This document shows, piece after piece, positions 1 to 64,000 of a stretch of 64,000 bases of DNA (the first letter of the stretch is position 1; each line of letters starts with the position of its first letter). The translations under genes and the position numbers were made by a program. Origin of the DNA: Lytechinus variegatus (lineage: Eukaryota; Echinodermata; Echinoidea; Temnopleuroida; Toxopneustidae). The notes below the pieces were generated by a model. It saw nothing but the letters and a program-made list of their open reading frames with translations. It did no database searches and was not told where the DNA came from. The stretch is from the NCBI RefSeq assembly GCF_018143015.1, contig NC_054751.1, forward strand, positions 25,464,783 to 25,528,782, written 5' to 3'.

Positions 1-2190
1 CCCCAAACAGCTGGAGGGAGCGGTATCCATCGTCCTATCGGGGTCCCTAAGAAAGAGAAACCCGTCATGAAACCTGGTCAAGAATATGCTGCTAAGGTAG
101 GATCAAGTCTTTTATAAAGCTTTATGATTTAGTGCCATGGTTTTGTCTATAAGTAGTCATTAAACTTTTTTGGTTAGGTGTTGCAGCCTTCTTTTTTGAA
201 TTACCAAGACAATATAAGTGCGATAATCAAATTAGTAAGTGGTATTGGCATGTATGGAAAGCTTATTCAAAACATAGTTTGTGGGGGCCCCGTCTTACAA
301 AGAGTTAGGATTGATCCAATCAACCTCAACTGTGGACCGCCAGCATCTAAAATGCAAATCTGTTCAAAACATTTTCAAGATATATATATTCATGCATTCA
401 TCATTCTTTTGAAGATTTAGCTTTATAATCTTTGCTTACCAAGGAGATGGATTGATTTCCATAAAGTTGCGATTGATTGGATCAGTAATTCTTTGTAAGA
501 CAGGGCCCAGAATGTGCTCCTATAAATATCTAATTGGCTCATGATTGCATTGTGTATTTGCTACATCCTGATGACTTAAATTCAAGAAAGAAATTGTGTT
601 TTTATTATCAAATTATGTTGAATGAATTGAATTAAGAATTACACTGAATCTTTGACCACCAAAGGATAACAGAAAATGTGACCTTTATAGACAGGTGACT
701 TCTACAGACAAATACTTACCCACATAACATGCGTCGGTGGGAATCGGGTTTTAATTGTCACTGCAGGCAGGTGGCTGATATAGAGCGGGGGTCATTTAGG
801 CCCCATTTACACCTACATATGTGAACGAATGTGTAAAGACAGAAGTGGACTGACGCCGCCCCGATTTTGGCCCACCTCTGGAGGTGGTTTGAGGTCGACT
901 TTGAGATGGCGTTAAGCCACCTTCTCGTATGTGTAAACACGAAGCGGACTGAGGTCGGCTTTCAAGAGTCCCGTGATCCTTGGCTTGCTCAATATTTGGG
1001 ATACATCATTCATAATCCAGCTCTATTGCATTTACCTTGGTATCGCAGCTTTCAAGTCGTATTGTATGGGTCGCCGTACAGGATGTGTAAACAGGGGGTT
1101 GTCAAGCCACCTTCAAGGCGGCATTAAGCTGACCTTTCTGCTATGTGTAAACACGTTTGCGTAATTTTTTAAGTCGGCTTGAGGCCGGCGTGAAGCCAAC
1201 TCAATGAAACCGTCCTATGTGTAAATGGGGTCTAATATCAATCTGATTGTATATCTAATGTGTCAATTGATTTCAGTGGCTTTGTAGACAGTAATAGTAA
1301 TTTCTGAATGACTTCTGTGAGTTTTTTTGCAATATCTTAATCCTGCTTGTTATTCCAAGAATTTAACCAAATCTGTGAAAATTGTTTTTAATTTAAATTT
1401 ACAGAAAGCTGGCGGTGACATGAAGAAGAAAGGGAAGCAGGATCCATTTGCGTATCTTCCACTCAACAGGCAGCAGCTGAATAGAAGGTAGGAATTATAG
1501 CAAAGAACAAATCATGACTGCCTTGAATGCCATCTCTTCCAGTGCAGGCACAAAATTCTTCATTTTTCGGGTGCAACTTTCACAGCCTACTGCCTGAATC
1601 TGTGGTTACACGACACATGCTCCTGCGACATTTTCTCCTGCGACATTTGCTCTAGTCCTAATACTTTAGAGGCATAGGGTTAGAGTTAGGATTGTAAGAG
1701 AGTGTTTGCTTCAGAAATTAGAGAAAAGATTAGGAATAGGGTTTGTTTAGATTTGGTTTAACATGTAGATTTTCCATCGGAGCAATTGTCGCCAGAACAA
1801 ATGTCATGGAACAAAATATGCAGCATTGAATAGGCATTAATATTGCAATGAATGTAGATTTTCTACGGCTCTTTATTTATCTTCAGGAGTCTTTTGAACA
1901 TTTCAGGGGCAAAATCGCCCTAGGCCCTCGTGTAATTTTGTTCGGGTTTCATTGATAATTTTACGGAGCCATTTAACCTGTATGTCTCTTTATGGGCTTC
2001 TTTCATTACTATGAAATTGTTTTAAATTCAGTACTGTGATCATACTGCATGTATGAGTTTCATAAAAATATTTGTCATATTTTCATCTTTCAACAGAATG
2101 AAGAAAAAGGCGGCCGGTCAGTGGAGCTCACTAAGTAAAGGAGGAAGCAAGATGGCAATGAAGAAAAACAAGTCAAAGAAGAAACGATGA
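1..2190 (+). CDS. RRP12: RRP12-like ribosome-biogenesis protein, C-terminal end (3 exons)
   Basis: Three coding exons join in phase: 1-96 (frame open to the window edge), 1405-1487 and 2097-2190, with the TGA at 2188-2190. Introns begin GT and end AG. The product is the basic C-terminal tail of RRP12: GIHRP..., PGQEYAAK, then [20 protein letters not shown] and a lysine-rich end (KKNKSKKKR). In the RRP12 family this tail follows a long HEAT-repeat body; the protein acts in the nucleolus and in export of pre-40S and pre-60S particles. The HEAT region lies upstream of the window, so the gene is cut by the window edge, not broken. The motif order PGxEYxAK, GDxKKKGxxDPxAYxPLNR, RKK is what identifies the family (known family pattern). 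Intron 1 holds a MITE and intron 2 a second short repeat. The gene converges on ACCS. Identity is fairly sure; the length of the whole protein cannot be seen. Confidence 0.92.
799..1232. mobile_element. TA-flanked MITE with ATGTGTAAA repeats, in RRP12 intron 1
   Basis: Inverted termini GGCCCCATTTACACCTA (left) and GACCCCATTTACACATA (right end read on the other strand) are flanked by TA on both sides (797-798 and 1233-1234). The word ATGTGTAAA recurs about five times inside (near 830, 928, 1083, 1141 and 1216). It codes for nothing recognisable. The TA duplication suggests a Tc1/mariner-type or related mover; the superfamily is not certain. Confidence 0.7.
1611..1812. repeat. ACATTTGCTCC-type short inverted-repeat element, copy 1 of 4
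   Basis: A segment of about 200 bp in RRP12 intron 2 has ends resembling ACATTTGCTCC and GGAGCAATTGTCGCC in inverted arrangement. Related copies sit at 7401-7612, 8760-8947 and (more diverged) 39160-39395. It is non-coding and looks like a small non-autonomous DNA element. Confidence 0.55.
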
Positions 2191-3767
2191 TGGCATCTGA
2201 AGGAACCCCTCTAGCAGAGAAAAAAACTGAAATCAAAACTAGAATTTGATTGCTGTTTGCATTTAGTTTTCATTTCTGCACATACTTCCATATTATATCA
2301 CTGGTGTTAACATGCGATCACACCACATACAGCACAGGGAACTCCTCGAGCAAAGAACTTAAAATGTCTCCTCGAGTTGATAGTTGTTTGCTTCGAGACT
2401 GTCTCTGCATGTGCTTCCATATATCCCTGTTGTTTACCATACGATGTCACCACATAAATGTGGGGCTGAGTCAATCGCATCAAATGATGTGTAGGAAAAT
2501 AGGTGTTGAAGTGCTGAAAACTGCCATGATGGGTATGTGGCCGCTGTTGTTCTGGGATAGCCTGGACACAGATTTCATATAACACCATCAAAACAAACAT
2601 AATTTGATGGAAAATATTTTCCCTTGGTCTGTCAGTTTACATGATTTGGGGGAGCTTTAAATTTTACTTTGAATCAGATCGCACTATGATCTGACAGCAA
2701 CAAAGTTGCCAATTTATCTTAGTGCTATCGCATCACACACATTGTAACAGCACAGCAACCCGCTGCATCTCCAAGGCACCTCTTTTACGCATATGCTGTC
2801 TCTGCTGCAGCAACACGGTAAATTTGCCACGACATCATCTAGGACAAATCTGATCGACTCAAATTATCAAAATCGCAGAAGAATTTGGGCATTTGGGTAT
2901 CAACCTCAACAAATTCTGAGTTAGATTGAAGCAGTATAGAGCAGTATTTGTGGTCAACAAATAGTGATGAACTTTTCATAATCGACAATATTTTGCTGTT
3001 GTCTCGTTACCGCGATATATTAACATAATCACATAACCATTATCGAATATTCGATACCACATAATTTCAATATCGATAGATCGCCCAGCACTATTTGTGT
3101 AATTCTTGCTCTTTAGCTTATGAAACATTAATTTGCTTTATTACATGATTTTCATTTAAATTATTCATATCTGTATTTGTATAAACAATACATTAAGTGC
3201 ATGTAGAGTTTTATGTAAATATACATGTATTATCATGACTAAATGACTTTGCCTTCAATTGACTCTTATTTTATGTAATTTCTACCAAAGAATGATTAAT
3301 TTATTGGAATTGAGTGTTTACAAGTGTCGATGAATTCTGATGATGCAATTCCCATTGTAAATTACACTAAGCGAGATAAGAGACGGAAAGAGTGAGAGGG
3401 GGCCGGGATAATGAATTTCAGAGCTACCAAGTCTCACACATTATGCGTGAGACTCAAGCATTTTGGACTCTTGTTCATCCCCTCAAATCTCTGTCTCACG
3501 CAACTATCACAGCCTATCCCCATATACATTGTTCACAATGTCTGTGATCTCACTCAGATTCACAGAAATCTCACCCATAGCTGGTCTTTGAACTTGGCAT
3601 CTCTGGAATTTCAGTAAAACATTCAATTTGCAATCGGACTTTATTCATTTCAAATCTTTTTAAACCAAAATATAATCTAATATTAGATTTTATTTTTATT
3701 TTCAATCATAAAAATAGAATATACATGTAGTAATACTATACAGAACAAGGAAATGGTTATGCAACCC
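2191..3767. other. RRP12 3' UTR and downstream spacer
   Basis: AT-rich sequence after the RRP12 stop. No open frame here resembles a protein. No clear AATAAA is seen close to the stop, so the 3' end of the RRP12 transcript is not placed. Nothing else was recognised. Confidence 0.5.
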
Positions 3768-3771
3768 TTAA

Positions 3772-4333
3772 CCCTTTGAACCCGATAGGCCGGAATACCG
3801 GCCTGCCAGAAAACATGCAAATACCCGATATGCCAGAATATTCCGGCTACAGCCACGTGATTTCAAAAGCATGGATTCTAAATGTCAGGTGATCTTCTAA
3901 AATGACGTCATCTTTCTAGTACGTGTAGGAATATTTAGTCGATAATTTCAGTCAATGTCGGCAATGATTTCGGAAGGATTTAGCTTCAAAAATGGCCAAA
4001 ATATGCCACTTTTTTGTGATTGCTCGTGTCGTAGGTGCGGTAATACGTGGTGAGTCACGTGCTTACTATGGGGAAGCAATTGGTATATCTCACTTTGGTG
4101 AAAACAGTGATTTTGAGCCCAAAACAGACACTAAATTTGATATTTCTGATCGTAGACTAGGTCTACGAGAAGCCAAACAACTTCAGCCAGCTCGGGCCGG
4201 GTACTAGCGGGGGGAAGGTGCCGTTGGGTCTCGAATCATGGGGGATTGTATGAATGTGGTCGAGAAGTCATTTATGTGCAAATAATTCAGGGTGTATGTC
4301 ACGACCGCCCCAAATAATTCAGGGTTCAAAGGG
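3772..4333. mobile_element. piggyBac-type non-autonomous element with TTAA target duplication
   Basis: The element begins CCCTTTGAACCC and ends with its inverse, and is flanked by TTAA at 3768-3771 and 4334-4337. CCCTTTG termini plus TTAA duplication are the known signature of piggyBac-superfamily elements. Its 562 bp are too short for a transposase, and the internal frames (about 71 aa) resemble nothing known. One exact TGACGTCA lies inside at 3903-3910. Confidence 0.8.
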
Positions 4334-4337
4334 TTAA

Positions 4338-7239
4338 GAGACATGGCTTGTGAAAAGGGGCAAGAACTTAGTATAAAGAAATTCAAATTATCTATATTTA
4401 ATGAGAGTAAATACAAGTACATGCATCATATGCATTCAGAATTATACATGTACAATACATAGAGAATCAAAAGATTTCTGATTAACATAACAATTTTACA
4501 TAACTATACAAATATAAAATATAGGCATGATTTTTCTCCACAGATTAGCAGATATGAATGGATCTTGAAATCTAATCAAGATACTGATATAAACCAAACA
4601 ATATTGAAAACATGAAAATTGAACATGTTTTAATACATTGACTATTTCAATGATGCTTGCACTAACAAACTACCACCTGTGATAGGGATGGTATTGAAAT
4701 ATCCAAAAAAATTCTGAATAAATCCTGAGAAAAGATGGTTATTCATGTCTACTAAAATGTTATTCTAAAATGCATAACAACATAAATTTCCAATACCGAA
4801 CATAACAAAATATATACTAAAGTTGATATGACAAAGCAGCCTTTTTAAAAGGCTTTTGACATATGGCTACTCCCTGTATTAGTACATAAATTAATACAGT
4901 CAATCAATTCTATAATCAACAATCTCGTTGATAGGGAAATGGCAAGATTTTTTTTCTACATTTTCCTAAATTTAGTGCTATATAAAATATTTTTTATTAT
5001 TAAAATAGATTTCTCATAATTTCTGTAATTTTTTTTCATGCTTCATTGAATACAATAAACATGAAATATTGGTAAAATAGTATCCAAGAATTATAAATGT
5101 ACCTGAATTGTACATGACATTCCTGTTGCCACATCAGTAGGCATATTACTGTTTGCATGAATGTGATACACATGCAGCTTAGGCATGTATTTCTGTTTAT
5201 AAATATGAAGGCATAACATAATTAGACTCTTGAATTGAATCATTTTGTTTCTCTTTGAATGAACAAGACGGATTTCAATAGAACATCGGTTACATTGATA
5301 TAAATGTATCATTTCAGTCTTGAAATTTGTACATGCATATGAGTAAACCAAAGTCCTACACCTTGTTGCTTACATTTGCACAACACATTTTTTTCCTCCT
5401 CCATTAAAGCTTGTGTATAGTTTTGGTAAATCCACCAAAATGCACCTATCACTATTCCAATTCATTGCTAGCTAATATGAATCGATATGCCCTATAACAG
5501 TTATGATGTGGAGGATATGAAATGAAAATGTGTTTTACAGGATAAATTTTGCGATTTTACATGGAAATTTAACTTGATCGGGTCACCCGATCAAATTAAA
5601 ATATCTGTGTGTTTTTGTCTTTCAATTAAATCCTATTCCAAATCATGGAATGGGCTGAAACTTTCAAGATATGATCTTTGTCTGTACCTTTTGGATATCT
5701 AATCACTAAATTTATAAGATAAGTGCTTGAATGCCCATTTTTTTAATTTAAAACAAGCATCGCGGAGAGAGGGCGCTATATATCCAAGATTTGAATATTT
5801 GAAATTTTCTCAGAGAAGTGCAGTTGGAAAAACATCTAACGGTATCTACGCTTCAGTAAGACTGTCATATTGATATTCGATTATCAATCACATTATTGAC
5901 CCTTTACCAAAGCTATACACAGGCTTTAACACTGAACAAGGTACAAGTATATTACAATAGGACATGTATTGCATCTATATGAATCTATTAGTCTTTCATA
6001 TACTGTATATCATGTATCAGAGTCAATCAAAATCCAACACTTACTATCACACACACACGATTGACATCATGTATAGCATTCAAGGAGGATATGATATGCC
6101 ATTTATTCTGCAACATAAAATGGTGCAATTAAATTAAATTAATTGCTTGTATTGATTGTTGCATAAAACCATTCACATAAATTTACCAGACTTGAAGGGA
6201 AATTAATGATATTACCCTCACAAAATGTTTTGAATGGGATATACAAAGCAGTTCCTGTTCTCTGTACTCACATCTCATTGTACGTTACTTGTCACAATTC
6301 AAACATTTATATGCTTTATTTCAACCCCTGGTGATAAGCTCTCTAATAATATTAATAATGTAGAGTATTTCTAAAGCACCAAATCCACATGGATTCTGTG
6401 CTCAAGGCACTGAGAAAAGGAAAGATTACATGGAAAAGACAAAGAATAAAAAAAAACACAATCATGACAATGAGAGGAAACTACTAGGAGGCAATTTTAA
6501 ACAAATGGATCTATATTTGAAATATTACGGATAGAATATTTCAACTGGCAACTGATTCCACAAGAAAGGTCCAGCATATGCAAATGTGTAATACCCCCCC
6601 TCCCCCGATTTCTTGGATTTGGGAACTGCAAGCAATTTGGAATCAAAAGATCTGAAGCTTTCTGTATTTTAATGGGCATCCACCTTATATATCAACACCC
6701 AATTTAATTGTACACATGGTAAATATATATTTTTACTTCTATACATGAAGGTGGATTAAATGAAATGAATGGTAACAAAATGAAATCACTAAATAAAGTA
6801 TTTAGTTCATACTAAAGGGAACAGGCATATCCATTTTGTAATCAAATTGTCATATTTACCCTGTATTGCCTAGATAGATATTATTCTGTATGGCATTGTG
6901 GTTGTAAACATGATCTCTACAGCTACCTATGTACATGTATCAGTGGTGGATGAGGTAAGGAAACACCCGGCCTGACCCCCCCCCCCCCCCCCTTCAAGTG
7001 AAGACATTTTTTGGTGACCTCCATTGAGTAGTGAATACCTTTTTATTTTGCTTGTTGAATTATTCCTGACATAAATCATCTTTTTTGTTGGGGGGCATTA
7101 TTCATTTTTTTCTGTACAAAAATGCCCCCCCCCCCCCGTTGGAAAATCCTGAATCAGCATTTTGCATTATTGTGTATTATATTACATCATTCATAATAAG
7201 GCAGTGGAATGGAAAGCGCCCTTTCTCGCTAAGTGCTGG
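4338..7239. other. Convergent spacer between RRP12 and ACCS; ACCS 3' UTR
   Basis: AT-rich, no gene recognised. On the - strand a possible poly(A) signal AATAAA (TTTATT on the + strand, 6315-6320) lies about 0.9 kb past the ACCS stop; this is a guess. Other contents are an interspersed repeat (5420-5850), a short SINE-tail-like piece near 6350-6420, and long C runs near 6977-6992 and 7126-7137. Confidence 0.45.
5420..5850. repeat. Interspersed repeat, copy 1 of 3
   Basis: A stretch of about 430 bp related to 9690-10090 and 14520-14865. Shared landmarks in order: a segment like ATGATGTGGAGGATATGAAA, 'gattttacatg', a fragment around 'ttaaatcct', a fragment around 'tttcaagat...tctttgtc', and near the end 'gagagagggcgctat' or a variant. 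Non-coding; family unknown. Confidence 0.5.
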
Positions 7240-10200
7240 TTAACCTTGGAATGATCTACACGATGCTTTGAGTCTCTTCATGGCTGAAAATAAAACAGAA
7301 AACGTTTGTTCAATGAATTCAGCTACACTTATTAAAACAGAACAGAGTAACAACTCATAATCACTTCAAGAATCACATGAAGACTTCTATTTCTCATGAG
7401 GGTTCCATGACATTTGCTCCGGCGACAATTGCTCCGATGGAGAATTGGCACATTAAGCGAAACATAAAACAACCTCGAAAACTAAATAAACCCTAATCAC
7501 AATATTTACATTGTTCTGAACCAAAAACTCTATTGCAATCCTTACTCTAATCCTAAGCCTTCAAAGATATTAAGACCGGAGCAATTGTCACAGGAGCAAA
7601 TGTTGTGTCACCCTCATGAGTACCAACAAATTACAAATAGAACTACATTCATAAAATGTGATATTGCATCTGTGGTTTGAAGCCGTGGTTTGAAGCCATG
7701 GTTTATGCTTGCTTTCATGCACTGATTACACTTATCAGCATGTGCATGTACATAAAGACAGTGTCCCAAAATGAGTGCATGATTCTATCACAGGGCTAGT
7801 TATTAAGGTTACTGTTATTAATGACCCACTTTTCAAAATCAACACAATGAGAGGACCCATTAATTCAAAACAGTGGGCTCAATAATGCCATGACCTCACA
7901 TGCTCCAATTTAACATGCCGAGATTAAAGTGCACAATCAGCATTGGATGCTTATGAATCTACATGAATGCGCTGATTAAGTGTAATCACTGCATGAAATT
8001 TGCATTGAACCATGGCTTCAAACCATAGATTCAAAACAACTTTGGTGAATTCAGGTCTGAACGTCTCAGTAGGAGCCTTGGGGGAAAAAGGTTTTCGATG
8101 TCATCATGTCATTTAACGATCCCCTAATATTTTGTGTTTTGTCTAGATGTAGCAATATGAGGATTGGAAGGGCATGCAAACATTGGACCAGAATTCCTCT
8201 TACAAAAGTTTGGACAAATGTACATGTAGCTCAAACTTTTTGTTCAGTAGCTTAGTAGAAAAGCTGCCATAAAAAAAAATGGATTTTAATCACCTTTGAT
8301 GAGGATCTCCTTTGGTAAAGTATGGATGATCCTCGCCCAGCCATACTCGTTGTAATAGAATGACGAGGCTGGTGCAATGGCGATCCCATTGTCAAGGCAG
8401 TGCATGGAGAACGCCATCTCAGATTCCTTGGTTGCATTGGGGATGAACTGCAGAAATATGAGAAATAAATCTTTGAACCTACAACTACAGATGAATGGTG
8501 TTTCACAGGTTAATGATTTCAATTAATGCGCTGGTGTGATGTTAAACTCACTGTCACAGCAAAACATTGATCATGTCAAAAGGCACTTTATAAAGCTCTA
8601 TTTTCTGTTCATATGGATATTTAGGGAGCGCAATAGTGATTTCATGTTTTTAAAAATATAGGTGTACAGCAAATATGCATGCATAAATCACTTGAAGATT
8701 CCTTTTCTTTTTAAGTTACAACTGTAATATAACAACTTGAACTTGATCATAATAAAAATGGTTTCATTACATTTGCTCCAGCAACAATTGCTCCGATGGA
8801 AAATCTGCACTAATAAGCAAAACATCAAATCTAACTTCCAAAGCTAAATAAAACCCTTATCATTATCTTTAAAATATTCTGAACCAAAAAGTCTAATACA
8901 ATCCTCTACCCTCTGAAATGTTAAAACCCAAGCAAATATCATGTCTCCGATTAAAATACATTGAAAATATCATGTTAATGTGGTTAGAGTAGCTGTTATA
9001 AACAAGTAAATTAGAGTATATACCTTTCTAAAGTCTGCCCATAAGAATAAGCCAGCAGCTGGTTTCACATACTGTACCCCAAGCTCATCTAATGTTTCCT
9101 GCACGATGTTGGAAGATTCGAGTAACATGCTTTTCTGGGTTGACAGGTACCATTTTAACCATTCTGAATTTTAAAAAGAAATGTAAATATTCGATAAATC
9201 CAACATAGACTTTTAAAGAAAAAAACACAATTTGAAGGGGACAGTGATCTCACATTGTCACGCTATTATTTGCGCTATTATTTGTGTCTTTATACCCATT
9301 AGAACCCTAATAGGCATTTTTGTTGGTGTTAGATGCCGCCGCAGTCAGAAAAGCAGTGGCTATAGTCTCACTCTGCTATGCAGGCGAGACAAAAAGGAAC
9401 CATCTAAAGATTTGCATTGAAAGTAGAGGGGCCTGTAGAAAAGCATACGGTTCAATCTTAAACGATTTCATTTATTTATACATTTTTTAATATAATTTGT
9501 TTTCTATACCTTTGTCTTTTAGAACTTTTGTCACAGCAATCTGGAGAAACAGAGGTACTTGATAAAAATCCACCAAAGCAATCAGGGCAGCCAAGACACT
9601 GGGATTCCATGTATATGCTACTCCTACCGGACTACCTGGCATTCCAAAATCCTGAAAGAAAAATACGAGGGAGTAAAAAGTTTGAAATCCTACTCTATGA
9701 GTTGGTGAATCCCCAAATCGTTGCAAATCACTTTTCCAATTTAAGTACAGGTTATATGAATGAGTATGCCCCAAAGCAGTTATGATACAGAGGATATACA
9801 TTTTAATGGTATTTTATTTGACAAATTTTGTGATTTTACATGAAAATTTATTTTTTATCAGGTGTTCAATCAATATCAATTTTTCTTTTTGTTATTAAAT
9901 CCTCTTCCTTTGCATGAAACAAGCTATAAATTTCAAGATCTTTGTCCTTAGATTTCTGATTAACCAATCACTGATTTTTTTTAAAGGCAAGAGCTCAAAA
10001 TGGCCTTACCTTAAGAAAAGTATAAACATTGAAGAAAGAAGGCACTATAGATCTTCAATTTTCAAATAAAAAAAATTAATGGCCTGTAAACTTTTGTATG
10101 ATTGGAACGTTAAATGATACTGGAGAAGAATTCACATTAGTAATCTGTTTATGTTAAAGCTTTAGGCAGGAATTAATTTATGTACAATTTATAAAAAGAA

Positions 10201-13200
10201 GAAAGCCAGACATGTGGGTGATGAGATAGAGGGGCAGTAGACAGACTGTTTCACAGGAAGCTCCAAAGACAACATAGTGGAAATGTTACACGATAAACAG
10301 AAAAAGAAAATCCTGTCCAACTTCATATCTGCTCTCTTTGAAGGTTATCTCCACATGTATATGCATGTTGCCATTATATGTGCAATCATGATTCCTTGCA
10401 CTGGTAGGATTTCAACTTAGAAAAAAACAAATATGAATGATAAATAAATATAGTGTTGTATTTTATTTTCAATGTAAAAAGACCATCATTTAAATTTAAT
10501 TATCCTTTAGGAGACTAACTCTAATGAATTTAATGAATGAAGAAAAACCTTAGCCATTCCCCATAAGACATGTGTCCTATCCTTATCGGGTAGATCATCT
10601 GGGTTAAAGGTGAATATACTCGAACTCTGGACAGAATTATCATAGATACTGCAATTGTAAATCTCATCTATAACACAATGTAGACTGTGCCTGGAAATAA
10701 AGTAAAAAAAATAAATAAAAGGAACATTTTACATTGTCATTATAATTGGTAATATGATTGTCAAGATAATAATCAATATAATATTCAATATGATTTAACA
10801 AAGGTCAATATAATTCAGCAATTAACAAAACTAGTTTTGTCCTTCATTTAGAAAGTATATAAAAAATCAAACTTTTTATCTTATTCTTTAATTTTTCTGT
10901 TTTCATTCAAGATAACTTGATCCAAGATTATCAATCTCATTTGATTTAGTCAGACTTAGACATAATGAAGCATACAATCATAATCAATGACTATCCTAGA
11001 TGTCACAGTATATTCATATATAATCTATCACATACCATTTATTAGACAAACAATCCTTCATAAAAGATATAAAATTGATTAAAAAATTACCAACAGATTA
11101 TGAAATCTAAACAAAAAATTAAGAACAGCAAATATATATATTTCAATAGATAGATTTTGACACCACTGAGCATAAATATACTACATGTACATCTGTTAAG
11201 AGAATTACAACTTTTAATTTTCATTCCCTCTTTCATTCTTTTGCTTTTCTTCATTAAAATTTACTTTGTGTTTTTACATGGTAGATATTTAGATGCCTAT
11301 GAGATTTGTAGAACCCTGTGATAATATTTCTGGAAATATTTTTGTTCAGTATTAATTCTGGAAGCAACTTTTGGGAAATAAATAGGCTTTAATTAAGACC
11401 ACTGAGGGCTATGATTTCTTTTGCTGCCCATCTGTTGACTAGCCTGGATGCCCCACTCATTGGCCTCAAATTTGTTGTCAAGATTTGTGCCTTATTCATC
11501 TTTCCAACTTGTGCTGTTATGTGCCTGGTTGAAAATTGGCCTTGACCTAAAACTATTGAAATTTAATGCATGAAATAGTATTGATATTTCAAATATTGTA
11601 CACTGTTCTTTGTAAAGAGTCTAGCTAGAATGTGCCCCAGGAAGCGGAGGATGTGTGAGCGATCCAGAATCCGATGGCTGGGGTGATAACATTGTCAAAT
11701 ATGATAAGCTATACATAAAAGAACTCCCTGAGTGTTTAAAAAAACAATCCTTATTTAATTTCTTTGTGTTACAGTTGTAAAACTATGAGAGCTTACTTGT
11801 GGCAAAATTTGAGGTACTCCATGATCTGTTGTCTGGTGTAAACAGTCCCACAAGGATTGAATGGGTTGACAAGAATAAGGGCTTTCACTTTGTGACCCTA
11901 TCAAATAAAAATGAAACATTAAAATCATCATTATTATCAAATTGGCAACACATTAGTATCAGCAAATCAACAATTTATTCACACAATTAATTTAAATTTA
12001 AAATTGAATGGTTTCATTAAGGAAGATGTTCAAAGGGAAGTTCACCCTGGCCTGAATACAATATGTAGGAAAGCTGCTCACATATGACATCACAAATCAA
12101 ACAATCAAAATGTTAATAACTTTGTTATTCTTTGATTGATTTTCATCAAACTTTCAGCAGTATTTTCTATTATTTTTTCTGCTATTTTTTACAAGAAACT
12201 TTTTATCAGGGTGAGCTTTCCCTTTAATAAGATTTCTTTACATACCTCTTGCTTGGCTTTCTCCAAGGCTTCTTCTAGTAGTTGAACAGTCAGCTCGTAT
12301 GGTTCTCTTCCATCCGGTTCTGCCTTCAAACAGAATTAAACACATGATAATATACTTGTACACCAAGATAGACATCTTGGATATACAGGTGCTGATCAGG
12401 GAAGCATTTCATGAAGGACTTGTCAGATGTTTTAATGTATATACAGTGTACTTCTCTTATTTCTGCTTATTTGCTTTGAAGCACCTTCAGCATTTAATTA
12501 CAGAGATGGAAAGTGTGATATCAATCACATGTATAATTATAATAATTATTATTATTATCATTGACAGGTCAATGGCCTTTCTGACTTCCTACATCTGCTA
12601 CATTTTATTTTCATTTCTTTTATATTTCTACCAATTTTTTTTTATTGCTTATACTGTGATCCAAATTCTTTTATTACTCTGTTGTTGTTGTATACTTGTA
12701 CATATGTTTGTAAGTTTTTAAAGGATGTCAAATAAATGAATTGAATTATTAATTCATTATTATTATTATTCCATTTCACATCAATAAAGTATGTTCGTAA
12801 ACATCTGTGAGGTCAAGGATACAAGATACTGTAACTTGGATTCATGTATGTTGTTAGAGAGCGTAATAAACTGAACTTCAGTGTCAAAGGCAAAGAATGG
12901 GGTCAGATCTACAAAGCAATTGTGCATGCACAAACCAAAAATATTAATGAAGTTCAAAGGTCAATTTTACATAAGAACTTAAATAGATGGTAACACTGCT
13001 ATCATGATAACTACTATAAAAACAGGGCTCAGCAAAGCCATTCAAGGTAGTTGGCAAATAATGTCAAAGCTATCATGACACAGTTTGAGTAACAATAACA
13101 TTCAGGAATTTGTAATCTAACATCTCAGTGTGGGAAATACACAAGGGTAACAGGTGATTTTGCCCTCATGATGATCCAAATCACTCCTAAATCTGCCCAA

Positions 13201-16200
13201 ATAGCATGCTTTGGGGCGTCCTTCTTTTCTAGAATCGCCTTTATAGATTGGCCACAAACAGTATTCAAGAATATCTTGAAAATCAAATCTATACATAGGG
13301 GAAAATGATGATTTTTTATTACCCACACAATTGCTGGTTGTGCAAAAATAGCCCTTAAGATGAAAGAAATAGCCCCCCCCCCATCAGTAAACACCATAAC
13401 TTAAAAAAGTAGCCCTGACACTATATGAATTATTTCCCAATCTGATTTATCCATTATACTCTACTTCACTAAATTATGACAGAGCAGGCTTCTGAGAATT
13501 TGAATAGATGAATCAGAATAGGTGTACGGAAGTAGAATGTATTATCGAGGGCATAATGAATAAAGGAACCTTGGGAAGAAGAGTTCAGGCCCAAGGAGTA
13601 GCAGAGGGCATTTGAACTGTTTCAAGTGTATGTAATAATTCTAATGCCTGTGTATTATGTGTTATATGAATATTGATGAGGCCAAACAAAATGTAATATA
13701 TTGTAAGTCTCACACTCGGACAAGTATACAAGCATCAGAGTCAGATGTAAGCGCTGTGGGTACTTCCCATCATGGCCTCTTGAGTGCCGGAAGCACATTA
13801 AACATGATAGGGCCTATGACCGTTTACATCTTTATTGTACTTGAGTGATGATTAATACATTCATAACACAATCTCATCTCGAAACCTTGACCAGGCATTA
13901 TATGGCAGGGGCCGCAGAATGGTTTTTAAAGTGGGGGGAGGGCTGACCATGCTAAAAATCACAATCATATGGTCATTTTTATGTTTTTGTACACGGTTTT
14001 GGAAAAAAAAGTGGGGGCTGAAGCCCCCACCCCCCTCGGTTCCGCGGCCCCTGTATGGTACTATATTGACCAATTATCACTGATCATTGGTAGATCTACG
14101 GGTAAGGCGATATATATGAACTGTCACCGGAGGGCATAATTTATACCAATTCATACCTTACTGCTTAGATAGACTGGATATGTATTAACTTCAGCCTGGT
14201 ACTTGATGTCCCGTGGTATACCCCCATACATTGGAGAAGGGGTCAACACAGTATCTGAAACATATTTCAAAGACAAGAATTATAGTAACTTACATCATCA
14301 TCATCATAATTAAAAATTATAATAATAATTTATTATAATGATAAAAAACAATTCTCTGTACAGCTCATATGATATTATATCTCTATGCGCTCCTTGTGGC
14401 CTTGCATAACCCCTTGTCTGATTTCTTTCAAACTTACACCGCTGTCTTTCTCTTTTTTTCTCACTTAACACATTCATTTCATCACCAAGGATGGATTTCC
14501 CCTTTAAAGCCTATCTTTAATTTTCTTTAATTTTGATAAATCCCTAAATCACTATTCCAATTCATAATTTGACTGAGTGTGCTCTAAAACATTTATGATA
14601 TGAAATCAAAATGTGATGATTGGATACAATTACAGGTTTTATACCGGAATTGTTTTGACTGGGTACCTGGTTGAAATAAAATCCTCAACATATTTTTGTT
14701 ATCTAATACCCCTTCTAAGGCATGGATGGCCTGAAAATTTGTTCAGGATATAATCTTTTCCTGAGGTATCCTTACTACCCCCAATAAGAACATTACCAAG
14801 AGAGGGCACTAGGTTCCAAATTTAAATTCTAATGGCTTTAAAAATCCCAATTTTAATTCCAATGGCTGAACAAAACCTTGAATAACAATATTTTTTGTAA
14901 TATATGTATTGGAATATATATGAAACTTGAGTATATTTCACATTATTGACCATCAGAGGGGTGTTTCACAAAGATTTAAGTATGACTGAGAGTCGCACAC
15001 CAACGCGTACATGATATGCAACACACAATCTTATTGATTGATACGCAGTTAGTGTGCGTCCTAATGGCACGATCTAACCAATGCGGTCAAGCCTTTTACA
15101 CCGCACGCAACTAGGCATTTAGGTAAAACTTTGATCTAAGTCACACTTAAATCTTTGTGAAACATCCCCCTGTTTAACTGATAGACTCACCCCCAGGATT
15201 GCAGAGTATAAATGCCATCACATTTATTACAGGAGTTACTCCAGCCATGATCACCATCTAAAGTATGAAATACAACATTAAGAATTGCATTTACAGTGCT
15301 GCAATATGTAGTGGAAGGCGGGGTAAGTTGTGACAGTTTTTGCTTTTTGCATGTTAGAATTGATATGATTAATAATCTTGTCGAAATAAGTACCTTGCCT
15401 TGAAATTTAATTCTTCTGAAATATTTTCCACCTATATATAACTTTCTATCCCCACACTGAAAGTCATCGTGACCTTTGAAAAAAACGATGTCAAATGGCT
15501 CAACTTGCCCCATATATGGGGTAAGTTTGAGCCACCTTCTGGGGTAAGTTGAGCCACAAAAACTATGTACAAAATGTATGAGGGGAGAACCAGCATGTCA
15601 ATTTTTTGTTTAAAGTCTTCACTTGCCAATTCTCTATAAATACTAACATCCTTTAAAAGGAAAAGAGCAGTCATGTAAATTTGCTCCTTTCAGCCAGCAT
15701 TTCAATCGATTTTATGGTTTGTTTGTTTTTTAAGATACATTACCATAGGAATTACCATGGCTCAACTTGCCCCATGCTGTTTGGCTCAACTTACCCCAGT
15801 CCGATCTTAGTGCGATAATTTTGTATCCACACATTTATTATGCATCCATCATATAAAAGACTATGACAAGAATGAAGATCCATACCTGGACAAATAATGT
15901 TGTTATCATGTCTTTATTATATTTAAAGACGTGTGTGTTTATAAAGCACTTATCTATTTCACACTCTTTTTTACTTTTTTGACTGAAATTCACATTTTTC
16001 CCTCTAAAAAACTACTTTTTGTTTCAAAGTTGAAAACAATGTGGTGGGGTTAGGGGTTATGCTATGGGTCATCAATACATGACACCACCACAATGTCTGA
16101 CTCATTCATTATTGGCCTGGGGCTGGTGGCTCAACTTGCCCCTATGCTCAACTTACCCCGCCTTCCCCTACTTGATAATTATCTAATCTAAACCGTGTGC

Positions 16201-19200
16201 TTTGGTTTGGATGATTTTGCCTAGCTGTGTTGAACAAAAGCATATATCACAAAGCAGCAAATTCTGACAAACACCCCCTTGGTCCATGTACAAATACTCT
16301 AATCAATAACATTTCTTGAAAAGTGGAAAAACATTCACACTATCACAATGATTTTTTCAGGATCTTTTTTTTTCCTGAATTGAGCCTATATAATATGGAA
16401 CATACAGAGGTACAAATGACCATCTGAAAGGGGCGGGGGGGGGGGGGGGGCTGGGAATTGGATCATCCTCAACAATATAGACATAGAAAACAAAATTTAA
16501 ACTGTTTAAGTGTCAAATAATCATTTTCCCAATTAACTAACACCAGCTGGTGTCCCGAGAGAATCAAACCCTAAGCCGTTATTAACATTATACCTAAAGT
16601 TTGAACAACACTACAGAGTGTTCTAAGTAACAACAAGAGGTGTTACACCCATGGGAGTTCAAATGGTAAATTGCCAATCCGTCTACTGCCAACTCATCCA
16701 CTCACCACATGGTCTACTTTCATTTAGTCTAATATGCCATTGCATCCATCAACATTTCATCTAACAACCAGTTTGTCCAATAACCATTTGGTTCAATCAT
16801 CACTTCATTTAAACACCGTTTCGTCTATGACCATTTTGTCTCATAACCAGTTGGTCTAATATCCACTTCATTTTGCACAATTAGCACTTAGTCTAATTAC
16901 ACAAAACGGTTTATGGACTGAATGGCTATTGGACCAACTGGTTATTAGACGAAATGGTGGGTGAACGAATTGACAATGAGGCCATGTGGATAGTGGACAA
17001 ACTGATGGTAGACCAAATGATAGTAGACGAGTTGGTAATTGGACAAATTGGAATGAGATGACTTGGAAATAAACGGTTTAAATAACACTGCAAATTTAAA
17101 ACTGGAGTTAAATGACTTGTGTGGTCACCTACGACTACACCAGTTAACAACATATGTTTGCAGAGTATAATAAACAAATATGAGTACGACCTACCTTCTC
17201 AGGATCAAGACCTTGCGCAGCATTGGTCTCAGCTGACAAAAATTCTGCAATGACTTTGCGCATGCAGGCAGCCCCTTGACAGTGACTGGGATAGGGCAGC
17301 ATCGAGGAGTCCCATTTCTTTAGTTCCTGCTGGTTAAACTAGATGATGAAATTCAAGATAATTAAAATATTGGTTTGATCATGATACCCTACTGCACAGC
17401 AGAGATGTCAGATATTTCCTCTACCTAATCTTAACCCCCCCCCCCCCCTCTCTCTCTCTCTCATGATAGGGTAATGGGGCCTATTTTGAGACAAAAAAAT
17501 ATTTATAATTATTTGATTACGGTCTTTTTTCAAAGTTGATGTTCCTGTAACCATGGACATGCAGGGGCCATGGAAGTGGGGTGGGGGGAGCTTCAGCCAC
17601 CCCCATCCACTTTTTTTCAAAAAATGTAAAAATGACCATAGGATTGTGATTTTTTGCATGGTCAGCCCTCCCCCCCACTTTTGGCTCAGCCCCCCACTTT
17701 GAAAACCGTTCCACGCCGGGGGGGGGGGTCCACCCGACCAAAAAAGTGTTGGGATGTGCCGTGGGCGAGACAAAAAACGGGTGCCTTGAAGCGGGCTTAT
17801 CGTAAAAAGGAGGGTCCTCGGAACATGCTTTGGAACTACAAATGTTTGTGAAAACGGGGGTCCTTGGAACGGATCGCCAGCATGTGAGTGCGTATGCATC
17901 CCTATGGAACAGGCATGTGTGTATGATGGAGCTAGCCGCCTGGTGCGCTAGCACAAAGGCGATGGTCGGACAGTGCTCTGCGGCCGCTTTTCACCAAAAT
18001 TGCAGCTCTTTGTATCAGATCAATGCGACCGGAACCGCGTAACGAAAAATATGCGAAGCTTTGGAGCGGATTTCTTTTTTTTTTCCTCGATAAGAAGAAA
18101 ATGCTATGCTTTGGAGAGGCTTTCTTTGTTCTTTTTCTCAATAAGACAAAAATGCTATGCCTTGGAACGGAAATTTGAGTGTAAAAATGGGGGCACCCTC
18201 CGCGGCACATACCCGCTATGCATTATATACTGATTGCCCCCCCCCCAGAGTTCCGTCACTTTCGTGGCCCCTGACATGTATGATCATGTTCTATTCTCTC
18301 TAGCTGTCACTGCTCTAATTGTTGTGATATCATTTTATGAGTAGTAGTATACAGTGTTAGTAGCATTAGTAGAATTAGAAGTAGAGTGGTTGTAGTAGTA
18401 GTAGTAGTATTAGAGTAGTAGTAGTAGAGTAGTAGTAGTAGTAGTAGTATGGTATATATTAGACCAAAAGCTTCGGTCTCTGTTTTGTTGGTTGTTCAGC
18501 TGAACTTCGTTGGCTTCACTCACCAAATACAGAGACCGAAGTTCTAGCGCGATCTGTACAGGGGACTCAATGGCCATATGTTTATGTACTTAAGATCGGA
18601 TAAAACGGGGAAGTGAATTTGCGCGACAGCTGAGGTAAGTCACTGTTTTTGTTCCTTTTAACTTCATTTTTCTCTGTTTTTTGGCAATAGATGCCAAGAG
18701 GGAATATAAATTTGCACTCTGGTCACTATAATTTTCGAAATTTTTATTCATTAAAGACAAAAATTGAAAAGCCCCGACGGGGGATTTTGCATTGCAAGTC
18801 CCCTAATGGTGGCTGTACGATAGCGAGCCGTCTGTGTACGAGGAGAAATTTAAAAAAAATGTTAAAAAACTCCTCGAAACAGACGGCTGCCAGCTGTCTA
18901 GGTATATATAGGCCTCGTAGTATAGTTGCTGTAGTAGCAGTACTATAAGTACATCAATGATTTTATTTATCATCATCATTATAATCATCATTTATGAGTC
19001 ATCATCATCATCACCACCATGACCATGCACCATCATCATCGTCATTTTTATGCCCTTTGCAGGATAATTGGACTTGCAGCCTTGGGCATACAATACATTC
19101 TGACAGAGAGAACAATTTTGAGGGAATTTTCATGTCAACCAAGGTGCAAATTTGATGATGGCAATTTTTCATCTTATAGATAAGACTTAATTCCATAATT

Positions 19201-19574
19201 CTAGTCTATTGTAATCTGTTATGCCAGCCCAGTAGTCAGTACACCCAACTATATTACCTTTTCAGTAATAACATCTTTCACCGCTTCATTGTAGGCTGTA
19301 GACAGGTTAATGATGCCCTAAAATAAAAACAACAGAGAGAAAAAAAAATACATCATAATAAATTTCAATCCCTCGATCTCGAATGGCCATAGCAGTGCAA
19401 CGATGTTAAGAAATACTAGAAATAGATGAAGCCAAAACTCACATCCTTGTTATCTTCGTGATACGGATTTTCCGTCATTTTCTCAAACAGAATTTTCAGT
19501 GGAAAATCGAAGGCAAACATATTCCTGGCTCTCTGAGAAATAGCATCGGTGGATACAAAATTGGAACTCGCCAT
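7240..19574 (-). CDS. ACCS: 1-aminocyclopropane-1-carboxylate synthase-like PLP enzyme (12 exons, 433 aa)
   Basis: Coding exons in transcript order: 19443-19574, 19258-19317, 17195-17338, 15191-15257, 14157-14254, 12246-12323, 11797-11897, 10549-10690, 9510-9651, 9024-9163, 8294-8447, 7240-7283. All junctions are GT-AG and keep one frame, giving 433 aa. It is a class I/II aminotransferase-fold (fold type I) PLP enzyme. Visible hallmarks: NPFNPCG with Asn207, DEIY with Asp235 (pyridine nitrogen) and Tyr238, the Schiff-base lysine Lys274 in WGMAKDFGMPG, and the carboxylate-binding Arg407 in YGWARI. The DLPD...RTHV...KDFGMPG stretch matches the animal ACCS group rather than tyrosine or alanine aminotransferases. 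All core residues are present, so catalysis is likely. Whether it makes ACC is doubtful, because animal members are reported to lack or barely show that activity; it may act as a lyase, deaminase or aminotransferase. No signal peptide is seen, so cytosolic. The start ATG opens the first exon with no upstream in-frame extension chosen. Confidence 0.92.
7401..7612. repeat. ACATTTGCTCC-type element, copy 2
   Basis: Inverted ends: GACATTTGCTCCGGCGACAA at the left and its near-inverse (AATTGTCACAGGAGCAAATG) at the right. About 210 bp, in the last ACCS intron. Clearest copy of the family. Confidence 0.65.
7673..8032. mobile_element. MITE with roughly 50-bp inverted ends
   Basis: The left end reads GTGGTTTGAAGCC...GCATGACT-like TTTCATGCACTGATTACACT; the right end is its inverse (AGTGTAATCACTGCATGAAA...GGCTTCAAACCA). 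Length about 360 bp, in an ACCS intron, non-coding. The ends are not fixed by a target duplication. Confidence 0.6.
8760..8947. repeat. ACATTTGCTCC-type element, copy 3 (decayed)
   Basis: The left part (ACATTTGCTCCAGCAACAAT, then CTCCGATGGA) is nearly the same as copy 2; the right end is shortened. It lies in an ACCS intron 1.2 kb from copy 2, so the same intron region took two insertions. Confidence 0.55.
9316..9396 (-). repeat. Fragment of the terminus seen at the head of the DR1 array
   Basis: Read on the - strand this contains GTCTCGCCTGCATAGCAGAG, TGAGACTATAGCC and a GCGGCGGC tract, matching 21004-21062 on the + strand. GTCTC...GAGAC forms a small hairpin at the end of both. It is a truncated copy in an ACCS intron. 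Confidence 0.55.
9690..10090. repeat. Interspersed repeat, copy 2 of 3
   Basis: Related to 5420-5850 and 14520-14865. It runs from a TATGATACAGAGGATA-like start to 'gaaggcactatagat'. It sits directly upstream, in gene orientation, of the ACCS exon at 9510-9651. Confidence 0.45.
12033..12223. mobile_element. Short copy of the AGGGGAAGTTCACCC (TTAA) MITE family
   Basis: Starts AAAGGGAAGTTCACCCTGG and ends with the inverse ...CAGGGTGAGCTTTCCCT followed by TTAA (12224-12227). The left TTAA has changed to TTCA. Only about 190 bp, an internally shortened relative of 32628-33124 and 36923-37405. It lies next to the ACCS exon at 12246-12323. Confidence 0.6.
13916..14053. mobile_element. CAGGGGCC-family MITE with 5-bp target duplication
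   Basis: 138 bp with ends CAGGGGCCGC...GCGGCCCCTG, flanked by a perfect 5-bp duplication TATGG (13911-13915 and 14054-14058). The inside shows the shared core 'gctgaccatg...tggtcattttta...tgtacacggtttt' that also occurs at 17562-18273 and near 20280-20370. The superfamily was not assigned. Confidence 0.8.
14520..14865. repeat. Interspersed repeat, copy 3 of 3
   Basis: Related to 5420-5850, with landmarks TGATATGAAATCAAAATGTG, a shared 'aaatcct' stretch and 'agagagggcacta'. In an ACCS intron. Family unknown. Confidence 0.45.
14954..15172. mobile_element. MITE with about 30-bp inverted ends, beside an ACCS exon
   Basis: The left end is CAGAGGGGTGTTTCACAAAG then ATTTAAGT; the right end read inverted is CAGGGGGATGTTTCACAAAG then ATTTAAGT. 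Length about 219 bp. No clean target duplication. Its right end lies 19 bp from the ACCS exon at 15191-15257, on the donor side. Confidence 0.7.
15311..16168. mobile_element. TA-flanked element with GGGGTAAGTT inverted ends
   Basis: The left end is GTGGAAGGCGGGGTAAGTTG and the inverted right end is GGGGAAGGCGGGGTAAGTTG, flanked by TA (15309-15310 and 16169-16170). The subterminal word GGGGTAAGTTGAGCC (or its inverse) recurs several times. About 858 bp, no recognised protein. The repeated word contains a consensus 5' splice site (G|GTAAGT) on both strands, inside an ACCS intron. Confidence 0.7.
16667..17062. repeat. Foldback array of 'gacnaaatggttattg'-type units
   Basis: Roughly 20-bp related units (GTCTAATAACCA..., then the inverse TGGTTATTAGACGAAATGG) run in one orientation in the left half and the opposite in the right half, giving an approximate large palindrome. 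Non-coding, in an ACCS intron. Confidence 0.6.
17562..18273. mobile_element. Longer CAGGGGCC-family element with 5-bp target duplication
   Basis: Ends CAGGGGCCATGGAAGTGG...CACTTTCGTGGCCCCTG, flanked by ACATG on both sides (17557-17561 and 18274-18278). It shares the core of the 138-bp element at 13916-14053 but has additional inner sequence, including three related units of about 55 bp around 'aaatgctatgctttggagcg' (about 18040-18175). The long frames here are G/C-run artefacts; no transposase was recognised. Confidence 0.7.
18340..18450. repeat. (GTA)n microsatellite
   Basis: Imperfect GTA/TAG repeats, directly left of the element at 18460-18900. Confidence 0.9.
18460..18900 (+). mobile_element. 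Short unclassified element with terminal hairpins, 9-bp target duplication (uninterrupted copy)
   Basis: Begins TAGAC and ends GTCTA, with GGTATATAT directly on both sides (18451-18459 and 18901-18909). Each end folds: CTTCGGTCTCTGT pairs with ACAGAGACCGAAG near the left, and GCCGTCTGT...GAGGAG pairs with CTCCTCGAAACAGACGGC near the right. A paralogous copy in opposite orientation lies at 61797-63450, where two other elements have inserted. A 9-bp duplication is usual for Mutator-like elements, but the termini are not typical, so the class stays open. The 85-aa frame inside resembles nothing known. Confidence 0.65.
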
Positions 19575-19840
19575 GTTCTCTGATTGTGACTGTCTATGAT
19601 CAACTCAACCAACAGAAAGAAATATCTCATCAATTTTTCGTTTTAGTCACGTAAATGTAGCGTCTTTCGGCTCGGCTGATTACTCCAGCGATACGAGGAC
19701 CACCACTGACCCATATAACTCTATGCACTGACCCCAGTGCTGCTCCTGATCGATCCAGCCAGTTTGTACTTTTCCAATGTCGCGGCCACGTCGGCGGCCG
19801 CCGCGCCAGGCACAGCAGTTAGCTGACAGAACTCGACTTT
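19575..19840 (-). promoter_or_regulatory. Probable ACCS promoter and 5' UTR
   Basis: Sequence immediately upstream of the ACCS ATG. A GC- and CpG-rich block (GGCGGCCGCCGCGCC and GCGGCCACGTCGGC around 19780-19810) stands out against the AT-rich surroundings. No splice acceptor is seen between it and the ATG, so the 5' UTR probably continues in the first exon. The start site is not located. Confidence 0.5.
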
Positions 19841-19899
19841 TTGTTTAGAGTCGCAAGATTTGGGGCGTGGTCAGCGTTGGATGGGAGGGGCTTATTACG

Positions 19900-20165
19900 T
19901 TTGGTCATTAAATTTTGAGAATAAAAAAATTGAGATCAAGGGAAGGAAGGGGGACTGAAATAAAAGGGAATGGAAAAGAGAAAAAAAAGGAAAAAGAAAA
20001 GAAGAAAAATAGATAGGAAAACAAGAAAAATAGAAAGGAGAAGGAAGAATTAGAGGAAAATGAAGCAACAAAAAGGTTACAAAATGGAAGAGGGAAGGGA
20101 AATAAATAAATTATTAGGTCCCGAGCAGGGTAACGAGTCCGAGAGCTAAAACTAGGGAAACGGAA
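19900..20165. repeat. Purine-rich low-complexity tract
   Basis: GA/AAG-rich on the + strand for about 250 bp. The pyrimidine-strand frame of 109 aa (Phe/Ser-rich) is an artefact of composition. Confidence 0.8.
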
Positions 20166-20269
20166 AATAATATGAAGAAAACGTGGGATTGGGGGATTGG
20201 GCCCCGGGGACAGTCGAAAATATTGATGTACACACATTACACACGCGTGACCAAAAAAAAAACGCGTTT

Positions 20270-20933
20270 AAAGGAACGGTTTTTAAAGTGGGGGGGGCTG
20301 ACCATGCAAGAAATCACAATCACATGGTCATTTTCACGTTTTTGTACACGGTTTTGAAAAAAAAGTGGGCTGGCTGCCCGGGGGGCCACTTACATTGACG
20401 AGTGGATACCATGCGCGACCAAAAAACACGTAAAAAGGATGTCTTTTTCACGATAGGCACGTACATACGTAACGTGATAAGGTGTCAAAAACACAAAAAT
20501 AATGAAAAAAAGGGTATCTATTTCGCAAGGAAAATTACGTGTTTAGGGTCGAATTTGCGGGGATGATAAAACAAAGATAGAATGTTTTATAAAGGATGTC
20601 TTTTTTACCCCAACATTTCGTGTTTAGGGTCCGATTTGCGCGAGGTGTAGAAGGTGGGGTCGATCTAAACCAAATAGCCGACGACCGAAGGACCCGTAAC
20701 AATAAAACATTCCTTTACTTATTTAGGGGTTCATTTCAGGGAACATTTGCCAAGATTATCATTTTCTTTGCAATACTCGTTAAGGGTAGGGTTTCAAACG
20801 CCAATACTTGTTCAGAAAATGGAAATTACGTGTTTAGGGTGCTTTTCGAGACCCCATGCATGGTCGCGCATGGTATCCACTCGTGAATGGAAGTGGCCCC
20901 CCCCCCCCTTCCCGCTTCCGCGGTCCCTGAAAG
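20270..20933. repeat. Partial or rearranged CAGGGGCC-family copy
   Basis: 20280-20370 repeats the family core (AAAGTGGGG, CTGACCATGC, ATGGTCATTTT, TGTACACGGTTTTGAAAAAA) and 20915-20933 ends CTTCCGCGGTCCCTG, a family-like right terminus. The left terminus is not found. The middle holds repeated 'tacgtgtttagggt' words at about 20538, 20620 and 20828. Confidence 0.5.
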
Positions 20934-21000
20934 GGATGGGGTTTTTTCAGTTTTGGACGCGGGATGCGCGTGCACTCGTAAAGTGTATCAAAAACACCGA

Positions 21001-22113
21001 TTTTTGTCTCACCTGCGAAGCGAAGTGAGACTATAGGCGCCGCTTTTCCGACGGCGGCGGCGGCGTCAACATCAACTCTTAACCTGAGGTTAAGTTTTTG
21101 AAATGATGTCATAACTTAGAAAGTATATGGACCTAGTTAATAAAACTTGGCCATAAGGTTAATCAAGTATTACTGAACATCCTATTAGAGTTTCATGTCA
21201 CATGACCAAGGTCAAAGGTCATTTAGGGTCAATGAACTTAGACCATGTTGGAGGAATCAACATCGAAATCTTAACCTGAGGTTAAGTTTTTGAAATGTCA
21301 TCATAACCTATAGGCCTATATGGAGCTAGTTCATGAAACTTGGACATAAGGTTAATCAAGTATCACTGAACATCCTGCATGAGTTTCATGTCACATGACC
21401 AAGGTCAAAGGTCATTTAAGGTCAATGAACTTTGGCCGAATTGGGGATATCTGTTGAATTCCCATCATAACTTTGACAGTTTATGGATCTGATTCATGAA
21501 ACTTGGACATAATAGTAATCAAGCATCACTGAAAATTTTGTGCAAGTTTCAGGTCTCATGATTAAGGTCAAAGGTCATTTAGGGTCAATGAACTTTGGCC
21601 GAATCGGGGGTATCTGTTGAATTGCCATCATAACTTTAAAAGTTTATTGGTCTAGTTCATTAACTCTTGGACATTAGAGTAATCAAGTATCACTAAACAT
21701 CCTGTGCGCGTTTCAGGTCACATGACCAAGGTCAAAGGTCAATGAACTTTGGCCGAATTGGGTGTATCTGTTGAATTACCATCATAACTTTGAAAGTTTA
21801 TGGATCTGCTTCATGAAACTTGTACATAAGAGTAATCAAGTATCACTGAACATCCTGTTCGAGTTTCAGGTCACATGATCAAGGTCAAAGGTCATGTAAG
21901 GTCAATGAACTTTGGCCATGTTGGGTTTTTTTGTTGAATAACCATCATATCTCTGTAAGTTTATTGGTCTAGTTCATAAAAAGTGGACATAAGAGTAACC
22001 ATGTATCACTGAACATCTTGTGCGAGTTAGAGTAGTATTCAAAGTCAGCCGACTGCTGCTATATTGAACCGCGTGATGCAGCTAGTGAGACGGCCAGAGG
22101 CATTCCACTTGTT
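21001..22113 (+). repeat. Tandem array of about six 155-195 bp units with DR1 and IR1 nuclear-receptor motifs
   Basis: A head segment (GTCTCACCTGCGAAGCGAAG...TGAGACTATAGG, then a GGC run) is followed by six related units, each built like 'catcataactttgaaag...gttcatgaaacttggacata...aatcaagtatcactgaacatcctg...gtttcaggtcacatga'. Exact AGGTCAAAGGTCA (direct repeat of AGGTCA with 1-bp spacer) occurs at 21209-21221, 21402-21414, 21565-21577, 21729-21741 and 21882-21894. Shortly after each (overlapping in the fourth) is RGGTCAATGAACT, an inverted repeat with 1-bp spacer, at 21226, 21419, 21582, 21736 and 21899. Spacing is about 193, 163, 164 and 153 bp. It lies between divergent ACCS and BNIP3. It may be a dispersed element that merely contains these motifs. 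Confidence 0.85.
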
Positions 22114-24480
22114 AAAAATAAGGGTGGTTTGAAAGACTAGCTGGTCAGTGGTCAAACGTATTTAGGGTATGTTTTTCCCCAAAAACTTTTTTTTAATTCT
22201 CTTTTCTTCCACATCGGTATATGGGTGTTGATCCCCAAATATTTCAGATATAGGGTCGATGGCCTGTGTTATCATCCCCCTCAATAATTCAAGGTCGAAA
22301 AATTATAATATTTTAACATGATGAATCACATGACAAGTTATATAAATTATATTGTTTGATTTGATTTGATTTGATTTTATTGATTTCCGTTTCACAACAT
22401 AAGAATGATAAATATAACATGACAAGGTCGAAAATACTGCAAAACATAATAAAATATATATAACATAATCTTAGACTTAAACTTAGACTTGTTGTTGTTA
22501 TTATTGTTATCATTATTATCATCATAATCAATAATTATGATGATAACCATGATGATGTTAGCGATGGTTATCTAATTCATGCATAACAAATATAGGCCTA
22601 ATATTGTTTTGCCTATAATTTTCTTATGAGCAAAACGATATTATATTTGTTTTGTTTATTGATGTTGAATGACACAATTCCTTTTAGAAACTGTTACAAA
22701 CAGATGGATGGAGAAAGAAAAAAAAACAGTGTAGGATGAAATAGGAATAACATGTTTTGGCCTATATGGTCATATTTTTATACATGACAAAATCTTCTTT
22801 GAATTGCCCCTTCCCGCAACCAAGCGCATGGGGTCTGGTTCCTTTGTTTTACCACCATTTGGAATGTCACTTCATTTTTGTTAGCCTTTTTTTTCTTTAT
22901 TCAACTTCATTGAGTAAAATAAAGCGATCGAAGAAAATACAAAAGAAATGATGAGCATTGAAATTTTAATGTATAAAATATATATAACCTAGTGAAAACC
23001 TAGTGTCAATTTTTCTCATTTTCAGGTCATCATGAACTTTCAAAAACTCTTCAGCTCGCGCTTTGCGCTCGCCATTATTGGTATAATCCGTATACTATAC
23101 ACTGTAAAAAAAATATATATATGAATTAGTAGTTAACACTTATATGTATGTAAGTAGAATTTATTATTTTTTATTATTTCTCGATTTTTTTCAGTCCGTG
23201 AGATTACAATTGTCTTTTAATTTAATTTATTTGATTTACTTGAGTTATTTGGGTTCAATATACAGTTGCAAAAATTCGATTAAGTAAATCTCACTCCAAT
23301 TAGGCAAAGATAATTATTACTTATATTCATGTTGAATGTGCTTCGGAGTTCGGAATGGAATTTAGGGAAATGGAATAAAAAGGCCGCGCCGAAACACTAG
23401 ATTCCCTAGCACACGCTGTGATGAAAAAAAACAACAACAGCAAAGTGGGAGTCAGGTGCAGTGATGTCCCCCTCAACTTGGCTGCACGTCCAAAATAATA
23501 AATAAAAAAGGTGTAGATAAGAGAATAAGAGGTAGGAAGGGATAGAGGAAAGTAGATGAAGGAAAATCAAAAGAGGAAAAGAAGTGAACAAAATTAAAGA
23601 GGCATTCACATTATGGAATCGTTTTCAAGTCAATATGAAAAAAACAACAGTTTGTTCAGCTGTATGAGCATTTGCGACCATTTCCTTTTATTCAAAATCG
23701 CAGCAGTCGTCGCAAATAGTTTCGAGATCAGTGAAGGTCCGTCCAAAATTAGCAAAGTTATATGTTTGGTCCCTCGGAGAGGACTTAAGTTGTTGGTCCA
23801 ATGATTGCTCACTAAAAAATACCCTCATTCTTTTTACTCTGAGCGGTCTTAATACCGTCACCATCTTTTTTTATCATTGTTTTTATCATTGGTAAGTATG
23901 CCTAAAATCAATCTTAATCACAAAATTGTAAACAATCATAAAACGGACATATACGTCTTGATCAATTCGTTAATTTTTTGTTATTGATTAATACTTTTTA
24001 CATCAATGAATTTTTCTTATCATTGCCTTATTTTCCCCCATAATTTCTTCATAATGATTTTTACACATTTTTACTCATTCATTAAGAAAAGGATGCTGAG
24101 TTTTAATTTGTTTTTTACCACGAAAACCATTATACGGAGTTGCATTTTCAGGGGTGCCCTATTTATAGGGGCGTGCAGTGGGGCGGCTGATCCCTGCGAT
24201 TATCCAAGGGATATTGGAAAGGGGAATATGAAAATAAATTGTTAGAAAAAAAGAGGACGACAAAATTGATGAAGAGTGAAGGAGATACATTTGGTACGTT
24301 CATCTGCCCCCTCCCCCTGCATCATTTTCGCGCCGTATTGACATGGTCTCCACGAAAAATAAATAAATAATTTTCATTTCTGAAGAAGTTTTATATCATG
24401 CTGATCTTATTTGAAGACCCATTTAATTTTTTTAAATCAAATTTTAAATCAGGGTCTGTGCTTGCAGACTAGCGGGCAGT
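22114..24480. other. Spacer between ACCS and BNIP3, no gene recognised
   Basis: AT-rich. Contains a (TTGAT)n run at about 22350-22380 followed by sequence like the 3' tail of a non-LTR retrotransposon on the - strand, ATT/ATC microsatellites near 22495-22555, and a single GCTCGCGCTTTGCGCTCGC motif near 23054 that matches the satellite unit inside the element at 50731-51750. Nothing else was recognised. Confidence 0.5.
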
Positions 24481-24499
24481 TTGCAGGGACGGACCCGCG

Positions 24500-24897
24500 A
24501 CCCCAGTTCGGCACTGCACGTGCGTCATACATGACAATCGTGTATAAAGGACGAGGGGTACCACATAACTGTATAGTACGGCCCCTTATTTCTATACATC
24601 ACAACGTGATTATCAGATATATTTGAGTATTATAGCTTTAAATAATTTTCCAAGAATAAGTAATTCTATTAATTGAATTCACAAATCCTTCAATACATGC
24701 TCCATCACCAGAGGTCCACTGTATTGAAATAAATGTTTTGATGTCCATCTTCAATAGGTCATGCAACCCCGGTCGCAATAATACGGAAGCAAAACACAAA
24801 ACGTCACACGTAAACAATAATCGTATGAGTTTTGCAGCTGTGATCAGAAACGGATCAAAACAAAGCACATATTTTAGAAGAAAGGAGGGTTTTCAAG
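24500..24897 (+). promoter_or_regulatory. Probable BNIP3 promoter and 5' UTR with HIF- and FOXO-type motifs
   Basis: The stretch upstream of the BNIP3 ATG contains GCACGTGC (CACGTG at 24517-24522, which includes the RCGTG core of hypoxia-response elements), an ACGTCA half-site at 24801-24806, GTAAACAA (24810-24817, FOXO-type) and ACGGAAGC (ETS-type, about 24783). BNIP3 genes in vertebrates are known targets of HIF-1 and FOXO3; that these copies are used here is inference. The transcription start is not located. Confidence 0.45.
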
Positions 24898-27800
24898 ATG
24901 ACTTCTACTCCTAGGAGTGAGCACGATGATTCTCTTAATGGTAAGGACATTCAAAAATTATTGATCAGTCACAATTCTTCGTGAATTCCTTAACATCTGA
25001 CCGTATTTTGTACGAGTTGATTGAGCTCCGCGCCGTTTCTTGTTGTTGTATTTGCCCGTCTACCCGCCCGCTGCACCGGGAGCGACTGTGCCTTGTGTGA
25101 TGGCACACACAGCTCAGCTCAGAACAGTGTGGCAGACTGGCAGAAAGTTGAATGACAATAAATGAACAAAAAAGAAGCCATAGTTTCTTTGTTCATCTAA
25201 TTTTGGTCAGAACATTACAGGAGGTTTTAGATAACTATTTCAAGTAAATATATTTGTAGGTTTTCCGATCTTTACTTCTGGTAATTGACAATTATCTAGA
25301 CCATAGACAGTTTAAACTTCTTGTGAGACTTTACGTGCGTTGAGAAATGGAGGTTTTAAATCTTTCCCCCCACCATGCCCACCAAAATTTATCCAACAGA
25401 TGTTAAAACCATTTCCATTGATTTTTCTTCCACTACTTCTGTAGGCAGTTTGTTCCAGTGCAGATCTTCGATTTAAACTACTACTGGGCCCCATTGCATG
25501 AAACTTCAAAGTTACTATTTTGGTAAATTTGCCATCTAATGGTGATTACCAGCGAAAAAAATACACGAGAGCGCTGAGCGATTTCGCTCCCGTAAGCTTT
25601 GGAATCGCGCTCGCAAACCCTATAGAGAGAGCGATCGGGAAAAAAGAAATCGCTCCCATGATCTTGTGAAGTTGTGTACGTGTACAGTAGATCTAGTGTC
25701 TTTGGTACAGATACTAGCTCGTCCATACGTCCGACTCTGCCGTCTTCCCTTCGTGCGTGGGCCATAACGTGCACGTAATGTACCATTCACCCTAAAAAGC
25801 TCAACGCAATGAGCGCTAGTATGCGATCAGTATGCGATAGATTGCTTGGGATTGTTTGCTAGTGGAATCGTTTTCCAGGCCGAATCGACTGAGCTGAGGC
25901 TAGGCAAGGCCGAGATGACACGGAGATCGAGAAAACATGGAGCGCTTCCTAATAAAAAAACACCGGCTCCGGCCTCGTCGACGCTGCCAGATCACGTCGT
26001 ACTCGCAGACAAATCTTCATCTAAAAAAATACTCGCAAGATGTAAAAGAAAGCCGGTCCAAAAGGAATCAACAATAAAATCATGGAAATTGGACTGGCTT
26101 AGCATCGAACGCAGTTCAGGATCCATAGTTGTCTTCTGTCAGGCCTGTCGTCGGTCGTATGCTGCTACCTCCGCCTCCGGTCCCCGTTGGAAAGGGGTAG
26201 TTGTAGGGGATCAGTTTGTTTCAGGCTCCTCTCATGTGAAGCAATTAGCATTTGTTCCTAAGGAAACTGCACACCAAATTATGCTTATTTATTAATCAAA
26301 ATCCATGAGAAGTGTTCTCTTTTCTATTGGATACTGTACAAAAAAAATTGAATACCAGCCTTTAATGTATTATTTTACATTTGTCTAGACATCTCTCATC
26401 TCTTCTTTCAAAGTTTCAGGATCGCTCGCACAGCCACATTAAAACTTGATGATCAGATTTTTCACAATAGCATTGAATAAAGACAAATGGCAATATATAT
26501 CTATAAAGTATGTGATTCATTACTTTTATTAGTAAAAGAAATAGTACAGATGGCCCATTAAAACAAATGGCATTATTGCAATCATTACTTTTGTTGGTAA
26601 AAGAAATAGTACGGATGGCACATTACAACAGAACAAACAATACTTTAAATTCAACATGTGTAAAATGATAATTACAAATGGTATATCTTTCGTTTTTTTT
26701 TTAATTTAAAAATTGGCTCTTGCAAATTCAAAAATGGCTCTTGGAAATTGAAAAATGGCTCCCATAAATTTGTGACCAGTTCGAAAAATGGCTCCTTAAA
26801 AAAAAAAGTATTTTTTCCCTGGTAATTACCATGGTTATGCTGATCAATACTACCAATAGCCAAAACAAGGATTCCATGCAAGTTACCAATTGATGGCAAA
26901 GTTACCATAATGCCTGGAAACTTTTATGCAACGGGCCCGGCAGGTGTATGAATATTGCAGGCAAGTTCATTCAGAGGAATGTCATTAACTCTGCTCTTAA
27001 TTTTGCTATATTTCCCTTATAACTTCAGAATCATGGGTGGAGCTACAGTATTCCCAACATGGGGGCGTGAATGACCCCCTCCTTAGCCTAGAATCCGGAG
27101 GGGGTAACAACGGAGGATCCAGCACCCCCTACAGCACTGGATCGGGGAACGGCAGGCATGGGGGCATCCATTTTGGTACCAACATGGAGAAACTGTTGAT
27201 GGAGGCACAGAGAGAAAGCAGGTCAACATCCAGGGAGGGCTCTCAAGGAGGAAGGTTTGTATAAATTTTTGCCATCAGTTTAGCCTGGAAGGTGCCTTAA
27301 CAAAATACATCGCTCTTTTCCATGCATGTTTCATAGTGGGCTGGCACAGATTAGGGAAAGGGGGGCAAAACGAGCACATGATCCCTTTTTACTCCAGTTT
27401 TCACTAATAATTTTCAATAATAAATTAATTAATATGCTAGTATGTATCCCCAGGGGAAAAATTACACAGGGGCTCGGAGTGATCTTGCCTCCAAAATGCT
27501 TAAAGAGCCCTGGAAATTGTGAAAATTTAAAAAAAGTCCCAGAAAATACCCATTCACTGCAATATTTATGTTTCCAATGTTTGTAGGAGATTTAGGCAGT
27601 AAGTTGTGATAAGAATAAAAATAAATAATATATTCTAGAAAAAAAATATGTACATGTAGGCCTATATTTCATGCCTGACATCCCCTCTTCATAAAGGTCC
27701 ATTTTACATTTGTATATTTAAAAAAAAAAAGTGAAGATGGTGGTGGTCGTGGTGCATTGTCAAGCTTGTGCCCTGTGCACCACCAGTTGCCAAAGAGATC

Positions 27801-30800
27801 TAACATGTACATACTGTGCAATAATTGAATCTAGTCTAAGTGAATTGAGAAAATATCTGTAATTTAATGGTTCTTGAAAATAAATTCGCAAAATTGCTTG
27901 GCTTCCACACAAAAAATGTATACATCTTAAAGTATGTCCCTTTTTAAGTCTATTTTTGGGGGGGGCATCATTTTTTTATTGATGGGGAAAACGTTAGATT
28001 TTTGATGTGATAAATAATTCAAAAGTTTGTTAATTGTATACTAAGCACTGACTTATTGGCCAAACCCCCACTTAGGAGCTTTTACACAGCAAAGTTCACA
28101 GACACACCCACATCCGGCACAGTTGATGATACTTTGCTTTTCAAAATCCCCGCCTGTAAAAAAAAGATACTCAAGGGGATCAAGCTTTCTCTGCACAACA
28201 CCCCCCCCCTTATTTTTTTACATTAGCACTTAATAGACATAATTCGTAATATTTATAGATTTTCAAGCCTTTTAAAATAAATATAGACTGTCCGCATTGT
28301 GTCAATCAAGCAATGCTATTTTACCCTGTGATAATTGGCACAATATCAAATGTCACTTGCCAAGTTTGAGGCCTGATTGATTATATGTTACAACCTGAAC
28401 ATAGTATTCTGCCATTCATCTGTTCCTCAAAATTTATTTTTGTGCTCGGGTGAAAGTTGGTACATTTTGTTTCTCTGTTGAAGTTTATTGTGTATGTAGA
28501 GCTTATGAGCATGAAAAAAAATAAAACAGGGAGGGATGTGTAGAGACGTCTCAGCTTTTAATTCAAAGGTCAAGTCCACCTCAGAAAAATGTTGATTTAA
28601 ATAAACTTCTAGAGAAAAATAATACTAGCATAATGCTGAAAATTTCATCAAAATCTGATTTAAAATTAGAAAGTTATGACATTTTAATTTCGCTTATATT
28701 TCATATTTCATTTAATAAAATACAAATGAAATAGTGAGTAGATGACGTCATCAGTCTCCTCATTTGCATTCCGACCAAGATGTTCAGACAACTGTTTTGT
28801 GAAATTAGCAAAACTTTAAAATGTCATAAATTTCTTATTTTACATCTGACTTTACTGAAATTTTCAGCATTATGCTTGTTGGATTTTTCTCAGTTTACTC
28901 AAATCAACTTTTTGTTGGAGTGGACTTGTCCTTTGATGGATGAAATATGTTAGGGAGGGATTATTTGTCTTCGAATAAGTTTAAGAAAAAAAAAATTATG
29001 ATAGAAGTACATCTTTTTTCACAAACCAATTTAGCCCCCTCTCTTTTCATCTGATCTAATATGATTAAATTTGATGAGAATTTAAGAAGCACATACATGT
29101 ATGAACTCTCCCCTTGGGATAATTTTGGGATTACATTCTACATGTACATGTACATCCAGTGGGGTGTAATATAGGGTATTTATATTGCGCACATATCCAC
29201 CGTGTTAGGTGCTCAAGGCATTCATAGCGCACACAGCTTTTTAAGGAATTACTTCTTACTGGTACCCATTTACCTCACCTGGGTTGAGTGCAGCATATTG
29301 TGGATCAGTTTCTTGCTGAAGGAAATTACGCCATGGCTGGGATTCGAATTCACGACCCTCTGTTTCAAAGTCCGAAGACGAATCCACTGGGCCACAACGC
29401 TCCACATGTAGTATAGCCAACAAACTTCATGTAGATCTGCATACTGTACATGTACATGTAGGCTTACCAATTATGAAATTTTACTCTTAATTCATACAGT
29501 TTTAAAGGCAAGGTAGTTATCTTAAGACCAAAAAGTGTACTTTTTTCAGCAAATCTACATTTAGGTATATTTTTTGTGAGAAATACAGGAAAAGATCATG
29601 TCATGTCATACAAAAAACATGTACATGTACAGTACTGTATATACTGATAACCATATTCTAGATGATGTTTCAAAATTGATTTGAAGTTCTAGTTTTCTAT
29701 TATGTATTTCAAACAAATATTGGTATTCTGAAGTTTTATTAGAACAATCTTAGGCCTTCATGCTTTGTATTGTATATTTTTACTAACCAAACTTGATTTA
29801 GAAAAAAATGGGTTCAAAGTTTACAAATTCATGCGTCATGTAATAGATACCCTCAAGGTCCTACAAGTTATCAGTGACTAATCTCAAGTGTAAGAGGGGT
29901 TCAGTGATATTATAGATTGCATTGTGATTCAATGATATTGGATAACTTCCAAATTTTTGATGTCTTCATGTAATAAAGGGAGGGGCACAGACTTAAGATA
30001 ATGTACAGTATAATGTAACAAGTGCATGTTTAAATACGTGTGTATTTCATGCAAGGTGCTGAAACTGGCCCCTTTCTAAATAGGTTGTTAATCTGTTTTG
30101 TAAACAAAGGCTGTGTGTGTAAATTCTTAATTGAATTGTTATTTTCTTATCCTTTCCTTGAGCTCCTATGTTGGCCTCTCTCCCTTTCTTAAATTTCCTT
30201 TTTTTTGGGGGGAGGGGTATGTACATTGAGGAGAGACATCTACATGTAGAAACCCATAAAAAAATAATGGTCAATGATGGGCAGTGGGATAATGTGCTTG
30301 GGAATATTATGTAACCTCTCAAATTTCATTAATATTTATAGTTAAAGGGAAAATACTTGTAACAAGGTTGTGTATATAGTCTTTTACCCTAAAAGATAAA
30401 ATTCTTGCCCCACACACAAAAACAAATGTGGAGCAGTCAAACAAAAATGCATTTCAATTATTCAGCAATAAAAGCTTTTTCCTATCAGATTACATATTTT
30501 CAAGAATGCACATTTGCATTCTGTAAATGAAAACAAATAAAGCAGAAAATAACTTTATTTTTGCCGATGATTTGTGGCCATGGCAGATTTTGTTTTTCTT
30601 TCATGTTCATCTTTATCTGTAGCTGCTCACCCCCACTCCCCCCCCCAAAAAAAAACTTACAGAAAAACTCTGTCATTGCCATAGGGACAAAGTTTGAGGT
30701 CAGTCCACCTTGGAAGTTGGACTTTGCTTCTTGAATTAAAGGACAAATCCTCCAAATGTTATAGTGAAATAAAAGAAGAAAGTTTTGAATAAATGTTTGA

Positions 30801-33800
30801 CTTAATCCTTAAGAGATTTCGTGATACTCGGGCCTATGATAATTAAGGGAGGCATCCCATCTTGTGATCAGAAATACGTGAGGAGGACGGGCGAATTCAC
30901 CTCTCATGACAGCCAAAATCCCTCTTAAAACTTTGCAAATGGAATGCTTTGAGATCTTTTAGAAAGTTGCCCCAATCATTATTCAGGAACATGTTAGAAA
31001 ATCAGTATTCTACCTCCATGTACGTCAGAGTAATGAGAGCTTTTACAACATAATTTCTCATTCAGTAAAAAAAAGGAGTCCTTGGTATGAAAGAAATACA
31101 TAAAGCCCCAAACTTCAACAATCACCTATTATTGTGACCAAAATAGTCCCTAAGAATAAAAACTGTTTCCTACTCTGTTGCAAATTTATCATTGTTTTTT
31201 CAATGAATGTTCTTTTAAATGAAAACAATTTGCTTTATTGATGATCAAAGCCTTATAATAATCATATAATCCTCCCGTATTACTAGACTGAAACCTTAAC
31301 CTTTCCTCTGTAGCTCAATTGCACCCCAACCCAATTGAACTTGGTAATCCCTGAGCATGCCTACGTGCTGATATGCCAGACATTCCACAGTTTTCGTCTG
31401 ACTCAATTCATGTCCCCAGTATGATGCCCTTGATCGAGGACATACGATGTAGTTAATTTAATGAGACAGAAGAGAGTTGAAGAGCAGGTCGCGAGGATGA
31501 AGTTCTTGAGATAACCTCAATTAACCCAGTTCCCTTCTTGTATCCCATCAAGGAGCAGCCATTTCTCCACTGTTAATTAAATTATGAGACAATTGTTTTG
31601 AACTACATGTACATCAAGTATTACTAACCCAATGGCTCTCAAACTTGGTATCCTCTGTTTACTTTATGAACGTTTTTTCAATTAAAAGCAGATTTATAAA
31701 AAAAAATAAATATGCTAGGATACATGCATGTAAAATCATCAGTAAATTGTTTTGAACATTCATCCACCAGGCCCAAAACTTTGATATACATGTACATGTA
31801 AGCAGAAAAACGAAGGTCATTGCTCATTCTGTGGGATGCACAACTAATGCTTTCCATTTTAAACATGTGCATTTTCAAATTTTACGGGGTGCGCCTGCAC
31901 CTTCAGCCACCCAACCCCCCCCCCCCTCCTGGATCCGTGCCTGCTAACATGTATACCCAGTTGTTGTGTATCTGGACGGGTTATGTGTCCGGACGATCAA
32001 TTTTAGAATGTCATATGGAAAAATTTACCAGCGAAGTATCATCAATTTTTAGTACAGAATGTTAGGAAATATTATAAAGAACAAAATAGAAAATGATTAC
32101 AAGTAATGAATTCATATTTTTAGTGTAATCCACAGACAAAAAAGAAGGCTTCAAAAAGATAAAGTGTCCGGACTCCCGACCCCCCCCCCATCCCACATGC
32201 GTACCTAATTCCATTCTCAATTGTCCTGCTTTGTGGTCCTTTATTCTTCAAATGCCCATCTACAATGTAGTATTCTAAATGTACTCCCAGTAGGTATTAG
32301 AGATTAGAAGGGCAAGATTTATAATTTTGATATTTCTTTATAAACTAAGATTTGAGCTCTTCAAACATCATTGATACCTTCTCTTCCTGCTTTATTATTT
32401 CCCTTTCCTGAACCTATTTCCTGCTGACCGAGCCAGTAGCCAGGGGGTTCCGGGGGGGGGGGGGATTCAATCAATTCCCCTAAAATTTCCAAAATTAGGG
32501 AAAATGTGTGGAAAAGTAGGAGAGTAGGAAAGAGAGAAGAAGAATCGAACCCCTTAATTGAAATCCCTTGCTGCACCCCTGCAGATGATCTTGTTGGTCT
32601 AACTCTGACCAGCTTAAGTCTTCTTAAAGGGGAAGTTCACCCTGAAGAAAACTTTGTTGTAAAAATAGCAGAAAAAATAGTAAAAAATATTGGTGAAGGT
32701 TTGAGGAAAATCCATTAAAGAGTAAGAAAGTTATTAGAGTTCAAAGTTTTGGATTTGTGACGTCATAAACGAGCAGCTGCCCCATGTGTTATGTAATATA
32801 AAATGCATGAATTTCAAATTTTGTATGGTTCCTGATGACTTAATTTTGTTTTCTTTTCATGATCGGGTGTGAAACGATTTGTCTATTGATATACAAAGGT
32901 TACAGTGAAAACCATTTTCAATTTTTTAAGAAAATGACATTTCATTGATTTTTTACCATTCGCTATGTAGGAATGCTGCTCGCATATGACGTCACAAATC
33001 AAATAATTGAAATTCTAATAACTTTTTAATTACTCGATGAATTTTTCTCAAACCTTCGGCAATATTTTTTATTATTTTTTATGCTATTTTTACAATAAAC
33101 TTTTTGTCAGGGTAAACTTCCCCTTTAATAGGTACAGTGTATTTGTTTTTTCTTTAAAGAAAAAAAAATCATCCTTTGTCATGTGCTTCAACCACTACAT
33201 GTATGCCCTTATGGAAATATGCCAGTATACTGTATAATATGAAATACATGTAGGAATCTCTGCACTATAAATGTAGGTCTGCAATGTCTCTGTTTTCAGC
33301 CTCTGTCGTTTCATCTACCCTATTTTTCTTGGGATATTTCAGGGTTGGCAAGTACATGTACAATGTATGTGTATATATGTGTAACATGGCTATACATGTA
33401 GATTAACATTATAATCAGTTTTTACTTGAGGCAGGAGAAAGGAGACAGTAGTCAAACTTCCATATAGACTGGGACAAGGGAGTTGGGAGAGATAATATCA
33501 ATCCATACCATAAAGCCGTTTTCAGACAGAGGCAGGAGTTTATTAAAGACCCTGACTGGTGTAAAAACAATCATATATCAAAATAAAGGTAATGATTCAT
33601 ACAATACAAATATTACAAAAATATTACATATCTCCTTCCAATAATTAAAAATATTAAATAAAATCAAAGAAACTGCTCCTCCAAAGTACGCTTCGATTGA
33701 GCACCCCCACGTCGCCTGGAAATGATGACGTCACGTTGTGTCTGGAGGGTTGTGATTCCATAGGTTTGTGTACAAAAGCATTGGGTATTTTCTTCCATTT

Positions 33801-36800
33801 CCATGTTATGAATCCATTTTTTTTACGTTTAAAGGTGAAAATGGCACTCAAAATTATTCACTGTTCAAATTGTTGTAAACCTACAACTATTCAGTACCTT
33901 TTTTGTGATTTCTCTGTTTGGCTCTTATTGGGCCTAAATTGCTATGTCAGGAAAAGTTGTTATACATAATCTAAATGCAGATAGAATTGAAATCTGCGCC
34001 AAATAAGCAGGAAATAAAATAAGGCAAAAACTAGTTCAAAACTGTAGATTTCATAAATTCAAGCTTGTGGGAAAAAATATATGTGATATCCCTCTGTGAT
34101 AGGAGTGAAGAGAATGAAATGCTTCATCTGGAAAGCAAAAAAATCACCCAGTTTTTCTGTGTACAAACCTATGGAATCACGACGCTTCTTACACAACGTG
34201 ACGTCACGGTCTCCAGGCAAGTGAAAAGCACAATAAAGCCTATTTTCTAAGCGGGGTTCGAAGCCCGCTAATTGGAATATTCTTAATCAAAATACTCAGC
34301 TGGGAAGTGGTGAAAATGAATAAAGCATACCTTGCTGTATTTAGTAGCTTATAAGCTTTCGATTGGTATATAATTTTTCAATTTCATTTTCGGGTCCGGT
34401 CTGGATCTTTAATGAGCGGCTCACAGACAGCATCCAAAGATATTCAAAACTTGTAGATAATTCACTGTATTTTTCCCATGGGACATACTTCATGGTTTGG
34501 TAGTATTAATAGCAGGGAGAAAAGATAGAGAGTTAGAAGCAGGGAGGGGCAAGGGGCATGCACCTAGAGTCTGCTGTGCAAACCCTTCACTCAAGTTTTG
34601 AGGGTCTGAATCTGCAGCCTACTCATGCCTGAACAGCAAGTTTTGTATGTGCTAGTCTTTGCATGGAGCCACACTTGTTGATCAAAGTTTCAATCAGGGT
34701 CTGTGCCTGCAGACTAGCATGCACTGCATACACCATATTCATTGGGTGAGGGGCTGCAGAAAATAAAGGCTGCGGAAAGTAAAGGATTTATTTAAAAAAA
34801 AAACTTTCAAAAAGATGGGGTTTTAGTCAGAAGTCAGATGTCAGTATAAAAGAAAGAAAGTGAGAGAGTATGGAAAGGAGGAGAGATGAAAGTAGAGAAA
34901 AGAGGCGGGAAATAAAAAGGACAATAGCGATGGAGATAAACAGAGTATTTGTTGGGGGAGATGCAGAGAGGGGGGTGTTGGGAGTGAGGGAGGTATAGAC
35001 CAATATACATGAAAAGTGGAGAGGTATAGAGAAAGAGTGGGGAGAGCAAGGGATACGGATACATTTATTGTATTTGTATATCTGCAATAATGATTAATGA
35101 ATGAGATACTTTTGGTGAGATCCAACTTTGACCACCACCTGCTTCCAGACAAAGTGCACAAAATATAATATCAAATGGGTATCGATCACCACATGTAGGT
35201 GTACATGTATATATGTAATACATGTATATACCACAGAAATGACTCCTGGCAGTAGAAGTGATAATACTTCAATTCATTATTTTTTTTTTGTATTTATTTT
35301 TTTTCTTCCATTTTTCCAGCCCTAAAGGTCCACCCAGCCCAGTTCTAAGTTCCAACCCAAGTGCACCTGGATCTATATACAGTAATGGGTCAGGAGAAAA
35401 ACAGGTGAGTGAAAATAATGTAACTAGGGTGTCCGCATTATCATCATCTTTATCAACATTGTTACCGTCATCTTCATTCCCATCATCATCACCATCATCA
35501 CAATCACCATCATCATTACCATCATCACCACCACCATCATCACCGTCTCCACCATCATCTTACCTCATCATTATCTTTATCATCATTATCTTCATCATCA
35601 TCATCACCACCACCGTCATCATCACTTCTACCACCACCACCACCAAAATCATTACCTACAGGTTTATAATTACTGATATCATCATCATCAAAATCATCAC
35701 CATCATCATCATCACCACCACTTCCATCATCATCACTACTACCACCACCACCAAAATCATTACCTACAGGGTTATAATTACTGATATCATCATCATCACT
35801 TCTACCACCACCACCAAAATCATTACCTACAGGGTTATAATTACTGATATTATCATCATCATCATCATCACCACCACCATCATCATCACTTCTACCACCA
35901 CCACCAAATCAATACCAACATCATTATCATCATCATCAACTCCACCACCATCCAGTCTGATCATCATCTTTCATCACCACCAGTATATCTCCAACCAGTG
36001 TTCACAGAGAATAAGATTACCAGTTATTTGTGTTCATTGATATTTTTTCTCTTTACACATCATTATCCAGCATGGAGTACCGGTCCTGATGGGACAAGGT
36101 GAAGCAGCCAAAGGGAGGGAGGAGAACTGGATCTGGGACTGGTCAAGCAGGCCGGAACCACTCCCACCAAAGTAAGTCCAGGGGACCCTCTCACAAAAGT
36201 TGTCGGCACTGACAAGTTTTCATTATCCGAGAGCTACCAAAGTAACAGTCAAATACCTATGCTTCTCAGCCGATCGAAATCAAGACTAGTGGTCAGATCT
36301 GATGACAAATTCTGATGAAATGACCCCTTTAGTCTTAAAAACCATTACATGAAAGTTGTCAGCACTGACTAGCTGTCTGTGATTCTCAGCCGTTCAAAAC
36401 CAAGGCTACATGTAGTCATCGGATCTGGGTCCCGTGACACAGACTAGCAATTAATTGTACACTTTATTTTTATGATTGATTGTACCTTATACTTGATGTA
36501 TCAATCATTTAAAAAAAACATTCTAAGATCATTGCTAGGCATTTTGTTACCTGCCCCTTATTACTTGTCAGACAACAAATATTGATGAAACGCCCCCTTG
36601 AGTCCAGGACCCTCTGGCATTCTGATCACTTGCGTAGGAGAGGGAGGAAGGGGCAAAGTGCCCCCCCCCCCCTCCCTCTGACTCTGACAGAATTCTGATG
36701 AATACTTGTCAGAAAACTCCAGCAAATGCTCTAAACCTTTGACATCTCTTTTTTTTTTGCCCCTCCTGACAAGACTTTCCAGGTATGCTGCCACTGATAT

Positions 36801-39800
36801 TGATGGTGTCTTTCATATACATGTAAAACATTAATTGACTGTTTAGTGATACCTGGACATTTTACCAACATTCATTAATTGTTTCTGTTTTATGGGACAG
36901 GGTGAATACACTTTAGGCTTAAAGGGGAAGTTCACCCTGACAAAAAGTTGATTTTGAATACCAGAAAAAATATTGCAGAAGATTTGAGAAATATCCATGA
37001 AAGAATGACAAAGTTATTAGAATTTAAATTATTTGATTTGTGACATCATACATGTACATGTATGCAAGCAGCTTTCCTATATATCATATTGTAATAAAAA
37101 AATTAGTGAAATGTCATTTTCTCTGAAAATTATATATGGTTATTACTCTAACTTTAGTATAAACAAATCATTACCCACTTGTTCCTAAAAAGAAAACAAA
37201 TAAGTCATGAACCATTAAAAAAAAATTAATTTATGCATTTTATATTACATAACAAATATGTATAGGGTAGCTGCTTGTTGACGTCACAAATCCAAAATTT
37301 AAAATTCTAATAACTTTCTTAATCTTTAATGGATTTTCCTCAAACCTTCACCAATAGACCTATTTTTTTTTTTCAAACAAACTTTTCTCAGGGTGAACTT
37401 CTCCTTTAATATCTATAGTTTAATAGGAAAGATGATGGTGCATGTTTTCTGAGCAACACAAAACATGCACAATGAAGATTACTTTGTACATTTGGAAAAT
37501 GTTTGCTATCACCAACAGCTCTTTGATTACAAAGGGAGGCATTATTTTCTCTTCCCTTCAGTTTCATGACATGATGTGCACATGTACAGAATGGATAGTG
37601 TGACTTTTTACATTGTCAGGTGACCATGACATTTAGAGTCACTCACTCCTTGCTTACAACCTCTCTGAGATAAATTGTAGCAGTCTTTATATTCACTTTT
37701 TTTTACACTTTATAGAAGTCCCTTCCCCTTTCCCATTATCTTTCTCTCTACATCATGTATATGTCAAGGATGGACAGTGCCAATATAGAATATAAAACAT
37801 TCAGTGACATTTCCAGTTTTGATTTTCCAAGGCTGATAACTATCAGCTAATGGGTACAATGTAATTTGCCTTTTCATGCTCATACAGGTAGCTTTTTGTT
37901 TATTTCAACGAGATTTTTTGACATTGGTGATATGGCATTTATGCAAGCGCAAAACATAGTACATGTACTTAAAGATATGAACAACAGAATTTAATCATAA
38001 AATGTGTTATGAAAGTAAGAAAACCTATATTTTAATGGCCTGTTGCATATTAAGATTACTTTTCTGTTTGAAAGAAACTTTACAGTTCATTGCAAAAGCA
38101 AATTTGCACAGTATATTTATTTTTTCTACATGTATACAGTACATGTTTTTTATGTTTTATATTATGTTTTTTTTAATGTATATAAAATATTCTTGTGGAG
38201 TCTGGATATATACTATGTCTCTTTTCCTTTGTGCAACAGTAGAAACCCATTCAAGTTTTTATGTTTTTGTATTTTACTTGATATGTTAAAGATATATGTT
38301 AAAAAATATCTATCTGCATTTTTTCTTTCTCAAGGGAGTTTCGTTTCAAACATCCAGACAAGACGAGGCTGAGCATTCGTAAGAGCAAGGCCATGCGTAG
38401 TAACTTCTTCTCAGCTGAAATATTATCTGTCTTCATTCCATCCTTAGTTCTGACAAATCTCTTGGCTCTGGGTATGGGGTAGGTACACCTCTTCTGATCA
38501 TCATTATAAATAGAGCTGCCAACTGGTACTAATTTTCAGTAATTAGCACTGAAATATGAGCAGAATACTGATGGTTTCATGCAAAACATACTGATTTATG
38601 AGGTTTCAGTTCTATGTGTTGTCTTAAAGGTATTTTTGATTTCCTCTCCAAATCAATTCAAATTTATTTCAATCGGTCATAAAAATCAATAAATATAATG
38701 ATCTTGATAAAACATGGGATTAGGAGCACTTTGAAGTTTAACGAAAAACTTGACATAATACAAATGAATTTAAAAAGTGGCATTGAAGAATGTCTACAGG
38801 TACATTTGGACAGCATTAGCTGCATGTGCTCCAGAAATGTTACCATACTTACCGTAAAATACTGTATTTCGGCTTTTGAAATACTAAATTGTTCCTGATC
38901 AGGTTGGCGGCTGGACCGCATTAAAAGCTTACTATTGTTGATTGTCATGGGTAATGGATTATAGTTTGCTGATACCACCCTGTTAAGTGAAAAGTCCTGG
39001 ATATATCTGCTATAAAGTAATATTTCAGGAGCATATCTAATGTTGTCCAAAAGTACCTCTAGCAATTCTTCGATCCAACTTTCAGGCATTGTTGGTCAAG
39101 GGAAAGTGGGATAATGATGCAATCCATTACATAACTTCTGTTTATCAGTCATAAGATAATGTGGCATTTGCTCCTTCATGTAGGATAATTGCTTCAATTG
39201 CTTCTCCGTCAATTTACTATAAGTGTTGAGGGTTAGAAGTGGTGATAGGCTTTTTTGGTTCAGGATGATTTAAGGATTAGGATTAAGGTTAGGGGTCGAG
39301 TATGAAGGTCAGGGTTGCGTTTAGCTTACTGTGTGGATTTTCAGTGGGGGCAATGATCACAGGAACAAATGTCATAGAACCAATGATAAAACACACTCCA
39401 GCCTTAGTGCTTCTTGCAGATGAGATGGTGTAAAAATCCCATGAAAGTTGATGACAGTATGCAATAAATGCACTTACAAATTGTAATTATTGACACCAAA
39501 CAATATATCTTGGGATAAATCATCATAATAATAATGGTATTAAACAAAATAATAATTCAAGAAATTGTGATAGTATTATTAAAATGAATTGTTTCACATA
39601 ATTTACCCCGGTAATTACTTGCAACTTAATGTAAGACCCAATATTACAGCCCTCAACTTAAAATCCCTTTGAAATGTTCCCTATAATTATGTATTATGTT
39701 ATATTATGATAATGGTATATTTACCAAGAGTAGCTACTTCAGTTCCCAAAACTGTTCTCCCATTAGGCCCGCTATTATTATTACCTATAGGTGCTCCAGC

Positions 39801-40133
39801 ATTCGAGGAATTTCTTCCTACCGGGTACCCATTCACCTTACCTGGGTTCATTTTAGCACAAAGTGGGTAAATTTCTCACAGAAGAAGAACACACCGTGGC
39901 TAGGTATAAGCACACTGCAAAATAATTTTCCTGGGTAGGGGTTTAAGTCTCTTGATGTCTGCTTGCACGAATGGGGACTTAGATGAAGATTATGCCCTCA
40001 GATCTGTCACTGACATGGATTTACATGATGCAAGTTTTCTAGTGCCAAATCTGATTTCCTCTTTTCATCCTGTTTATCTTTCCCTCACAGGGTCTTCATT
40101 GGTTTCAAAATTGCAGCTCCAAGGTTGAGTTGA
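24898..40133 (+). CDS. BNIP3: BNIP3/NIX-type mitophagy receptor (6 exons, 213 aa)
   Basis: Exons: 24898-24940, 27029-27254, 35320-35404, 36071-36171, 38335-38478, 40091-40133 (TGA at 40131-40133). All GT-AG, one frame, 213 aa. In BNIP3 and NIX the protein is tail-anchored in the outer mitochondrial membrane and recruits LC3/GABARAP to drive mitophagy. Visible parts: the LC3-interacting motif SWVEL with Trp17-Leu20; MEKLLMEAQRES in exon 2; a Gly/Ser/Pro-rich linker; NWIWDWSSRPEPLPPKEF (residues 137-154); and a C-terminal membrane helix after SNFFSAE, with A196-xxx-G200-xxx-G204 kept. Gly200 is split across the last intron. The position of the dimer-interface His in human BNIP3 (H173) is Asn193 here, and the preceding Ser is Thr192. 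Introns 1 and 2 (2.1 and 8.1 kb) are full of repeats. The length fits the family (human about 194 and 219 aa). Confidence 0.96.
25846..26295 (+). pseudogene. Zinc-finger-like frame of 149 aa inside the intronic element
   Basis: An open frame of 149 aa on the same strand as BNIP3. A basic N-terminus is followed by a segment of about 60 residues with WKLDWL, FCQACRR and SSHVKQLAF. The order W..WL, C..C, H resembles the TTF/BED-type zinc fingers found at the N-terminus of hAT-related transposases and of domesticated relatives such as ZNF862-like proteins. Only one Cys pair and one His are visible and no catalytic part follows, so it is either a decayed transposase head or chance. I do not assign a function. 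The start used is TTG or a later ATG at 25915 (MTRRSRKHG). Confidence 0.4.
26518..26632 (+). repeat. Tandem duplication, two units of about 66 bp
   Basis: TTACTTTTATTAGTAAAAGA... at 26520 is repeated with few changes at 26586 (TTACTTTTGTTGGTAAAAGA), each followed by AATAGTAC(A/G)GATGGC. Confidence 0.7.
28564..28936. mobile_element. Foldback MITE carrying a TGACGTCA site
   Basis: Left end AAAGGTCAAGTCCACCTCAG; the right end is its inverse (GGAGTGGACTTGTCCTTT). Inner arms also pair (AGCATAATGCTGAAAATTTC with its inverse). An exact TGACGTCA is at 28743-28750. In BNIP3 intron 2. A shorter relative may begin at about 30740. Confidence 0.65.
29168..29407 (-). mobile_element. tRNA-derived SINE, copy with an internal deletion
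   Basis: Read on the - strand it starts with a tRNA-like head (A box TGGCCCAGTGG, B box GATTCGAATCCC region) and ends with a 3' part 'ttgagcacctaac...gatatgtgcgcaatataaata'. Compared with 49350-49612 it lacks about 30 bp in the 3' part. In BNIP3 intron 2. Confidence 0.8.
32628..33124. mobile_element. AGGGGAAGTTCACCC foldback MITE, TTAA-flanked
   Basis: Begins AGGGGAAGTTCACCCTGAAG and ends with the inverse (...AAACTTCCCCT), flanked by TTAA on both sides (32624-32627 and 33125-33128). Arms of well over 100 bp pair. Two exact TGACGTCA octamers lie inside (32758-32765 and 32987-32994). Piggybac-type target choice; no protein. In BNIP3 intron 2. Confidence 0.8.
33705..34228. mobile_element. Foldback element with two TGACGTCA sites
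   Basis: Left arm (about 33705-33830) with CCTGG...TGACGTCACGTTGTGT...GTGATTCCATAGGTTTGT; the right arm (about 34110-34228) is the inverse. Exact TGACGTCA at 33726-33733 and 34199-34206, one in each arm. Outer ends are not resolved. Confidence 0.65.
34846..35058. repeat. Purine-rich tract in BNIP3 intron 2
   Basis: About 210 bp of GA-rich sequence on the + strand. Overlapping - strand frames of 76-106 aa (Ser/Leu/Phe/Pro-rich) come from composition only. Confidence 0.8.
35430..35965. repeat. ATC-type trinucleotide array with an embedded minisatellite (BNIP3 intron 3)
   Basis: ATC/ACC trinucleotides fill almost all of the 666-bp intron. Within it a longer unit around AAATCATTACCTACAGGGTT and ATAATTACTGATATC recurs three times (about 35646, 35754 and 35817). 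The 260-aa frame over this region is low complexity (Ser, Thr, Ile, Pro) and not a gene. Confidence 0.9.
36923..37405. mobile_element. AGGGGAAGTTCACCC foldback MITE, TTAA-flanked, second copy
   Basis: Starts AGGGGAAGTTCACCCTGA, ends with its inverse, with TTAA at 36919-36922 and 37406-37409. One exact TGACGTCA (37279-37286). In BNIP3 intron 4, roughly 0.9 kb before exon 5. Confidence 0.8.
39160..39395. repeat. ACATTTGCTCC-type element, copy 4 (diverged)
   Basis: Left GCATTTGCTCC..., right GGAACAAATGTCATAGAACC, with a 'gattaggattaaggttag' middle as in the other copies. In BNIP3 intron 5. Confidence 0.45.
39755..39930 (-). mobile_element. SINE fragment
   Basis: Shares CTACCGGGTACCCATTCACC and TTACCTGGGTT with the SINE copies at 57628 and 58310, but the tRNA-like head is worn. 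In BNIP3 intron 5. Confidence 0.55.
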
Positions 40134-43100
40134 GATAGGACAGTAGAGGGCTCCCTACACTTATAAACTTGGCAATGAGGATGGTGGAACGTTACAGTCA
40201 CATGACCAAGCCGATGCCATGTCAACAGCAAATTATTGATTTGTTCTACATGATATATATATTTTTTTCATTTTGCATATCTAATCGTATCTCTGCCCAT
40301 CTATCCTAGCGAGGTATGAATTTATGTACATCATAAGATTTTTGGTCCTATTTTGGTGGAGATGACTGTTGACCATATTTTCTTAAAAAAAAGGATATTG
40401 AAGTGCCATACATGTATTTAATCTATCGTGTGAAATTTGAATACCTAGGCTCAATCTTATCTTAATCGGGTCTTTGCAGACCTGCCGACAGCGACACAAG
40501 GACATAATTAAGCCCCCGTTCCACTCAATTTTTTTTTTCCTGTGAAGTATTTTTCACTGACTTCAGGTTAAACAGGTTCATTTTCCCCCGAAAGCAGGTT
40601 TAATTTGCCAAATCGTAGGAAGATCGGCATAGTGGAATACCTCCCTTAGTGGTTGTGGATAATTCTAGTCGGTTGTTTTCTGACATTTTCACTTGAGATA
40701 AAAATGAACTGAAATGAAATAAACCATAACTAACCTTTACTCCTTTATTTGTAGATCTATAGAGGTATTTTTTTCTGGAAATATTGCAGAAAAATAGATT
40801 TGTCACGATAAATGAAAGCAAGATAAACTAGGTCGGACTGTACATGCAAACCTTCATATTGCCCCCCCCCCCCCGTCACCAATCAACCATTTCCGATGAT
40901 ATTATTCTATGGAGATATCTTATTTTCATTCCTATCAAAATAATTGTAAACATTAAAACCAAAAGATAATTCCCATTAGATTAACACAGGGATGATGATA
41001 ACCTTGTTACTTAATGGGCTCTTAGACATAAATTGCCACTTGAAACTACGTTCATTCATTCTCCAAAATAAAAGTGCTTTCAATTTCTTCTCCAAAGTTT
41101 TGCTGTTCTTGCTTTAATAGCACTTGACTGAAATTACATATACTTTTGTTGGTATCGAAACAGTTTTAAACCCTTTCTTTACATGTAGGTTCATCACAAG
41201 TGGTACAATGTAATTCCCCTTCAATGAATCTCCACAAAACGTAACAGAGTGCCTCATTTCTATGCTATCATGTACATGTATAACAAATATATATTCAAAA
41301 TTTATTGGCATTATTGCAGATTTAAGAACTAAGGATTTGCCTTCATTTATAATACCATCTCAAAAGTTTTTTTTTCTGTTTTCCTTCCCCCTGATACATA
41401 TATTCTTGTTATACATTTGCATGTAGGCCTACTGTGTCTATTTCATCGGACTGTTTATGAATACACCTATCATCATTTTTGCAATACTGCCTCCCTTGCT
41501 GTTTGTACATGTATAATGATGGAATATTGATGTAATGGCATACTAATGATTATTGTATTGGATTATATATCTTTATCTTTGCTTACATTTGATTCATTAA
41601 ATGTAATGTACATGCATGTATATGAATAGAACTTCATAGGGAAAGTAGAATCTGATTTCACATTGACATTTATTTATCCTCTGGAAAATGATATATAAAT
41701 TCAGCTATTGCTAATAAGTAACAGAATAAGAGCATGGTAACAAGAAAGGCTAACACATCATCATTAAATAACATATGAATAAGGAAGTCACTTTCTGAAA
41801 AAAAAACATTCATTATTCTGCAATGTCTTTGGGATGTGATTGAAATACCAAGGAAAAAATAAAAGCAGATTAATAATGCAACCTTATTTTTCTATGATTG
41901 AAATGACATGAATGCAAGTATTTAAGTAGTGAATAGCATTCAGTTCCTGGCAATAAACTTATCCACCTCATATGAATAAGGTTTATTGTTATATGCCTAA
42001 ATTTCTAATAGGCAATTCTTAAGCCAAATACAGATTATTCTTACTCGCATCCCGAACAATTTAAAATAACTACGAAACAAAACCCTTAACTTTTTTGACA
42101 TCAGTTAATTTTACAGCACAAATTATATACTATTTAATAAGTAAATAATATAATATTAAAATGGATATGCTGCATAGTGTTCCACAAGGAACCTAAGTTT
42201 GTAATTGATTACAAAGATATCAATTGAAAAGTTGGAATTATGCTTTTGTGTTGACGGAAACAAAGCAACAATCAATGGCATATTTTCAATCATTCGCTCA
42301 ACATTCGATTGTTTTTATATAAAGTGGTGCTTAAAAGTCAGTGAACACCACCAGAAAATAAACATATTTAAAGATTTCAAGTTCTGCCTTGTTTTACATG
42401 TAAATATTCAATTGTGAAGTTAGGTGATACATTCAATAGTTTGTTACTCCGGCCTTACCTAACATTGTAGTGTTGTTGTCTACATTCAACACTCGGCATG
42501 AAGGAGCGCATTTTGTGGTGGGGTTCAATACCTTTTGAGTACAACTATATTATCTACATTTGACTTGAATTAATTGCAAGTGAATTGCTATGCCCCTTCA
42601 TACAGTATGTACAAAGATATGATTAACATTTCTCAAGAATAATACATGTATGATTCATTTTTTCTTCTTCTGCAATTGCTATATTTATATCAAATGTGTA
42701 TATTATCAAATTATTGTACATACAATCAGCAGCATTGTACTTGCATGTTATCCTTAATGACATTATGACAAAATTGTCAAAATTTTCTTTTTCTGGCATA
42801 AATGTAGAATGATAATATGCTTTTAGTGCATAGGGCTTTCACAATATTACCTTTATAGATGTAATGTGCTCCTAGCAAATATAGGATTAATTTCTCTAGT
42901 AAAAAAATGTCAGGTTATGCGCAATTTATTTTGAGCTAGTGCAATTTTCTTCAGGCATTTCCATTTTATTCGAAGCAATTTTATTGTTACCTTTAAAGCT
43001 CAAGTTTTTATGCAAGTAATGATTCCAAGTGCATGTACATGATTTGTGGTGCTGATTTTGTTTTTAATGGAGTGTTTAGAAAATAGAATTAATGAACCAT

Positions 43101-43342
43101 CAAATGTAGACTTTAATACTGTGGAACATGATTTCAAATATTGCTCCACACGAAGCCATCACATCGTGATGTAACCAACTCAAATTGGCTCAAATTTTTT
43201 TCAGTACATGCACATCAAAGTTCACCTTCTTTCAGGGATACATACTCTTTTTATTGATATTCTCACTTTTGTTTTGCATTTTGTCTTTTTTAGTTCAGGT
43301 ATCTCAAATCGTCTTTTTGCCATGGCATTTAATTCTATACCA

Positions 43343-43845
43343 AAGGGGAATTACTCCCAGGTTTGAATTGGTTTTAATGGAGGCAGTAAAATGGAAGTAA
43401 CATATTAACAAATGTTTGACGAAAATTGATTGAAGAGTAGCAGATTAATAATTTTGTTTTGAATTTCATGACGTCACAAGCGAGCAGTTGTCCCACATTT
43501 CACGTCGTATAAAAGCTATAGTTCTTTTTTTTTGTTATTATTTTTCCAGATAATTTAAAGTGCTTTTCTCACATCATTGTTGAGAAAATAATGTTTCTAA
43601 TGATACTTATGAATGCACGAATTAAAAAAGAAATCTTCAATTTGAAAAAATTGGCGTTTTATGGAATTTATATCACATGGCAAAATGCGTTAGCTGCTTG
43701 CATGTGATAAAGCTCGCAAAATAGAAATAAAATAGGAAAAATTGTATCTGCTATTTTTTATTTTTATTGCAAAACATTTTTTCTGATATGTTTCCATCAT
43801 ATTTCTGCGTGTACTTACTGGCCGTCAGAGTGTACATCCCCTTTA
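43343..43845. mobile_element. Decayed copy of the AGGGGAAGTTCACCC MITE family
   Basis: Starts AAGGGGAATTACTCCCAG, ends GTGTACATCCCCTTT, and keeps the middle landmark GACGTCACAAGCGAGCAG (TGACGTCA at 43469-43476) also seen at about 32758 in the 32628 copy. Flanking TTAA is not intact. Confidence 0.6.
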
Positions 43846-46088
43846 GTAGGCTTACACTATCTTGGATGAAATTGTAAATAGGTTCAGCCATCTGTAAACT
43901 ATTATTAATATAGTACACGTTATCAAAGTTACTAATCTAGGATAGAAGTAGAAAAGTGCATATATATGTATTGTGGTAAATGTGAGTGTCATCAATGTCT
44001 TTTTCTTGTAATATAGTTCTTTTGTATTAATATTTTCATGTATTTATCATGTAGAGAATAAAAATCTTAAAAGGGTATTGAGAGGATTGTAAGAGCATGT
44101 AACTTTAATAGGGGCTAATTTATTGAAAAGATTTGGAGTTATAAATTCAGGAGTTTAAAAATAGAATTTAGATGCTAATGGTTTTGCAATGGGGTCACAT
44201 TGTTATAACAAAGGATAAAAAGAAAAATTAAAGAAATATGTATCAAATTATTTCAAGGGTTTGATACAAATTGAGAGCTTATGAAATGTGTTTTTATCAT
44301 TGGGGAACATTTACCAGTATATGTATATGGTCATTTTTTCGTGGTTGATGAATTGCCTGTCATATACCATTCAATACTTATTTATTCATATAGGCATTAT
44401 ATTCAGTATTAAAATCATCTATTTTTTGACATTCTTTTTCATTCTATTATTTTTGAAAATATTGTCACTCTGTCATTTCAGTGGAATGCTTGCTCATTTC
44501 AGTGGAATGCGTGTTGGAGAATTATGAACTTCTATTTTCTTTACTCTCTAAAAGGTACATGTAAGGTCCCTTGTTACAAAATGTGCCTGAAAGTTTGATA
44601 ATCAAAGTGCTGCAGTTGCCCTTTTTGGATGTGGCTATTATACCCATGTTTCGTATTTCAAGTAAACCCATGGTGATTGATGATTAATTTTGGAACTAGT
44701 ATATGACATTGGTACATATATAAAGCTACATGTACATGTACATTCACATGTCTGCATGTAGAGTTGGATGTAAGAATGCAGCTCGTTGACAAATCAATTT
44801 TCTTTTCATTAAGGTAATCATTTCTTTGCTTTCTTACGAAGAGATTGGTTTGAAGTTAGAAGTAAAATCACATATATTTTTCAAGTGGATAATTGTACAA
44901 ACACTGCTTTAACAGTCAGGTGATATTCCTTAGAAGACATTTTTGTCATGTTTTTGTTGGTTACTTGTAGATATATACAAGTAGTATGATTGAAGTATAT
45001 GGATACTGTCATACCTTTTAATGCTCTTTGTGAAATTTTGACTTGGGTAAGCATGTACCAATAACACCAAAATAGGGATGGGATGATTTTACCTCTGTTT
45101 TTATGAAGTAATTGTAGATTCAATCTTCATATTTTAGAAGGATCGATAGCAGAGATTACAACATGAGCAAAGATATTTCTTTAAGTAGTTGCATAAATAT
45201 TAATGATAATAATAATACATATGACTTATTAAGCATCATATCTGCTCTGTAGAGTGCTCAAGGCGCATATAGAAATTAAGAAGTAAAAAGAAAGGTTTTA
45301 AGAGCATAGAGTGGCTAACATATGAACAGCATAGAGTGGCTTTGGGTCATATTGAGTATTCATTTTCATTTACATGTACATGTAAGTAAAATTGTAGCTT
45401 TGACAAATTGTTCCATCCATGAGAAAAATCAAAACTTGCCAGTATGAATAATACCAACATCTAATTTACTTTTGTTAGCATAAGGAATCAGAGTTGTGTT
45501 CAATCTAACCTTGTTTCAATCTGAATATATTGAGTTGGCTTACTGAATTCTTATAGGCACCCTAAACGATCTTATGTGAAATTGGAATCGTTTTTTGTGA
45601 ATCAGTAGACACAATGTATCAAGAGTAAATCATGTTATTGTGTTTCTCGTCATGTCGTAAGAAGTTGCTCTTCTGGACAAAATTGACAACGAAAAGAAAG
45701 AAACCTACAGCTAAATTAGTGTTCCCATTGTAATTTTAATCCATTTAGTTATGTTCTGGTGTAATTGCTCTTATTTGTAATTTACAATTGTCCCACTGAC
45801 ACAAGTGACTGTTATTTCTTTTTAGCAGATGTCATTTATTTAGTTTTAATATGTAATATCACCGGTCCTACATTGATTTGCATGTCATGTCAGGTTTTGT
45901 TATTATGTTATCAACACCCATATTGCTTGTAATTCAGAGTGACATAAATCATCATGCAGCTTACAATTGAAAAAGAATATGAGTGAAAAAAAACGTGTTT
46001 GCTTCGTGTGTGATTTTTTCCTGTGGACTACTGAAATGTGTAATTTTGTGCAAGGACCATCTGGTTTCAGTACACTGTAGGTAATAAG

Positions 46089-46326
46089 TTAAGGATTTAA
46101 CTCCCCCCCCCCCCCCTTCTCTTGATCTCTTATTTACCTCTTTATCTCTCTCTCTCTCTACCATATAATTCTCAGTTTCCACTTTTCCCTCCTTTTCTCT
46201 CTCTCTTTATCCATATCACTCTCCATTTGTCTTTCCTTTCTTTTCTTTGTTTCTTTCTTAATCACTTGCCTTTTCCAACTTTACCCCCCCCCCCCCTCCC
46301 TCTCTCTACTCTCCCCCTACCACACC
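46089..46326. repeat. Pyrimidine-rich low-complexity tract with C runs
   Basis: CT-rich on the + strand, with runs of C at about 46103-46116 and 46284-46296. The 96-aa frame is compositional. Confidence 0.85.
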
Positions 46327-48185
46327 CTTCCTTATACTTCTTCACCTCTCTTGTTCTGTTCCTCTCGTTTCATCAAATTTTTGTCTGGCAGACTTTGAAT
46401 TTGAAGCAATAATATGTACAAATTTTGCCATTTTTTATATAATACAATTGATTATATGCTTGAAGAGTAGTCTAATTCAAAGATAGACAGCTACATCACT
46501 GTCAGAAAGTTATTTTTCCAAATTGACAACATGGTGAAATTCACAATATAATTGACAGGTGGCCTGATGTAATTAACATCTTTGTTGATTGGGAATGTTG
46601 GTTCGCAGGAAGCATGATGTTCATTTCAGGAAGGTTGATTTCGGTAATTTACATCATTCCTTTCCCAGCCAGCCCACCATTTGAACTTCCTGTACATCAA
46701 ATGTAGTTCACTTTGTTGAAGGTCAAACAAAAATTGTATTTGTTATGGTACTGATCATTTAAGGGTTATACAAAGGCTTGTTTAAAAATGGTAACCCAAA
46801 CTTGAATAACATTAAACAAAGGCTTGTTTAAATAATGGCAAACCAAACTTGAATAACACTAAACAAAGTCAACTGGGTTGCAAGGTATTTCCACCTAAAA
46901 ATAGCTATGAACCAGTCGAATTAGAAAAAAGTGCTCTTCCTCGAATTCCCCCTACCACACCATTTCCCAAGCAATTCCATGATGTAATATCTCTCCCTTC
47001 TACAAACACATACATGCACATATACACATACACACGAATCATGACACTTTCTTCCGGATCAAACTACAAATGCATTTAAAGAAAACAGTACCGGCACATG
47101 AATTTTACATTTTACATTTTAAAATGCATTCATATATATTTAGTAATTTTTTTTCCACACCCCACATTTACGAATATCATGAATGGAAATGAATTCCGAG
47201 GCCTTGTTCATACAAGTATGTGTCACATTAATAGATGTTCACACACTTTGCACATTCAACGATACACATATATATAACCATCAAATATGTACTGTAAGTA
47301 AAAAAAAGCCAAATCACTTGTGCAAGAATAGGTATATGTTCTCGACCGTGATCCTTATTCCAAGCTGCTGTCAAGAAATCACTTTTTTTTATTAAAAACG
47401 GACTAAAAGTTGCTGAAGATGATAAATGGATTATTCTGAACTTGGGGTTGAATTAAACCCTGGTTTAAAGTTGTGGTGTAACTATGGAGAGCCAATTGGG
47501 GCATGAATCCCTACAAGTGCACATCAAATGCATTAACTCATATGACACCCTAATTGTCTGGGAATGATAACTGAAGTATTTTGAAGTATTTTCCTTCATT
47601 ATGAAAAGCAACAGGAAACTAAAAAGTAAACATAAGAAATACACAACATAAACAGAATTTCTGAATTTTTGGCTCCCCATAATTTTAGCACAGAGTTAGA
47701 CTGTGGTCTAAATTAAACCTGACCTCAGAATACCGACCATTGTATCATTGGTAAAACAACCATAATCCTTTTTTGGATTTTAGAAGATTTTTGGCAGTGA
47801 TCCTCAGTGAATAAATCATCTATGACATAATTAAATTTTTGATACTCTCCCAACTTAACATACAACTGACAAAGTAAAATAAAGCAATACCTAAAGCTAT
47901 CATGGGTAACTTGATACCATCCAGGTGCTTACAAAATATTATGCAATGCACTGGTATGTTTCAAAATTGCCTTATACTGTCATAATATTGCTTTCCTTCA
48001 CCAGAAGGGCTTGGAGAGGAATTTCTTTTGCTGGCTCCACTGAATCTAATACAACTTTATTGCTACTATTTCCACTCCTTTTCACAAATCTGGAGCAAGC
48101 AAATTGTAATCTACTTCCCATGGCATCTCAAGATTAACAATTGAACAAAAAAAAAGGAAATAATCATAGAAAAACAATGAGAAAA

Positions 48186-48441
48186 CCATACAGCCTCAAC
48201 CAGGATTTGAACCTGGTTTGTATGGCCAGTAACCACTGTAGAGACAGTGATTTTCCGTTTCTGAAAATCTGGAATTCCAGATCTAAAAAATAGAAATTCC
48301 GTTTTGTCACTAAAAATGTACACAGCAAAAACCTGAATTCCGTTTTGCAAAGGTGAATTCTGTGAATTTTTACATTAAGTATAAGAACCAAACAGAATTT
48401 CCCTTTTATTTACCTATAAAACAGAAAATCACTGTCCCTAC
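48186..48441. mobile_element. Short MITE next to a tRNA-like SINE remnant
   Basis: 48238-48441 has inverted ends GTAGAGACAGTGATTTTCCG and (right end inverted) GTAGGGACAGTGATTTTCTG. Directly left, 48186-48237 read on the - strand contains a B-box-like GGTTCAAATCC in a short hairpin, but the A box is too close for a tRNA. It is therefore a SINE or tRNA remnant, not a tRNA gene. Confidence 0.55.
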
Positions 48442-49349
48442 CATTGCTTTACCAATTGAGATATTCAGGCTCAAATTGAGGCTGTGTAACATTCTCAAAA
48501 CAGAAAATAAAACTTTATGCAGGAGTCGATTGCATATTGAATTTAAAAAGTGCACCTTTTTTCAATAATTCAAACTTTCCAATCTTCTTTTTTCAAAGGA
48601 CAAGAACTGGACCTCTTCTGAAGAGAAACATACTTTAACAGAAAACATGCACACGACAATGATAATTATGCATTATCAAGAATTAAAAAAAAAACATTTA
48701 ATGAGGATGATGTTATCAAGGAAAGAAAAATTCTTTGAATCCTTATAGCACACATGAGACTGGTTTCATGAAAATACTTTCCAACATGATTATCTAATAC
48801 TAACTGAATACAAATTGTAATTCAAAGTTGTTTTTAAACACAAATAATAATTTCATCAATTCTCTTCAAAGAATTGTGGCATATCACATATAAAAGTGAA
48901 TATTTGATACAAGAAGTATTCAGAAATAATTACCTTTGAAAATGCTCAGGACTTTTCATCCATATATTATGGCTAAATTATGGAAGACTTCAATCAGTTG
49001 ATCTCTTCTCTACAATTCAATTATTAACTCTTTGAACAGCTACCACGATCTGGTTCATAATATCATAAAAATTGACATTCCCAATTACAATATTGACTGA
49101 ATTTTTAATACAGTGCAGCCATTATTGCCATGTCTTGGAAGAGTTACAATGTTTGGAATTCTTTAAACTTTAGCATAAAGTTCATTACAGCCATGCACTT
49201 TTGATAATCAAAAAGCTCAAGTCAGTAATCAATATCTGGCAAACAATTGATTTGTGTAAAAAGCAATATTCAGTTGCGGATTGTTGGTAAACTGATAAAA
49301 TGCATCAAAAGTTTGTGTTTTACTCCCAGGCCTACACAATATATGTAGT

Positions 49350-49612
49350 GTTGTGGCCCAGTGGATTAGTCTTTGGACTTTGAAACAGAGGGTCGTGGGT
49401 TCGAATCCCAGCCATGGCGTAATTTCCTTCAGCAAGAAACTGATCCACAATGTGCTGCACTCAACCCAGGTGAGGTAAATGGGTACCGGTAGGAAGTAAT
49501 TCCTTAAAAAGCTGTGTGCGCTATGAACGCCTAGCTTAGCCGGGTAATATAGGAGCGCCTTGAGCACCTAACAAGGTGGATATGTGCGCAATATAAATAC
49601 CCTATATCATTA
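49350..49612 (+). mobile_element. tRNA-derived SINE, near-complete copy
   Basis: tRNA-like head with A box TGGCCCAGTGG (49354-49364) and B box GGTTCGAATCC (49398-49408), then a non-tRNA body (CCTTCAGCAAGAAACTGATC, GGGTACCGG) and a 3' part ending in GCGCAATATAAATACC and an AT-rich tail. It is the most complete of the family in the window (others at 29168, 39755, 57628 and 58310). It lies about 0.9 kb past the SFXN2 stop, so could be in the SFXN2 3' UTR in antisense orientation. Confidence 0.85.
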
Positions 49613-50488
49613 TTATATCTATTAGTTCTACAATAAATGCATAGACCCCTAAAATATGTTTTTGAGGTTGCAAATCATTCCCAGCATTCATGTACACTTT
49701 CCCTCATTTCTACACCTATTATAATAATAATCCCGACTATAATGAAATTATTTCATGATCCAAGGGACCTCTTTAAAGCAATAAAGCTATGAAAACTAGC
49801 ATTTGTCCACAATCTCCCATTTATATATATTTGTAAATATGTGTACTCTCATCCTCGATACCTCAGTTGTATAATATATATCTCCATAATCTTTAAACAC
49901 TAGACAAAAAAAAGACAGTTGTATTGCCATGTGTAATCAAGCAATATTGTTAACCTTTCCAAATTCTACACCAAAAATTTAATAATAAAAAAAACATGAA
50001 GATCATTATTATAACCATAATTGTGACACTGAGTATTGCACTAGGAAGTACTTAGGGTGACTTTGTGCTTCTTAACCATTAAAATTTGTATCTAAATTCA
50101 TTTATATTCCACCTAAGAATACATTAAATATCTTTGACATACAGAAGTCTTTTGGTAGTACAATTAAAAAAAAAATAGTAATACATATATGTATCAAAAG
50201 ATTCTGTATTTTGGGATCATAATGCAAAAACAAACAATACAAAGTTTCTTGGTACAGATGGCAAGTAAGTACCCATTTATGCATCATACAAATCGCTCTT
50301 ACGAATCAATTGTAAAAATCATTTGGAATGAATGGCACTTGTACTCATAGGAAGAAATTATATTTTCCACAAGGTCATAATTAATACAAGGGAGAAGTAA
50401 TTTTTTCCAAGAGGTCACAGTTGATACAAGCTTTTAAAAATATATAATTTGTTCATAATATCTAATCCTACCTACGATGGATGCTGAA

Positions 50489-53400
50489 TCACAACCCCTT
50501 GTTGTAGAAGACGTATGGTAGTGAATCGCCATATTTGTCTTGAATAGCTTTCCTAGTGTCAGGTTCGAGTTTGGATACAGCGATAGTGCTGGATAGGGGG
50601 AAAGTGAAAGAAAACAAAATTTACAACATAAGGGCCATCTATACCATCCAGGGTGACCAGATTTCACAAAATGAAATACGGGACAATCGACAAAAAAAGA
50701 TCAACAAACAAGGCTACACAGTGTTACACCCAGTGGCGTACCGTGAGTCACGGCATAGGGGGCACCAGCAAAAATTTTGATTCACCTAGTGAGTGCGCGA
50801 AGCGCGCTCAGTTGCTAGGTATACTGACTTATAGAGACATTTTAAGGACAGTGTCATTAAATAAATATGTATATTACTGATCACATAATGCGAGCGCGAA
50901 GCGCGAGCTGAAATTTTTGTATATATTGACCCCAAACGGACACTTCAAGGACTATATTGTAGGAATCTATTAAGAGTATACATATCTCACCATAGTAATC
51001 TAATGCGAGTACCAAGCGCTTGCTGATTTTTTTAGAATTATATGCATCCAAACACATAAAGCACCTGTAGTCATTGTAATCATGATTAACATGCACTTCT
51101 CACTAATCAAATATTGCGAGCGCGAAGCGCGAGTTAAAAATTAGTTCACATCTGAAGAGGGGCATTCTAAGGCTTGATTGTAGGAATTCACGTAGTCCAT
51201 GCGTATTTCACTAACCAAATGATGCGAGCGCAAGCTGAATTTTTTTTATATTTGGATCAGAAAAAGGGACATTTTAGGGACTGGTTTTAGGAATTCATGA
51301 AGAGCGGACATATCTTACTAATCCACTAATGCGAACGTAAGCGCGGACGTGAAATGTTTGATATTAAGACCTTAAAATGATATGTCACTGCATAAAACAA
51401 TAATAATTCGAAGTGCGAGGAAATATATTTGGTGTGTATTGACTTGAAAACGGGAGGTTTTAGTACAACAGGATTATATATCTCGTTAAACAGATAATGC
51501 GAGCATCAGGAACAATGAAGACATAGGCCCTGAGCAAATTATTTTTCATAAAGTTATCTTTTTTATTTTTATGTAATATAACCTAATTATAATATTATAT
51601 AACATAATTAACAATAATTTTTCCTTCCCACTACGTTTCTCTCACTTTCTCCCTCTTTTTCTCTTTTTCCCCGTTTTTTTTTTTTTTTTTTTGGGGGGGG
51701 CAGCCGATTGGGGGCACGTGCTCCCCATGCCCCCCGTAGTTACGCCACTGGCTGCACCTGTGAAAAATTATAAAGAATTGGAAGGGTGGGTGAACGAAAG
51801 AATGAAGGAGAGAAAGAAGAGACGAAAGAAAAGAGATGAATTGAGAAGAAAGAAAGAAAAAATTAAGGGGAAATGAAGGAAAAATGAAAACAAGAATAAA
51901 AGAAAGTTAGAATAAAAGAAAGAATAAAAGAGCGAAAAATGTAACCGTCATTCTTTGAATTGAATACAGAAAGAAAGAAAAAGAAAGGAATGGAAGAAGA
52001 ATACGATGTGTGAAAGACAACATAAAGGAGAGAAAGAAAAAAGTAAGAAAAATGAGGAGGAAAGAAAGAATGAAGGAAAGAAAAATGTTTCCTTCATTCT
52101 TTGAAAGAAAGAAGCAAACAGAGAAAGAAGGGAGGAGGGAAGGAAGGAATTAAGAGAGGGAGATAAAGAATAAGGGAAAGAATTAAAAGGAAAAGTAAAA
52201 TGAAGAATGAAAGAAAGGAGGAAAGAGAGGGAGAAAGAATATAAGTGAGAAGGGAATGAAAACATAATGGAAGAAGAGAAAGAATTTAAAGAAAAAGGAG
52301 AGGAAAGGAGGGGGAGAAAAAAAAGTTTTAAGAAAGAAAGAATATAAAAAGGGAAATTTGATAAAGAAGACGGGTAAGAAAAAGGGGGAAAGAAAGAAAA
52401 ATTAACACAGAGAGAAAGGATCAGGAAAGACAAATAGGAAATAAAGATAGATGGAACAAAAACGGGCAATCAGGAAGGATAGAAGGATGAAGAAAGAAGG
52501 ATAGAAAAGAAAGAAAGAGGAAAAAAGTTCAAACTTCAAGCAAAAAAAAATCCAATCATCTAACAAAAATCATAATGATATTTGGTGTTTTTCAAATATA
52601 ATTTTAGAATTAAAAATAATGTTTTAGAAATGAATAAAATTTCAAAGTGATTTTTTTTACTTAAAAATTAGATGAAACATCGCGGCATCATACACAACAA
52701 GACTCAAAACGAAAGCTGAAACAACTAGATCTAGTTATGAAAACTCAATAACTTAATTGTTCCTCCGAGATTACATCTCCAAATCAGTAATCTGAGAACC
52801 CATAATATAGTCATCCAAATTTCCCGCCGATTTTGTGATTATTTTGGCATGTTTGGTGGAGAGAATCTGCTCAGATCCTACATGCCTAGCTAGTAGCCTG
52901 TCACACAATGGCAGGAGGGCAGTTAGTTTACGATGTATTGGGTTAGCAAGAAAATCATTTGCAAATCGATTTTATTGTTGTCTCTGCTTCGTCATATGTT
53001 GGTTATTTTGATGAAAATTCGTCACTTTTAAATACATTTTGTTCAATATTCTAAAATATTGGAAAAATAGGCGTCCCGGGAAGGTTTTGTCGGGACGGCG
53101 GGATAAAGAAGCAAAATACAGGACAATCCCGGGAAATACGGGACGTCTGGTCACCCTGATACCATCCCGAGTTTTCAAATTAACGCAATATTTCTGATCC
53201 GGCAAATTATCCCGATCTGAACAATCTCGAGATTATTTGTAATGGAGACGCAATTATCAGGCTAGTTCGTAGGATTCATCTCAAGATTGCAATCCCAAGT
53301 CAATTTGGGATTATTTGCAAAATAGCGCGCTATTTTACGAATTATCACACTAATTTGCAGGTGCAGACGCACTCAGGATTACTTATTCATGGCGTCCTGC

Positions 53401-53664
53401 TCGAGCAGGATTAGCTCTTCTTGCGATGGTGGAGACAGGGATTTTTGAGTCTCGAGATTAATCGCAAAGAGGGCCGATCGGGCTAAAATCTTGAGATTAA
53501 GCAAACTCAGGATGGTGCAGCACCGCCTAATATTAAGTGGGATTATAAGAGTGAGGGTGAGAGATAAATATATCTAATACAAAAAATACAAAGCAGAGAG
53601 GCACAAAGAGAAGTACACAAGGAAATACGTGTTCCAGGAGGGTGGTAGATAGATAGATAGATAA

Positions 53665-53737
<73 letters not shown>

Positions 53738-56700
53738 CAGACAGAAGGACGGACAGACAAACCGGTCATGGAGGTACTACAGAATGAAGATATAAAACAG
53801 AGAAAGAAAGGTGGAAAAAAAATTAACAGTGAAGAAAAAGGTACAAAAGGCACATCAATACAATGCAAGTCTTAGGGATACCCGGGGAGAAAAAGAGAAA
53901 AAAGAAAAAGGGACAACAGGAATCAAATAGAAAATAATCTTATAGCACCTACAGTATAAAATTGATCAACCAAAATATACGTTTCAATTATATTACAGAC
54001 TGCACAAACATTTTTTCAAGGACAATTAATGAAGAATTTACCTTCTTTGAGGAAACAATGCACATGCGCACGGTGTCATGAAGACGAGACTGCAAGGAGA
54101 GAAAAAAATTCTAAGTTTAACAATTGTTAACAAAACACAAACAAAAAATAAGTCCACTTTATCAATTTAATAGAACATCATAAATTAAAGCTTTGTCTCC
54201 AAATAGATTTTTGAAATGTTGGCTAGAATATGTGAATTTGCTCTTGATAGCCAAAAAATGACAAGCCAACACTGTATGTTGTTCCTGATTCACTGTGCTA
54301 TAAAGGGATAGTCTTCAAATGTACATTTTCAGGTAACTATTTACTATAGAGGATAATTGGCAAATAATTTATGGCATACTTTTGTTTGCCAGAGTTTTTA
54401 TTTATGGCAAAAGTTTCATGCAACGGGTAGCATTGCTTCATTTACCCGATTTCATGTGAAATTCTTCCCGACAAAACCGATTCCAGGCCAATTACGTTAT
54501 ATCCAATGAAATACTGTTGATCAGTTTGAAGTGGTTTTTTTGGGGGGGAGGGGGGTTCTTTTTTTTTGGTATGACTGCCATGTTAGAATACAAGCATGGA
54601 CGAGTATATTTCGGAATATCACTTAAAATTCTGCAAAGGGAAGGGAAGCCTAAGTAGAGAAAATGACTTACAAGCATCCTACGCCTAAGACTTGAAATGG
54701 AGCATGCAAGGCCGGAACTCTGTTGAACCATGGGTATTTTATTAAACGTTCCATGATAACCGGCAGTACACCTGAATACAAAGGAAAGGATAATTGGGGT
54801 TATGAAAACTTTGTGAAGGATGAGATGAGGCTCAAGTAGAGCTAACAAAACGGGACCTTGAAATGGAAATTGCTGAAAAGAAAGTGAGTGTGCTCTTACA
54901 TCTAAATTTTAAGAGAGGATCATAAAATTTGGAATACATTGCCAATTCTTTCTGACGTATACTTTCTGTATGCATTGTGCACCGTTACTCTTAGAACTTG
55001 CATTCAATTTTATTCATTTTTATATTCTCAATTGGAAAATAATTTGAAATACCCTGATGATTCTTCTTTTAATGTTTACCTCCTGTATAATACATATTAA
55101 TGTTTCCTTATAGTAGCAAAAAAATGTTCACTTACAAGTATATGTTTTCCTAATATGTATAAACATGATATCATGTGTTGAACTGTAATTTTGTTGGTGA
55201 AAACCAAATAACATGAAAAAAGGGTTACCGTATGCAGTTTATAGATAAAGGGAGAAATGGAAGCCACCAAAAAATCTAATAGGGCAAGAGATGCAGTCTA
55301 AATGATGCAGTCATTAAAATTTGTTGTGTGCACCAATTAAGGCTTAACGTTAAGCATAGAACTAAATAAAATCAAGAGTTGCACAAGATTATACATGACA
55401 TAGATTTTCAAAAGGAAGAAAAAAGAAGGAAACAAAATACTTTAAATTAGAGGCACTTCAATGAAACTATAGTACCAATCAAAAACAAAGTTTACAGGCC
55501 TAACTGATTGAAAGAATAAAAGGGAATGAAGTAAAGTGTTCTTACACATGCCAGGAGCTGCCATGAATATTCTTGAGAAGACTACCTGAGAAATTCCTTT
55601 TACCGCTGCTTTCTGTAGAGAACAAGACAAAAAAAATATGAAACGTTACATTTTATAAACAACCCAACAGGAAGACTTTGGATAAGGAATTATACAGACT
55701 ATTTTCTAGATTTTATGAGAACAAGACACATGTATTTTAATTTTTTTGCAACAAAGACGCCAAGGCAATGTAAGTTTATCATTACATACATATACAGTTT
55801 GTTTTAAATGGTTGAAGCAAAATGAAATTAGGGAAATTACAAATGCTATTTACTATCATTGCAGCTGTTATCAAACAGAGCTTTCATAATCTTACAATGA
55901 AACTTGTGAAAGTCCTTCAAATCCTCAAATACTATGAAATGCATAAAATAATTTCTTTTAATTTACCCTTGATTTTCCGACCTCGTTGCCCTTGTCGTCG
56001 TAGATGACGATACCGTTGATGAGCTCCTGTTGTCTCATCATAGGAATGTTCACACAATTCGCTGCTGCTACAGCTGCAAAAGGGACATACCTGGCAACAA
56101 GTGGAGGGGCCGTCTGAACGCAACAGAGAAAGAACATTTGAATAAAGATTACTGAAAGGACTGACACCTACAATCATAGGAACGTTCAGAGTTTGCTGCT
56201 AGGGAAGGTGCAGTCTGAACTGAATAAAAAAAAAATTCTAAGAACATCCAATGCAAGGGTATTACCAAGAAATAATCAATTTGTAATCATACATTTTGTT
56301 TTGTGGCTGGCAGAAGGCATTCATTAGTTTTGTGAAATCGCAATTGCTCTCGAGTCAGTTAAACATAGAATTGCGTTAAAGTGTAACTTCAAAATTGAAA
56401 TAATCCCCAATTTAATTAATTTCAGTACATGGGATATAAATCAATTTGCGATTAAGTATAAGGTTGTGTATTGTCCATTGATTATAGCTCTTCCTATTCT
56501 TCAAGCAAAATAAATGACCTTATACTATGAGACCATATTATCAATCGGTTACATGTACAGGTGAGAAAGCTCTCTGATTTATTCTGATTCCAATGTATTC
56601 AAACTTTCATGTTTTTGTTATTCATTGATATTAACTTACTTTAGTTAATGCATTGAGTCCAAGCGCAGTGACCAGTGCACCGGTTGTGGCTGTAACATAC

Positions 56701-59393
56701 GCTGTCCCAATTTGCCTGTTTGAAGAAAATCAAAGATGTAAATTTTGTTTTGGAGTGCAGCATTCTCAAAAGATACTGATGATGGAGGCAGTGACAATGA
56801 TGATGACGATGATGAAGAAGAGAATGTTGATAATTATGACAATGACAATGATGATGTTGGTAATGACGGTGATGACGACAGACATGATAATGATGAGGAT
56901 TGCTGAAAATGAAGGTGATGATGATGGCAACGATTGCAGATGATGATAATTATGGTGATCAATGACGAAGATGTCGGTGATCGTGGTTTTGATTATTATT
57001 ATGAAGAGAATGGTGATAATGAAGATGATGATCACAAAACAGACAAAGGCAAATATGACGAGGATGATGGCAGTGACGATGGTTGTTGTGGTGACGACTG
57101 ACTGATGATGATAATAATGGCAATAACGATTAGATGATGCTGGTAATGACTGCAATGTTGACTCTATAGGAAATTAATCAAGATTATGATGATAAAGAAT
57201 ACTACCTTTGTTAATGATTTGCTTGCCCCAATGCGAAACTTACTTTATTCTTTTTAATTAAAAACAAAAACGAGTTTGTGTATTCCATCACTGTATTTTG
57301 CATCTACAGATGGTCTTACAAATATCTGATAAGAATGACAGATTTTGAGCACTTTGGGGAGAACACAGCTAATGTTATTAAGTCTGATCATAACTGAATG
57401 TTGCCATGTTTGAGGGTTTCTCAATGACAAATCAAACTCAATTGAAATTTCATATCAGTGAAAGAGTACAGTAAGTAACTTACCAAGAAGTTATTGATGA
57501 GGCTGCATTCCTGTTTGTGTAGTTAACTAGAGCGTTGAATGACTGATTCACCCACTGCCAGAATACTACAGCAGGGACAGTTCTGATTGAGATAATACAT
57601 ATCAAAAAAATTTTCATTTAAAAAATAATATAGGGTACTTATATTGCGCACATATCCACCTTGTTAGGTGCTCAAGGCGCTCCTATATTACCAAGCTAAG
57701 CCAGGCGTTCATAGCGCACACAGCTTTTTAAGGAATTACTTCGTACCGGTACCCATTTACCTCACCTGGGTTGAGTGCAGCACATTGTGGATCAGTTTCT
57801 TGCTGAAGGAAATTACGCCATGGCTGGGATTCGAACCCACGACCCTCTGTTTCAAAGTCCGAAGACTAATCCACTGGGCCACATCGCTCCACACATGAAA
57901 AAAAATAAAGATGCTGTGCACAGGATAGAATTTTATTACAACTTACTCCTACTCCTTATGGGGCATCATGGTCTAGTGGTTATGATCCTCGTCTTTCAAT
58001 TAAAAGGGGAGTGGGTTCTTATCCCAGCAATAGCATATGTTCCTTCAGCAAGAAATTAACCCCCATTGTGTCTAAACAGGAACTGGGAAGTTCATCTTTC
58101 TGGTTTGAATAAAAATAATATAATAAAATCATCCTACATTTATTGAATATTTGACGAAAACTAATCAATAACATAGTATGGATATTTCTTGTAAGTGATA
58201 TTTGTTAGGTTGTGCATTTATGTGAGCAGCTTCTCCTTATACCATGTATTATAAATTCTATCCGCTCCCATTTATAAATGGTTCATAATGAATGAAAATA
58301 AGTTCCCCAAATAATAATAAATGGACCATTTGTATAGCACAGCTATTAATATCCTCTACTGCGCTCAACACTTGGTATCATAATTATTATTACCTCGGTT
58401 GTATGTAGCCAAGCCACTAAACAGGCGCACAAGCATTCAAGGAATTTATTCCTACCAGGTACCCATTCACCTCACCTGGGTTGAGTGCAGCACAATGTAA
58501 CCAAATCCTAAATAATCATGTATGAAACAATATGTCTCATGATATAATCAGTACACAGGTACAGTATGTAGAGAAAACATAACTTCTTCCCTGTCCCATA
58601 TAAATATAAAGTTTCTTACTGGTAGAACTGTAACATGGCACCAGTGATGAGCATACCACCGGGGACTTGGAAGGACATCCTACCAATTAAATTTTGTCTC
58701 TCCCCCGAGTCAGGATGGAAAGCAGACATGTAAAGCCGTTGAGCGTATCTTAGCTGCTCTTCTGTCGTTCCTGGTGGCTCCAGTCCGAGTCTGATGAGAG
58801 AATGAAATCAGATTTTTTTTTTCTGTTAGTAAAATAAGTTTCTTTCACAATATTTTTCAATCAGATTGAATGAATCAGAAATCATGTATTTGGTATCATT
58901 TGAATCAATGAATGGGTGTAAATTTTGCAACATTCATGTTAAAACATATAAAAGTGATTGTTAAAGAACTACAAGTATTTGAAAATTACAATTATTCATG
59001 ATTGGGAAGAATCTTAAAACAAGTGAAAATTCTTGATGCTGTGAGTTACTTACTTAACTACTTACTTACTCACTCACTCACTCACTCACAGGTGTACTTA
59101 CTTACTTTAGTTAGTTAGTTAAATGCATTGTCAACAGAAGTTGGATAGCTCATCTATTAAATCATGATATTAGACTTATCAAGATATGGATTTAAATGTA
59201 GTTGATTGACTCACTTGTAGTTTTGTACCAGGTCTTTTGCATCATCTAGCTGTTTATTGGTACTGATTGCTAGCCTGGAGTCGGTTATACTGAAGAAGTG
59301 CTTGAGGCGACCCATAAAAGTATTCTGATCCCATCTGGGAGAATCAAGGTCTAACCTCGACTTAGCCACCTCCATTACAGCTGATGTAGTCAT
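50489..59393 (-). CDS. SFXN2: Sideroflexin-2-like mitochondrial carrier (9 exons, 328 aa)
   Basis: Exons in transcript order: 59215-59393, 58620-58790, 57484-57582, 56640-56715, 55967-56113, 55546-55612, 54672-54771, 54042-54089, 50489-50588. All GT-AG, one frame, 328 aa. Sideroflexins are multi-pass inner-mitochondrial-membrane proteins; SFXN1 carries serine and SFXN2 has been linked to heme/iron balance. Visible signature: RWDQNTF near the N-terminus, HPDSG at 85-89, [56 protein letters not shown], and the C-terminal [38 protein letters not shown] and VIMERL match SFXN2 rather than SFXN1/3 as I recall them. The first coding exon has a splice acceptor at 59408/59409 only 15 nt before the ATG, so a non-coding exon lies upstream. 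Intron 8 is 3.5 kb and mostly a nested transposon. The gene converges on BNIP3. Confidence 0.96.
50731..51750. mobile_element. CAGTGGCGTA-ended element with internal satellite, nested in the hAT element
   Basis: Ends CAGTGGCGTACCG and (inverted right end) CAGTGGCGTAACTACGGG, flanked by near-matching octamers GTTACACC (50723-50730) and GCTGCACC (51751-51758). Inside are about eight units of roughly 107 bp, each marked by a near-palindrome such as GCGAGCGCGAAGCGCGAGC (about 50792, 50889, 51005, 51116, 51223, 51330, then weaker at 51405 and 51500). Probably a non-autonomous hAT-type element that carries a satellite. Confidence 0.7.
51760..52520. repeat. Long homopurine-rich tract in SFXN2 intron 8
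   Basis: About 750 bp of GAAA/GGAA-type sequence on the + strand with very few pyrimidines. It is polypyrimidine on the SFXN2 sense strand. The 173-aa - strand frame (Ser/Phe/Leu) is compositional. Confidence 0.9.
53647..53765. repeat. (GATA)n/(CAGA)n tetranucleotide microsatellite
   Basis: GATA repeats, then a CAGA block of more than ten units, then GATA again. The frame SVCLSVCLS on the - strand is an artefact. Confidence 0.95.
56775..57190. repeat. GAT/GAC-rich trinucleotide array (SFXN2 intron 3)
   Basis: About 400 bp dominated by GATGATGA-type triplets on the + strand, starting about 60 bp upstream (in transcript direction) of exon 4. Confidence 0.9.
57628..57895 (-). mobile_element. 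tRNA-derived SINE, full-length copy in SFXN2 intron 2
   Basis: Same family as 49350-49612 in opposite orientation; B box GGTTCGAATCC read on the - strand and the same 3' part. It lies about 45 bp from the SFXN2 exon at 57484-57582. Confidence 0.85.
57958..58040 (+). mobile_element. Head of a second tRNA-derived SINE type
   Basis: A box TGGTCTAGTGGTTA and a worn B box (GGGTTCTTATCCC), then CCTTCAGCAAGAAATTAACC, a segment shared with the other SINE body. The arms do not pair as a tRNA should, so it is not a functional tRNA gene. Confidence 0.6.
58310..58500 (-). mobile_element. SINE fragment (3' part)
   Basis: Carries TACCAGGTACCCATTCACCT, CACCTGGGTTGAGTGCAGCA and a tail of ATT repeats; the tRNA-like head is missing. 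In SFXN2 intron 2 near exon 2. Confidence 0.65.
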
Positions 59394-59408
59394 AGCTTAC
59401 AGTTTAGC

Positions 59409-60391
59409 CTGAAAATATGTGGAAGATAAGCAAATATAATACAGTTCATTGAATTACCATATAATCAAACTTTTAGCCAGATATTCCCAGGGAATAGTTT
59501 GAGGTAATATTAAGATATATTACTTAATTGTGAGAATGTGAGACTCCCAATATGCTCACAGGCAAATCAGTGGAGTCAAATATCTGATGTTGGAAAAAGT
59601 GTTGAATTATTTCAGTCTCGGTCTTTTCTAACCACAATGATATGAATTGTCATACAAAGTTCATTGCCAAGTGTATTGAAATCAACGCTTTCTTTGTTAT
59701 TTGCCAAGACGACAGCATGCATATATCAAGATAGCGTGCTGTCGTCTTAGCGAATGACAAAGAAAGCAAGATGGCGACGTAAACACTGTGGCAAGTGTCC
59801 GTTTTTTCATAATATTTTTGGAATAGGGCGCGACTCCTGACTAACTTCCTGGCTAACCATGCCTACGTAGGACATGTCTGGAGGTGTCTTTCCAAGGACA
59901 ATTCTTCGTATCGCCCAATTCGGCTTCGTGAAACAGTCGAGTGATATCTTGAAGAGAGCGGTCTACCAAAAGACCATTTCATGAAACAGGCCCTTGTCTC
60001 CTAATTTTAGACTATTAGAGAACTTTTGCAGGGTGCACCAGCACCTCGCTTCCCCCACTGGATCACGATCACGATTCGTAAAATATTTGTTTCGGTTGAT
60101 AAATATCATAAAGTAATTTATATGATATTTATTGATTAAAACAAATATTTTACGAATCGTGATTTTAATTGGCAAATGCAAGTATTTTTTAAATCTACGT
60201 TGCAGCTCTGCACGCGTGTTACCGCGTGTGTACCTAGGTATCAATAACAAAAGAAATAAAGATGGCGACGTAAAAAGACTGGGTAAGTGAACGCTCTTGC
60301 TCTTAACTTCTTTCAATTTTGATACTTTTTATTGAATGAAAATTACAAAAAAATTTTAAAAATGGGAGTAAACATAAAACATGCCCATGTA
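59409..60391. promoter_or_regulatory. Region upstream of SFXN2 with two AAGATGGCGACGTAAA copies and two strong hairpins
   Basis: AAGATGGCGACGTAAA occurs at 59768-59783 and 60257-60272, in the + orientation; AAGATGGCG resembles YY1-type start-site motifs. The second copy is followed by GACTGG|GTAAGT, a good splice donor on the + strand. An 81-nt hairpin lies at 59687-59767 (34-bp arms) and a second at 60068-60163 (43-bp arms, 10-nt loop). The SFXN2 first exon probably lies somewhere here, but its donor was not found. Confidence 0.4.
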
Positions 60392-61147
60392 CCACTCATT
60401 CAATGAACAAGGTTATGATATAACCTTGTTCTCACTTATATCTCCATGTGTGGCAAAATAAGGGTGGCAATGTTTGGCTTATTTTCTCTATTTCTTTGAG
60501 GCAAATGCGTGATTTTTTTACACCGACAGTTTCCATTACACCTATTATTCATACAATTTTGAATTTGATTCTTTAAATTATTTTTTTTAAATTAAAATTA
60601 GAGATCAAAAAATGAAAATTTTGTTGCCATAATTCTTTTCACCAATAGAGGGCGTACAGAAAAATATGCCCAAAATTCAAGTTTTTGAGCGTTCTGGTGA
60701 ATACAAAATTAAACCTAAGTTACTACTACTAGGCCTAATGAATAATAAATTGCAACTTTATGGAAATTAGTAATTTTGGTCACAAAAGTGATATTTTAAT
60801 GATTTTTTTAAGTGTGTGCTCTGTTCAACATTGGCATACCATAGTCTGTAGATTCCCCACAGGCAGGGTGGTAGCACTTGTTCACTGCAACCAATCTCTT
60901 TTTTTAATTAAGGAAAAATAATTCAAAGAATCAAATTTACATATGAACTGAGTTATATGATTAATAGCTGTATTGGAAACTGACATTGTAAGAAAATCAA
61001 GCATTTGTCCCATAGAAAAAGAGAAAATAAGCCAAAATTGCCACCCTTACTTTGCCACACATAGAGATGTAACTGAGAACAAGGTTATATCATAACCTTG
61101 TTCATTGAATGAGTGGTTATATCATAACCTTGTTCATTGAATGAGTG
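60392..61147. mobile_element. Foldback element with about 100-bp arms
   Basis: The left arm starts CCACTCATTCAATGAACAAG and runs through GGTTATGATATAACC, TGTGTGGCAAAATAAGGGTG and GGCTTATTTTCTC; the right arm is its inverse. The right terminus is duplicated in tandem (about 61084-61115 and 61116-61147). About 755 bp, no protein. Confidence 0.7.
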
Positions 61148-61446
61148 GGTGGTAGCAGTGAACAAGTGCCATGTACCGTACATAACTTTGGTCGAAAAAC
61201 TAAAACTAAACAAAATTGGTGATTTAGGTCTAGGTTCAACACGGGTAATCCTGGCCTCTACGGAGAGGCATGTAAAAGCAAATCCAGGCATTAGGGGAGT
61301 GATATAGACCTACGTAGAGCATTCAATGAACAAGGTTATAATGACGTAGAGTATTAAACTGCAGTCCCCAGACGCCTCCAGAGTCCAGGCTAAGCCTAAG
61401 CCTTAGGCTAAGCTAGCCGAAACTGTCTTAAGGTTAAGTGTTACCC

Positions 61447-61766
61447 AGGGGCCGATTGCATGAAACTGAAAGGGTCTTTCCAAGGACCGTCTTTCGTGTC
61501 GCCCATCTTTTATGATACGCTATAAGCGGGGTGTTTCCGAAATTTATGATAAAAAATAAGATTCGTCAGCTTGCTTTTAAATCAAATTTTATCAATTTCA
61601 TAATATATTACATCATTTTATAAACAAATATTTTGTTTATTTTAACGGACGAATAGAATATGTTTGCGGATGATTGGTTTAAAACGCGTTTCACATGGCG
61701 CATCATAAAAGATGGGCGACACGAAAGACGGTCCTTGCAAAGAGACCCTTTCGTGCAATCGGCCCC
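61447..61766. mobile_element. MITE with about 75-bp inverted arms
   Basis: Left GGGGCCGATTGCATGAAAC...GGACCGTCTTTCGTGTCGCC, right the inverse (GGCGACACGAAAGACGGTCC...TGCAATCGGCCCC). About 320 bp, non-coding. No target duplication seen. Confidence 0.75.
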
Positions 61767-61901
61767 AGGCTATCTGGATCCAGACTCCAGTGCCAGTAGA
61801 CAGCTGGCAGCCGTCTGTTTCGAGGAGTTTTTTAACATTTCTTTTTTTTTAATTTCTCCTCGTACACAGACGGCTCGCTATCGTGCAGCCACCATTAGGG
61901 G

Positions 61902-62230
61902 CATAGGCGGCGGAAGCGGGGGGGATGGGGGGGACGTGTCCCCCCCTAAATTTTAGGTGGGGGGACGGTCCCCCCCTAAATTTTGTTTTGATAACCTTTT
62001 TTTTTTTTTTTTTTTTTTGCTTGTCAATTTTTTTTCCTGCGTCCCCCCCTAAATTCACGTGGACCCCCTTGACACGTGTGTTGTCCCCCCCTAAAATTTA
62101 GGTTGATGACCTTTTTTTTTTTTTTTTTGCTTCTCAAAAATTTTTGGGGCGCTTGTCCTATTTTTTACATGTGTCCATCCCAAAATTTCAGTTGGACACC
62201 CCCTAAATTTATTGGCTTCCGCCGCCAATG
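61902..62230. mobile_element. hAT-type MITE with perfect 8-bp target duplication
   Basis: Ends CATAGGCGGCGGAAGC and (inverted) CATTGGCGGCGGAAGC; flanked by ATTAGGGG at 61894-61901 and 62231-62238. The paralogous site at 18460-18900 has a single ATTAGGGG (as its inverse CCCCTAAT), which proves the ends. The inside is repeats of 'ccccccctaaatttt' and T runs. Confidence 0.9.
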
Positions 62231-62457
62231 ATTAGGGGACTTGCAATGCAAAATCCCCCCGTCAGGGCTTTTCAATTTTTGTCTTTAATGATTAAAACTT
62301 TCGAAAATTATAGTGACCAGAGTGCAAATTTATATTCCCTCTTGGCATCAATTGCCAAAAAACGGAGAAAAAATGAAGTTAAAAAAAAGGAACAAAAACA
62401 GTGACTTACCTCGGCTGTCGCGCAAATTCACTTCCCCGTTTTATCCGATCTTAAGTA

Positions 62458-63332
62458 TGGCAGTGTATCCTATTGCCGGACACCTTTATTTCAGTGCTTT
62501 AAAAATGACAACTAGAGGAAATACAATAAAGAAAAATTATCACTTGCTATTCCAAATATTCTGAAAATTATGAATATGACAAAATTATTTTATATTTTCC
62601 AACCATTTTCTTTGCACCGCACTTGCCGCATACCCTTCACGAAAAACAATTATTTTCGTGCGTGACAAATTACATCATAATTCTGGACGCGCGCCGGATG
62701 GGTAAAAATATTCTTGATTATATTGATGTAAGAAAGAATTGCGTGTGATTTTTTCATGATATATCATATCATGAGTAAAGTTTTTGTTTGCTTTCTTATG
62801 TCGATTCTGAACAGATCTTTGTAATAAATTTGTGTTTGCTAACCAATTTCATTTTTATCGCGCGTTCGATATGGCACTTTCCAGTATTAATGCTCGTTCA
62901 TATCGTGACCCCCCTCAGTCATCAAGTTCGATCGATGCGCTGTCGATCGTCGACGACTCTCTAGATCTATCACGGTAAACCTCGCGCACGGCCGGACTAC
63001 CGAGTACCTTGAGAACTAGCCGTCAACGATCTGAGCGATGGAGCGGACGAGATTAAAATTCGGCAAATAATTAAGCCCATATTTCCATCAGAAAATAGAT
63101 CAATTGGGATCAATAATGCAAAACTATGTTATAAGATATTTTAAGCGTTTTCTGTCATTTTGGAGAAAAATAAGGTAAAAGTTGGATTTTTTCGCCTTGT
63201 TTTTGCAATCTTGTTCTTTGAATTGATCTGTGAAATTGATCTGCGGAAGTCTTACGGAACGAAATTGATTTCATACGCAGTAATATGCGCGTCCGGAAAT
63301 ATGATAGTGTCCGGTAATACAATACGTGCCTA
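62458..63332. mobile_element. TA-flanked element with GCCGGACAC inverted ends
   Basis: Left TGGCAGTGTATCC...GCCGGACAC and inverted right TAGGCACGTATTG...ACCGGACAC. TA lies on both sides (62456-62457 and 63333-63334) and once in the empty paralogous site near 18587. 875 bp, no recognised protein. Confidence 0.7.
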
Positions 63333-63450
63333 TACATAAACATATGGCCATTGAGTCCCCTGTACAGATCGCGCTAGAACTTCGGTCTCTGTATTTGGTG
63401 AGTGAAGCCACGAAGTTCAGCTGAACAACCAACAAAACAGAGACCGAAGC

Positions 63451-64000
63451 TTAGCGCAAGCGAGCGCACGGCAGAATTCGGAAGGACACGAATCGACAAT
63501 TGTTTTCATCAATTCTTAATCATTGGTAAGTGTTGAATATGGCCAAACATATTCAACAATAAAATAATACACAAATCTTTGAATTACTTACGCCTTTTTG
63601 TCACGAAACCCCAGAAAAAAATTAAAATTAAATAAAAAATGATACGTTGAACGGTTGACTTTCGATCAGTGGCGTGTCTCTTAGAATGGTATCCGAGAGT
63701 ACACAAATAAAAAATGCAAAACCTGTTGCTTCTCCGGCCGCGAGCGTACAGCATTTGTTCTAGCTTTACTCCAACGTGTTGTAGGACTAAGCCTGTTCAT
63801 CGATCAAAATAGAATGTATATTGCTGCTCTCCTTCAGAAAAATTCAGATGTGCTACTTATGTTGGCAGGGAGGGGTGGCAGGGGTATCGTAGATAGCAAA
63901 AAAAAATTCCATGAGAACACACGAGAATCGAAAATCACTCAAAATAATAGGCAATCTTCTCCCAATGCTTATCTAGCTCGATCATCTCGAGATTCTATTA
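63451..64000. other. Unassigned end of window
   Basis: No gene recognised. A splice-donor-like CATTG|GTAAGT occurs near 63525 on the + strand, without a matching acceptor in the window. Confidence 0.4.

Follow-up and report, generated by a model that had tools for sequence, protein, structure and literature searches.

Non-autonomous Helentrons (HINEs) are described as having a left flank in which a subterminal repeat, a complementary short repeat and a microsatellite follow one another, then central repeats, a 3' subterminal repeat and a palindrome, and their insertion sites are T-rich (PMC7492417, PMC4067079). The subterminal inverted repeats of HINEs measure about 11-15 bp, insertion leaves no target-site duplication, and central tandem repeats with a microsatellite are frequent without being universal. 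In Cg_HINE of Crassostrea gigas, the central monomers are reported to be mostly 140-180 bp long and the arrays to hold mostly up to five of them (PMC7492417). The element analysed here resembles Cg_HINE, as described there, in its left-flank modules, its short satellite-like array and a right flank with a candidate 3' subterminal repeat and a candidate palindrome, whereas its own 3' repeat is interrupted, its hairpin is weak and two of its units are 193 bp long (PMC7492417). The microsatellites of Cg_HINE mostly have 4-nt units and the present element has a GGC run; the likeness is one of layout, not of sequence (PMC7492417). Comparison by layout also relates the element to HINE / DINE-1 elements, which are described with subterminal inverted repeats, a short inverted repeat beside the 5' one, a 3' stem-loop, optional tandem repeats and oligo-T ends (PMC4067079). 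Judged from their descriptions, Pearl of bivalves, with at most six central repeats of ~160 bp (PMC7492417), and Tsp, a sea urchin element counted among the DINE-1-like elements, are similar as well.

Mobile elements with DR1-type receptor sites are already known from Alu repeats, on which HNF4A binding was reported from arrays, ChIP and reporters (PMC3252374). The HNF4A-site Alu is alike in being a dispersed mobile element with sites for a DR1-type receptor, but it is a SINE and not a tandem-array element, and binding was shown there, whereas here the likeness is a sequence match alone (PMC3252374). Another published receptor element may derive from a virus (PMC10995137). Literature searches with GGTCAAAGGTCA and related terms returned, among the matches listed, no open-licence title or abstract beginning that joins HINE central repeats to DR1 or IR1. 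To judge by their titles, the papers matched by strings of the window do not concern such repeats, and none of the 20 entries listed out of 5,382 for a broader search contains the motif.

The 64-kb window, which is the whole stretch of DNA analysed, contains a central tandem array of five complete units followed by a partial one at 21066..22028 (+), described by Tandem Repeats Finder as 193 bp x 1.9 copies and 163 bp x 4.4 copies. The full units carry sequence matches to DR1 and IR1 nuclear-receptor response elements. RXR, HNF4 and COUP-TF recognise DR1, and receptors of the FXR/EcR class recognise IR1. Pattern matching on the + strand placed exact AGGTCAAAGGTCA (DR1) and exact RGGTCAATGAACT (IR1) at 21209-21221 and 21226-21238 in unit 1, 21402-21414 and 21419-21431 in unit 2, 21565-21577 and 21582-21594 in unit 3, 21729-21741 and 21736-21748 in unit 4, and 21882-21894 and 21899-21911 in unit 5. 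Each string occurs five times in the window, always within the array, and the motif-to-motif spacing across the five units is 193, 163, 164 and 153 bp; the sequence-only reading had listed five units with both motifs exact at 153-193 bp spacing, and all were found in their places. The IR1 starts 17 bp after the DR1 in four units and 7 bp after it in unit 4, where a 10-bp deletion leaves the two motifs overlapping with one half-site in common. This overlap apparently fits a deletion between two GGTCA copies. In unit 3, TCACATGA is replaced by TCTCATGA. The sixth unit (21940-22028) stops short of the motif position and is therefore uninformative on motif loss.

With up to two mismatches, AGGTCAAAGGTCA has 7 matches in the window against 1.78 expected, and RGGTCAATGAACT has 10 against 4.03; in each case, one of 100 shuffles reached the observed number. 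The looser DR1 form RGKTCANRGKTCA has a single site in the window outside the array, at 12951, and the looser IR1 form RGKTCANTGAMCY has none there. RGKTCA half-sites are similarly concentrated, with 24 of the 136 in the window starting in the array, where the rate outside it predicts 1.7. However, all five motif occurrences go back to a single unit, and chance has to be counted about once, for the ancestral unit, and not five times. The tandem repeat finder scored a two-unit period of 317 bp highest (979 vs 942 for 163 bp), and units 3-6 may thus be the doubling of a unit pair, which would leave less independent evidence. Pairwise identities slightly favour such a doubling (0.873 for units 3-5 and 0.820 for units 4-6 vs 0.848 for units 4-5 and 0.810 for units 5-6). 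A palindrome, CTTAACC-TGA-GGTTAAG, lies at 21078..21094 (+) in unit 1 and at 21270..21286 (+) in unit 2 and is restricted to these first two units, each of 193 bp. The DTC84 element is described as having a conserved palindrome close to its repeat junctions (PMC5139131).

The element is inferred to be ~1.1 kb long, from 21001 to about 22113, and its parts begin with an oligo-T, the subterminal repeat and, beside that, its complementary arm; the GGC run and the central repeats come next, and a candidate 3' subterminal repeat and a weak hairpin close the series. The oligo-T at 21001..21005 (+) forms the putative 5' end, and similarity to a second 5' end begins here, at TTTTTGTCTC. It is followed by a candidate 5' subterminal inverted repeat, GTCTCACCTGC, at 21006..21016 (+), whose complement, with a 3-nt insertion, lies in the right flank. 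GTGAGAC at 21025..21031 (+) is complementary to the start of this repeat; GTCTCAC and GTGAGAC form a short inverted repeat of 7 bp with an 8-nt spacer, inside the range reported for HINEs, and the 7-bp outer stem of the minimum-energy DNA fold. Nine of 200 whole-segment shuffles of 20998-21070 fold equally well. Some 20 bases past GTGAGAC, a microsatellite-like CGG/GGC run begins (21052..21065, +), in the same place as the microsatellite in HINE left flanks.

The right flank extends in sequence from the partial unit to the 3' subterminal repeat (22029..22077, +), and a query from 22029 onward found no second match within the window. The candidate 3' subterminal inverted repeat, GCAG-CTA-GTGAGAC, at 22078..22091 (+) has 11 complementary bases and the 3-nt insertion. 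When first tested with a 35-nt query including the oligo-T, the subterminal repeat did not reach significance (319 of 2893 random segments scored as well); with an 11-nt query trimmed post hoc, 22 of 5869 random window segments scored equally. The minimum-energy DNA fold of 22040-22120 contains an imperfect, weak 3' hairpin of 9 base pairs (22084..22109, +), but the folding of the entire segment is not better than that of its shuffles (z -0.54, 55/200). The 3' terminus is approximate and is placed at 22110..22113 (+) from the HINE plan. The 3' subterminal repeat and the hairpin are thus weak as features of the element.

A second 5' end is located at 9335..9395 on the minus strand, 11.6 kb from the element, between two weakly recognised ACCS-like pieces. 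It has no array and is alike from TTTTTGTCTC through the GGC run, with 83.6% identity over 61 bp (E 8.5e-13); oligo-T begins both 5' ends (21001 and 9395-9335). The comparison suggests that the family is dispersed and that its 5' module can occur separately, and this second module is the strongest single point for assigning the element to the HINEs. No further 3' end or complete copy of the element was seen within the 64-kb window. Other GTGAGAC/GTCTCAC sites (3431-3499, 13707, 25323 and 59538) were rejected as element ends on inspection by eye; at 3431-3453, GTCTCAC lies near GTGAGAC in what appears by eye to be a hairpin, without the remainder of the element's 5' end. Searches of viral_contigs with five patterns and of genome_contigs with two, collections of viral and prokaryotic sequence, returned no copy, and neither did a distant blastn search of 20998-22120 against plasmids and phages. 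Since the collections searched comprise viruses, prokaryotes and their plasmids, this blank outcome says little. In Rfam, nothing in the whole window reached the gathering score, and the base-composition profile added nothing. Both the unit and the 5' end may be similar to repeats that are common among marine invertebrates.

Taken as a whole, the array very probably represents the satellite-like central repeats of a single HINE insertion of ~1.1 kb. The element type would be one already known, the published HINE plan being matched in outline. The unit length of 153-164 bp falls in the Cg_HINE monomer range, which suggests the same assignment; the first two units, at 193 bp, exceed the quoted range, and the interrupted 3' repeat and the weak 3' hairpin also speak against it. 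By analogy with the family, the Rep/helicase of an autonomous Helentron would copy the element. The DR1 and IR1 strings would already have been in the repeat unit before unequal exchange or replication slippage multiplied it, so that all five units would have the motifs by descent. Most likely, the likeness to receptor sites is what the repeat unit happens to contain, and any binding of receptors would be incidental or would have been co-opted later. The sequence-only reading had also allowed that the units are duplicates of a dispersed element with the motif in its consensus. This is the better supported of the two readings it offered, because the array lies between HINE-type flanks, of which the left module is found a second time in the window. 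A local satellite or minisatellite with no relation to a transposon is accordingly disfavoured by the left flank, which carries the HINE modules and is found again, lacking the array, at a distance of 11.6 kb; although the tandem structure by itself would fit such a satellite and the HINE features at the 3' side are weak, this origin is improbable.

The genes around the element are recognised with different certainty. A BNIP3 piece at 36041-36172 (+) exceeds the curated Pfam cut-off (8.5e-7). The ACCS-like pieces on the minus strand, at 8.3-9.8 kb, match Pfam Aminotran_1_2 below the cut-off in two of three cases (E 0.015 and 0.21), and the third has no Aminotran_1_2 match in Pfam. Across the eight translated pieces, Pfam returned BNIP3 and the weak aminotransferase, the remaining rows being weak and below the cut-off. 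In the PDB, 3 of the 11 sequences matched by the ACCS-like pieces are ACC synthases (E 0.063-0.083); the other eight, among them the top match (E 0.0021), come from coronavirus spike constructs and were taken as chance matches. The placement of the array between ACCS and BNIP3 therefore stands on the BNIP3 side, where one piece backs it, and is backed weakly on the ACCS side. Seen from the element, the recognised gene pieces end at a distance of ~11 kb and begin at one of ~14 kb, and a promoter location is not known for the array.

Within the unit, variation is lowest over the motif stretch, which may reflect protein binding, a need of the element or sampling. In an alignment of the four units that lack the deletion, 1 of 26 motif columns is variable compared with 48 of 125 elsewhere (Fisher 3.5e-4), the single variable motif column being the first base of the IR1 (A or G); 25 of 52 flanking columns are variable when both sides are pooled. 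The contrast persists when CpG columns are excluded (1/26 vs 43/115). A parsimony count gave 2 changes in the motif columns against 14.2 expected (Poisson 8e-5), and every one of the four change-free 13-column windows overlaps the two motifs. Comparison inside and outside the 13-mers thus bears out the earlier statement that they hold steady while the rest of the unit varies. These numbers would be expected if the array were a transposon-derived platform under selection, through which RXR, HNF4, COUP-TF or receptors of the EcR/FXR class regulate nearby genes, and the reported binding of HNF4A to Alu repeats (PMC3252374) offers a precedent. However, the motif stretch was chosen post hoc for its invariance and the contrast rests on five related units; by column permutation, p = 0.011 for a 30-column window this quiet and p = 0.097 for the longest invariant run, of 15 columns. 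Neither columns nor units are independent, and the best tree, which pairs units 1-2 and 3-5, is one step ahead of three others. The usual motif spacing is lost in unit 4, and the nearest recognised coding pieces are ~11 and ~14 kb off. Such a selected platform is quite unlikely, and it is still harder to credit that a HINE family spreads constrained exact DR1/IR1 arrays genome-wide, with this copy perhaps in use between ACCS and BNIP3. Of the earlier hint of constraint, what stands is that the 13-mers coincide with the quietest stretches; their selection for invariance and the permutation values weaken the remainder.

Constraint on the motifs beyond descent is possible, and it could also serve the element itself. 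The quiet stretch could bind a protein of transposition or chromatin, or act as a recombination box, and would then resemble receptor sites by coincidence. This explanation operates inside the HINE assignment and is no competitor to it. The bivalve satellites BIV160 and Cg170 are described as keeping two short motifs while the rest diverges (PMC5139131, PMC7492417), and two neighbouring blocks are likewise the quietest in the present units. However, five units are available here, and for the BIV160/Cg170 boxes no statistical link to array junctions is reported (PMC5139131). Constraint of this kind is conceivable, with the odds against it.

If the motifs were constrained family-wide, the family would provide a natural test of mobile tandem arrays spreading receptor sites, with variants in copy number and spacing as replicates. 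Were arrays indeed spread in this way, each insertion could bring a cluster of receptor sites, spaced like nucleosomes, into the vicinity of a gene. If the motifs are unconstrained, the case illustrates how a single chance occurrence of a strong-looking motif in a repeat unit is multiplied into what looks like a cluster.

Other repeats were observed in the window. A 523-bp stretch at 20380-20902 is MITE-like, with 42-nt terminal inverted arms that are 95% complementary, and ends ~100 bp upstream of the HINE. Within this stretch lie three repeat copies with CGTGTTTAGGGT in common. Next to it, ~76 bp at 20301-20376 have 90% identity to 13946-14020, and the first 43 bp of this segment match 17662-17620 on the opposite strand at 88%. 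A TTTGA pentamer run lies at 22355-22386, ~240 bp downstream of the element, and a 32-bp tandem unit is present in 2.1 perfect copies at 61083-61148.
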